A stretch of DNA of 64,000 nt from Schizochytrium sp. TIO01 (Eukaryota > Sar > Bigyra > Thraustochytrida > Thraustochytriidae), in the NCBI GenBank assembly GCA_004764695.1, contig SMSO01000037.1:2487837-2551836 (forward strand), written 5' to 3'. Below, in pieces: positions 1 through 64,000 of this stretch. Numbering within the stretch: position 1 is the stretch's first letter; each line of letters opens with the position of its first letter. The notes below the pieces were generated by a model that had not been told where the DNA came from, did not search any database, and was given only the letters and a program-made list of their open reading frames with translations. The position numbers and the translations under genes are program-made.

Positions 1-1017
1 ATCAAGTTTAATAACTGTTTGGTTGTGGCAATCAATCCTAGCCAGCGTCTAGTTCGTTTCACCGAGTTGCTGCATACATTTAACTGCAATATGCAACTTT
101 GTCCTATTCTTCCCAACGAAGATGATTGACAAGATTCATCAAACCGATTTCGTACCAGTCACCGAAGGACTGAGCTCGTACATTCTACCCATAATCGCTT
201 CAACGGCAGGCATGTTTTTGTTTGTTTTATTTGAGTAAAAATTGCAATATAAAATACGTGCTGAAGGCTGGTGATGACGCTGCTGTAAGGATGCCTACGA
301 GGAGCAAAACAAAACAATGGAGTGCTTGATGATTCTCCCTTGATTTCTTGTTGGCGTCCTTCCTTCGTGGAGAAAGTCGCCAAACTCCGGCGGCTGCGTA
401 CCGACACGTCCCACGAGCACCGAGCCAGAAACAGCTGCTGTCAAAGTCAAGTTGCCAGAAAAGAGGAGTGGCGGAGAATCGAATCAAGGATAACTCGAAC
501 TTCTGTCATCGCATACATAACCAACCTATGGACAGCGAGCCACGGTTGATTTCGTTCAATGACATAGAGAAATTCGTTTTTTACCCCTTCCTATTTCCAT
601 CTGTTTCTCAGGCTCCAAAAAAAAAACATCTTTCAATCTTTTTCATTTTATTTTAAATGGTTCATTTCCTCTTTTAATTTTAATTTTAAAACCAATGATA
701 CTTTTTAAAATATTTTCTTTATGGATAAATAATATTTATTTTCAATTAAAGTAATATCTGCTTGTTGTTAGTATTAAACAAGTAAGTAAACGATAGATAC
801 GAAAACTTGGAAACTCCAGCGCTCTTGAGGAACTGCCGCGCCTTGGAGAACTGGACAGCCAGCTTTTAACAGCAGCCCTCCCTGCAGGAAGGCAAGCACG
901 GCGTCCGCAAGGCGACTCTCTGCCTCCCTCCCGGCGCGTCGAGTGCTCCCTGACAACCTGCCGATCTGCTCTCCTTCAGAAACGATCCTCGCTTCGTCAG
1001 AGAAATCAATCAAATCC

Positions 1018-1037
1018 AGATGGGCCATGGCCCATCT
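1018..1037. repeat. 20 bp perfect palindrome
   Basis: AGATGGGCCATGGCCCATCT is identical to its own reverse complement and is centred on an NcoI-type CCATGG core. It lies in non-coding sequence. It could bind a dimeric protein or be chance; no function is assigned. Confidence 0.7.
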
Positions 1038-2106
1038 AAAAGGTGCCTTGCCTTCTGCTCTCTATTACGGGTCAAGTTCTTTTTCACGTGCCAACTTGAT
1101 TCAATTTCTACTTGCAAATAAACGTGGGATTCAATATTTCTATAATAGATCAACACTATACTCCACTACCCAACTGCTTGAGCGAAGACGGAGGAGAACT
1201 CTAAGAGTAGATATAGGCCGGACCACGATAATGGCGGCAGGCGGTCTCTTCACGGCGGACAATCAAGGCCGTCTCTGTTCAACCTCAGAGCCGAGCGTTG
1301 GCAGCTCAGGAAGGCAAACCAGGCCAGCGAGTGCCTGCGTAGACACACTCGCGAGCTCTCGACGGGGCTGGTCTTGACGCTAGATCATCGTCAGCGAGTG
1401 TCGCGAGCTTTTGCTGGTTGCTTGCTCAAGACACTCTGCCTGGATTTTTGGGAGTGTCCTGGGAAGCTTTAAAATCCAAACCAAAAGTTGATTCACAGCC
1501 GGAAACTGCAATTAGTTGAGGGTAGCTGGCAACGCTGAAAAGGGCGGTTGAAACCCGCAACGAGCATGGCAATGCGTGTACTTATGAACATACAACCCCG
1601 GTAGGTGGAAGAGAGACCCTCGTCCAAGCGGGCCGGAGAGATGGCGATGATTTGCCGGGCTCCTTGAAAACCTCGGCCAGAATCCTACGAAGGGCCTCAC
1701 TTTCTCGAGTCAAAGGTACTTTATCGTCGCTCCTTTTGCTCAGGTACGAACCCAAGTCAAGATATAAAAAATGCAAAACCCTTCGAAACCGTGCGCTATA
1801 GTACGGGGTACATGATGGTAGACCGAATCGCAGTATCTGCCGAAACGAGCTTGAAAACTGCGCGCGCCGCTCCTTCGTATCTAAGACCGCCTGCACGAGA
1901 TACAAGTAGGCGAGCTCAGTTGGGCTGCTTGTCCAGTTTTACGAGTTCTTCTGCGCAGGTCACATCGATGCTTCCTTCCTCTGCTCTTGAAATAGCCTCC
2001 ACGCATCATCATGATGTCGATCCTCTTCCAAAGAGAGTACCCTGAAATGCAAAGTATTCCCTCCTTGCCATGTGCTACCTAGGCAGGTTCCTACTCACTT
2101 TTACAT

Positions 2107-2125
2107 ATACATACATACATACATA
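2107..2125. repeat. (ATAC)n microsatellite
   Basis: About five copies of a four-base ATAC unit in non-coding sequence. Confidence 0.85.
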
Positions 2126-2278
2126 ACTAATAGCGTGATCCTTTCGTTCTAGACCCCTTCTATCAGGTAGCCTAAAGGGTAGCAGTATCCGTTCTCTGGT
2201 TCTCTTCCTACTCCGCGTCAACACGCCCTCGTAGCGAGCCTAGCTGCGCGCTAGGAGTGAGTGCGTGAGCGAGTGAGT

Positions 2279-2303
2279 GCTAGCTAGCTAGCTAGCTAGC
2301 TAG
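2279..2303. repeat. (GCTA)n microsatellite
   Basis: About six copies of the GCTA/TAGC unit, which is self-complementary, directly after a GAGT-rich stretch. Confidence 0.9.
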
Positions 2304-2900
2304 TAGTCCGTAGCAGGAACAAGGGCATCACCTGATGGGTGATGATGCGTTCATGGTATTCGCTCGCTCGCTCGAAAGCTCCAAGGCCGAGTAAGTTCTT
2401 TAGCGCGCACCTGCTCTCCGTCCAATGCCCGAGTAGAGCGATCTTTTATCTGTGCGGCCTCCCCTCTGCCCCAGCGTAGCCTCGCGAGCGGGCTCTCACT
2501 CAGCGAGTAGCAGCTGCCTCGTCCATCCTTTGGTTTTGGCCTTGGCTTCGAAAGCGTCTCCAACAAAGAACTCCGTCTTGATAGTCGATTTGAACTTCCA
2601 AGGTAAATTAAACTGCTCACGATCTCTCTCCTCCTTTCCGCAATGTCTTTCATGCGCAGAAAGTAAGAACGAAGGAAGGAAGTTCACTGCTACAGCAGAA
2701 GAACTCCCTGCAAAATACGCGCTCTCGTGGCATTCATTATGCGTGGCGCCAGCCAGCGAGTCTCCCTGGCTGAGCCAAGACGAGCCTTTGGACACGGATC
2801 CAGCTTGCCGTGTGCTCCTACGAGCTAGCGAGCAGCCGTCCTCCTGGCGTCGTAGCGTATAGACTCCATTGGCCTCGGCGACGTCGAGAACGAGAATACT

Positions 2901-2906
2901 TGTTGC

Positions 2907-2950
<44 letters not shown>
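2901..2950. repeat. (TTG)n trinucleotide microsatellite
   Basis: About 16 copies of TTG with one CTG interruption near the left end. No supported gene covers it. Confidence 0.92.
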
Positions 2951-3464
2951 TAAGGCGTGCATGCACACATGCAATGAGATATGAGATGCAGCACGTACCT
3001 AGTCCTCCTAATAGAAATTACTCCTAGCTTGGTACACCAGAAAGCAGAGAGAAACGAAGAGAACGCCACACGAGCAGTCGACGAGGGCGGTGACGACGCG
3101 GCGGCGTGAGAGCTTTTCCTCTCAGGCTGTGAGTAGAGCTCCTTATGATCATCATGTGTATGTATGCCTCTGGAGCGTCTGAAGAGTGCCAGGCAGACAG
3201 GCAGGCAAAGAGCTCGAGAGCTAGAGAATCTAGGGTGGGTCTCTCTCAACCTCCCATAGCCTATATAGCACTCGCCATCTAGTAGTTCGAGTGACCCACC
3301 GAAGTTCAACTTAGTGTGGTTTTTTTCAAATCTTTCGTTGCAAATCGCAACTAGTTAGAGCGCCGCCATTGCCATTCTCGTTGGAGTTGTAGGTAAGAGG
3401 TCGCCCGGAGCGGCGTTGGGCTCAATATTCCGCGCCAACTCGCAGGAGGAGCTCGCTTCCCAAT

Positions 3465-3499
3465 GTGAGTGAGTGAGTGAGTGAGTGAGTGAGTGAGTG
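3465..3499. repeat. (GAGT)n microsatellite
   Basis: About nine copies of the GAGT/TGAG unit without interruption. Confidence 0.92.
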
Positions 3500-3920
3500 C
3501 CTGTCGCTGTTCTGGTGATTCCAACGTGCCTCCGTTGCGCCTTCCTCCTGCGTAGCAGAAAGCCCCACCCACTATTACGAGTGGCGGATCAGTGGTCTTT
3601 TCGTTGTTTAATGAAGAGCACCTGATCTGGATACGAAATGGGCGATGACGCGCTGCGCTGCCTGCGCACCCTTTTAGCGAATCCTCCGCTTTATCTTCCG
3701 ATTAGCCTACCACTATGATGTGATATAGCTTTTACCGAGTAGCCTGTGAAAAGGACCTCATGAGAGATAGTAGGTAGGGTACTACTAAGCTCTTTTCTAT
3801 TCATTAAAAACTAAATTTTAAAAATATGTGGGAGTCGCCTCCCCATATAATACGTCAAGAAAACTAAAGGAAAAGAGAAACAATTAAAGAAAACCATCGT
3901 ACTACTATTTTATCTATCTT

Positions 3921-3946
3921 CTTTTTCTTTTTCTTTTTCTTTTTCC
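3921..3946. repeat. (CTTTTT)n repeat
   Basis: About four copies of a six-base CTTTTT unit within an AT- and pyrimidine-rich island. Confidence 0.85.
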
Positions 3947-4096
3947 TTATCTCTCCTTTCAATTTTAATTTTAAAAGGTAAAATGATCATCTTTCTTTTC
4001 AAAGTTAAATCAAACATTAAAATTTCATTTTAGAAGTAGATGAATAATTCCTTCTGTAAAAATGTTTTTTTCTGTTTTCTTTTAATTTTTTAAAAC

Positions 4097-4114
4097 ATAA
4101 TAATGCATTATTAT
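4097..4114. repeat. 18 bp AT-rich palindrome
   Basis: ATAATAATGCATTATTAT is a perfect palindrome within an AT-rich non-coding island. Confidence 0.7.
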
Positions 4115-7100
4115 ACGGTAGCGGAATTGGAGGAAGGCTGGGGTGGGTGGGGCCCAAAGATGCTGCGTCATCTGCACCAATCTTCCTGATGATCCAATCA
4201 TTATCAATTATCGTCAAATCGACCAGGCTTAAGCACGGTGGCCAGGCCAGGTAGCCGGCCGTAGGAGTAAGCACCTAGATACCTGCTGGTGCTAATGATC
4301 TTGTGGTTCCTGTGCATCGAAGACATTTATTCCATGACAGGCACGAATTCATTCACTCGTTCACACGCTCATGCTCTCGTGCGCAGAAGTTTCTGCCAGC
4401 CCGACACGTGCTTGGCCGCCCCCCTTCAAAACAGGTGCACCAACGCCGCGGCAGCAGAACTTGAAGAATCGCACACGAAATACTCTTCAAAGATCGTATA
4501 CTAGGTAGTGTTTGAAGTAGGCAAGAACGACGATAACCACCTTGAATGGCGAAAGTCGAAGACAATGTCTTATTAGTGAAGTTGATATTATAGATTGACC
4601 AGAGCCACAGAACCAAGTCTAGTTCTGTGAATTTGAATATGCATTCAAACCCTCGCGAGGAAGAGGGTGCAAGAGTGTGCGAAAGTTGTAGAACCGGAAT
4701 AACCTAGTTCAGTTCTTTGCTGCTTATGTCTGTCTGCTCGAGAGGTCTTCTACCTACGTTGGAATTGGAGGAACAGAACCCGGCCTAGATGTACGTTGTT
4801 TAATTTTAGTTTGTTGTTGTTAATGGAAATACATTTTAATTTACATAAATAAAAAATTAAATTGAAAAGCTTGAAAGAAAATAAAAGCGTTTTTTTTTAT
4901 TTTTTTGTTTTTTAAATAAATATTCAAGAAAGAGAAAGGTGCTACTAGTTGAGAGGAGTATGATGACGACAACTATAGTTGGGTGATCTAACAAGAGCGA
5001 GGCTGATCATCATAGTGGTGGCTGATGAAAGGTAGGTTTATCATACATGGTGTGGTCCTTGATGGGGAATAGAATTGTAGAAACGATCACGTTGGTCTTG
5101 CTTGTAGTAGGCGTCTATCTACAGTGGCGAATAATTTCTCTGTGCGTCGGTCTGCAGTCTGATGATTGTGAATCTTTTCATGATTAGGCCCGTATTTTTA
5201 AAGAAATGTTTTTTTGTTTGCTTTTTTAACTAGTACTCACAGTACCTTCCGATTATTAATTTATATATCGATCGATTTGCCTGTGCAGCAGCAGGCGGCC
5301 AAGGAAGCTCGCGAGAGAGGGAATCCTCTGCCAGCAGCCAGCCTCTCGAGGCGTGCAAAGATGATGATGATGCATAGATCTAGAGACCAGGCTAATTTGC
5401 CGCGCGATGGGAGAGACTTTTCCTCGTCAGGAGGGTTTGCCGCAAGCCCCAGTCAGTATCTTGTTAGGACCAATGTCGGCACTCCTCGGGAGATTTAGGA
5501 TGAACACGTCGTCATTTTCATTCACATACATGCTTTCTTGAAAAGAGGAGGAGAATTAAAAACGTTAGGTGGATAGATAGTACATACGTATGTTGATGGT
5601 GGTGGTGGTAGCGGTAGTAAAAGTGGTAACGAGAAAGTAACAACAACATCGTGATTTGAGAAGGTGCGCAAATTAGTGCAGCATTCAAGATCTAACAACC
5701 GAATGCGCATGCAAAAGCATCACGGGTACCAACATTGTCAATTCGAGACCGACTATGCCTCAAATTGTTTGATATGGAGCGGTTGAATACCTCGTCTTCA
5801 CCTTGCAAACATGCCGGCCTGTTGAGACCTTGACGTTCAACTTATTCGGCAAAGCTTCAACCGCTTGAGCAAGATGGAAGGAAACTCCAAGCAAATCTTC
5901 AAATTAAAAAACAACATACGCACAGATACTCTGGCGCCATCAAATTTGTGACAAAGACATGTCCTAGCATCTGTAAATGGAAATCAAGTCGTCTGCAATT
6001 TAATGTACGTTAGACATAAGCATCTGCTGAGACATTTATTCACATGAAATTCGCTCATACGAATATTCTGCAGGAGCCAATTCATACATACTTTGGCTTG
6101 AGTATCATTTCTAAATGTGATGCTTAAACAAGTTCTTTCCAACTTCACAAAGGTCGTTCATTTTGTTTAATATTTTATCGGCCCACTCAGATAGCGGCAT
6201 CACTACCTTTAAATTTTACACACTATGTTAGAGATCTTAAATGCGCCCCTCAAATCCTGATTGCGAAATTAGCAAAAGAGCATCGCGTACTTTCTCTCTT
6301 TAACGCTGGCAAACGAACCCTTCGCAAGTTGCACTTTAATCGAATAGATCACGGCATCATGTGCAGATGAGCCTGAGCAGGTAACTAACAGGTAGAGTAG
6401 TAAGTCGTTCTATTGCTCGCAAAGTCCACTCATTTATGGCCTGCCTCATCCTCAGACAGAAATTCAAAAGAACAGGTACCTCTTTGAGTCATGAAGCCTT
6501 CTCATTCTCGCCCCAGCAGAGGTGTCAATCTTATCGTTAGCATGCCCTTCTTGCCCCATCGAGCGAGCGCCGCTGGTTTCCAGCTGCCAGGTGAAAGCAC
6601 AAGCGATTGCCAATCGACAACAAGCACTACAACTACTGAACACGAACGAGCGCGATCGAGGAAAGGAGAAGGAAGGAAGCAACAAGCAGGTTGGTTATCT
6701 GCTGTTCGCCCATCAATTCATCTATCGTGCGGCCTTGCCTCCACTCGATTCAGGAGGTCGCGATGGAGACCCAGAGAACCCCAAGACGGTGTTCTCTGGG
6801 CCGGGGCAGAGGATTTATTTACAACTGCTGCGTTCCGCTGCGTCCTTCATTGAGTGCGGTATGGTAGGGCGCAGATGCAGCGGGCACAATGCCAGCTTGC
6901 CAGTGCACTTGTATCTGCACCAGCTACGATGCGATTATACGTCCGCCCAAGCAGGGAGGCAAACGCACCTTGAAATGGCCACCACGAATTTATTTCCCAT
7001 CGCTCCGGCGGGTCTGAAGCTTGCCTCCTTTTGCTTACGTCTTCGATCGCGCAAGCATAATCATGTCCCCGGGGACCAGGTACACACTCGAAAGGAAAAT

Positions 7101-10100
7101 GACGCGCCGGGTTGTGCTGTCCTTGTTAAAGATGGTGAGGTACTCTAGCTAGGCACGTAGTGCTACCTAACAACTTCTAGCCTTCGAACGACGATCGTAT
7201 TACGTAGAAATCGTAGGAGCGTCTTGACTTTGGAGTCGGAGTAAGCAATCAAGAGCTGGGAAGCAGTATGGAGATATAAAAGCAAATAGGGGTAATGGTG
7301 GGCTAGGTTGTAGCAGAAGCCTTGTCTGCCGGTTATATGCATGTGGCCTGCGATGTTTTTCAGAAAGCTAAAGTGTTATACATATTTATATTTTGTTTTT
7401 GCTCAATCTCCCTCTTTCTAGTTGCAAATAGGGGGAAGGTTCAACTAGGTGTAACCAAGAAATTAAAATTGAAATGGCCAGTACTGAAGAAATGACCTTA
7501 CCCAACCCTTGACTTGATTTAATCCTTACATTTCTGCCTCAAGTTCATACATACTGAAGCAGCAACAGCTTCGCAGAACAAAAAGAGCTCTACAGTATGA
7601 AAAAACTCAAATTGCAAAGAGTCTTTCCAACTCAATTATTCTTGCATCTCCAAATCGGCCTCGGCTGGAAGCGCTGCAGGACACATCTATGAAGCATTAT
7701 GCTTTTCGGCAAACATAGAGCATGCAAAATAATCACCTGAATTTAACACGATTTCAAATATCCTATAACTATTGATTTGGATCTAAAATGGGCATGTAAC
7801 ACTTACTATCTTTCTTGTATATTCCATTGGCCTTCAAGAGGTCAAAACAGTTTGTCGAACCATATATATATGTTAAAGTCACTGACTAAAGCCTGCTTCT
7901 TTCATGTTGAAATGTTTGGAAACAACATGAGATCAACTAAAGCTGACTCTTGAACCTGGGGCTATTCCTACTTTCAATATGCTTGGCTAAAGCGAAATCA
8001 AAAAAGTACCGCTCAGCTTTTGTCTCGCACAAATATACAGTTCCAAGACCATTAATGAAGCCCCTCACAAGGTATACTATAGCTGACAAGGATTGAGCCA
8101 CATTTGCCCCGTAATGATGTTAGCAGTCCATGAATCAAAACCCTATGTGCAAGTTCTGGCACTTCGACCTTGCTACTTAAACGTGATCAATGTTTCAAAC
8201 ACAATACTTATGTTGCCGCCCGTGGTTTAAGGAGTACAACACGATCGATTCTTTTTACTCGAAGAACCACGAAAAGGGTTCCTTTCTGTCCACGAGATCT
8301 GAGCGAAAACCAGGGAGACCGGTAATGAGTCAGATATTGCCCAAAAATAAGCGCGAGGAGAGCTTGTATTCTCAATTTTCGTACTCAAGTTTATTATCTA
8401 GAGCAGCCTGTCATTGGCTTGGTAGCTTTCAAAGTTTTTTTTCCTACTATTATTCTGATAGAGTAAAAGTGATTAAGTTATCGACTACCCAGTACTCCTT
8501 CATCAGTCAGCAGAAAACCAAAATAAACAAGTTAAACTAGAAGGTGCGATACAATGAGAGCGTCTGTATTGTAGAAAACTTACAATCAATAGCGCGCTTC
8601 TTTTAGGTGAATCTATTACGTATTCGAGTAAACCGGTTCCTGGTACTCTATTCGATTCCCCAGAAACTTCTCGATCTTTTCATCCTGATGTTCTGCATTA
8701 TCTATTTGCTGTAAGTACTATTTTGTAATATTCAGAATTTCAGACTAGCCCCGGAGTGAAAACAAAGATCCACATCAATAAATCATTTTGTAACGCGTGA
8801 TTCTATTGCAAGTTAGCTGATTGTAGGGTTGATGGAGGGTCAAATGCCATTGATGCTACTGTAACTTGCGCTCTGAATCATTACAAATACAATCACTTGT
8901 TTAAGATCTCAAGAAACAAACGCTCAATATTAGCATTCAGATATCCGTAGTCATTTCAAAATCCTGAAAGCGCAACTACAACAGCAAATAAAGCACGTGG
9001 CTTCACTGATTTACGGAGCACCTCCTGGTTCCAACCCCAGAGAGACAAGTTTATTTTACATTCCAACGTCTTTATCGAATAGCAAATGCTCAGAATAAGC
9101 AAGCAAAATCCTCGGTCGATTTATTAAAAGGTTTGCATGAAGACGAGAACATTTTGAGCACCATATGCCCGACATGCAAACAGTGTTCCTGAGGCAAACC
9201 CAATCTCACGAAACATGTACAAATAGTCAAATATATGCAGTTTGTTAACAAATTGCAAATGTCTGGATAGTCAAACTAAAATCCCGCATTAACTTTCAGG
9301 CAGGCGCACACTCTATCCACTAACTTGAAGAAACCGTGACGCTTTGGAAACCAGATTTCACCACAGCCTACAAGAGATAAAGCAATGCTGATACAAACTT
9401 ATAAAACGACCCCGCTTTGAAATGATGTATTCGACAGGCAGCATTCAAATTAGAGTGTGTGCACAAAGTCTTCAATGCGTCTTCAAGTTTTTGCTTTCCT
9501 GCAATTGTTATTTATGCACACTCGCACAAACTTTAACTGGACCACATCAGTACTGCCTTGATGGCGTTCCCTTAATTTATATTTCTTGAAATGTTTGTAG
9601 AAAACTTCAGTTGTTGGACTATGCCTAGGCCAGTAGTTCTTTCTATGATATTGATATCAATAACTGTATCGGGACATCTCAAGAGGTTGTAGACTAATCA
9701 CATGCTCTAGCAATGATTCCTCATGCTGTTGCAAAGCAGATATGCAAAAGGTACTTGAGCATACAATACACCTTGTTGAAGTGTATTTGGGGAGATTGGT
9801 ACTCAATGGCTGTATTCTGATGTATCATAATATACGTGCCTAGCCTGGTGATGCAAAGTATGCTTGAGAGTTTCCTAGTATTGTTATATCCAACAAGCTT
9901 CCTAGGCGCTTCCTCATAAATTCTTCGAACCAACTATGTATCTGCACCTCAATTGATAGATCTTCTTTTGTTAGCTTGGAGCAAACGCTCAGCTTGGGGT
10001 CATGTACCACAGTAGATTTATAGATAACCTTGGAGTTGATATCAATGCTTAACATTTAAGGCGTGTGCACCCGGTTTACTCTGTGGCGCACGCGCTGGAT

Positions 10101-10588
10101 GTGCAGGAAGAACTTAAGGAAACCAGATGGAATTCATCTCATTTTTGGCTGTACAGTCTCGGCTTTTTGCTCAGCGTTTTTGTGTACTAGGCGGCAGAGC
10201 TGGGGCACTGTCCTGGTCTTTGCCATTGGCAATCTTCACCAAGTGAAGAACCATTTGCCTCAAACTGTTCTTGTTTTTCATTAAAATGGTATTTGGAGAA
10301 AAGAAAGAAAGAAAAGGTCTTCTGCTTCTGTAGCATGTGCAAAAAGAGCGAGGTGTACGTACTCCTATGAGAGCTAGAGTTTAAGGTAGATCCTTGAGTT
10401 TTATTGATATAGAAAGAAAGCAAGGAATAAGTGCGTCGAGCGTGGGCGTGCGTGGACCGGAGCTTGACAACTTTGTACAAGACAGAACCTTTGACCGTGG
10501 ACTGCTGCTACTGAGGCTGGTGGCTACTCGGAGGGCACCTAGATTCCTCATTCTAGAGCTCTTCCTGCACGGAAAGACGATTATCAAG

Positions 10589-12102
10589 ATGCCTCTCAGC
10601 GATGAGGTCTTCGATGGTACGTGAAGATGGACAGAGATGAGATTTAGTGCAAGGGACCTCTCTGCTCTATCTGCAAAAGCTGAGGTCCAACTTTGCGACC
10701 TCAAGTAGAATAGACAAAGGTTATATTTGGGCAATAAGGTATCAGACAGGAACTAACGCTGAAGGATATGTTCTTTCTCTAATTCGGCAACGATTACGCA
10801 TGATAACGAATCGGTACTTGGGTGTATACAGAAGGTGACAGCACATGGGTCCAGTTCTGGTCTTCACGTATTGACGGTCCCATCGTGGGCGAAGCCCGCT
10901 TTGATTTCATCAATATTCGCGAAATCAACATCAACACAAGTACTTTTCGCTCGTACGTTTTTCCTGTTGGTCTGTAGAAAATTGCATTTTGACATCTAAC
11001 CTTTTCTCTCTTCATATATATTTTCAGAAAACTTCTGGTGTACGTCCGCGTGAAAATGTCTGACCTTGGAATCACCAATGCAGACCGTGTGCCTCGTCCC
11101 AAGAACCCGCATTACATCCAAACATCCAATGGTCGCAAGATTTCAGAGTGGACACCCTGGGTTCAATTCCTTGGTGAAGTCTCTAAGCACACAGAGTGGG
11201 TCCGTGAACGTAATGGTAAGCTAACCTTTGCTTACGAATTTGACGGTACCTTTCCTCTGGGAGATCGCGGTGCATGGTTTCCCTTTGACTTTCATGAGCT
11301 CAAGGTCTCTATTACGAGCAACTGGGATGATACCAAGCTTGTTTTTGTACCCTGGGCTGACACCTCAATCGATCGTGTCAAGTGGCCTCCTGAGCTTGCA
11401 GTTGCCATGCTTGATCATGAAACTACACTGGTAGATTCCAAGTGTGGCCGTGTTCGTGACGAAGAGGTGGTTCTTACGCTTCGCAACAAATTTACATGGT
11501 ATAGCACGCCGAAAATCACCTTTTACAACTCTCAAGGTTTTAGTCGCTTTCGTTACAGTGAGGTAACAGGATCTGTTCTTGTGGATCGACGCGCTACTTT
11601 TGTACAACATGTCGTGTATGAGTTTATGCGCCCATTGCTTCTTGCTGTGCTTGCACCACTTTCTATTCTCTTCTTCTCTGATGAGTCAGCCCGCCTTAGC
11701 TATAACGTGTCTTTGCTCGTGGCAATGAGTCTTGCTTTTATGCGCAGTACTGGTGACCGTGTAACCTTCTCCGACTACTACAAGCTAGCAATGTTCTTGT
11801 ATGCTTCTATTGCACTCGTGCTTTCTTCCTTCTCCAACATTATTCCCGATCTCGATAACATTAACGTGCAATTAGGAGCCTGGGTGATATTTCTGATGTT
11901 CCATGCTCTCTTCTTATTTGCGTACCTTAATTACACATGGCGCTCTCGGTCTTTGCACAACAAGTTCCACTCCTCGAGCGAAACAACTTATGAGGTTGTC
12001 CATTCTAAGCTTATTGCACACCTAGAAAAGGAGGCAGCAGAACTTGGGGCAATCTCTGTGGATATGGAGGACAGTACTGCTCAGAGCAGCAACCTTAAGT
12101 AA
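10589..12102 (+). CDS. Pentameric ligand-gated ion channel homologue, three exons
   Basis: Predicted subunit of a plasma- or internal-membrane pentameric ligand-gated channel. Model: exons 10589-10616, 10832-10952 and 11028-12102, joining in phase to give 407 residues; both introns start GTACGT and end in AG. Seen: a beta-rich N-terminal half with the FPFD core motif of the family (about residues 134-137), then four hydrophobic segments at about 246-267, 270-289, 300-321 and 330-352. TM2-TM3 is linked by a DRVTFSDYY sequence typical of the gating loop. The positions normally held by the two Cys-loop cysteines are not cysteine, and the TM3-TM4 linker is only about ten residues, as in prokaryotic members. 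No signal peptide is visible from the chosen ATG (context ATCAAGATG). The frame stays open upstream to 10385 without another ATG, so an additional 5' exon with a signal peptide is possible. Ligand and ion selectivity cannot be read from the sequence. Confidence 0.8.
10617..10831 (+). other. Intron 1 of the channel gene
   Basis: A 215 bp GT-AG intron beginning GTACGTGAAG and ending TATACAG. It contains in-frame stops. Removing it joins a phase-1 exon end to the next exon as a GAA codon and keeps the frame open into the extracellular domain. Assigned by phase and sequence alone. Confidence 0.6.
10953..11027 (+). other. Intron 2 of the channel gene
   Basis: A 75 bp GT-AG intron beginning GTACGTTTTT with a pyrimidine-rich end TATATTTTCAG. 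Splicing gives the continuous beta-strand reading TFRS-KLLVYVRV expected at this point of the extracellular domain, so this junction is well supported. Confidence 0.82.
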
Positions 12103-12889
12103 AAAGAACTCAGACACTTCATAATACGCCGCGGTGATTGCACCTGATCTTACATAATATGTCTGCAAGTCCTAGGGGGTTCACCCTTTTTGTTCTACTT
12201 TCTTAACATCCACCGTACCGCATACCTTTCTTTTCCCTTCACCCATTCGTCTTAATTTATCGCTTTTGTTCCATCCAAGTCTCTACAGTCACGTAAGAAT
12301 AAATGTATGTGGCAGAAAGGAAACATCTGGCAGTTGAGGTTGCAAGCGGTCTTTGTCAACGCAATTTGCTTCAATTCTTTCTGTTCAGGGTTTTCAACAA
12401 AGCTGCCATATCTGCATTCATACCTGTGCCTCTAGACACATGTCCTGTTTCTTGCAGGATTGAGCAATGACTATCCCTTAGATAACATCTGAAATCGTAC
12501 CTATCTTCGTTTCGTTCTATATCACATTCTCCTAATTCTTGGTATGAGGACGAGTTTTAAATTATTGATGTCTCTTAAGGTACAAATCTATCTTAGACAA
12601 ACGTTTTTCGTGAGAAAGCTTAAAGATATAGCAACAACTGAATTTGTACCTTCACTTGTCACATTGGTTTTCTTGTTAACCCTTGTTCTGCGGAACGCAC
12701 TCTGTAATAATAAATGATTTCGTATAAATCCGTTTGCGATATACGAGTCTCAAGTGATAAATTGGAGCATTGATGTATAAAGTCTATGTGCATTTAGTAT
12801 TTGTATTGTTTTCAAAGAGTAGTTGAGGTAGTCTAAATGCATACTTGGTCTTCAACGTATACTATTCATTAAATTGTTGAGGGTATTGA
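12103..12889. other. Convergent intergenic region
   Basis: 787 bp between the channel gene and the kinase-like gene, whose 3' ends face each other. It should hold both 3' UTRs and polyadenylation sites. No open frame with recognisable content and no notable repeat was seen. Confidence 0.6.
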
Positions 12890-14185
12890 TCATTTGGATG
12901 ATGGCGAGGGTTGCTTCCCTGCTGGTTGCTCAGTCGGAAAACTGCATATACTACGAATGTAGCCAAGTAGACCTCCATCCTCTCCTTCGGCACCTTGCGT
13001 AGTACTTCCGTCAGTGATGGCAGCATGCTCTAGTCTGCTCATCATAACGCCCCCCTTGCTGTTTGTGGAAGGCGTAGGCAGAGCAGCAATGGTAGATGTG
13101 ATGAATGCAGATGCCCCAGGCTCGTCAAAATCTGAAAATGAGTGAGATTTCACTTCTGCAAGAGCTGCACTAACAATCTTTGAGCTATCACGCAAAAGTA
13201 ACGTAATGGTCTTCTTCATTCCCTCTTCTATAGCATCAAGAGCTACGGCAGCCTTCTCGGCACCAAGCGCTTTTGGCAAGTCGAAGAACTGTTCGATATG
13301 AGCGATAGCCTCGGGCGACATTAAGTGCGACACCCGGGTCACATATTGATTCAGCATGTGTGTGTTCAGAACCTGGTTAACTGTCTGGTCAATCGCTACC
13401 ACGCGCGCTCCGGGTTTCTGTCTTTCGTCTACGATAATATTACCCCCATTGCCGTCTGATCGCCAGATCGTGGGTACGCGATCCGGATTGTTGATTATCA
13501 CATCAACAACAAGCATAGCTCCAATTATTTGCCAATCTTTTTCTGAAAGCGCGTCCGGGTCGCGCTGTGATAGTGGCAAGTCATCCAGGTCATGGCCAGG
13601 GATGAACTCCATAAGAACAGCACCAGATTCACGGAATCGTGGGCTATGAATCTCATTACATGTGCCGTGAACTGTCACAGGAACTTCACGCAGTGCCCAA
13701 ATTAAAGACTCAAGCTCGTCGTCCGCAAGTGGTCGCGTCTGTGGGCATGGGACACCTACTGCACGCAGGAGACCAGCCGCAAGAATTTCGTTTGGAAGAT
13801 CTTGAGTTTTTTGTTTAAGCACCACAACACCATTTTCCTCCTTCGCGAGTTTTATTAAAAAGCAACCAAAAGACCCAAGGCCAGCCTGAGCATGGTGGAT
13901 TCCTTCAACGTCTTCTTTCGTCCAGTCACGAGCATGCATAATATCTGCAGCTTGCCCTTGTCCCCAATCATAGGAGAAGAGCTCCTCCGGAACTTTCCTT
14001 GGCGGGACTTTTGCTGCCTCACGCTCATCAAGAATCTTTTGTACTCGGTCGACCTTGATTCTCCACATGAAATGGTCATCCGCAATGGTCCTCGTCAAAG
14101 CTTTCGCGTCTTTCTCCAAGTCATCATGTCCAGCGCAAGCTGCATCGACTGCTTTTCGCAGCTCCTCGTCGCTTGGCGCACTCAT
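12890..14185 (-). CDS. Actin-fragmin-kinase-like protein kinase
   Basis: 431 residues in one exon, ATG at 14185, stop at 12890. The protein resembles the catalytic domain of actin-fragmin kinase, the Physarum enzyme that phosphorylates actin and is structurally a protein kinase distantly related to the PI-kinase fold. Seen: glycine-rich nucleotide loop GLGSFGCF (102-109); VVLK with candidate ATP-binding Lys124; a Glu at 133; a hinge-like VLMEFIPG (190-197); a catalytic-loop-like DVIINNPDRVP (228-238) followed by GNGGNI (245-250); and a metal-binding AID (264-266). All catalytic positions appear intact. The first 70 residues are charged and helical, and the C-terminal 100 residues are low-complexity with no known domain; the kelch repeats of the Physarum enzyme are absent. 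Substrate is inferred only by family; other targets are possible. Confidence 0.78.
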   Translation of the reverse strand: MSAPSDEELRKAVDAACAGHDDLEKDAKALTRTIADDHFMWRIKVDRVQKILDEREAAKVPPRKVPEELFSYDWGQGQAADIMHARDWTKEDVEGIHHAQAGLGSFGCFLIKLAKEENGVVVLKQKTQDLPNEILAAGLLRAVGVPCPQTRPLADDELESLIWALREVPVTVHGTCNEIHSPRFRESGAVLMEFIPGHDLDDLPLSQRDPDALSEKDWQIIGAMLVVDVIINNPDRVPTIWRSDGNGGNIIVDERQKPGARVVAIDQTVNQVLNTHMLNQYVTRVSHLMSPEAIAHIEQFFDLPKALGAEKAAVALDAIEEGMKKTITLLLRDSSKIVSAALAEVKSHSFSDFDEPGASAFITSTIAALPTPSTNSKGGVMMSRLEHAAITDGSTTQGAEGEDGGLLGYIRSICSFPTEQPAGKQPSPSSK

Positions 14186-16637
14186 CCTTGCGAGACACTT
14201 TGAATCTATATCTGATGAGCGGCCCTTAGTTGTGGTATCACCTCCAGTCTTCTACGAGCCTGAATACCCGCGCAGACTTTATCTTTGTTGTGTTCGCAGT
14301 CCTTTTCTTCGTGCACGTGCTATATATTCTTTTGCCAGCATTTTGAGGGTCCCAGTCTAGGTCCCACTTTACAATGGGACCTTGCATTACATTTTGCAGT
14401 CCTAGGACCTTCTACACACGTGCTAGTCCATCTCCAACAAACCTGAAACTCAACCTGCTCTGTGTGAACAGTATAAATTGCATGATCATCAGTATTGTCC
14501 CAAAACGCCCCTTGAGATCTTGCAAGCCAAGGGTATCGTAGGGCGTACAGAGTAAAAGTAGATGAACTTGAGAAAGGTGATCAACGTTAATTGCTCGAGA
14601 GATTGCTTTGAGCCACTGTAGAGCCGGCACGCAATCCTTAGATGCCCTAGATGCATAAGCTCAGGTGGGTGAATGAATGGTGAAGTTCTCGGATAATTTG
14701 CTCTGCACTTGTTTGCTGATTGAACTTCACCTCGGTTATTGTATCCTCAGGCTGCTCAGACAATTGCTATCTAAAACTAAAATTACTTTTTCACAACCAG
14801 CCTCTCGTTTGTCAGATGCAGAACAAACACCTTGATTCTAAAGTCTAGGACTGTTATTTCCTAAATCAATTCAGGCATTAAATGCATGCACCATCTGCGC
14901 CAGCAAGCGTTCAAGTATTTTTTGATATTCCCTCGCCCACGGCGAGCTAGAAGTAGCATATGGTGCATAAACTGCGCGCACCCATCAGAAAAGAACTGGC
15001 GCTGCTTCACGAGTCATCATGATTATCATGATGCTGCACGTGCGAGCCTTTCATTAGAATTGGCAATCGAGACCGTGGTTATGAACCAGTGAGAGTAACA
15101 AGCAAGCCCTCCAAGCTGCCCCAGTGAACAAACAAGCGGCGAGCGAGTGAAGGCCCAACAGCTCCACTTACTGTTCTAAAAAAGAAACTAACTAAAATAC
15201 CCAAATATAACATCAAGGTGTCCATCACAGAATTGACTAAAGAAGAACACCATGCAAAGATGTAGCACATTACAAAGTTGAACCAGCACCACAAAAAGCA
15301 GTAGCCCCGACTGCCACGCATGGGTATATCCTACTCGACCTCAAGAAGCGGCGAGCCACATCTGCGGCGGCGATGATGATCTACTGATCAGATACTTGCA
15401 CTGCACACTAACTGATGAGGCCAGAAAACAAATAAGAACGCCCATCAGACAGAAAGATATCGCAATTTCGGGTGGTGCCAAACCCATCGCGAGAATAAGC
15501 CCAGTGGAGTCGAGCGTTTCGCTTGGAATTTCGCACCATTATTCTAACCTTCGATACTAAAAAAACAACATGATGGCTTAAACAAACAACTAGTAGTACC
15601 TAATAGTTTTGTTAGCTTATATCAGATAGCACTGCACGCGCTGGAAAGAAGCCGTAGTGTGTAACAGGCCACCACGTCGCACGGCTGAGATGAACCCGTA
15701 TGGGCGGCTAGCAATCGCGGTACTTGAGTGCACGTCACCAGTCAAGATGGCTGCCCCGCCTCGACCTTCTACAGCGTCAACACTATCATTGAAGCTTTTC
15801 AGAAATCACAACTCGATGAACGGGGCTGCTTTGTTTCAATGAATATTTTGTTCTTCCTTTCCCTGCACTTATACCTGTATCAATATCTACAGGGCATTCC
15901 TGGTTCTGCTCTCTGCACACCGCCTCCTTATGAGCCATAAGGAAACCCTCCCCTGGAGGCACACTACACTGCTCACAACCCCCATACTGTGTGCAATAAA
16001 AGCTGCTTGCGTGTATGGCCGTGAATTATACTAGTTTTGTACTAGGGAGGAGAAAAGAAAGTATCTGCTCTTAACATTGTCATAGAAGTAAAGGACTTGT
16101 GGGAGAATGTAAATGTTAAAGTAAAAGAATAACAATAAAAAGAAAAAAGGCGCCGCGTGCGCGTGCAAGCAAGAGCGGAGCTGAGATCGCCGTCAAGTTG
16201 GCTGCGGCTGAGGTGCCTGTGATGCTGTTTCATGCCAATGTATGGCGGTTTAGGTTTCTCAGTGAGAAGCAGTTTCGCGCTGGACGTGGCGGCGTTGCGA
16301 CTTACGCTAATGTTGTTTTGTTTTCTTTCTTAAGTGCGATGATGAGGCTGAGTGTAAGAAGCTAGAAAAAAAGAAAGAACGAAATACGGACTAATCATGA
16401 CTACTTCTGAGGCAATCATTATTAGTTTTTATTTATTTATTCATTCATTCATGAATTGATGAATTCAATCGATCGATCGATCGATCGATCTTAATTGATC
16501 TGTGGAACAAACTGCTTTCATCGAATCCTGAGCCAGCGAACGGCGCTGGGTCGCTGCGTCGATCGCCTGCCCGCTTCGCAGTTGGGTCAGCGGTACACGG
16601 ACTTGGTGTCAAGAACAACTGAGTGAGGTTAGGCAAG
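14186..16637. other. Divergent intergenic region
   Basis: 2.45 kb between the starts of the kinase-like gene and the T1-GTPase gene, so it should contain both promoters. No gene was supported. It holds an interrupted palindrome at 15015-15033 (CATCATGAT, one base, ATCATGATG) and, close to the T1-GTPase start, a compound microsatellite. No TATA or CCAAT element could be assigned with confidence. Confidence 0.55.
16429..16490. repeat. Compound (ATTT)(ATTC)(GATC) microsatellite
   Basis: Successive ATTT, ATTC and GATC tetranucleotide runs. The GATC run has about 5.5 copies (16468-16490). It ends about 150 bp before the start codon of the T1-GTPase gene and so may lie in its promoter or 5' UTR. 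Confidence 0.85.
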
Positions 16638-18341
16638 ATGAAGAGCTTTCTCGGCCTGGGCTCCAAGTCGCGCAAGTCTAAGGTGCCTGAGGCTACTGGC
16701 GACGACGTTCTTGTGCTCAATGTGGGCGGACATATCTTCATGACGACCAGAGCAACTCTGATGAATGCAGATGGGTCTAGATTAGAGCAAATGTTTATGG
16801 ACCTTGAGGCCGAAGGCCGCCTTCAGCGGGACTCGCATGGCCGAGTTTTCATCGATCGCGATGGTTCCCAATTTGGCGTCATTCTCAACTACTTGCGCGA
16901 CGGTGACGCTGACTTTCCTGACCCAGGTACCTTGGATTGGATCACCTTGCGTCGCGAAGTTGACTACTACGGTATCTTTAAGCTAGCGGATCGCATGGAC
17001 GAAATTGACGCTGACCTCGCTGCAGAGCGCGTGGAAAATGGGGACCATCAGGAAGCCGTCGATGTGCCGCCCCCGACTGATGATATGACAGAGGAGGAGC
17101 GTGCTGAGCGTCGTGAACTTGAGCATATTGCTAAGATGCGTGCACAGCTTGACGCCCGCGCCAAGGAAATCGAAAGGCGTCTCGCAGATACCTCTGATGG
17201 TGACCTCGATGAGCGTGCAAAGGACCTTCTTACCTTGGAGCTTCACAAGGTCCAACTAGAGGCTGAGCACAACAGCATTCGTGAGCGCGAACACGGACGT
17301 GAGCTGCGCTACAACTTGCTTATTGTTGGCACCAGCGGTAGTGGTAAGAGTTCTAGTTTGAACACTCTTCTGGATGAGCAGGCTTGTGTTGTCAGTGGTG
17401 CTCAAGCTCAAGGTACCCGTGGCACTGTACTCCGCGATGCCAAACTCGACAAGGATCACTTCGTGTCTTACATTGATACTCAGGGTCTCGGTGCGGATAC
17501 CAGTGTCTCTGACACTGATCTTTTGTCTCAGATTATGGTAGCTACAGAGAGTGTTTTGCAAATGGGAATTATTAACAACATTCTCATCAGTTTTGACGTC
17601 AACTCTCGCACAACACCGGCTATGATGGCCAATCAGCTCACCTTGATGGAACTTTTCTCCGAGCTTCGTCGCTCCTGTTTCCTCGTCTTCACTAAATGGA
17701 ACACCAATGCTGTTCAAGTAGAGTGGAACCAGCCCCTGCGCGAATGGGTTCGTCGCTGGAAACGCGCTGGATCCATTGAGGAGATCACTGAGGACCCGCC
17801 TACCTACGAAGATATGTACCGTGCCTTTTGCCAGTACGTAATTAGCGCTCTGGCTAACGAGATGGATGGTGGCGCATTTTCAAAGATGGGTACCTTTTTG
17901 GCCTTCTTTGAAGCCCGTATCCTCTTCATGTACAACCTTGATGGCATCCAGCTCGAGGACCGCGAGGAGGGTGTACTTGATCCTTATATCACCCGCCTTT
18001 ACACCTTCTACCGTGAAAAGGCTTTGGATACACTCGATCGCGGTTCTACTCGAATTGTTACAGAGGACCTTACCTTCCTTCGTGAAGACGAGGCCACCAT
18101 GCGCTCTGTTGCAGCTCAACTCATTCGCAACCGTGATGAGAAGATCTACCAGCTCGATATGGTTGGTCGCGAGGCCCAGAAGCGCCGCGAAATGAAGCGT
18201 ATCTTCAACAACATGGCTGTTGAGCACTCCAACCGCATTCGTGACCATGATTTCCGCGCCCGTTCTTCGTACACCAACAAGATTGCAGTTCTTGCCGGTT
18301 TTGTACGCACTGTTGCTACCGCTGGTTGCTCCATCATGTAG
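16638..18341 (+). CDS. KCTD/T1 BTB domain fused to AIG1-like GTPase with CaaX end
   Basis: 567 residues, one exon, ATG in context GGCAAGATG. Domains seen: residues 22-118 are a potassium-channel tetramerisation (T1/KCTD) BTB fold with LNVGG, TTRATL, FIDRDG and REVDYYG motifs; 150-222 is a charged helix likely to be a coiled coil; from about 225 there is a P-loop GTPase of the AIG1/septin-like group, with G1 GTSGSGKS (231-238), a threonine-containing G2 region near 260-263, G3 DTQG (280-283) and a G4-like TKWN (352-355). The C-terminus is CSIM, a good CaaX farnesylation signal. Family knowledge: T1 domains oligomerise or bind cullin-3, and AIG1 GTPases act on membranes. Inference: an oligomeric, prenylated membrane GTPase. 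Oddities: the fusion itself, and Asn instead of the usual Asp in G4. There is no channel pore. Confidence 0.85.
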   Translation: MKSFLGLGSKSRKSKVPEATGDDVLVLNVGGHIFMTTRATLMNADGSRLEQMFMDLEAEGRLQRDSHGRVFIDRDGSQFGVILNYLRDGDADFPDPGTLDWITLRREVDYYGIFKLADRMDEIDADLAAERVENGDHQEAVDVPPPTDDMTEEERAERRELEHIAKMRAQLDARAKEIERRLADTSDGDLDERAKDLLTLELHKVQLEAEHNSIREREHGRELRYNLLIVGTSGSGKSSSLNTLLDEQACVVSGAQAQGTRGTVLRDAKLDKDHFVSYIDTQGLGADTSVSDTDLLSQIMVATESVLQMGIINNILISFDVNSRTTPAMMANQLTLMELFSELRRSCFLVFTKWNTNAVQVEWNQPLREWVRRWKRAGSIEEITEDPPTYEDMYRAFCQYVISALANEMDGGAFSKMGTFLAFFEARILFMYNLDGIQLEDREEGVLDPYITRLYTFYREKALDTLDRGSTRIVTEDLTFLREDEATMRSVAAQLIRNRDEKIYQLDMVGREAQKRREMKRIFNNMAVEHSNRIRDHDFRARSSYTNKIAVLAGFVRTVATAGCSIM

Positions 18342-19235
18342 ACTCACCTGGTTGTTCCACGGTAGCCTGTTTACCTAAATTTCTCTTGTCCTCTCTCGCG
18401 TTCCCCTTCATCACGCAACAAACATAAAGCAATCACTTCCGGTCCCTTATCCAAAAATGCTATGCGTCTGCTCTATGTTTTTTTATGCTGTGCCTTCTTT
18501 AGTTTGCGACCCAATCATGGCTCGCGTTTTGACATAATGATAATGAATATGAAAATTGTTGACTTGGTCTTCACTTTTGTGTGCTTCTAAGAGCTAATAA
18601 GAAAAGTATGTCTTTTGGTTAAGGAACCATGTATTGCTTTTGCTCCTTTGGTAGTTTGCGACGCGCGTTTTCACAGATTGAATTTGAAACACTTGATGTA
18701 GTTCTCATTTCTGCCAGGAATGCAGTAAAAAGGTAGCAAAACAGTTTCTTCTCAGCACATCAATGAACTAGATCTCAAAAATAACTATCTTCTTTCGAGA
18801 AGGTTTATGCATGGCTGGATACTTGTTAGACGCTGTTGGTTTTGTATTTGGGATTGGTCTTTTACAAGGTTATTTGATAAATGACACTTTCCTCCAACTC
18901 TTCCATCGCTTAAGCTTTGGGGAGCGCAGTTGAATATCAAGGTGTATCTCATGGTCACCCGTCGACACGAAACAGAAACCTTAATTCAAAATTAGACCAT
19001 TTGCAGACAACCATGATTGAAAGATCACAGATTTTTAAAACAGACAGGGAATTTCCAAGCAAGTATAAAGTTCTGGGGCCTGAATACAAACTAGTTTAAC
19101 TTTCTGTTTACAGCAGTGCTGTTGGTTTCTATTTTCAAATAAAGATGTGAATTTATAGTTCAATTAATCTCAAAGTTCAGGGATCAGTACAATGTCTTCA
19201 ATTCTATTTTGAGTAAAAGCCTTCTTCGATTGGTG

Positions 19236-19640
19236 TCATTCAATGTTCGCTTTGGTTTCATCGAGACCGTCAAGCCACTGAGAAACACCACGTGCACGTG
19301 GTGTATCCCTCCTTCTAGTTTCGATAAATGCAAGAGCTGCTGCGACTGTCTCAGGCGTGTTTGGACGTCGTGTTTTGACACTTGGGAAGTATGCATTGTC
19401 TATAACATCGCAGGATAGCCTCACGTTGACTAAGCGCTTCACTCGTGCCATATCTTCCTTTGCAGAAATAGTTCGAAAGAAATGTTGTTGAGCACCAGAT
19501 ACATTATTCTCATTCTCCTTAGAATTTGGTGTTTTTGCATAGGAGTCTGATGCATGCAAGTCTTTGAGCAATGCTTGAGGGCATTCTCTGGATCTTTTCA
19601 GACCATCGCACGCTGAGTTTCCCTTTAGCCCTTCGGTCAT
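19236..19640 (-). CDS. Hypothetical 134-residue ORF, possibly a gene remnant
   Basis: ATG at 19640, 134 residues, no family recognised. The second half (residues 50-134) has the balanced, charged composition of a real protein and no low complexity, unlike the open frames in the deserts. Upstream on the same strand, up to about 19860, other protein-like pieces occur in a different frame with a stop between them. The ORF may therefore be the last exon of a spliced gene or the end of a decaying one. No function is proposed. Confidence 0.3.
   Translation of the reverse strand: MTEGLKGNSACDGLKRSRECPQALLKDLHASDSYAKTPNSKENENNVSGAQQHFFRTISAKEDMARVKRLVNVRLSCDVIDNAYFPSVKTRRPNTPETVAAALAFIETRRRDTPRARGVSQWLDGLDETKANIE
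19285..19304. repeat. 20 bp palindrome with two CACGTG cores
   Basis: ACACCACGTGCACGTGGTGT is a perfect palindrome holding two overlapping E-box/G-box (CACGTG) hexamers. It lies inside the weak ORF on the minus strand. Confidence 0.7.
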
Positions 19641-21017
19641 GCTGGAGCTTCAGTTTGTAGCCTTTGTTGCGAACGATTGGGCTGTCAATGCACAACTGGG
19701 CTTTAGATGAGTTATCAATAGCGAAGGTCTTCTTCTAAGATTCTACCGCAACGTATCGACTGCAGCGATGGCTATTTGGTGTATCGCCTATGCCTAGCTC
19801 CAACATGGTCTTGTCATTTATTATGCAAAATTGTACAACCATTGCTCTAGAAGACCCAGCCATTCAGCCATTCAGTCCTTCTGTATTGTAAGCATCTGAT
19901 GGCAAGCGATCCTAACTTTCTACTTACAGGAATTACTGATCGAAATGTCCGTTATCAATCATCGCTCTGATTATTTTACTACTTTTTATTTATTGTTTAT
20001 GTTTTTTAATTGAAAGATTAGAGGGAAGCAAGCGAAAGATTCAGGCCCTCTTTAGCACTTTTAAGTGAAAGTGTCGGTCAGTATATGGGCTTCTTTGCGT
20101 AGAATACTTTGTAATTGACGCAAGTGATTGTCGCAAGTGATGCACGAAGGTAATTCAAATATATTAATAATGTAGCAAGAGAAACAGATATTGGAAAATC
20201 TTTTGAAGCAACTTTTTGATGTCATTGTAGAACCCTCTTCTCCAATCCGGTTTGTAACTAATACTTACTTCCGTATAACTTCGTCACACAAGAAGAGTTG
20301 TAATAGAAGTACTTTTTTGACCTCGTGAGGTTTTCATCCCACGTTATTATTCTACTTCGCGTGAAATAGAAATATGTTCACGAAGATTAAAGAATGGTAT
20401 GAGAAGGACTAATAAGAGATAATTAGTATCCGAATCCATCATTGATCGTCATAAATACCTGAAGGTTGTTCCTTTTTTAAAAAACTTTATTAAATATAAA
20501 ATACACTGGCAATAATTAAATTAAAGCTTGAAAGTTTGTTTCGTTGATCAACATCGGGAATCAAGGGTAGGCAGCCAGTCGTCTAATACACACATGTGCG
20601 GTGAGCAAGAATAAAAGAGGCTGGAGAACAAAAATCTAGCCGAGACAAAGAGGACCTGTTCATCAAAGCTGCAAGAAAAAAACAGAGGAAACATTAAAAG
20701 CTTAGTGAGGCCCAAAACACAAAGAGCAAGACTCATTCAATTATGAGTCGCAAATAAAAAGTAAAAGGAACGCACAAGAAAATGAGGATCAAAGATGAAA
20801 GAAAAAGAGGGGACCACTATAGGTTTAGTTTTGTTTGTTACGGAGTAGAGTTTTTGTCTTGTGTACAAATAAAATAAATGAGGAGCAGTCCTAGCTCGGT
20901 GGCCATGAGAGCCTACACATATGCGGTGGGCAAAGGAAACATTGTGCATATGCTGGAGGAACTTTCAGGCCTTTCGTGCTACATATGGCTGCTACCTACA
21001 AGAGGAGCCCCATCTAT

Positions 21018-23349
21018 TTATTCGACAACAGGGGTCGGCGGGGCAACGAGTCCATTCTCTTCAAGCCACTGAGGGTTGTAGATCTTGGAGAGGTACTTAG
21101 CACCGAGATCGCAGAGGACAGTCACGATGACCTCCGGCTCGGTGCTGGTCTCAGCAAGGCGCACAGCTGCTGCGACGTTGAGGCCTGACGAGCCGCCACC
21201 ACATGCACCGGTGGTGCGAGCGAGCTTATGGCACATGTCAAAGGCCTCCTGATCGCCAATGCTGATAACGTCATCGACGACCGAGGTATCAAAGGAGCCT
21301 GGGATGTTTTGCTTACCGACGCCCTCGACGAGGAACTTGCCAGGCTCGGGACATGAGCCCGTGCGGAAGAAGCCAGCAAAAATGGAACCAATAGGGTCCG
21401 CAAGGACGGCGCGAATCTCTCCATTTTGCTCCTTAAGGAAGCGACCAGTGCCGGAGATGGTGCCACCAGTGGATCCACCGGCAACAAACGTTGTCACACG
21501 GCCCTTGGTCTGCTCAAAGATCTCGGGTCCAAGAGAAAAGTAGTACGCCTCGGCGTTCTCCTTGATATTGTACTGGTCGAAGTCGAAGTACTTCTCCGGC
21601 TCATCGCGTGCCAAATTGGCAGCCATGTTCATGTAAGATTGCGGATGGTCCTCACCGACTCCGTTCGGGGAGAGGCGGAGCTCTGCACCATATGCCTTGA
21701 TGTTTTGCATCTTTTCTAAGGAACACTTGGGTGAGGTGGTAATGATACACGGGTAGCCGCGCATAGCACACATCATCGCGCATGCAGCACCGGTGTTACC
21801 GCTTGAGGCAGGCGACAACTGTCATTCCGGGGCGAAGACGTCCGTCGCGTTCTGCCTTGTCAAGTACGTAGGCAACCATGCGGTCTTTCATTGAGAAGGA
21901 AGGGTTGAAGTACTCGACCTTTGCGTAGATGCGGGTTTCGGGGTGTCCGAGGTTCTCGCAAACGCTAGTGATCTCAATGAGCGGAGTGCTGCCCACGAGG
22001 TCCTTGTACAAACATGCGTCGCATGCCACGAGTTGGCGAGACGCCTTTGCGGTTGGGAACGAGCTGGAGTCCTCGGGGAGAAGGCCCTCGTCGGCGAGAC
22101 GGAGCCGAGCTTCCGGGGTGACAGGGGGCACGCCGAGGGGGCGGCCGAGTGCGATTTCGGGGGAGCACTTAAGGCCGTTGCTTTCGAGCCACTCAGGGTT
22201 GTAGACCTTGCTGAGGTTCTTGGGGCCACAGTCTGGCATGACAGTGCAAATAATTGCGTCTTCCTCGCAGTTTGCAGCGAGCTCGAGAGCAGCGAAGACG
22301 TTAAGGCCAGCGGATCCACCAGCACAGATGCCCTCAGTGCGAGCAAGGGCGTGGCAGGTACTGAAAGCCTGCTCGTCTGTGACAGGGAAGACCTCATCGA
22401 TGAGGTTCATGTCCATAGCACCAGGGATGGAGCCCTTGCCGACACCCTCAACAAGGAACTTGCCGGGGGTACCAAGCTTGCCGGTCTTGAAGTAGTTGGT
22501 AAAGACGGAGCCAACAGGGTCTGCGAGAATGACCTTGACCTCAGGCTTGTGCTCCTTAAGGTAACGTCCAACTCCACTCACAGTGCCTCCGGTGCTGCCG
22601 GCAGCTACGAAATGTGTAATGCCGCCGCTGGTTTGCTCCATAAGCTCAGGGCCAAGAGTCTTAAAGTGACCGGCCGGGTTGGATTGAGTATCGTATTGGT
22701 CCACATCGAAGTACTTTTCGGGGTTCTTCTCAGCGAGGAGGCGGGCGATTTCCATGTAGTGGTCGGGTTCGCCTTCCTTGGCACCGTCGGGAGAAACAAC
22801 AAGCTTTGCACCGTAGGCACGAATTGCGTTCATCTTTTCGTCACTGCATTTGGGCGAGGTTGTGATAATGCAAGGGTATCCACGCATTGCGCAGACCATA
22901 GCACATGAGGCGCCTGTGTTGCCACTCGAGGCGGCGACGACGGTCATTCCAGGTTTTAATCGGCCATCAGCCTCGGCCTCGTCAAAGATGTTCATGACAA
23001 TACGGTCCTTGATGGACAGGGAAGGGTTGAAGTATTCAACCTTGGCAAAAACACGGACGTTGGGGTTCTTGAACGAGCGTACGAGCTGCGTCAGCTCCAC
23101 GAGGGGGGTGTCGCCCATGAAATCGGCGTAGGTCTCTGTGGGGAGAGCAGCGTTGGGCGTCTCGGTTTCGGGGCTGGAGTAGAGTCCATTTGCACGGTGC
23201 GAGGGGAGATCGTACTCGGGCGAGCCAGCGCTTTTAAAGGTTGCCAGCTCAGGGTCCTGACGGCGGCGAACAGCCTTGGCCGCCTCGAGCTTGGAAGCCT
23301 GCTTGCGCACAGGCTTCTGGCTCGACGTGCTGCGTTGTTGCACGTTCAT
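21018..23349 (-). CDS. Tandem cysteine synthase/CBS-type PLP protein, frameshifted
   Basis: Two complete copies of the fold-type-II PLP enzyme domain of cysteine synthase and cystathionine beta-synthase (synthesis of cysteine or cystathionine from serine-derived substrates). From the ATG at 23349: copy 1 has GDTP (79-82), PLP lysine in SIKDR (K114), SGNTG (142-146), the GSTGGT phosphate loop (251-256) and CAGGSAG (342-348). Copy 2 has GSTP (453-456), SMKDR (K488), SGNTG, GSTGGT and GGGSSG. Copy 2 is broken near 21810 by one extra base just before SGNTG; the two halves then continue in different frames (23349 to about 21810, and about 21810 to 21018). With the base ignored both copies are catalytically complete, about 780 residues in all. 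An in-frame ATG at 23418 would add 23 residues, perhaps a targeting peptide. No CBS regulatory domain or haem-binding region is present. Confidence 0.85.
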
Positions 23350-24062
23350 TTTTTCTTCGCTTTCTTTTCCGTCGCAAATCACATGAAAGCAGAAGTTTGT
23401 GCGTGCAAATTGCATCATTTTGACAATTTATTCGTCACCATTTGATTTGAAGACAACGGAAGCATGTATAGCATAGTCACAAAAACATTCAAGCAAAACG
23501 CAAAGTTAGTCCTTCTGTGTCTTTCATGATCATCATCTCTATGCACCCAGTCAACTTTTTAAAAAGTCAAACATTGCCCGAACACCCCTCCGGAATCGAA
23601 CGAGCATTTGCATCCTTCTCCACGCCCTCCTTGACGTCCACCGCCGGCTCCATCTATATTATTGGCACAGTAACTACCTCTCATTGTTCCTAGTCCATTA
23701 CATAGCCAGAGAGCAATATAAAGGAAATAAATGAGCGATAAAAACTCTCAATTTTGAATCACCCCAAAGGCAAGCCACTGCGGCGTCGCTCCCAGCAGCC
23801 CGTGCGTCTAGCGGACGGGCGCGCGGGGCAGTAGGCAAGCATGAGTCAGAGGCGGTCGGGGTCCCCATTCGTCCCAGGGCGGCGTCACAGGCAGAGGTTG
23901 GGCATGCATCTCGAGCTCGAGCTTTTGCGGCACTCACGAGTTTCGCTCTCAGCGTCGGTCACGCGAAGCGGGTTTGCTGCCTCTCGAAGTCGTGCTCTTT
24001 CTTTCTTTTCAGTTCCTACCATTTACGGTAGACACTCTTACTTTGAATAATTTGAAATAAAA

Positions 24063-24480
24063 AGAAAAAGCACCCCTTCTTTTTCTCGCTCTTTCTTTCC
24101 CTTTTCACTCTGCTTGATTCCCTCATTCCTTCGCTTCTCTTTTCACTTTCTCTCTCTCATTCTCTCCTTTAAAATGTAAATTTGTTTCTTGTTCGTCTGT
24201 AAAAGAAAAAATACATTTTCAAAACTTCCGGTTCTCTCTGTCTCTTGCTTTTGTTCCCTTTGGTACTTCCTCCATCTTCTTCTTCTTCCCATCTTTCTTC
24301 TCCTTTCCTTTCAGTGACTCCAGGCCGCCGTGCGCCTGCTTGCGTTCGTATGGTTGTGTGCGGCGCAGAAACTTTCTCCAGCTCTGATGGCACGCCACGC
24401 TGCTTTCTGTTTCTTTATTCGCTTCTTTCTTTCTCGTTTATTCTTTCATTCATTCTTTCATTCTTTCTTTCATTCTTGGA
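24063..24480 (+). repeat. Pyrimidine-rich tract with (ATTC)/(TTTC) runs
   Basis: About 400 bp in which the plus strand is strongly C/T-biased (with a less biased part around 24310-24400), ending in interleaved CATT and CTTT tetranucleotide runs at 24421-24477. Confidence 0.75.
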
Positions 24481-24930
24481 TAGAGATGACCCCTGAATTG
24501 CTGTTATTATCCATCCCGAGGCTCGTGCTACGCGAAGAAAACGGCAGCGAGCGTGAGGAAGCGAGCAAGAACAGAGCCTTCCACGCCCGAGAGACCCCAA
24601 GCGTGAACCATTGGGAGCGTCTGTGCCAGTTTAGAAGGGCGGCTTCGCCTCCGCTCCAGTTCTTTCACTTCTTCTTGGGAGGCAGCGAGGTGCGAGAGAA
24701 GAGTAATTCCTTCGTGCTCACTAATATCTCTTGATCAGCGATCGACTTGATCAGAGGGAACAGACACACAGAGACATAGAGAGAGATAGAGGGCAGAATC
24801 AGTAGGAGGTTTCTTTCACGTGAGTGAGTATAAGTGAACATGAGTGAATGAATATGAGTGAGTAAGTGCGCGTGGAGGAGGGCCGCAGAGCCTCGACGTT
24901 CCTTGAACCAATCCACTGATCAATCCATCG

Positions 24931-24987
24931 GTCGATCGATCAATTAATTAATCAATCAATCGATCAATCAATCAATCAATCAATCAA
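24931..24987. repeat. (ATCA)n and (GATC)n microsatellite
   Basis: A compound run of GATC followed by about ten ATCA/AATC units. Confidence 0.88.
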
Positions 24988-25095
24988 GATAGATCTTCAA
25001 ATGGTAAGCACATCGCTAGCTACTTTATTTGAGCAAACTCAGGTTCATCTCAACAAGTGCAAGTGCTTTGGGAAAAAAGTACGTAAGAAAGAGCT

Positions 25096-25135
25096 AACTC
25101 GCTCACTCACTCACTCACTCACTCACTACTCACTC
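25096..25135. repeat. (ACTC)n microsatellite
   Basis: About nine ACTC/TCAC units with minor interruptions. Confidence 0.88.
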
Positions 25136-26033
25136 CTTCCTTCTTGCTTTCTTTCTTTCTCTCTACCCTTTCTCTCTTCTCTCTCAGTGATGGATGTTCC
25201 TCCTTAATTCTTCAACGATTCGCCGCTCCATGATTGGCCTCCCAAGTCTGGTGATTACACACCGCCTCCTTGGACTTCCCTAATCCCAGCAGCTAACCTT
25301 AGTTTGCATTAACCTCCAACACCATCGCTTTTAGATGCAATTCAACGCAAAATGTAATTCTTCGCTCCATCGCTTCATCGTCTCTCATTGACGCTGCAAG
25401 GGCGCCCGTGGCCCATGTGCTTCACTCAGGGCGACCGGCCGGCACCTCTCTTCGCAGCGAGCAGAACCGCCCAAGGCAGCCGCCAGCAGCAGCAGTCAGT
25501 CAGTTGGACCCCGAGACGAGAATAACGCAATTTCAACATTTTGGTCTCCATTCCACATTTCCATCGGCAGGCTGGCTACTGGCAGATAGCTAAGCTAGCT
25601 GTAGCTTAAAGCGTGGCTCCATAGTCCATAGACAGTGGATAGAGAGATAGATCCATGAGCAAAGACGGCTTCTTCCTCAAAGCTATCGCTGGCAAAGCTT
25701 GCGCTACCTGTCTAAGCATGAGTTGAAGGACACGAGCTCTTCGCTTCAAGAAAATGGTCGAATCTCCTCGCGTCTCTGGGAACGAGGGTCCCAATTTGCA
25801 GGCAATTTGCAGTTATTAATTGCATCAATCGAATCCCTGCTGAAGAAACGCACACGAACAGTATGGACCAACAGCCAAACAAATGCGATGTGATCATAAA
25901 TGGATGCGTGGCCATCTTTCGTTTCTTTCCCTGGGATGAGACATTTCTTACGGCTGCCAGGCTCTGCAGAACGAGACTGCGATGAGGAGTCGGTCTTTGG
26001 TGCGTGTGGAGTCTCCGCGAGTGAGCGGGACTG

Positions 26034-26077
26034 CAGGCAGGCAGGCAGACAGACTGACAGACTGACAGACAGACTGA
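26034..26077. repeat. (CAGG)/(CAGA)/(GACT) compound microsatellite
   Basis: Three related four-base units follow one another, consistent with slippage plus point mutation. Confidence 0.8.
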
Positions 26078-26600
26078 CCTCACTAGACGCAGCACGCACG
26101 CCTCCCTTTCATTCGCATCGTCCTGTCTGTTGACTTGGTCGATTGATTTACCAACCGCTGTGGCCACTTCTCGCGACGGGGTGCATGGCAAATAAATCCA
26201 AGCGCAGCGAACTCCAAGATCTCCATCCTTGCGTGTTCTTTTCCACGCCGCCCATCAGCGAGGAGGTCTAGTTGCTCTTGTTGGTCACGTGCGGTGCCTT
26301 GACGGCCTCTGTCCGAGTAAGCAACACGCACGCACTCACTCGCGAGCTCTGCTCTGCTCTGCGTCCTGTCCTCGTTTCTCGCATTCCGCAATTCATTCCT
26401 TGAGATCCCGAAGTCCAGGCCACCGATTTCGTAGACAGCCAATGTGGAACGCCGCCAGAGCCTGCAAAATGTGCGAAGTTGAGTAAACTCGGGCCAAAGA
26501 AACCTCGTCTCTGAGAACACGAACTCTGAGCATAGATGACAGACAGCATCATTCCTTAGCGCGTGCACCTCCGTGACTACTTCTGGCTCCCGGGTCTTGC

Positions 26601-26648
26601 GAAGAAGAAGAAGAAGAAGAAGAAGAAGACGAAGAAGACGAAGAAGAC
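26601..26648. repeat. (GAA)n trinucleotide microsatellite
   Basis: About 16 GAA units with two GAC variants. GAA runs of this kind can form triplex DNA. No supported gene covers it. Confidence 0.9.
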
Positions 26649-26864
26649 CTCAACCAGCAGAAAGAACACGAAATTAAAAGGCCCACCACCCGCGGCCTTC
26701 GAGCTAGTTTCCAAAGATTTTGGCACCCTGGGCTCGCTCAGCTGGCTTAGGCAGAAGCTAAAGCCGGCTGCAAAAGACAGCAGCAGACAGCAGCAGCAGC
26801 AGCCCTGCTCGAGTCCTCGTGGTCGGTGTTCTTCACCCTGTTCTCGCCACGAAAGAAGTCGTAG

Positions 26865-26889
26865 CATTCATTCATTCATTCATTCATTC
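26865..26889. repeat. (CATT)n microsatellite
   Basis: About six uninterrupted CATT units. Confidence 0.88.
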
Positions 26890-27270
26890 CATCACAACAA
26901 CTTGACACTCCCATAATTCTGTGCCGCCCGTCGTGAACGAGTCTTGTAATTCCAGCCACGCGCCAGCTTCCTTTCTCTTTGTTTCTCTTTGTTTGTTTGA
27001 ATGAAAGAAAGAAGAAACAGTTCTGTCAAACATTCATTCGTCTCATGGCCACCTGCGGCAGCAGATCTTGGTGCCCAAGCTAGCGAAGAAGAAGCAGCGC
27101 AAGCCAAAAGAAACTTCTTCGACCGGGGCTTGCCTAGGGGTGCTTGCGAGGCCTCCTCAACGGCCCAGCGTACGTTGGAAACGCGGGCGTCCCGCCTGCC
27201 GGCCCTTGAAAGACGGCCCACCTATGAAATTATGTGCCTCGATTCCACAGCGAAGGACTCCTTTCATAAA

Positions 27271-27299
27271 GAAAGAAAGAAAGAAAGAAAGAAAGAAAC
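27271..27299. repeat. (GAAA)n microsatellite
   Basis: About seven uninterrupted GAAA units. Confidence 0.88.
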
Positions 27300-27666
27300 A
27301 GTTAAAGCGACAACGGGCACGGGCCCCCTCTTTTGACGCTCCATCTTCTCCTCTAATTTTAAAGTGCGAAGAACTGAAAGATGCTAGGGGTTACTGGTCG
27401 ACTCCTACACCTTCACTTCGTAAGATCGGTTCCTTTTTCTTTTCTCGCTTTTTACATCTTGCTTGCTGATTCCTTCGCTGCCGTGGGGCTGTTGCTCCTT
27501 CTACTTCAACGCATGGGATGACTGCGAAGAGACATCATAGGCTTCTAATTCGTACACCTCACCAATCATCACAGCTACCGGGTTGAAGAACTCAGTAAAG
27601 AACTCGATGTAGCAGAATAATTCTTGAGAGGTACCTACACTACTATGAAGGAGTAACAACAAATTA

Positions 27667-27682
27667 GAGATCTCGAGATCTC
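27667..27682. repeat. 16 bp perfect palindrome
   Basis: GAGATCTCGAGATCTC is its own reverse complement, built of two GAGATCTC palindromes sharing a centre. Confidence 0.65.
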
Positions 27683-29005
27683 GCCACAGAACTGGTCCTT
27701 GAGGACCCCTCCTCCAGTCATGCTCAAGAGCTCAGTATTTACTCTTGCGGCAGCAGGCAGCAGCAATGAAGTAGTAAAGGAGTAAGTTAACGAGTGTTGC
27801 AGCAACAGCAGCACACGCGAGAAGGGGAGCATCAGCAGACAACCTTTAGAAAAGTGAACCTCCAGGGCATCACCACCAGATTCTTCCTCCGCTTCACTTC
27901 AATGGTTCTTATCGAGCACACGTGACCATTCATCAGTACGATCGGCCTCTCTTTCCTTCACTCATCCCAGCACACTAACTACCCTATCGCCTTTTTGTTA
28001 AACAAAACTTATTTCTTCTCTTTTTTTCGTTTCTTTGTGAGTCTCCAAATTTACCAAAAAGGAATTTTGAATACAACACAACAACAAAGAGCAAACAAAT
28101 GGAAACCTCGCTACCTACTCCCTCCATACATTCGTACGTACATGTCCTTCCATCGGCAAACAAAGTTCGACTGACCTGTTGTGATGATGAAATTCCAAAC
28201 GAGTGTAGCTGCTTTTCACAACTAGGTAGGCAGGTAGGTAGAGGCTACTTATTTACTTTTGGGGTCACCAGCTTTGGTAAAATACAGCGAACACCTTAAG
28301 TCACTATCCCTCCTAAGTAGCCCTACCATAACCGATAGCGTTCTTTCTCTCTCTGCTGTTCTGTTCCTGGCCATGAGCCAATCAATCAATGTCCAGGTAG
28401 CTTGCCGCGAATCTCGTTCCATCTATGAGACGCAGCGACACTGAGAGAGCTCGGCCAGGGACAAATGGTGGCAGCGCGAATGAAATGAATGCTCGGCTCC
28501 ATCCACCCATGGCCACTGGTTGGGCTCTGGTACGTAGTGCGTGAGCGAGTGCATGATGGAAAGAAACCTCATGCCGCAAAACGAGAACTTTAGCGCGAGA
28601 AAAACTCCGAGGAGACTCACAAATTGAAGGAAGAAGAGGCGGGCGGAGAAGAAGAGAACAAAGAGAACGAGAAAAAGAGCAGAAAGGACAAGAAGGAAGG
28701 ACGGCAGAGAACACTCGTTGCAAAGTTCAGGTACCTGGCTAGAGGTAGCATAGCGAGCGATGCTTCCACTATCGTACACACTGCAGCAGCCCGGCGGCCA
28801 GCCCTGATCTCCCCTTCCCTTTCCCTGCCTACCGCGTCTCCACGGCCGGCCCTCAGCAGTCTTGTGCATTCATTTCTCCGCCACCGCTCCGAGCTCGCTG
28901 GCCAATGCTTTCAAAGATCGGGATCCTGAACCATCCACACAACCTTAAGAGCTCGTCGCCCTTTTTCTCTCGCCACGGGTACCCGCACGTACGGGCCGCC
29001 ATCTT

Positions 29006-29174
29006 GGAGAAAAGGGAAAAGAAGTAGAAAAAAATACGCAGAAAGAGAGAGAGAGAGAGAGGGTCGCAGAGGAGGAGAGAAAGAACGCGAGAAAAGGAAA
29101 AAGAAGAACCCGGAAGAAGAGAGAGAGAGAGAGATAGAGTAGGTATGTAAGAAGAAAAGAAATGGAAAGAAAGT

Positions 29175-29205
<31 letters not shown>

Positions 29206-29322
29206 GAAAAATGAAGAAAAAAAGGTGTGGGAAGAAGAGAAGCCAGTCATGATCAGTTAGGATCATTTGAGGGGAAGAAGAGGAAAGAGAAAGAAGAAAA
29301 CAGAAAGCAGAAAGGCGGCGGG
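29006..29322 (+). repeat. Polypurine tract with (GA)n and (GAAA)n runs
   Basis: About 315 bp that is nearly all A and G on the plus strand, including GA runs near 29045 and 29120 and about eight GAAA units at 29173-29204. Confidence 0.82.
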
Positions 29323-30699
29323 ACTCATGCACGGTTCACGAGGAGCTGGTTTTCAAAGAAACCACATCGAACACACTCGCGACAGCATGTAGATAGAGAG
29401 AGATCTTGGTGTCGAAATCCACTCTACGGACACCTAGAAATACCTCCAGACACTGATTCCTTCGCCACCTTCGCACATAAAGTGCTGATGCGCTCCGTCT
29501 TCTTCTTCTTCTTCTTTCACATCGCTCGTTCACATTATACTTACCTACTTACCTATTCATTCTGTGCCTCAACAGCCTAAACAGCAAGTAACTAAGTAAG
29601 TGAGAAATTTGATGAATGAAAGGAAAAGCAAGAAAGAGAGAAATGCACCTTCCGCCTTCGACTTTATCGCTCTTTGCTGATCTCCCCCCCTACATTTGCA
29701 GGCCAAAAGTTCTCAACTAGTTATCATCGTGCGTCCAATCTCCGGCTGACATGATCACAACGCAGCGGAATTTGCAACAACGTGCAGACTGCTGCTCGCT
29801 TTGCAAAGAGCCTGCGTATGTAAACAACAGCCGTTGAACTGGATACCGGTCACTTAGCTAAACTAAACACGAGTTCTTCCACCTTCTCCGTGGCATTTGG
29901 ACAAGATTCGCGGCTGAGAGATAGAGCCGCTGGCTGCTCCGCCGTGACAAACCTCGAGCGGATCGAATTGGTCCAGCCAACTCAGAGCAGACCTCCTCGG
30001 ACGCCGGGTCCTCTGCCCTGTCCTATCGTGCGATCTCACAGCACACATCACTTCGCGCATTCATGTCATGCACCGTTTGCCTCATCGCCATATTAATTAA
30101 GACACCTGTGGCCGTTACGTCTCCGTCAGAAATATCACTCTGACAAAGCGCACGTGTGAGCCGACCTATTCGCTTCTGAGTGCAATAGCGCACACAGGGA
30201 GTCACGAGGCACTTCAAAGTAGCGAATGGTGTGAGTGAATGATGCGCACGCATAATCTGCGGGACATTCATGCTTGAGCGGAAGTGAAATTATCTCTGCG
30301 AGTCCAAATGTCACGCAGACCAACCCCCATGGAGGCCTTTTCAGAGGGACTGGCTGGCCTCACGAACGTTGTGTCAATCCAGGGATAAAAAGATCCTCGT
30401 GTGGCATACTGAATTGAGGAATCGAGAAGACATATGCGAAGCAAACTAGTAGCACTGTTTCTCGTTGAAGCTCTTGAGCCACTCAAGTCGTGATTGGACC
30501 CCTCGTCAAGCAGCAGCGAACCATGAACATGCTCTCTCCAGCCAGCAGCAGATTCCACGTCTCTGAATCTTCAAACTGAGTGCTCGAACAATTGGAACGG
30601 AGGCATTGTCCAATCTAGCTAGCTGTCTATCTACAGTAGGTATAAATAGCTCCCGCAAACGAAATGTGAGAGTGGAGAATCCGAAGAGTAAGAAAGAAT

Positions 30700-30700
<1 letters not shown>

Positions 30701-30730
<30 letters not shown>
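30701..30730. repeat. (GAAA)n microsatellite
   Basis: About 7.5 uninterrupted GAAA units. Confidence 0.88.
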
Positions 30731-32826
30731 CACACATGAAAGCAACAGTTAAAAGCACACAAACAAACAAATAAGCAAACACAACAACAAACGCGCCCTC
30801 AAAGCACAGCGATGGCGGGCCAAGCTTGAAAAGAAGTAGGCCCTCAGGTACATACTACAAGTAGTAGTACTAGCTAGAAAGAAAAAAAAAAAAAACAGAA
30901 GTAGAAAAAGGAGAGAAACACAAACCGTTTTCCTTCGCCATTATGGCGACCCGTCTTCTTCCATATAGAGCTCCCCGTGTTACCCCATCATCGCTCAATA
31001 CATACACCTGCGCCTTTATCCCACTCCCCAATATCTGGGTCTGGTTTTCTATGCACACGTTCCCTTTGTTACTATGTCCTTAAATTGAGGACTTAGCAAG
31101 GGTCCTCCTTGAGGAAACCACGCTCTTGTATTCATCACCCACCCATCACCACTCTCACGCTCCTTCTCAGGATTCGCAGCTCAGAGCCGAGGCTTGAGCT
31201 GCACCGATGAACTGACTTACCGTGGGTTATCTCACTCATGATTCGGTATGGGTATAAAGTATTCTGCGTAACCTCTTCTTCGAGTCGTTTTGCCTGTCAA
31301 ACAAAGCTCTCAACAGCCAGAGTCGTTGTGGTTGATTGATCAATGCTGGCGCGGATCGCTCCAGACGTGAACGCAAGCAAGGAAAGCTAGCGATTGGACT
31401 GCTGCTTTGGCGACTGGACGTAGGAGGAGGTCTCGACGGAGGCGTACGGGGTCTCGGGTCTGGTGCCGCGAGACAGGATTCTGGGTAAGCTTACGCAGCA
31501 AGGAGGCAAGCAAACTAGCTAGCGCAGCGTGTTTTACTCTGAAAGCTCGAGGGTCTCACCGCGTATTCTGGGTCTAGCTGGTCGCGAGGCGGCTAGACAA
31601 TCCTATCCCAGTGGGAGATGAGAGGAGGCCTCCTTCCACTCTCCCTGCAGCTCAACTGTGTTTCGCAGCGTATCACTATAGTCAACACATGAAATCAACT
31701 GCACTGTGGGAGTTTTGAACATTTCCTTGCCAGAATGAGCATGCCCATGAGTCTAACGGAGTGGCCCTTCCAGAGGGAGCAGAAAGCACAGTGGAGGCCC
31801 TCACACTGGCCTCCCGCTGTGGTATTGAGGTGAAGCGTCTAGCTTGCCTTCTTTCAGGGGTAGGGAACACAAAAGATCCGCTCTGAGCAACCCCTGCGCA
31901 TACTGTCCGCCGCAGCGATTCAAGCGAATCTTCCGCGTCTACCCCCCTCTACTGGTCTCGCTGGCTGCTTCCTTCCCAAACGGGATGTGAGGGAACGATT
32001 AGAGGGGCGATTGGGAGACAGGGGGAGAATGAAAGAGCGCTCTCTCTTCGATGGAGTTGTTGGTTGGTCATATGCTTTCGAAAACCTCGATTCCGAGACG
32101 ACCCTTTCCGCTGCTTGCACTGCTGCTGTTGCTCGCAGGCTGAACAGGGCCAGGGAAAGAGCGTGCCTCGCCGCCCATTTAAGCCACGATTCACGCCCGC
32201 GCACGACGAAGGGGTTGTCCGGAAGGGGTTCAAGGTAGCGAGCGCCTCGAGATCCACTCGAGCGCCTGCTCTGCTTGTAGTGCATGCAGCCAGGCCTTTT
32301 TTCGCACTCTCTCGCAGAGAAGAAGATGGATGGATGGAGCAGTAGTAGGCCTAAGTGAGGCAGGCCGGAGGACAGAGAACGATGGAGGAGGCACTCACTC
32401 ATTTATTTGCGAAAGAAATCAAAGCACCTTCGAGTTGGAGAATCAGAGAACGAAGGAACTTGACAGATTCGCACACAAAGAGAACCGGGTAAGGAAGACC
32501 TGCGGAATCACCAGCAGGCGGCTAGGAGCTAGGTAGAGTGGGGTAGGGACCTAGGTGCTGCTTAGGCGGTGTTCTTTCACGATTTCTTTCGAAATCTTTC
32601 CAAGGAGTGTAAACAACACGGACATTCTATCTAGGGAATCTTCGAGCTGCCTGCTGAAAGCTTGAGCTGGCGGCTTGGTGTGTCTATGGGATTGAGAAAG
32701 CGGCCTCAAACATCGCGTGAAAGAGATTCGAACCGACCAAATTCGAGTTCGAGTATATGGCAACATTCCAATTTGAAGCGAGGGCATTTATTTACTTTCT
32801 TCTTTTTTTTAAAGTAAAATAGTCAC

Positions 32827-32856
32827 TTTTATTTATTTATTTATTTATTTATTTAT
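32827..32856. repeat. (ATTT)n microsatellite
   Basis: About seven ATTT units next to a TTTTAATTTTAAAA island. Confidence 0.88.
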
Positions 32857-33324
32857 ATAATTTTAATTTTAAAAAAGTAGTTATCATTTCCCTATTGGCT
32901 ATAAGGTTTTACCGTTTGCACTATCCAGGTGCACAAGGAAACTGATATTTTTGTGTGTTTTCTTTCACCACGTGAGTCGAAGGAAGGGAAATGATGAAAA
33001 CGGGCAGTACCGCCAAATCAACCCTCCAGCCGAGACCTTGTCTTCCTGCGCACGAGCCGGCCCACGGCCGCAGCAGAGAGCTCGCTCGCTCGCTCGCTTG
33101 CTCGCGGGGCTGCGGTCTGGAAGCACTCTTGGGCAATCTTCTCGGGTTGGCGGCGCCGGGGCCCTGGAAACCCCTCGCAGGAGCTATGGCCAAACTGCTG
33201 CTGCAGATCATTCAAATTTCAAAAATTCAAAAATCAACCAACCTTTGAAAGCCTTGAGTTTTCGAAGGTTTCGAAACTTAGGTACGATTGTGATGGATGG
33301 CACATGGACAATTTAAATATTAGT

Positions 33325-33327
<3 letters not shown>

Positions 33328-33373
<46 letters not shown>
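33328..33373. repeat. (CT)n dinucleotide microsatellite
   Basis: About 23 uninterrupted CT units. Confidence 0.93.
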
Positions 33374-33374
<1 letters not shown>

Positions 33375-36300
33375 GCTAGAGATAGGTAGAACCCATTGAC
33401 TGCTGTTTGGGCAGCATACCGCCGCCGACATCCACTTCTTCGCTGCCCGTGGCGTGGGGCTGGCCGCCTCAGCAGGGGCGGCAGCGCAGCAGAGCAGCAC
33501 GGCAGCACGGCAGAGGAGCTTTCGCAGCCAGCCTCGCCTGGGTACAGGAGCTTCTTCAGGTTGCCTGGGCGGCACGCTGGAGGAATTCGTTCAAATGTTC
33601 AAGTCGCAGTGGCCTAGTTCTATTCAGATAAGGTCGCGAATTGAACATTCATCAGGCGAGATCGCTCGAAAGACAACTCGCTGCGACAACAGTTCGCGGC
33701 GGCGACAGCAGCGGCTGCGAGCAGAATTGACTGCGAGCTGGCAGATCGTGAGGTGTCAAAAGCGCCTCGCCAGCTAGGATCTACCTCGCTCGGCATTCAA
33801 TCTATCAACCATTGTCTCCAAATTCAAACAAACCTTCTCTTCTCTTTCTCTTTCCTTTCTTTTTTCAAGATGCAGGTTCATAAATTGAACATTTTTTTTA
33901 ATATTTGTTTTTTTTTAATTTGATTAAAATAGCCCTACAAAGAGATCAAAGGGGGACTGAGACTTTCTCTTTCTAATAATCAGCCAACAAGTACAGTTGA
34001 ATTCAACTTCTCTCCGGAGATTATCTGAGGCGGGAAGCGCCAATCATGCGGTCAGCTTGATTATTCGGGTTGAAGTTCAAGCTCTTTGATTGCGCAAGAA
34101 GAATAAACCCATCGGAGCTCCTTCGTCATGGCTGCTAAAGGTTTCAAGGTTGAACGACAGTCTTGAAGCACAAAAATGACAGAAACAGCGAAAAAGAGAG
34201 GAAGAAAGAGGGAGCTTGAGAGAGTTTCAAACATGTTTTCCTCCTTTATTTTTTAATATACTTTCCTAAAGTATATACTCTAGGCCTATACATTTTTGAA
34301 ATGGCCGCCACTATCACGACTTCGAGCAGTGCCTGGCGCATCGCCGAATACTGCCGCGTGTCGCGTTCTAGAGCTGTGCCCGTGGCTAAGAAGGTTTTGC
34401 GCCAGGACAGGACGCGCCAGCGCTGGTATCCTCGTGACGAGCGAGGCAGCTCAAGGAGTGGGAATGCCTGAAGATCGGATGAAGTCCTATCAAAATTCAG
34501 AAATTCAAATTGTGAAAATTGTGAAAATTGAAAAAACATTCAAGTTTCTTTCTTTTTTGAAATTAAATTAAACACAAAGAGAAAGCATCAAATTTGGAGC
34601 TTTAATTTGCACTGGCCTCTCTAATACCGGTTTCGGCCGCAACTTGAATTTTGGAATAACGATCAGCTGCTGCTCGACAATGTGTTGGAGCCCAGGTTCT
34701 TTTGCTGCTACCCCGCACGAGAGTCAATGCCATAGCTCATGGCCCAGTGCACACGCTCTGCTTCGGCTAGGACTGTTTGACACGAAGATTGAAAATCAAG
34801 TTGATGGCAGGTAGTATCTCAAATCCGCATTGATCAAAGCCAAGTGGCGCATCTAGGTTTGATGCTGCTGCAGCAGTGAGAGGCGAGACATCATGCTCAA
34901 TGCTGCTCTCGTTAAACGAACTTGACACGACGGCATTTTATTTTGTTGCTATCTTTGCAAATTCAGGTTCCATTCAATTCGGCAGGTCGAATTACAATTT
35001 CGAAATTTCGAATACTATGTCCGTCACTAACCTGAGGAATCGTCGCTTATGCGGACCTTTGGCACAGCATTGCCACCAGGACCAATTGCGGCCACAACCG
35101 ACCTTAACCGTGATGCTGAAGAAGGCTGGACTCAATCCACGCAACTCGGAGGGAGTTAGTTAGCAGAACTCGCTCGACCAACTTGGCGGCGAAATGTATC
35201 CATCTGGTGAAAGTGCTGCATGCATGCAAGCACCTGAGTACCACGTACTATACCTTTGATGCCGAGCGGGCTTGATTCCCACGACGCATTCGCCTCTCCC
35301 TCGCTCAGGCTTCGTCTTGGCAGCTTTGGGTGCTCTTGACAAAGTCTTGAAGAAGCACGTATTCTATCTGCTACGGTAGGTAGGCCACTGGCGGTGCATG
35401 GAATCCCACGCTTCCATCTCGAAATTGCGAAAGCAGGAGCCTGAGCTGCCGCTAGCTGGCTGCTTCAGAAGTGCTCGTTGATTCTACTCGAACCGCAGGC
35501 CGCGAGCAAGGAAAACTGCCTTCGAGGACGCGAGCGAGCGAATGCGCGAACCCTCGCGAGTTTTTGACCCGTACGAAAGCAGAGATCGCCCTCTGCGCCG
35601 TTTTGCCGGGCTTTCGCAAAGTCGGATCCAAGTTCTTCTGCTATGAAGAAGATCTTTTCCCCATTTGGCGGCCACTACGATGGATAGATCGAGGAAATGA
35701 CATTTTAGGTACGGGCTGCTGCCAAGGCGAAGCCTTTTGCATTTCGCAATAGTAGGCCGACCGATCGAGCAAGCTGGACTTCATTTGAGGGATGGCGAGC
35801 ACCAGGCCGAACAGTGGCGGTGCGCGTGCCTTTACAAGTTTTGGCTCAACTGAAAGGTAGATAGATAGACGATACCTACACCTACCTGGGTTGGCTGGTT
35901 CTACCAAACAAATGAACAAACGTTCCTTTCACTTTGTATCTCAGTGCTCGCGCCTGGGCCTGAGGGGGGGTCAACAGAAAGCTTCGTTGCGAAGCGAAGC
36001 TCGAGGCCTGATGTACCTCGCGCTTTCGGGACCCAGAGAAGCAACAACAGCCTAGCCGTACGAACTTCTCCAGGAGCCCGCCTCATTTGCCAGCACAAAG
36101 GTGTCTCAGATGCTGCGAGACCGATCGTGGTTATGTAACTTTGCATACGCCACGACTTCTCGACGTGTGTTTTTTTCAGCCGTGAAAACATGATAACAAT
36201 AGTCAAACGGGTAATAGTCACTGCTAGCGACTTGCAAGGGGTAATATGAGTAGGGTTGGTGGCTAAGCTACCTTCTCATCCTATGAAAAGAAGTTTATTC

Positions 36301-37527
36301 TTCACTTTGGAGAAAGTGAAAAGCTGCATTCTTCTTACCTTCAACATGAACATTCCAAGGGCAATGATTTGACAACTGGTTTACACAAGGGTTTCCTTCT
36401 TTTCTTAGCCTACTAGTTCCTTCCTTTCTAGTTTATCTGAAGCTCCATGTGCTTCAAAATTACTATCACTATTAGCACCAAAAAGTGCATCCGTTCCGCT
36501 CACAACCCACGCGGCCAAGAACGCCTGCGATGCGTTAAGGCAGCACCTAGGTATCAATACTACCGAGTACCTCGGCACTGGGACTAGCATGAAGCACATC
36601 GGATCGTTCTTCAGCCACAATCGTCTGATGGGTATAATGAAAACTCAAGGGATAGCTGCGGCTCAACTCTCACATCCGGAGACTCGACTGGTTCTGAAGT
36701 TCATGCTTCATGGCCCAATCAACTTAGCCTGAAGAGGCTCAGGTAGGTATGTAAGCGCATACGGGAAACGCAAGCTTTTGCAAACCTCGCTTTGTCGTTG
36801 ACGACAGCACTCCAGTCAAAGAACAAGCACCAGTTCCTCCAGTTCCCAAACCGGAAGCTCTAAGAACTAAGACTTTTATTATTTTATTAGTACGAACGGG
36901 CTTCGGTTCTTGGTCTTCATTCAAAAGAAAATCAAGATCCCTCTCGCATTTCAAGCCTCCATCAGGCTGCTGGCCCGAGTTTTCAGACGTGCTTAACTGA
37001 ATGACCCAACGACAAGTCGAACACCAGACCGAGCTTTCGTTTTCAGCTGAAGGGCTACCTATCGATACTCACAAGTATAATGCTTTGAAAGAAAGAACTT
37101 TGCAGAGTTTTAGTATTTCATTTTTTTAATTTTTTATTAATTTAAAATAATAAAATAATCAGAATACCCCTACACTTCGAGCTCAAGCTTTGAAGCTCGA
37201 AAGAAGCTTGCAGAAAGAAAAGAAGGTAGACACTACCAGCACCCACCTATACGTATCATTCAAAAGTAAATGCCATTTGAATTTCTCCGGATTCTTCACT
37301 TCCGCCAGTCTGGCACAACTAGACTTTAAAAAACTCCAAAAGCTCATTGAAACTTGCGCATTCGAGCGCAAGACAAACTCCATCTGTCCTAACATTAATA
37401 CACGTTGTCTGGTACGAGGTAGAATGGGTGGCCACTATGGCGAGACTCAGAATGCTTTGAGTTGCTATTCTTAGACACTTGTCCTCCAAAAGCTGGAGTT
37501 CGCTTCCTCGGTCAACGAGCACACTGT

Positions 37528-37546
37528 AGAGAGAGAGAGAGAGAGA
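37528..37546. repeat. (AG)n dinucleotide microsatellite
   Basis: About nine AG units. Confidence 0.85.
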
Positions 37547-38031
37547 TTAATTACTTCCAACGGAAAGAGGCGCGAAGCGTCATTCTGCGAGACTTTTTGC
37601 GACGACTAGGCTTCTTAAAAAGGCTTGATTCTGGACCCAAATTTACTCGGAGCTACTATTCCAATTTTTTTCATGGATGTATTTTTTTATACGTTGTGAT
37701 TTTATAACATTGAGTTTTCAAATGCTGGTTGTAGTACATAGCTCTTATCGTAACTGTAACATCCTCATATTTTGTGGGCGAGTTTGACAACAAACAGTCA
37801 TTTGTGTGCCACCATAAGCTCATAAGCACAAATAATGACTGTCTAATATTTTTTACCATCTAAAGAATAGAAAATAGAAAGCAAAATTAGTCTAAATTCC
37901 ACAACTCTGCGTGCGCTGGAAATCACGAAATTTGCAGCTTTAGAACGAAGAAAACTTACTAACTTTCTCGTCTAGCTCTACGAACACTATGAATCTCGAA
38001 TATAATTCTGTTGTAAAAAAAAAAAAATTAA

Positions 38032-38055
38032 AATATATATATATATACACACACG
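38032..38055. repeat. (TA)n(CA)n microsatellite
   Basis: A TA run followed directly by a CA run, preceded by an A-rich stretch. Confidence 0.85.
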
Positions 38056-38767
38056 GAGTAATCTAAATTCTACCGGAATTCAACCACTTGGACACTTGGG
38101 AAACTTAAAACCTTTATTCAATTTTACCATTTTTGTGTAAATAATGCTGTAGATATTATAGACCTTCGCTCCACTATACAATTATACCTTTAGCAAAAAC
38201 TATAAAACCTGAACCATGGTTGCTTTGATCACCATAGGTGATGCATAAAACATTCTTGTAGATGGCAAAAATGCGTAACAATATCGACTAACAATTCCCA
38301 AGAGCACTAAATCTATCCTGCAAAATATTTCCCTTTCTACAGAGAAGCAGAGAAGGCCTGAAAAAATGTTCAATATGTATAGCCATGCAGTTAGCGCTGT
38401 GTGTCTTGTACCCCCGAGCGGATTGCATAACATACTCTATGTGCTATTTATCTGTATCAAGATGAATACGTTTCTCATCAATTTCGTAATTAACTGCTGG
38501 ACATCTGAGCGAGCACTACGTAATATGAGCGACTCTTCATAATAGTCATGTCATAAGTGTTCTGTTCTGTTCTTTATATCAATTGACCGTTTAGGACTCT
38601 CTGGGACTGCAGGAATTACTTTGCGTGTGCTCTGCGACATTGAGACAGCTTGCGTCTTACGTCGTGACAATACTTGAGCGAGCGCAACGTAATCCTCGCT
38701 TTGGTATGCTTATTTTGTGCAGTATTGGATACAGCGCTTTGTAATTACCGGTTTAGCAGAGACGCAA

Positions 38768-41700
38768 ATGTTTGCAAGACGGGCTCTTGCCAACAGCAGT
38801 GCGACACGGTCACGCGCGGACTCAGACGCTGCGTACAGTGCGGGCCCGCTCACGCTGTCCAGTGACGAGGATGAAGACGAAGACATGAAGTCACGGTCGA
38901 GGATGGCATCGGGATCCATGTTCTCAGCAGGCAGCTTCTTTAGCGGCGATGATGAAGATGAGTTCGATGAGAGCGATGACCATTACGACGATGGGAACGG
39001 TGACGGCAAGAACTCAAGCTTGAGGCAACGCTCTACAAGCACAAAGTCTTCAAAAACCCTGCAACCTAAATTTATTGATAAGCATTCGTCGGACTCCCAC
39101 TCCATCCCGTCGTCGAAATCCTCATCGTCTTCGCTCTCTTCACACAGGACCGCCAAGACTGATGGCAACAAGAGTGATACTAGCAGCTCCAGCGAACCCG
39201 GTGATAACGATAGCGATGAAAAAGAACAGTCAAACAGTGACACAGATGATAATGAAAACCATGAGAAACAACAAGGCTCTATCGACAAGCTTGCAAGCGA
39301 GATCTGCAAAACATTACGCGAGCAAGCACGCAATGGTGATGACGTTATGCGGCTGATCAAGGTTCGCTTCGAGAGTTTAGATCGTGACCGCAAAGGCTTT
39401 ATCAATGCAGAGGAATTTCGACAACTGATCGCAGCTGTTCTTGGTGGACGAGCGATTTCTTCGGATAACGCAGCAGACCTTCTCAAGCGCTTTAAAGCTG
39501 ACACTGATAAAAATGGGCATGTATCTTATGACGAGTTTGTCAGCTTTGTATCCTTGGACCGTCATGCCATTGCAAACATGGCTAACAAGCTGCGGCGTGC
39601 TTTACATAATCTCTTGCGTAAAGATGAAACTGGTTCTGTAGCGGACCTCTTTGGGCGCTTCTGCGACGCGCGACGCAACGCAATCGGTACAACAGAATTC
39701 CAAAACATTGCGCGAGTTGTGAAGGTTGGTGCAGAGGTTCTAACTGCAGGTGAACTTGAAGGACTTATGCGATATTTAGACCGCCAAGGCAAAGGCTTCA
39801 TTGACATTTCTGATTTTCAATTATTTATCGAGGACCCAAGTAAAACAAAATCAAGATCAAAATCGGTTGGTATGGATGAAGAGGAAACGAAAGACACAGA
39901 AGAAGACGCTGCTGCAGCTCATGTCGTAGTCGATGTTCGCCTTGCAATTCATGGACAATCCAAAAAGCGCAAGGAAGAACAGGAAGCCCTACTTGCTCAG
40001 GGATACACCCGCTTAGCTTCCAACCTCAATGACCGGGGACGTGGTTACCCACTACACTTGTTTGTAAAAAGAGCTAACAGCAAGGTCTTTGCAGATGAAG
40101 ACGCCTTTCAACGAGCAAGAGTGACAGATATTGCCCTTTCACGCTCCAGCAAGGATGCCTCCATGCTTGCTCTTGGTTATCAGTGCGTTGAACCGTACAG
40201 TGTAAATGAAGGCGCATGGTTTACGCGAACTCAGTATTTGTGGATTCGCCGTAATGCTGAAGATCCACACCCAATTCTTGATATTGCTGTGACAGCTGGA
40301 CGAAAGCGTGACCTTGCCAGCAAACTTTGGACTCCACCTTTTCGTGGATACAAAAGAATAGAGGGGGATCTTAATGCAGGAAATCGCGGATCGCAAGTTT
40401 TCCTTTGGTATTTCAAAGACCAGCTAAATCAAGATGAGGGTCCGTTTGCTCAGATGGCGCGTATATGTCGCAGCAAGCTCCGTGCACTGGCCGACAAGCA
40501 AGAAATTAACCTTGATAAGCTTTGGGAACAGTATGACAAACGTGATAAAGGCTACATTCCTCGCGCGAAAGTACGCTACCTCATCACTCAGGACGTTGGA
40601 ATTAAGCTTGAGAAGACAGATTTAAGTAAAGTGCTTGACCTACTAGATGTTAATCGTGATGGTCGGATTGACCGAGACGAGTTTATGGAATTTCTTGCAT
40701 TCAACCCTGCTGAGGTAGATCGTCTCATGGTCAAAATCTATGAAGCGTTAGTTCAACGTGATCTAGCAGGGTCTAGAAGTGCTATCAAACGGTGGTTTCT
40801 TTCTTCTGCTTCAGAAAGTGGATCAGCGGCTACTGCAGAGTACAAATCCCTTGAAGATACTGCACGAAGCCATGGTCGGCGCGCATCTGCCGCTAGTAAG
40901 ATCCAGACTACTTCGAAATCACCCAAGGAGATGTCCCGTGCTCTGAAAAAGATTGGTATCAAACTCGCACCTGAGGAACTCAAGACAATTATGGGAAGGT
41001 TTGACAAAAGTGGCGATGGTCTTGTAGATGCAAAAGAGTTCGTTGACGCAATCCTCCTTTGCGCAAAACGTGTAAAGGTCACAAAGGCTCAACAAGAAGA
41101 AGAAGGTGATGCAGCTGCCAAAACCTATGTGAATGTTGAATTGGCTGCACGTAAACTTCGATCTTACGCACGCAATCTAGCTGGGCCTGATTTAGATATG
41201 AGCCGCGCCTGTGATGGCCTACTTGGGGGCGGTGATAAGGATCGACTTACACGCGACCGTGTCCGAGAAATACTGCAAAGTGAACTTAAACTAGATTTGT
41301 CAGACAAGGAAATAGCGATGCTTCTCTTACGCACAGGAACTTCAAGAACAAAAGTAACAGACTTTTGCACATGCTCAACGTACCTAGATGCAGTTTTGAA
41401 CCGTGTTGTCGATGCTGCTCTCAATGTAGAAATCCATCGATTTTTTAGGCAACTTGATAGCGCTGGACAAGGCCGTCTATCGCGTGTTGATTTCGCCAAC
41501 GGCTTGAAGAACTTGGAGCTAGATGGACAACACATCCAGCTGAGTCCAAAGGAGGTCAATCAAATTGTACAACGATTTGATCAAGATGGCGATGGCTTTG
41601 TAGACCTCGATGAATTTCTCCAGTTTATTCAAAGCGCTGAGCGTGCTCGTCGGGCAGCTCGTGATGCTCTATTGGATGAAGAGGAACGTAAACTTGACGA

Positions 41701-44700
41701 TGCACGTGTAGTCTACGTATTCTCTGCCTTACGCAAACTGCATGTTGCAAGCATGCACTCTGTCGATCAGCTATTCGCCAAATTTTGTGATAACCCAGAT
41801 CGTCAAACTTTTTCACTTGACGGGCTGGAGCGTGGCTTGCAACGTCTTGGACTAGTTCCCCAAGAGGTCCAGCTTTCAGCTGCGCAGTTTCAACAAGTCT
41901 TCCGTAGGCTTGATCTTGCCGGCATTGGGGTAGTTAACAAGCGACAGTTTGAGCGATTCCTCACACGACGACAACAAGGCAATAAGAGTGGAGGAGCTGA
42001 CCTCATGTCCCCCCAAGTGCCACTTTCAAGGCGTCTTCGTTCGACGCTAAAACCAGTAGTGCGATCAGCTGAAGCCACGTTTCATGAGATCGATATCCGC
42101 GGTACAGGGAGAGTATTAGCAAAGGCATTTATTCAAGTGTTGCAAGGGTTAGAGATTCCATCTCGGGATGCTCAAACTTTAGCCAAAGCGTTTCCCTCAG
42201 AGAATGCAACTGATGCAGTAGACTATGAGGCCTTCTTTGCATGGACAGATCAGCGTCATCAATCCCCAAATGGCCGCAAACGATCCCCCAGATCAAGCCC
42301 AACCTCTGGGGATGATTACGCCAGTTCTTTTGATCGTGGCGAGGCTTCAGAGTCCCGAGCGGTGCGCCTACTGCGTCGAGGATTTGGGTCAAAGGCACGC
42401 TTAATGGCAGCGCTGAAATCATACAGTGAGGGTTCCGATGGACGTCTTTCACGAAATAGTGTTAATGAAATGCTAGATGATGCCGGGCTGGGTAGATTGT
42501 CTTATAGAGATTGGCATGAACTTGGAGCTTCTTCGGCACGAGAGTTATGTGCAGAGGTGTTTTCAACGCGTCGAGGTGGAAGGTCTCCTCGACGCCATCG
42601 CGGTCGCCATTCACGGAGGTCACCACATTCAGCTTCATATTACAGCTCAAGCGAAGATGACAAAGGTGATGCTGGGGATTTAGGCAATAACGAGGATGAC
42701 GAAGAGGACGATGAAGAAGCAAACTTGCTGGCAGAAGCATCCTTAGCCCGAGATTACGTAGCACGATGTTTGCGTGAAGCAATGCGAAAAGAAAACTTCT
42801 CGTGGGAGCCTGCTGTAAGGTTGTTTGATCATGACGGCTCCGGCGCAATTCGACTTCGAGACATGTCTCGTGTTTTGCGTTCAATTGGATGCCGACTTCC
42901 ACTCACTAAATTACGAAGCGTAGCGCACGTCCTTGCAGCAGTGCGTGATGGCGGCCAACGTGTCAACTACGAGCACTTTTTCGCGCGGATTTTGGAATCA
43001 GCAAGCGAGGCTGCGAATGGAGGTAGTCCCTTGCATCGCGGACGGACACTTGGAGAGTCTCATGAAGTTGTCCCATCATTTGCACAAGTCGAAGCAAAGA
43101 TTCGTAACGCCTTGCGCGCCGAAGGCTTCGCAGAGGGCTTAGATTTGGACGACGAGTTAGCTCGGCTTGATCGGAATGGAAACGGACGCGTGTCAGCCGT
43201 AGAGCTGGCAAGAGCCCTACCACGACTCCTGGGTGGCGTAGAACTTTCTCCTGGGGAGCTCCAGGCAATTATTGATCAGTACGATCATAATGAAAATGGA
43301 CAGATCGAGCTTGCCGAGTTCAGTGAGCTGATTGAGCTAAAGGACGCCGACATTGACGAACTCGTGGTACGTGTGAAAGAGGAACTCCGTAAGCAAGCAC
43401 GCTTAGGCACGCAACTCATTGAGCACTTTGAACAGTATGATGTGCATGGAGATGGCCAATTGAGCCGACGTGAGTTTCGTAAATGTTTAGACCAACTCTT
43501 ACCGCCAGGTCGCCGACTAGGGAACCGCGAGGTTCGTCGACTGATGGATCGCTTTGATCAAGGTCATCATGGTCGCGTAAATTACCAGGCGTTTTGCGAG
43601 ATTTGCAACCCAACAGAAATCGAGATGCTAGCGTTAGAAGCCAAAGTGCGCGAAAAGGTTCGCGGCATCGCGCGGCAATCTCAATCAGATCCCGTTGATT
43701 TGAGGCGTGCATTCAAGCTTTTTGATGCAAGCGGGAATGGGAAAATCTCGCGTCGCGAGTTTAAACAAGCATGTGATCGACTTGGATTATCATTGTCAGA
43801 GGATGAATTAGAGCTATTGCTCAAGCGATTCGACACTAACGGAAACGGCACAGTGGACTATTTTGAGTTCTGCCGTTTCATTGAGTATGATGGTGCCGAG
43901 GTGGAAGACCTTGTCGTACGTGCTGGGCGCCACCTAGACAATCTGCAGCGTGAGCAGCGGGATGTTGTGCAGGCGTTTGCTATTCTCGAAGGCCGGCGGC
44001 GCCCCGTAGGTATTTTGCCTCGTCACGGATTTTACCGTGGCTGCCGCGATCTTCACATGCCATTTTCGGATGCAGAAATCTCGGCGCTTGCTGATCTTTA
44101 TTCAGATAGTGGCAGTGTCAAATATCGTGACTTTGTGCTTTCAAGTCTCGCTCGTGCTGGCGCAAGATACCTTGGTGCTCTCGCATCATCTGTCAATGGC
44201 GCCTCGGGATTCCCATTCGCAGTGGATGCTCCGTCAGCTGTAGCGCCAAACTCCACAAACGCAGACCATGTTTGGAACCCAAGTTCTGTGCAAGCATGGC
44301 TGTCCTCACAAGCTACGCTTGACCAAAAGCGCAAGTTCGAGCATTTACATCAAGCAATGGCTCGCACATATATGCCCCCAGGTGCACACCCAAACAGTGC
44401 GTCTCTTGGTCCGCTCCACAGTATGTCCCAGGTCAGCAGTGACCTTAGTGATGAGGAAAATCTTGGGCAAGCTTCACAGCGCCACTCTCAAAATCGTCGG
44501 CAGCAGAATCATCGCCATGGCGAGGCTCCTCGGCACGTCAAGGGGACAATTCACAACACCCCTGCGTTTGCGGTACCAAAGGATCGTTGGGATTGCCCTG
44601 TTTGTTTTTATAAGCAAGCTCGTGGTGGTCGTCTAACTTGTGAGATGTGTGATAGTCCGTGTCCTACTCCACAGACTACACAAGGTGGACATTGGCCGCA

Positions 44701-45034
44701 CGTGAAACCTATTTTCGACGAGGCGTACAAGCATCTAGGTTCTGTGCCAGCAGGTGTTAGCCTCGCAGTGGTGCCTGCACTAGATTTAGGTCAGGCGACA
44801 ACCTCTAAAGCCTCAACTTCGAGGCAGCCTAAGAAGGCCCCCATTTGGCACCTTGCTTCAAGTATAGACTCACCGCGTAGCTTTGGGGATGAGGATGGGG
44901 AAAGTGCTCGGGAGAGTGGCGGTCGGCACCGTCGGAGTCCACGGAGTTCTCCACGCTCTCGTGGGTCGGACTCTCGCTCCAGATCTCCTCGCACTGCTGC
45001 CTCCAACTCGCCAAGATCTTCTCGATATTACTGA
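38768..45034 (+). CDS. Giant multi-EF-hand protein with MABP-like region and RanBP2 zinc finger
   Basis: 2088 residues from the first ATG at 38768 in one exon; the frame is open further up to a GTG at 38717, so a 5' exon is possible. Order: an acidic, serine-rich N-terminus (1-190); EF-hands from about 205, the first two with canonical loops (DRDRKGFINAEE, DTDKNGHVSYDE); a region at about 385-551 with two MABP-like beta repeats (GYTRLASNLN and GYKRIEGDLN, each followed by a hydrophobic strand); then further EF-hands to about 1700. About 18 EF-hand-like units can be counted, about ten with intact calcium-binding positions and the rest degenerate. Near 1941-1968 lies a RanBP2-type zinc finger (W, then Cys pairs in WDCPVC and CEMC). 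The end is arginine/serine-rich. Likely a calcium sensor or scaffold; MABP regions bind membranes and RanBP2 fingers bind ubiquitin or RNA. Specific function is unknown. Confidence 0.85.
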   Translation: MFARRALANSSATRSRADSDAAYSAGPLTLSSDEDEDEDMKSRSRMASGSMFSAGSFFSGDDEDEFDESDDHYDDGNGDGKNSSLRQRSTSTKSSKTLQPKFIDKHSSDSHSIPSSKSSSSSLSSHRTAKTDGNKSDTSSSSEPGDNDSDEKEQSNSDTDDNENHEKQQGSIDKLASEICKTLREQARNGDDVMRLIKVRFESLDRDRKGFINAEEFRQLIAAVLGGRAISSDNAADLLKRFKADTDKNGHVSYDEFVSFVSLDRHAIANMANKLRRALHNLLRKDETGSVADLFGRFCDARRNAIGTTEFQNIARVVKVGAEVLTAGELEGLMRYLDRQGKGFIDISDFQLFIEDPSKTKSRSKSVGMDEEETKDTEEDAAAAHVVVDVRLAIHGQSKKRKEEQEALLAQGYTRLASNLNDRGRGYPLHLFVKRANSKVFADEDAFQRARVTDIALSRSSKDASMLALGYQCVEPYSVNEGAWFTRTQYLWIRRNAEDPHPILDIAVTAGRKRDLASKLWTPPFRGYKRIEGDLNAGNRGSQVFLWYFKDQLNQDEGPFAQMARICRSKLRALADKQEINLDKLWEQYDKRDKGYIPRAKVRYLITQDVGIKLEKTDLSKVLDLLDVNRDGRIDRDEFMEFLAFNPAEVDRLMVKIYEALVQRDLAGSRSAIKRWFLSSASESGSAATAEYKSLEDTARSHGRRASAASKIQTTSKSPKEMSRALKKIGIKLAPEELKTIMGRFDKSGDGLVDAKEFVDAILLCAKRVKVTKAQQEEEGDAAAKTYVNVELAARKLRSYARNLAGPDLDMSRACDGLLGGGDKDRLTRDRVREILQSELKLDLSDKEIAMLLLRTGTSRTKVTDFCTCSTYLDAVLNRVVDAALNVEIHRFFRQLDSAGQGRLSRVDFANGLKNLELDGQHIQLSPKEVNQIVQRFDQDGDGFVDLDEFLQFIQSAERARRAARDALLDEEERKLDDARVVYVFSALRKLHVASMHSVDQLFAKFCDNPDRQTFSLDGLERGLQRLGLVPQEVQLSAAQFQQVFRRLDLAGIGVVNKRQFERFLTRRQQGNKSGGADLMSPQVPLSRRLRSTLKPVVRSAEATFHEIDIRGTGRVLAKAFIQVLQGLEIPSRDAQTLAKAFPSENATDAVDYEAFFAWTDQRHQSPNGRKRSPRSSPTSGDDYASSFDRGEASESRAVRLLRRGFGSKARLMAALKSYSEGSDGRLSRNSVNEMLDDAGLGRLSYRDWHELGASSARELCAEVFSTRRGGRSPRRHRGRHSRRSPHSASYYSSSEDDKGDAGDLGNNEDDEEDDEEANLLAEASLARDYVARCLREAMRKENFSWEPAVRLFDHDGSGAIRLRDMSRVLRSIGCRLPLTKLRSVAHVLAAVRDGGQRVNYEHFFARILESASEAANGGSPLHRGRTLGESHEVVPSFAQVEAKIRNALRAEGFAEGLDLDDELARLDRNGNGRVSAVELARALPRLLGGVELSPGELQAIIDQYDHNENGQIELAEFSELIELKDADIDELVVRVKEELRKQARLGTQLIEHFEQYDVHGDGQLSRREFRKCLDQLLPPGRRLGNREVRRLMDRFDQGHHGRVNYQAFCEICNPTEIEMLALEAKVREKVRGIARQSQSDPVDLRRAFKLFDASGNGKISRREFKQACDRLGLSLSEDELELLLKRFDTNGNGTVDYFEFCRFIEYDGAEVEDLVVRAGRHLDNLQREQRDVVQAFAILEGRRRPVGILPRHGFYRGCRDLHMPFSDAEISALADLYSDSGSVKYRDFVLSSLARAGARYLGALASSVNGASGFPFAVDAPSAVAPNSTNADHVWNPSSVQAWLSSQATLDQKRKFEHLHQAMARTYMPPGAHPNSASLGPLHSMSQVSSDLSDEENLGQASQRHSQNRRQQNHRHGEAPRHVKGTIHNTPAFAVPKDRWDCPVCFYKQARGGRLTCEMCDSPCPTPQTTQGGHWPHVKPIFDEAYKHLGSVPAGVSLAVVPALDLGQATTSKASTSRQPKKAPIWHLASSIDSPRSFGDEDGESARESGGRHRRSPRSSPRSRGSDSRSRSPRTAASNSPRSSRYY

Positions 45035-45124
45035 GCCACTGCTGCCTCCAACTCGCCAAGATCTTCTCGATATTACTGAGCCACTGCTGCCTCCAATTCG
45101 CCAAGACCTTCTCGATACTACTGA
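44993..45124 (+). repeat. 45 bp tandem repeat across the stop codon
   Basis: About three copies of a 45 bp (15 codon) unit, starting at 44993, 45038 and 45083. Copy 1 encodes the last residues and the TGA of the giant EF-hand gene, so copies 2 and 3 lie just after the stop but stay in the same frame. Each copy ends with SRYY and a TGA; the third differs at a few bases. Confidence 0.9.
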
Positions 45125-47940
45125 TTGTGAGCCAATATTTGTATCTATCCTTTCATGAGATAAACATAGATCTGTTTTTTGTTTTTGTTTTTTGCTTTAT
45201 TTTTCTCCCTAGCTTTGTTCGAAATCACCGCGACCTAAAAAGGAAAGAAAGCAAGCACAAGAAGAAACGTAAATTCCTTAATTTAAAAAAGCTTATGCAT
45301 TCCCGTTTTGTATCACTATTGACAAGAGTCAGCAACACCCCGAAAAAGTCAGCATCAGCACAAAAATGCAAGATCTTTTCTGTCAGCAACCGGTCCCATT
45401 TGCAGAAAGTATTTTACCTGGCTGATACCACTGCACACAATCTCTTGCGTTCCAGCCTGCTCCTGCAACTTTGAGAACAGGAAAAACCAATTAAAAACCT
45501 TGACAAAGGCTTTGCCAATTTAAGATCAAACTTAAGCTCGATCGGACCGTTCTTTCACATTCCTTCCTCGGGCAAAAGAACCAAATCCATCGCCGTTTCG
45601 GTCAAGAAAAGTACCAAGAGCTACGACAAGGCGTTACTCTGATCATGATGATTCAGACACTAGAGCTCTTGCCGCGTTCTGAACTCTGGGATTCAATTTA
45701 CATGTTCCGGGTCTATTACTGGCCACAAAGGTCCAGTTATGACAACTGCTCGGGAGAGTTAAGTCAGCGTCATTTCTGCTCCACCATATATCAGAAATGA
45801 ATTTCCTTAAGCTGCCTGGGATTTCTGGGTTTCCATTAGGAGATGTTTTCAATGACAGAGGAGTTTACGTTGAGATGAGGGCTTAAAGATAGCATTGTTT
45901 CACCCATTAGCACTATTCGGCAAATCTCCATCTCTCCCACAAATACCCTGAATTAGCTTTTCTGAAACGCATTCCGGTCTCAGCATGGGTTTCCCCGTAG
46001 GTTTTGCTTTCTTTGGTCGTTGAAATGGCACGGAGTTCAATTTATTGAGTTCCAATCAAAATTGGGACAGGAACAAGTCTCTTGGCAGTCCATCCACGTG
46101 GCTTAAACTTCAAGTTCAAGTGTATTAGTGCGGCTGCTCTAAAGAGGATAGGTAGGTAGAGTATCTAGGTACCTACCACAAGAGCTAAATCCGAGTGTCT
46201 TGGTGCAAGCTAGGTTCAGCAAAGCCTCATTCCGCACTTCGTTCTTTTTACTCGACACTTAAAAAAAAAAAACAGAATGCGCTTTGCTGTTTTTGTGTCC
46301 CTTTTCATATGCGCCGTAAGACCTTCTGTAGTCTACAACCTCATGCAACCCCGGTGTATTATGATGAGAGCAGGTTTGTGTCATTAGTTGTTATCGATTT
46401 TAAAGAGCGAGACGATAGCCTTAAAAAAATTAAAAAAAAAAATAAAACTAAAAAGGACTGATCGTCCCAAATAATAATCACCCGTCGAGTCCCAGCTGCG
46501 AGAGTGTTTACGATCATCACCTTGCGATAAGTACCCGCCACCGTTCTTTCGATAACAGTTGATCTGAACACGTTTACCTACTGGTTTGTTACTGCCTCCT
46601 GAAAGTAAAAGTTCGGGCACTTTGACTAAAGAATTGGTTAGACTTGGCAATCATTTTGCCTCCTGAATCTTTGAACTCTTCATTCAGCCTGCCCAAGGAG
46701 CTTGCAGGACGGAGCAAACTAAGCCGAAGCGAACGAATTGCAATGTACCAGCATTGTTCCTCGCCTTCTCCTCTGCAAACCAGAGCTTAATTGCTACTCA
46801 ATGGTTGCTTGTCTTCTATTCCTATGTAAATATAAATGACTGATAGATAGGTAGGTAGGTATCTATAGATTGATTGATTGCGGCAGCTTGTAATTCTAGC
46901 TAGTATCCTGCCTCTGGTTTGTGCACCCTCATTGCCGCCTGCGAAGTTGTGCTCTCTCGTGCAGTTTTGGGTGGCTAGCGCTGACTCTACTGGCAACCTA
47001 CCAAACGTCGTTCCAAAGCTCGCCTGCCCGACAGTTTCCTGCGGCCAAGGCTGCTGCTGGTCCGCAGCAAGGCTGGTCTCACTCTCTGATGCGAAGATGC
47101 TGATTCCGCAAGCTTGTCTTTACGAAGGCTCCACTCGAGGGAGCGGAACCTGGAGCGATAGATAGTTGCCGGCTGTCAGGAGTCAGTCAGTTGGGCTGAC
47201 ACGGGCTTTCGGTTAAAGATCGAGCGAGCGAGCATGCCGAGGACCGGGTAGAGTCGAGGATTTGTAAATAAGATCTCTTTCATCCTTCTTCTCTGTCTCG
47301 AAGAAAAACGAAGCCTCAATTCCTCCCCCCCCCAGAAAAAACAAAAATAAAAGAAAATAAAAGGAACCTCATGAAAACTTTTCTTCAAAAGTTAATCCTG
47401 AAAAAAATAAAATAATAAAAATAAAACTAAGGATTCAAGTCGAAAAATCGTTGAAAACTCTATAAAACTCTTAATTTTTATAAAAAACAAGCAGAATACT
47501 TTAAAAACTTTGATCATCGCAAACCTACTACGAAAATAAAATCAAACAAGAACATCACGGAAAACTTAGTTTACTCTCTCAAACGACAACCAAACAATGC
47601 CATTCTCCATCCCTTCTTCACCTTCACCTCCCCCCCCCCCTCTCTCTCCATCAATGCTCTCAAGTCTGAGACAGACCCCTTCCTCCATTCCATTCCTTCT
47701 CTGACAGAACCCAAGAACTGAACGCCCAATCATCCCTTCCGCACACATACAGATACATTACGACAACAAAAGTTGACTTAGGAATCTCTGGTCTCCATAG
47801 TCGACGATTTCCAAGATACCCGCACAGCCATCGTCTCCAAAACGTCTCGTTTACCGAGCACTGCATCCTCTCGAGACGGCATCGCGACCCGACCTAGCTC
47901 AGTGCTTCAAAAGCCTCGTTTTGCTGAGCTTAGCGAAGAA

Positions 47941-47968
<28 letters not shown>
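47941..47968. repeat. (TC)n dinucleotide microsatellite
   Basis: About 14 uninterrupted TC units. Confidence 0.9.
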
Positions 47969-47971
<3 letters not shown>

Positions 47972-48189
47972 CAGTATCGTTCATCGTGGCAGACCATTAT
48001 TAAAACCGCTGCGAACTTTAGTTGGAGTGTTCCGTAAAGGATCGCGGCGCTGACTCTTCTCTCAGAGCTCTCGCTGCAAAGCTTGCTGCTGTTTGCTTAA
48101 TTTACTAATCAGCTGATTGCCGGCCGCGCCCTGCCAGGCTACCCCGCGCGTCTTCAGGCTGAGCCACGGATCACGCATCGCCCAACGAT

Positions 48190-48210
48190 TGCCTGCCTGC
48201 CTGCCTGCCT
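48190..48210. repeat. (TGCC)n microsatellite
   Basis: About five TGCC units. Confidence 0.85.
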
Positions 48211-49020
48211 TCGAAGGACTTGACTTGAGTTGCATTGCATTGGTCGCTTTGCAAGTCCAGCAGCGTCCAATTCGCGGGCTCAGCGAAGCCGAGTGACTCT
48301 GGCGCCATCTTCGTGCCAGCTAGTAGTCACCTACTGGCTGGATAGTAGCTGGGCTTCCTTCCTTCTCCTAGGATGGGTAGTACCTAGGGGCTTAGGAAAC
48401 CAGCTACCTGGACGGCTAGGAGTCGCTCTTTCTGCGCAACGCAAATTTAGCCTCTGTGCACACCCTACGTGCAGTCCTTGGGACTGCATTGCGGCTGCTG
48501 TTTAATTCTGAGCGCAAGCTGCAACAGCACAGCCTAAACAGCGTTGCTCCAGCCTGAAAAGGTGGCTTTGGAAACATGGTTGAGGCCCTGTCGAACATTG
48601 TGAGCATCGGCAAAGAAAGAAGAAGAAGAAGAAGCAAAGGAGGCCCTGACTGTCATTTATTTGCACATGCGCTGCACATATCCAAAACACTAGCATACCT
48701 ACTACTGCATATTTGGTAGACATTAGAAGGGGCTGTCTGCTTGGGATTAGGCACGGATAGAGATAGATACGCATCTTTCGGCGCATACCGTTGCAAAAAG
48801 CACCTGGCGGGCGTGAAATTAAAATTGATGTTGTTCATCAGGTATCTTCGGCCTCGTGCCGGCTCGGCTAGAGGACCATGATGGGAAGGACCTTCAAAGC
48901 AGGATCACTCTCAACTCAAATTCCCCAAGTTGCCATTTAAAGACCCACGACTTGCTAGCTGACTTCATGATATGGAACTTCCAAAGAAAGTAAAAAAAGT
49001 CATCGCTGAGAATATGCATA

Positions 49021-49052
49021 TTATTTTATTTTAATTAATTAAAATAAAATAA
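49021..49052. repeat. 32 bp perfect AT palindrome
   Basis: The 32 bases equal their reverse complement, with the centre at TTAATTAA and arms made of TTTTA/TAAAA runs. Only A and T are present. It is followed directly by an AAAT run. It can extrude as a cruciform in principle; no protein site is recognised. Confidence 0.85.
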
Positions 49053-49436
49053 ATAAATAAATGTCAAGTTAGAAAGTAAAGGGGTCCGTTGTTGAGGTGG
49101 AATGAATGCTATTGTTTATCATCAGAACTGCCATGGATTGCCCTTTAAGTGGGTTGAAGCCGCCTTGAAAAAACTAATTTCACGACATAAACCAACGCAA
49201 GGGCACAGGAAGCTAGTTCTTTCAACTATTATACAGCGAGGAAATAAATAACTCAGGACTAGTCAGCGCACACCATTTTGATCTTCCCATGGGGGGGCAT
49301 CTCATTCTTAGTGTATTTTACTAATCATAGTAGCCTTCGAATTTGTTGTTGTGTTCTAATTTGGACTATTACAATAAGTTATGATTTTCAATTTTATTTC
49401 TTGCGAATTTTTAAAATTAATAATAAGACTATAATA

Positions 49437-49540
49437 AAAGAAAAGAAAAAAAGGTCTCCTTTCTGTTTTTTTTTTTTTTTTTTTTTTTGTTTTTTTTTTT
49501 TTTTTTTAAGAAAAGAAAAAAAGGTCTCCTTTCTGTTCTT
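49437..49540. repeat. 60 bp tandem duplication with poly-T
   Basis: A block of AAAAGAAAA followed by GGTCTCCTTTCTGTT occurs twice, 60 bp apart (GGTCTCCT at 49453 and 49513), each followed by a T run. The T run in the first copy is about 40 bases with one G. Confidence 0.85.
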
Positions 49541-50670
49541 TTTTTTAAAAAGAAAGAAAGGAAAAGAAAAGAAAAGGTAAAAAGAAAACCCTAGCTAGAA
49601 AACTAAAAGAGGCTAGCATTCATCAATGCCTAGCTAGGCAGTGGTCGCCTGCATAATTCAACTATCAAAGTTCAAAGTGTCGTTAGTGACATACGTTGCC
49701 GCTGTTGATGAATTACTGATGATGCGCTGCGAGCTTTTCTTTCAAAAAGTTCCTACTCATCGTGGGCATGCGTGCCTTCAACAATGTATAAACAGGTATA
49801 CAATATGGTATTAAACTTCTGTGATTGCTTACATACTTCTAGGTTCTTACCTGATTCTTACTTTCTTTTTTTCTTTTCTTCTTTCTTTCTTGCGCACATA
49901 ACCATCCACTTAACGTTTTCGCTACCAGTGGCCCTGCTTCCTTCCTTCCTTCCTTCCATCATATATTCCTGGTCATAAATAATGCCTTCGCTGAATCCTA
50001 ATCCGTGAAATCCGCAAGAAGCACCAGAGAATTGATTGAGCTTGACCGGTTTTAAAGGCGCCTGTGCAGCCAACCGACCTTCTTCACGGGCTCCACCGGG
50101 GTCCCTGCCACGTACATCTCGCCGTACATTTCGGCCCCATCCATGCGCAGTCGAGCGGCAGGGAAAGAAAGCGAATTCATATTATTTATTTATTTTTCAC
50201 AGAAAGGAAACTATTATTGGCTATTACAGTACCTGATGCTACTTAGGTACTACTAACTAACTACATCGAAGTGGAAGTGCTCTAAAATGCATTCTGAAAT
50301 GACGGCGCTTCATTCCTTAAGTTCTCGCGGTTGGGTCAGGCCATACAAGCAAGCACTCAGTCGATTAATTCCCTGCCCGGTCGCTCCGGATGCATGCTCA
50401 GAGCTCGGCTGTTTATGTATCCCAGCACGGGCCTGGGTACGGGTATGGGTGCGGCTGCGCCACGCAACGTACCCTGCGCCTTGGATACTGTCCTGGCAAA
50501 TTCGTAATTGTAATCTTCGCTAGTTAGCTAGCACTCGGACTGCTACCCGGTTTCCTAATGCGGGTATATTTATATTTCTATGACCATAAAATAGTTTTCA
50601 AGGAGCAAATTCACAGTTAATGGCAGAGAATGAGATCCGGAAATCCGAGGAAAATGGGTCTCTGGGACTC

Positions 50671-50716
<46 letters not shown>
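50671..50716. repeat. (ATA)n trinucleotide microsatellite
   Basis: About 15 uninterrupted ATA/TAA units. Confidence 0.92.
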
Positions 50717-50719
<3 letters not shown>

Positions 50720-51755
50720 TAGCAATAATAAATGTGCCTGGTTTGCTTCGCTTTTCTCGAATTACACCTTCACCTCGCCAATGTAATTTCGCATTGGCCA
50801 ATCCCTTCGTCCAAATCCCTGCCGTCCTCCAAAGACAATTGCAGAAACGAACGATCGAATAAACAAACAACAAACAAACGAACAAACGAACAAAGCAATG
50901 CATTCGTGCATACACACGCTTCTCCATAAACCCCTTTGCGTTGAGCTTTTCAGCTTCATTCACCTCTATTATGTAATCAACAGATCCAATGCGTCCCACC
51001 GCACAATAACGTTGTGTAAACCCCCTCGAATATGCTCAACTTCGCCTCAAACCTGAATATCTGCGCTTCAGCAACGACGTCAGTATCGCTTTATCGCATG
51101 CGCCGCTTCCTTTCCTCGTCTCCTCCATCTCAACTTGAGCATCTCCTGCGTCTTCTCAGACACTTCACATTTCTTCGATGGGTTTCATTTCGTTTAGCGC
51201 AGACCGAGAAGCGCACAGTGCGCCTCGCGGAAGAAAAGAAAGAAGAAGAAAACTAACCAACTTGAACAACTCAGTGCTTACTTACTTACCTATAAGGGGA
51301 GAGATTCTCTGGTTGTTTGTTTGATTTAGTAGTAAACTTAGTTCTTCACGGAAGCGAAGTCTGAGAATCCAGCCAGCAAGCACCTGCTCGTACAGAGGTG
51401 TTTGTTTGCATACCTACGCTCACAGCTTCTGCCCGTGAATGATCCTCGAGGAGTAATAATGTCTCTCGCTCGATCTTGCTTTACGGCGGAGGCTTCGTGG
51501 TCTCAAACGACGCAAGGGGACGCAAGGCACCTGTCCTGACGGCGCTGTTCCTCTTTGCTTTGTTTTTCTTTTGTTTTTGTTTTTGTTTTCGCGGCCCCTG
51601 TAGAACATTTTTCCCTCTCCTTTCTTTCTTTGTTTTCTTTGTTTTCTTTCTTGAAGGATGGGGCAGGCAGGCCACGCCAACGGAGTTGAAGCAGACGGCT
51701 TTGAGCCGCGGGGCGCACGGGTTTAGCCGGACCTGCGTGCGTACTCGTCGCTTTC

Positions 51756-51785
51756 GCTTGCTTGCTTGCTTGCTTGCTTGCTTGC
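51756..51785. repeat. (GCTT)n microsatellite
   Basis: About seven GCTT units, 35 bp before a GACT array. Confidence 0.9.
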
Positions 51786-51820
51786 CGTGAGAAACTGGAC
51801 AGAGTCTGACCAACAATAAG

Positions 51821-51850
51821 GACTGACTGACTGACTGACTGACTGACTGA
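51821..51850. repeat. (GACT)n microsatellite
   Basis: About 7.5 uninterrupted GACT units. Confidence 0.9.
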
Positions 51851-51968
51851 TATAGACAACACTTCGAAACAAACAAACACCCACGAAAGAAGCAAAGGAG
51901 GAAGGTGGGAGAACAGAACACAGGAGATGGAACGGGTCGGCTCTGGCAGAGAAAGTCTGTTTTTTCTT

Positions 51969-51997
51969 TTCTTTTCTTTTTTGAGAAAAGAAAAGAA
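51969..51997. repeat. Inverted repeat, 12 bp stem
   Basis: TTCTTTTCTTTT and its complement AAAAGAAAAGAA are separated by five bases (TTGAG). It could form a hairpin in RNA or DNA; it is not followed by a terminator context relevant to a eukaryote. Confidence 0.7.
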
Positions 51998-52391
51998 CCG
52001 GATGAGTGAGGATGCATGGGAAAAGAGCAAGAGGAAAGGGAAAGAAAAGCAGCTCAATCTCAGTAGTCCAATCAACATCATCAATCAATCAGTCGATCAG
52101 TCAATCAATTTGTATGTTCATTTATGTGCTCATGTCATGTTATGTATAATTAGCGATGATCGCCTGTGCCGAGGCCGCTGCCATCTCGTGTGTGTGTCTG
52201 CTCTGCCGACGACTCCGTGGCCCGCTGTGCAGAGCTGTGCAGAGCCGACAGCGCTCGTGTGGCGGCGAAGGCGCGGGTGGCTAGAAAAACAAACACATGG
52301 ATGGATAGATCGCAGCCTCTGGCAGTGTTTCGTAAGTTAAAGCAAAGCACGCGCGCAATGACGGTCATTCTTGTTTGTTGTACAATTGAAT

Positions 52392-52446
52392 AAACAAACA
52401 AACAAACAAACAAACAAACAAACAAACAAACAAACAAACAAACAAA
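52392..52446. repeat. (AAAC)n microsatellite
   Basis: About 13.5 uninterrupted AAAC units. Confidence 0.93.
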
Positions 52447-52890
52447 GGAATGGACAATAAATGGTCGTGATGGCGATAAAAGTAGAAGCTAAGAAATTAC
52501 ATTTTGAAAGGCAACGTCCTTTGTTTCCTTCGATGCGTTTCGTTCTCGTTCTTGGCGTTTGTGTGGTGCTTGCTGTTCGTTTTGCTCTTTCCCTAAGGAC
52601 TCATGCCGGGTTTCCCCAGGTTTGCTTACCTAAGCAGGGCAGGGCAGAGCAGGGCAGTCGAAGAGCAGCGGATGATGGATGTTGCTGCTGAGCTGAGTCT
52701 GCCAATCTGCCCTCTCTTTGGAGCCTTGGTGGATCGAGGCTGCTGTTGATTGGTGGTCCTTGCTCTGCAGGCGTCGTCTCTCTCTCTCTCTGATCTGTTG
52801 CACTTGAAAGAAAGGGTGCGCCGCCACCGCGTCTGATTCATATTTCGAAGAGAGAACCAAATTCCAGGAGAACGGAGATTGCCAGCAAGC

Positions 52891-52932
52891 ATAATAACTT
52901 TAATAATAACAATAATAATAATAATAATAATC
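52891..52932. repeat. (AAT)n trinucleotide microsatellite
   Basis: AAT units with a few interruptions at the left end. Confidence 0.85.
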
Positions 52933-54205
52933 ATAAGTAAGACTTTAGAACTTAAATAAATAAATAAACAACTAGTAGTAAAAACACTATTTCTTGGTTT
53001 AGACTACACCGTGAGGCTTCCTGGCCTTTCTGTTTAGTCAGCCCCCTTGCGATGTGTTTGTTGCCGACCTCGTCTGCCATCAGCCAGGGATGCCAATGCC
53101 TCGCTGGGTAAGAAGGCACGGCCACTTCGAGGCTGCGTTGCAAGACTGGACTTGGGTTTTGGTTGCTAAAGCAGAAAGTTCAAAGTGCTAGAGGTCAAGT
53201 CAAAAGTCCGTTTGTTTATCCATAAAAAGCGCCTCCTAGTGCCTACTACACAAAGGTTACCTACTTAGATAATGTGATAATGTGGTGGTGAAAAAATAGA
53301 ATAGATTGGAAAGTAGATGAATGAACTTATGAACGAACGAAAGGCGGCATGAGTTTGGGTGTGGTGTTTTATGAAGGGAGGACTCGAAAAGATCCAATGA
53401 ATGAAGACAGCGAGGAAATGGAGGCGCTTGGTCCAGAGAAACGAGCAAGCCAAAATAAAAAACCTATTTGTTTTGATAACTAAAAATGAAAATCTAAAAT
53501 AAGAACTTCATTAAAAAAAATTATAAATAAACTGCAGTATTTATTTTTAAAGAACGCCATGAGAAAAGAAACTTTGGAACATGGAGTCGGGCAGACACGC
53601 AACATTGTTGTTTAAAAAAGCACGGTTCCGATCCTACAGCTCTCTCACAGAAGCTTGGCCATTGATCATGATCTCTTCATAGCTTGTTGTATGCCTTTGT
53701 ATCGCTTTGGCGTCGTCCTTAGGGCGCACTGGCAGCTTGATTTTGCAGGCTTAGGCTCAATCCAAGAACCTCTGTTCCTGTTCCTTTAAAAAGCTTTTTG
53801 TTTTTAAAATATGAAAAAAAAAAAGTGTTATCAAGGTAAGCGCGCCTCCTCCTCTTCTGACTGAATAAAGATAAAGAAAGTTTTTTTGACTTCCATCTTT
53901 AAAAATAAAAATAAAAATAATGAATAAAAGAAAGAAAAAGAAACACGAAACGCATAACATAGTAGTACAGCGACGTGTGGAGATAAGAGATACCTACCCC
54001 TGTACCTATTTACCTGGAAACAGACGCCTCAAAAGCTTCCTCTTCCTTTCACGGAGCTGAAGAAAGCATCCTCCCTTCTCAAGTCTCTACTAGGCCGCCT
54101 ACATGGTACTTTGCAAGAAATACCTACCTAGGTACCTAGAGAAGCAAGAAATTGATAATGAATTCAGAGAGAAAAAAGAAAAGAAAAAGAAAAACAAGGA
54201 CCACG

Positions 54206-54262
54206 AGACAGACCCAGACAGACAGACAAACAAACAAACAGACACACAGACACACAGACACA
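54206..54262. repeat. (CAGA)/(CAAA)/(CACA) compound microsatellite
   Basis: Neighbouring runs of related units: ACAG, AAAC and ACAC/AGAC. Confidence 0.82.
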
Positions 54263-54810
54263 CGGCAAAAGCATAATTGCCCTGTGGACGGAGTGACTTC
54301 TGGCGTTGAGAGAGTGATCCCCTGCGCCACCCCCCCCCCTTCCCTCCCTCGTCTGCCGAACTCTTATATCGAGGAGTGCTACGCGTCCTCGCTAACTGGG
54401 TCTCCCTCAAAGAGGCCGAGCCTGGCCATCAGCTCTTCCCTGCTTTTACTTATCCTTGTTCTTCGGATTACCTCTTTCTTCTCATATTCTCATAGCCTTC
54501 CTCGATTCTTTCGAGAGGCGCACAACAAACTCCAAACTCCAGACTCGTACTGAAGTACAAACTAGGCACAAACGGAACGCGCCATCTCGGACAGTCGCAA
54601 CTCACGCGCCCTGTTCTGAGTAGAAATTCCTCCACGAGAAGACAGCTTGGTTTCTGTGGATCGACCTGAGTCTCTCTCACTGTGGACAGTACAACCACTA
54701 TACAAGCTTCACTTACTCGGAGCTCGAGATTTGCTTGCGTGGAGCCGTAAGCAAATCTCTGAGAGCAAACAAACAGTTGGCGCTCTGGAGGTATCAAAGC
54801 CACAGTTCCC

Positions 54811-54855
54811 ATGGATACAGCTCTCATGGACACAGCTCTCATGGACACAGCTCTG
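54811..54855 (+). repeat. 15 bp start-codon tandem repeat (x3)
   Basis: Three copies of ATG-GAY-ACA-GCT-CTN form the first 15 codons of the RING-Tubby gene and give MDTAL three times. All three ATGs are in frame, so the start could be at 54811, 54826 or 54841. Confidence 0.92.
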
Positions 54856-57126
54856 AGCGTTGTGCCGGAGTCCGGCGAGGAGTCTGGTGACGAGGGCGCC
54901 ACCGGTGCACAGGCTGCCGCCTTAAACCAATCCTCCAGGACATCCGCGACTACTGATGTTGCCACTCCTGTTCGTAAAAGCGCATGTCCGGCAGCATCCT
55001 CGTCGTCTTCCTCGCTTGGCCCCGAACTCGTGAGCGCTACTGCCTCTTCGTGGCCATCCCCGTTCTCAGGATCATCAATATCTGCGTCCAATCCCGCATC
55101 AGGCAACACCGCAACACCCCCTAGAACTCGCTCAAAGGCTCTGAAATCACGAACAGTGTCCGACGCACCAGAAACTTCGCGTCGTCGGTCTAACTTTGAC
55201 TATTTAGACACAGTTCGCTTTGCCACAATTCATAAGCCACCTCCAGGTTCCACAGCTTCATCATCCTTCACCGGGTCATTTTCTGGTGCACGCGAGGAGC
55301 ACCACCCAGGCATGCGTCAACGCACAGGGAGCATTACCTTGAGCATGCTCACGCGAAGTGACAATTCTAGCTGGCTTGATAGGTTTCGAGATAGATCCTC
55401 TAGCAATACTGATTCAGGTCTGTTCGGCGGAAGTTCCGCTTCATCTGGCTCATTTAGTGCTAGACGCCCTATTCTGGGTAGTCGCCGTGATAGTAGTGTC
55501 CATGCTGTGGATCTTGGTGTACTTGAGAGTATGCGCTTGCAAGCAGAACAGCTCCAGCAGCAGGATCAACAAGATACCCCAGAAGTTCAGGAGGAAGCAC
55601 AGCCTCCTTCTCAGCAGCTCCAGCATACCTTGCAATCACGTGTTTCAAGCGAACCACAATTAACAGGAGCAGGTCCTGCACTGGCGAGCGAAGATCTTGA
55701 GGATGAGGGCTGCCTGATTTGCCTCGGAAAATTCACGGAAAAGAGGCCCTCAGTGCCTATTCCGTGTCTGAAACATTGTAATTTAGCCCCTGTGCATGCA
55801 AAATGCATATACGAATGGAAGGAGCAGAAAAAGGGGGCTGGAACTTGCCCTTTGTGCAGATCAGAGCTGGGCTACATTGATTACCAACCTCCTGATTTGC
55901 TCAAGCTAAACTCGTTGGTGATCTTCGGATACCGCAAACAATTCGCTATGTCTCCTCTCCCTAAGGAAGCTGGCATGCTTCGTTGTTATGTCAAGCTTCG
56001 CAACGGCGTTTTTGGCTCACCAGTGCATTATGAACTATGGGTCCAGGCCCCGACTACGTTGGCGTATCCTCTTGGAGCACTTCCTGATCAAGAGAGTCCT
56101 CGTAAGGGTGATCGATTCTTGATGGCAGGCCAGAAACGACTCACGGCCTGGGGTACCTCTGTGATCGATTTCACACTAGACCCAAACGCGAAGGACTTCA
56201 ATTCAAATAGCTATAACTACATTGGCAGCGTGAGTGGAAATTTTGCTGGTACCGAATTCACTGTCAATGCTCCTTATAAAGAAGGACGCTACACAAAGCA
56301 ACGAGAGCTTGCTAGCATTGCATATGCACAGAACCGCCTTGTGGGCAGTACCTTTGGCCCAAGACACCTCACATGTGCGCTTGCAAAGGCCAAGGCCTGG
56401 GATGGCTCTGCCACTTCAAATCCTAACCTTGGGCTACCACTCCCAAGCTCAATTCCCACCAGTGTTTCATCAACGTCGTCTACAGCTACGTTGATGAGCG
56501 GTGGTGCAAGCCCTAATCCTGCAAGCAATGTTGCGCCTCTTGACATTCCATCCCCATCTACGGATGACCGCCAAAGATCTTCATCTGCTCAAACTATCAC
56601 TAGCAGTCCTGCTATGGGATCTCCAGTGGGCTTTGAGGCAGCACACGAGGCTCCGCAACTTGTCGCAGACAAGAATGGAGCTTCCACTGCTGCGCAATAC
56701 AATGTCGACGACGACGACGATGACGATGACGACTATGAAATTCCAACTCAGACCTATATGACTGATGCAATCATTCCTAAACAACGGAACGATCACATCA
56801 TAAACTACCTTCGTAAAGGACCTGAAGCTGTCAACAATCACGAGAAGCTTGTGTATGGGCAAAACAAAGACCCGTACTGGCTCGATGCCATCCAGGCTTA
56901 CTCTCTTGACTTTCGGGGTCGCGTGCAAAGACCCTCAAACAAAAACTTTCAGCTTGAGCTAGAGGGTCTCCAGAAGTCAGTATCATTGCAGTTTGGAAAA
57001 GTTGTGGCCATCGACGAGCATTGCCCCTTCGCAATCTACACATGCGACTTCCAGTGGCCACTGTCACCAATTCAGGCCTTTGGAATTGTCACAACCGCCT
57101 GTGATCGAAAGATGTTTGTGGCGTAA
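54811..57126 (+). CDS. RING-finger/Tubby-domain fusion protein
   Basis: 771 residues, one exon. Residues 1-300 are serine-rich and low-complexity, probably disordered. At 301-349 there is a RING-type zinc finger: GCLIC, a PCLKHC group, VHAKC and CPLC, spacing C-x3-C-x5-H-x2-C in the middle, closest to the RING-CH (C4HC3) type of E3 ubiquitin ligases. From about 371 to the C-terminus is a Tubby domain: MLRCYVKLRNG, a DRFLMAGQK strand, NYIGSVSGNFAGTEF (the tubby core strand), then LDFRGRV, KNFQLE, LQFGKV and the final QAFGIV helix. About 150 residues of Ser/Thr-rich sequence with nine consecutive Asp (633-641) are inserted inside the Tubby domain (about 541-690). Tubby domains bind phosphoinositides, so a membrane-tethered ubiquitin ligase is inferred. 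Full-length Tubby motifs suggest it is functional. Confidence 0.86.
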   Translation: MDTALMDTALMDTALSVVPESGEESGDEGATGAQAAALNQSSRTSATTDVATPVRKSACPAASSSSSSLGPELVSATASSWPSPFSGSSISASNPASGNTATPPRTRSKALKSRTVSDAPETSRRRSNFDYLDTVRFATIHKPPPGSTASSSFTGSFSGAREEHHPGMRQRTGSITLSMLTRSDNSSWLDRFRDRSSSNTDSGLFGGSSASSGSFSARRPILGSRRDSSVHAVDLGVLESMRLQAEQLQQQDQQDTPEVQEEAQPPSQQLQHTLQSRVSSEPQLTGAGPALASEDLEDEGCLICLGKFTEKRPSVPIPCLKHCNLAPVHAKCIYEWKEQKKGAGTCPLCRSELGYIDYQPPDLLKLNSLVIFGYRKQFAMSPLPKEAGMLRCYVKLRNGVFGSPVHYELWVQAPTTLAYPLGALPDQESPRKGDRFLMAGQKRLTAWGTSVIDFTLDPNAKDFNSNSYNYIGSVSGNFAGTEFTVNAPYKEGRYTKQRELASIAYAQNRLVGSTFGPRHLTCALAKAKAWDGSATSNPNLGLPLPSSIPTSVSSTSSTATLMSGGASPNPASNVAPLDIPSPSTDDRQRSSSAQTITSSPAMGSPVGFEAAHEAPQLVADKNGASTAAQYNVDDDDDDDDDYEIPTQTYMTDAIIPKQRNDHIINYLRKGPEAVNNHEKLVYGQNKDPYWLDAIQAYSLDFRGRVQRPSNKNFQLELEGLQKSVSLQFGKVVAIDEHCPFAIYTCDFQWPLSPIQAFGIVTTACDRKMFVA

Positions 57127-58980
57127 GCAGGAACGTGGACTTCTGTACGCACTATGGGAGCAAAGTAAGAAAGTACTCTAATAAACAAGTGGCTGTTGCT
57201 TCTGGCCTCAGAAGGTCAAAGCAAGCGAAAAGCTTTTAAAAGCACTTTGGTGTTCTTTGTTATGCCCTGATCTCCTCATACTTCAATTCAAAATTTCTTT
57301 CGCTCTGTACAACACCGCGGCATATCTATCTCTTTATGTGGCGAGATCGCGTACATTTATTATTTCTTCTCTTTTTTTATCCTCATGTATAAATTCCCGC
57401 GGCGTCGGCGAAGCAACCTGGTTGAATCCCCAACTCAAAGCGCCGGAAAACTAGGAAACATGTTATCTAGCTGCATATGCAGAGAAACCCACACTCTTAT
57501 TTAAAGCATGTGCAATCACCATGGGCGCTCTCATTTTCGTTCCAACTTTCTACAAAAGTCGCAACTACACATAAAGAATATGGGCAGAGAGCTTAGATGG
57601 CGTTTGATTCTACCGATTCATCTTCATGCAATATTTACTCTAGGTAATATATTCTTCGCATTCGCTCTGAAATTAATATAATTCACATCGAAAAACCTTT
57701 ATGACATTTGTTTACTGAACTTGTTAGACTTTAGAGTCTTCTTTGTGTATTTCTTGATAATTAAGCTAATATCGGGAATGAAAGACCTGTGCATAAAAAT
57801 CAAGAATTTCACACTGAATAATCTCGCGTACACAAGAAAACGTAACCTGTACCCTCGAGTCTATTATGACTATGCACTGATATTTGAATTGATGTTTCAG
57901 AGGGGGGAGTTCTTTCTCTTTTTCTTTTTCAAAAGTATAGACTGTCATACAGGCTATGTGAACATAAAAGGTATGTTCTAACTCTTTGTGTTTTTTGTTT
58001 CTTTCGAGTTTTGTTCTTTGCGAAACAATTTAGTTAATTAGGTGTTTCAAAAATCGATTTGTTGTTATCTTTGTGCAGTCTCCTTCTCCTGTTCATGATT
58101 ATTTTCTGTTTAGTAGATAGAAGAGGACACAGTTGTTCTTTATCGGGCTGCTTTTTGTTCTCGGAAAAATGTTGGAGCGATTTCATGAAAACTAGAAGAA
58201 AACTTATAGAACATCTAAATAGTTTCCCCCAGAGCTTTATCGCTATCACTCATGAAAGGAAGAACTTGAAAATTATTTCTCGACTTTGCTAGCTTGGAAA
58301 AACAAAATCAAAAAAATATATAATGATGTGTTCTCTTGTAACCTTTGCTCCATGTCTTTAAAACGCGTGGTCTTTGCGACTTTCTAAGTTTTGAATAATT
58401 TACTTTTCTAATAAATAAAAAAACAAAACACACTTTCCCAATTGTTTCTCAACTTGCAGTGTCCAGAGGGGAAAGCAAAGCCGTTCTCATTTGAAATTTT
58501 CTTCAAACAAGAGTAAGCTTCCTCTTTTCAGGAGTGGGTAGGTGTTCTTCAACCTTCTCCTGCTTTATAAAAAGAAATAAAAAATAATCACACTAAATGA
58601 AAACAGTGCCCTGCCCTGCTGTTCTCTTTTTCATTTTTTCCCTTTCTTAAGCCCGCGTGTTCTTTACAAATCATCACACCTAGAGCCTGTACTCTAACCT
58701 TTGTCTTTTCTCTTGTTTCGATGCAGGTGCAAAGATCCTCCCGGCATTGGCATTTCTTGCCTTTTGTAAGAATACGAAGAGTCTCCAGAACTGTTCTCTC
58801 TCTTCTTCGAAATGCATTATTACAGTTTTCCGCAGTTGCACTCTTGCGCAAGCCCCAGGAAACTGCTTGCACCCGCGAACAGAACGTCCTCTTCGGCACC
58901 CGCTATGGAATTATCCTAATGGTATCTTGACAGGCTTAGGCCATCGCGCCTTTCCTCAATCCAGGCATTACCTACCGAGG

Positions 58981-59010
58981 TAGTTAGTTAGTTAGTCAGT
59001 TAGTTAGTTA
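58981..59010. repeat. (TAGT)n microsatellite
   Basis: About 7.5 TAGT units with one CAGT variant, after a CCTACCGAGGTAG sequence. Confidence 0.88.
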
Positions 59011-60057
59011 ACAGCAGCATCTTTTCCCGGAACTTGACAGATCATCTGCCATCTCCACGGAAGTACGTACCTACTACGGTATCTTTTACATTGGACCAAG
59101 TGCTTTTGCCAAATGCTTTTGCCAAATACCTGGCTGCTTTCTCGCATCCAGATTTGAGTCCCAGGCGTCCTGCCCCTTTGCACATCTCGTAATGAGTTCA
59201 AGGCCGTAGAAGAAGCTGAAGATGGCATCAAGAACACCTCTGGCAGCTTGAGCACGACGATGTAGATGAAGATGAAGATGCGGGCACTATGATGATACTA
59301 CCAATATTACGCTGATTGGAACAGGAACAGTGCTTCTGCTCAGTACTGTTACTGTTGCAGAACGAGGTCGAACAAAACTTCCAATGTAGCATTAGTGCGA
59401 ATCTGAGAGAGGGAACCGCCCTCGCGTTCCTTCTTCTCCACGCTTGACTAATCGGTCTTCTCCTGCGCGCGGAGAGGAGAGAACACGCTTTGCTTTCAAC
59501 TAGGTTGCATCGCGATTTGATGAACTTCCTGGCGTCTTCGAGAATGCAGATCGATTGCTCTGAGTGGTCTTACCTAGAAAGTGAACTTGCGAATTTAAAA
59601 TATATGTACCGCTACTATAAGTAATAACAACTACACAGAGGTTGGCTTCATGACGCTCAAAGTCAACTGGATCGATTTCAACTAGCTAGTACAACTTGAA
59701 CACAAGCTTTCCTCATGCAAGCTTGAGGCTGGTTGCTGGTCTTGTTTCTTCTGTCAAGTCATCTTGAACCTTCTTCAAGTAATTTAACCGTCCCTCGGGT
59801 CGCTGGTCCACGGACGGTAGGTTGGTCCCTAGGTATTACGAGCTAAGGAACTAGTTGCGAAAAGAACCACCCTTGGCTCAATTCAAGTTGCCTTGCCTGT
59901 CTTCTGGTGTTCCGCCCGTCCCATCATAATCTTCAGCATAAGGGTTCGAACTAAGCGAGGCTCGCGTTTTTATCTCCACCAGAGCGCATTGCAGCACGTG
60001 AACAATAAAAGCCACACTCGTGCACGTGCGTGTGAGCAAGCAAGAAAATAAAAGACT

Positions 60058-60108
60058 GAATAAATAAATAAATAAATAAATAAATGAATAAATAAATGAA
60101 CAAATAAA
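60058..60108. repeat. (AAAT)n microsatellite
   Basis: About 12 AAAT units with GAAT and CAAAT variants towards the right end. Confidence 0.9.
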
Positions 60109-60150
60109 CCAGCCGCATTACAACGATCACAGTTGAAGCTCGTGAGTGAA

Positions 60151-60197
60151 TAGGTAGGTAGGTAGGTAGGTAGGTAGGTAGGTAGGTAGGTAGGTAG
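60151..60197. repeat. (AGGT)n microsatellite
   Basis: About 11.5 uninterrupted AGGT units, the longest example of a motif that recurs as short copies across the deserts. Confidence 0.93.
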
Positions 60198-62441
60198 CTA
60201 ACTAACTGTGCACAAGACAACTTGAGCTGAATGAGCGAATGGCGCTCAGTGGCATTGCCCTCCATTTCGCTGCCTTCGTAGGAAATGCGAGATTCCAAGC
60301 ACATGTTTCAGAGCTCTAGCTTGCCTTGCGTGCAAGATTCACCTGAATCCGGGTCGCTTGCGGCAGGTGCCGGCTATCGGAAAGGTGGGTGCGCCAGTGC
60401 AGAGCATGCAGAGCGTGCCGCATTCAGTCAGCCTCGCCGCGCCGCACGAGCGAGCGAGTCCCTCTTCAGGCAGGGCGCGCACAAGCTTTGTTTGCTTTGG
60501 CCCGCGATGCTAAGCAGTCGTCGTTGGTCCTTCCGTGTGTTGGAATTGCCATCCACCATGAGAAGTGCTGTGATGACGTCTCTCTCACTTGCTTGCTTTC
60601 GAAAGCACGTGCGTGCACACTCATCAGACTCCCTTTCCTTTCCTTCCTTTCCGAGGAGAGGAAGTCTTCTTCGCAATGGAGTGCTGCGACCTGCAAGGAA
60701 GAACTTGCTTGATTGAAGAGAGCGCAGGGAATCAGTTGCACTGCGTGTGATGATAGATAGTTGCTGCCCTCGAGCAGAAACTGCTCTGAAAGCGGGAGGA
60801 GGCAATGGATCTTTTGCAGCAGTTTGCAGCAGCAAGCAGTTCATCCCGCAAGATTTGCTTGGGCACAAACAGACTCGCGTGCTTAGCACCCAGTAAACTC
60901 AGACGGGGTTGAACGAAGGGGGGAGGGCTGTCATGCGAGGCGCAGGTACGCAGTCTGTCTGCGCGTGCAAGTTCAAAGGGGAGGAGAAGAACAAGAAGAG
61001 GCAAAGGCAATTGAGAAAGACAGTATAATTCGCGGGAGAGATTTGTGGAAAGGAGGTCAAACTGGGACATTGTGAGAAAATGAAAGGCGGTTGACCAAAG
61101 GAGGTAATTCATACTTCCTTTCAAGGTTCTGCCTCTCAATGGGGTACAGGAGTCAAAATCGTTGGATAGAAGAACGATAACTTTATACCTACTCATGTTC
61201 TCGTTTATGGGATACTTTGATGCCACAAAGGTAAAATGTTTACCTTGAACGGTTTCTTTGCTTCAAGTTTCTCCGAAATAGAACGCACTCTGTTTTGGAT
61301 TTTAAAAACAAAACAAAACACGGTTTTGACGTTGGCTTTGGCATCATAAGGTGGTCCTTGCAAAAGAAGAAAAGAAAGAAAGAACGCTCATCAAGAAAAA
61401 GTTAGATCATTAACTTTTTAGATTTCAAAAATATCAGAAAAGAGAACATGACCAAAAACATCTCCAAAAGGTTAGAGTTCAAAAGTTGAGAAGGAAAGGC
61501 TTCTTTTGTCTTTTCTCTTTCTCATTAAACAACTTTAAAACTTGAGAAAGAACAAAATAAAAAACATCATGGCTATCGAAAATACCCTTTTTAAATGCCT
61601 TGCACCTTGGATGCACCCTTGAACGGGTGGTGTCCTCCCTTCACATACATCGGACATACGTAGAAAAAGAACTAATCTATTATTATAACTATTACTAAAA
61701 AATACAGCACATAATCTTGAACTCAATTCATGGTACCTAGGTACCTATTCCATATGAGAGCTCAAAACATAATTTCAATTTCAACCAGTCCTCTGTTTCA
61801 AGCTCTAGAGAAGCACTAAAACTATTGGTCCCAGAGCCGCGTTTGCTTCGGTGTTCTCTTTCCATGCATCTCTTTCTTTTTCTCTCTCTTACCACCCGTA
61901 GTGCCGTTTCTACTAATCAGTAAACGCTAGCCATCCCAAAGAAAAAAGAACGGAAACATTGCTACATATCATACATAGCGCCAGAAACAGAACGCGCAGC
62001 AAAGGCAGCACTGGCGAGACCAGTCCAACACTGCCATCGCTGTTGATTCCCCAGCGGTTTTTTAAAGACGGCCGCCTCTATATAGAACCGGTCCGCACCC
62101 ATCTTCGCTGCCTATCTCAGCTCCTCCCGAGTAGGATCATGTGTTCTCAGCATAGCACTCGCACCGTCGTCTCCTGTCGCTCTTGTGCTGCGTTCCAAAG
62201 GGCATTTCCTCTTTCTGCATCGCAATGCAATACAATAGTGCAATCCCATCTATCTTCATCACGTTGATTGGCGTGAACGCCACGGAATCTTCAAAACTGG
62301 GAAGAAAGAAACCACTCACAAAAACTCCACGAGACCTTCCCAAATCCACATTTCCAAAACTGCTACTACTGCTAAACCACCCACTCAGTCGCTCGCTCGC
62401 TTGCACATTAAGCCCAAGAAGCGAAGGACTAACCATCGATA

Positions 62442-62550
62442 AATGAATGAATGAATGAATGAATGAATGAATGAATGAATGAATGAATGAATGAATGAAT
62501 GAATGAATGAATGAATAAATGAATGAATGAATAAATGAATATATGAATAT
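62442..62550. repeat. (GAAT)n microsatellite
   Basis: More than 20 GAAT units, nearly perfect for the first 80 bp, then with TAAAT and ATAT variants at the right end. Confidence 0.93.
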
Positions 62551-62782
62551 ATAGGTATGTATAAATAAGGCCAGCTAGTGACAAGCGAAGAATGCTTTGC
62601 TTGTTAATTTATTCAATGACCAAGAAACGATCCGCCCGCCCCATCACTCGGTTTTTCTCCGATTAGAGTCCAAATTGGCCTCGCTCAAAGGAACAGCAAC
62701 TGCTCCAACTTCTTCCACGCATCCATTCAACACCTCAGAAACCACCTACTTTCATCTAATCGGCGGTCACTTCATTTGCAGC

Positions 62783-62935
<153 letters not shown>

Positions 62936-64000
62936 TACTACAAAGCTCCCTTTTCCACTTTCCACGATGGTGCTGCTGTTGTATGGGACTTTAGCAGCCA
63001 AACCCTGGGGTTGATAGTACTGTATCAATCTCGCGCTTTGGGCGTGGTGGTGGTGGAGTGGCTGCTGCCGTTCCAAGGTTTGCGCAGAAGCGGTATCCTA
63101 AATACTGTACACCCATCTGCGAAGGAAGGTTCTCCGTGGCGAGTTCGAGGCCTCGCGATGGTTTTCTTGGGAGGTTTCCCCTTCGTTTTGGGTCTCGGTT
63201 CGTGAGTGGCGATTTGTTCTCCAAGAAGCTGCCGCTAGATTGAGTGAGCTCCATGAGTGGTGCTTTAAACCCTCTCGTTCTTTCTTTCCGCGCGTCTCCA
63301 TTGTTCTTCTGCATTTCCATTTGTTACCAATAATGGAGTTTTAGTTCTTAAAAAACAAAAACAAAAAAACATACCTATTTTGAATTAATCATATATGTAT
63401 TAGCTATAGTATGCTATATACACAAACTACCTACTGCGGCATTGCGGAGAGAAAGCGGAGGCTGGTCCACCTGGGCACTGCTACGGATTGCGGTATCTGC
63501 CCGCTAGCGGAGCAGGGTTTTCGAAAATTCGCTCGCGAGAACACTCGCGAGAACACTTTGGAAAAGGGAGAGGAGAGAGAGCCAATATGGAGGCGCGAAA
63601 AGAGCGACGGCCAAGACATTGAGCGTGGTGCCACGCCTCAGGGCCGCCCGGTTGTGCCTTCGATGTGCTTCGGACGGTAACGATCCCTTCGCTGCATCGG
63701 CCCGGCTTGGCCTTCTCCCCTTCGAAGGGGTTTCCAGGCGGACGGGTCCTGGCGCCTCGTTTTGCCTCAGTCGGTACTGCTGCTTCACTTCTGCAGGTTG
63801 AGTCAACGGAACAGGAATGCAATTTTTGCAGGAATTTCTGTAGGTCCCGCGGTACCTTCGCCACGGTACCAACTCTTTTATTTTTAGAACAGACGGATAA
63901 AACTTTCAGGAAGGAGGTGGTCATAGGAGGAATGAGGAATAAAAAAGCTGCTACTGTTTATACTTTCATAAAAGCCATCGTTGCCAATGCTCCCAAATAA

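Follow-up and report, generated by a model that had tools for sequence, protein, structure and literature searches.

RhoBTB, the known fusion of a GTPase with a BTB domain, carries a Rho-type GTPase first, followed by BTBs of non-KCTD type. To our knowledge, no human KCTD protein contains a GTPase domain or a CaaX box, Toc33/Toc34 and septins contain neither a BTB nor a CaaX box, and SpoIVA has neither a BTB nor a lipid anchor. Among the GTPases, Arg fingers are described as a common feature of paraseptins (PMC11238149), GIMAP2 is reported to form dimers induced by GTP and, when overexpressed, to be located on lipid droplets (PMC8201404), and Arabidopsis AIG1/IAN8 has been described as prenylated (PMC6866125). 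Among the BTBs, the β1-β2 hairpin is given as the oligomer interface common to KCTDs, which form tetramers or pentamers (PMC5664961), and a review of Cullin3 classes RhoBTB1 among adaptor proteins (PMC8201781). SpoIVA, a derivative of the TRAFAC GTPases, is described as a bacterial ATPase with NSxR in G4 (PMC7952092).

The protein examined here is encoded in a 64,000-nucleotide stretch of the genome of Schizochytrium sp. TIO01 (the window) and has paralogs elsewhere in that genome. This family shares with GIMAP/AIG1 (IAN) proteins an AIG1 core scoring above the Pfam cut-off and, by prediction, C-terminal membrane attachment but differs from them in its N-terminal BTB, in TKWN at G4, and in the region following the GTPase. 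Toc-type chains head the PDB matches of the family profile, although mainly G1 to G3 is covered and septins match weakly. As in KCTD16, KCTD9, and KCTD7, a BTB_2/T1-type BTB lies at the N terminus, but the C-terminal half of the window protein has no match in Pfam or the PDB to KCTD C-terminal domains. RhoBTB has the opposite domain order, and its two domain types belong to families other than those found here. G4 is altered in SpoIVA, as it is in this family.

The sequences indicate that a KCTD-type BTB, a GTPase, and a lipid-anchor signal are combined in one protein and that this protein belongs to a real small family and is no chance join. For both KCTD-BTB and paraseptin-type GTPases this is a new domain order, with a predicted lipid anchor in addition. 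We know of no described protein with the BTB-AIG1 GTPase order, and no description of it was found among the open-license literature matches listed; the main text of a KCTD review has no mention of GTPase, fused, protist, prenyl, or non-metazoan. Our preferred reading, to which we assign a probability of roughly 45%, is that the BTB assembles farnesylated GTPases of the septin/GIMAP/Toc34 (paraseptin) type into oligomers that act as a membrane scaffold or tether.

Reading frame, domains, and paralogs

The first-pass annotation claimed a single uninterrupted frame for a BTB and a GTPase joined by a charged helix. The frame is indeed open (Table 1); measured from stop to stop it starts at 16623, and its start codon is the first in-frame ATG past the upstream stop. 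When the bases of the 64-kb window were shuffled 300 times, the longest stop-free run obtained on one strand had 318 codons, and in two paralogs, too, both domains share a single frame; a frame of 567 residues is therefore not attributable to chance. The conserved-domain search that had been proposed was run with Pfam and placed BTB_2 (61.5 bits; cut-off, 21.4) and AIG1 (33.2 bits; cut-off, 27) both above their cut-offs.

Table 1. Features of the BTB-GTPase gene (positions in the window) and the basis of each assignment
Feature	Position	Strand	Basis
Whole coding sequence, 567 aa + stop	16638..18341	+	ATG to TAG; layout common to two paralogs, each in one frame
KCTD/T1-type BTB domain, residues 26-116	16713..16985	+	Pfam BTB_2, E 1e-16; PDB KCTD16, KCTD9, KCTD7
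Charged linker, residues 150-222, predicted helical	17085..17303	+	Composition (49% charged); low-confidence helices 152-183 and 190-218
AIG1/Toc34-like GTPase core, residues 226-354	17313..17699	+	Pfam AIG1, E 4.3e-8; Toc-type chains lead in PDB; Der has similar score
G1 P-loop GTSGSGKSS, residues 231-239	17328..17354	+	Sequence, family alignment
G2 candidate GTRG, residues 259-262	17412..17423	+	Invariant in 5/5 family members; putative G2
G3 DTQGL, residues 280-284	17475..17489	+	Sequence, family alignment
G4 position TKWNTN, residues 352-357	17691..17708	+	Asn replaces canonical Asp; TKWN in 5/5 members
Family-specific region, residues 373-540, predicted helical	17754..18257	+	Conserved in family; helices in low-confidence model
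Terminal hydrophobic stretch, residues 546-563	18273..18326	+	Directly before CaaX; helix 546-564 in low-confidence model
CaaX box CSIM, residues 564-567, predicted farnesylation site	18327..18338	+	Sequence; CVIQ and CSIS at the same end of the two other fusions

A search of the whole genome (64.06 Mb in 37 contigs, with introns disregarded) found four family members besides the window copy. P0002 (contig C24) and P0003 (C6) have a BTB followed by a GTPase in one frame, as in the window protein, while P0004 and P0005 have no BTB match and P0005 also lacks the CaaX box, so that neither part is required in every member. GTPase identity is 54 to 68% among the three fusions and 54 to 71% when P0004 is added; the GTPase of P0005 is only 34 to 41% identical to those of the other members. 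A tree of the five GTPases has no supported forks.

That the frame is an artefact, i.e., an assembly chimera or two genes read as one, is regarded as extremely improbable. The same domain order occurs on contigs C36, C24, and C6, each time in an uninterrupted frame with BTB_2 above the cut-off and a GTPase match, and a chance or chimeric join of 16638-18341 was rejected on that ground. In protein-guided alignments, agreement at codon positions 1 and 2 exceeded that at position 3 in every part of the gene, and strongly so in the GTPase (0.67/0.79/0.36 and 0.67/0.79/0.42 for positions 1/2/3). Over the BTB the values (0.49/0.59/0.35 and 0.50/0.59/0.29) are only slightly above those for the same stretch of the BTB-less P0004 (0.47/0.46/0.24); the codon test thus adds little for the BTB and linker, where it is not decisive against an artefact.

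Both BTB-less paralogs show further irregularities. P0004 (L003:274-2740, contig C36, copy C36b) has a GTPase that shares 71% identity with the window GTPase core, and its frame is broken twice near the 3′ end, as would result from recent pseudogenization or from an error in the sequence. Near that end, a different frame yields CNLM and then a stop, which is a hint only, as the paralog's own frame is broken. P0005 (L005:760-2418, contig C32) is divergent, carries Arg where the P-loop normally has Lys, and ends early without a CaaX box; its N terminus, MGTTWCC, resembles a signal for myristoylation and palmitoylation.

The assignment of the BTB to the T1/KCTD type was borne out: in addition to its BTB_2 score, the solved BTBs closest to it in the PDB are all from KCTDs. 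BTB_2 scores of P0002 (45.0 bits) and P0003 (32.7 bits) also exceed the cut-off, and N28, G30, G31, T36, T37, D73, and D75 are invariant in an alignment of the three fusion BTBs. These BTBs are otherwise only 25 to 30% identical to each other (32 to 34% in the columns that align with the window copy). They are three of eight BTB_2 matches in the genome. The tree of the eight did not resolve, and a single clade of the three fusion BTBs was not rejected (p-AU, 0.295). The window BTB is 41% identical to C13a, a BTB that stands alone, and thus closer to it than to its fused paralogs, so BTB gain may have occurred repeatedly. A single gain, several gains, or loss in P0004 may each account for the BTB history, and the tree does not separate them. 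A separate KCTD9-like frame (L021, contig C24, at about 5526083) has a BTB followed by what appear by eye to be pentapeptide-like repeats.

The proposed AIG1-like identity of the GTPase is supported, although its subtype is defined less sharply than that of the BTB. AIG1 is the top Pfam GTPase family above its cut-off, ahead of MMR_HSR1 (28.3 bits; cut-off, 21.9), and Toc chains come first in the profile search; on these grounds we call the domain AIG1/Toc34-like. The subtype is blurred, however, by the NCBIfam Der profile, which scores similarly to AIG1 (E 4.7e-8, 32.5 bits), although far below its own cut-off of 306.7, and by the PDB search with the window protein alone, in which the best solved GTPase was MnmE (E 0.00034), followed by chain T7I23.11 (0.004), which we take to be Toc33. 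With a profile of the five members, T7I23.11 led (2.3e-5), followed by Toc90/120 (2.4e-4), the GTP-binding protein of entry 5owv (0.0019), and Toc34 (0.0048); septins (0.015 and worse) and GIMAP4 (0.064) matched more weakly. The clear G1 and G3 motifs named in the first-pass annotation are present. Structure models were poor, with a mean pLDDT of 38.3 for the full-length protein and 45.0 for the GTPase core alone.

Among the paralogs, P0002 (31.0 bits) and P0004 (39.5 bits) exceed the AIG1 cut-off of 27; P0003 falls below it at 24.8 bits (28.9 with neighbors) and passes that of MMR_HSR1 at 27.3, and P0005 has no Pfam AIG1 match at E 0.1. At E 0.001 the genome has six AIG1 matches, namely, the three fusions, one BTB-less paralog, L012, and L016. 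The L016 match lies below the cut-off and by eye looks like a ribosome-biogenesis GTPase. L012 (L012:1015-3390, contig C30), a long frame of 1106 aa, encodes another AIG1-type GTPase; it has no TKWN and falls outside the family.

Proposed oligomerization and membrane anchor, and the Cul3 alternative

The linker was described as a charged helix, and this is supported by its composition (47 to 49% charged residues) and by predicted helices in the low-confidence model. A coiled coil was considered for the linker and rejected, as the heptad count gave no clear phase. For residues 373-540, after the GTPase, no Pfam match is listed, although the region is conserved in the family. The first-pass annotation overlooked this region, the paralogs, and the CaaX box at the C terminus: Cys at position −4, Ile at −2, and M, Q, or S as the last residue occur in all three fusions. 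M, Q, or S at the final CaaX position favors farnesyl transfer. Two frames of the genome contain prenyltransferase alpha-subunit repeats (PPTA), which are found also in Rab prenyltransferase, at scores above the cut-off.

Two mechanisms had been suggested, forced oligomerization of a GTPase or a GTP-gated cullin adaptor, and the former appears to be the better of the two. It fits the retention of the BTB hairpin residues, as we infer that the conserved N.GG....TT residues of the fusion BTBs sit in the β1-β2 hairpin, and it fits the membrane-anchor box. The N-terminal KCTD-type BTB would place each molecule in a ring or tetramer, from which the charged linker would project the GTPase, and the complex would be held on a membrane by the C-terminal Cys, farnesylated as the CaaX box predicts, together with the hydrophobic end stretch. 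Nucleotide-dependent pairing of the GTPases, as in GIMAP2, could then cross-link preformed BTB oligomers, either into a membrane coat or so as to join two membranes. The outcome would be a multivalent scaffold or tether under nucleotide control. Confidence in this reading is lowered by the GTPase subtype, for which Der, MnmE, and weak septin and GIMAP4 matches leave no sharp assignment. If the oligomer reading is right, assembly (by the BTB) is separated from switching (by the GTPase), jobs that are merged in septins and GIMAPs.

In the second mechanism, the BTB would recruit CUL3, the GTPase or the C-terminal region would pick substrates, and nucleotide would gate the complex, in a manner resembling RhoBTB. 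The genome encodes a possible partner: among five cullin matches, four of which are near full length, L025 is of CUL3 type (621 bits to Cullin-3 and 480 to Cullin-4B). Every KCTD BTB tested except that of KCTD16 is reported to have bound Cul3 (PMC5664961). The α2-β3 loop spacing of the window BTB, 43, lies among those of the binders KCTD5 (42) and KCTD9 (43), with KCTD10 at 39. However, the nearest solved BTB is that of the nonbinder KCTD16, whose spacing is 44, so the measure does not discriminate for the window copy. In P0003 the spacing is 39, and in P0002 it is 56, an insertion in the Cul3-contact loop; long loops are reported to block Cul3 binding in KCTD8 and KCTD16 (PMC10856315). Moreover, the fusion BTBs have diverged far more than the GTPases (25 to 30% versus 54 to 68% identity), and two of the five members have no BTB match. 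A partner cullin is thus present, but the divergent BTBs, the loop insertion, and the BTB-less members count against an adaptor role, which we do not favor and consider quite improbable.

The G4 motif and nucleotide specificity

TKWN, another feature overlooked in the first-pass annotation, stands at the guanine-specificity motif G4 in all five members found in the genome. Its register as G4 is supported by the extents of three profile matches: AIG1 extends to W354, the MMR_HSR1 match of P0004 stops at residue 607 with the motif at 608, and the Der match spans the motif. GIMAPs carry Asp at the G4 position; the canonical Asp is absent from all five members, and the family is therefore called AIG1-like and not filed as GIMAP. 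A DNA pattern for TKWN-x-N matched nine places in the genome, five of them in the family, and a reversed control pattern matched two. The remaining four were rejected as other TKWN genes, as they lie in short, non-gene stop-free frames of 13, 22, 35, and 114 residues.

These observations raise an alternative that is compatible with a scaffold or tether, namely, that a GTPase fold with Asn in G4 is no ordinary GTP switch but accepts a different base (xanthine or adenine), or more than one nucleotide, and serves as a membrane-bound nucleotide sensor or structural NTPase, for which SpoIVA offers a comparison. Besides the presence of TKWN in every member and the share of the family among the pattern matches, published precedents point in this direction. 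A shift toward xanthine is reported for Ras, EF-Tu, and FtsY after Asp-to-Asn changes, and in the GD1 domain of EngA the same change gave XTPase activity exceeding GTPase activity (PMC7952092, PMC3466195); the ATPase SpoIVA reportedly derives from a GTPase via changes in G4 and G5 (PMC7952092). Conversely, EngA GD2 with this change is reported to have kept ∼80% of its GTPase activity with no reversal of preference (PMC3466195), the Lys of TKxD is retained here, G1 and G3 appear intact in four of the five members, and other residues could read guanine. No G5 residue was identified. On balance, we regard altered nucleotide specificity as unlikely.

Asn in G4 could also mean weak nucleotide binding. 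A more elaborate proposal, that a BTB-oligomer membrane scaffold with farnesylated septin-like arms has Asn fixed in G4 and responds to a non-GTP nucleotide (xanthine or relaxed specificity), we would rate a long shot. If the non-GTP reading were true, the family would be nature's equivalent of the engineered Asp-to-Asn switch, and TKWN offers a direct and cheap test of whether nature used the change that has been introduced into GTPases in the laboratory.

Searches for relatives and other genes in the window

The collections searched for relatives are prokaryotic and viral, where a eukaryotic family would not be expected, and say nothing of other protists. Strict peptide patterns, in two scans of viral_contigs and two of genome_contigs, picked out 183, 24, 96, and 32 stretches, none of which was confirmed by tblastn, a search that distant relatives could escape, and plasmids and phages gave no tblastn match at E 0.001. 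Matches in PHROGs and PADLOC were weak, with best E values of 0.0011 and 0.0043, respectively.

Several other frames of the window carry recognizable domains. On the minus strand, 21018-23427 encodes two pyridoxal-phosphate (PALP) domains in tandem, spread over two overlapping frames, with a frame change near 21796-21821 that splits the second domain, and 12890-14251 encodes 453 aa that match the catalytic domain of actin-fragmin kinase (56.8 bits). On the plus strand, the 369-aa product of 10993-12102 has no Pfam match at E 0.001 and four weak PDB matches (E 0.037 to 0.044), all to acetylcholine receptor subunits, and it is possibly a Cys-loop-like channel. Also on the plus strand, 54763-57126 encodes, in one frame, a Tubby domain together with a RING-like finger (zf-RING_2 slightly below the cut-off), and 38693-45034 encodes 2113 aa in a single frame with many EF-hands.
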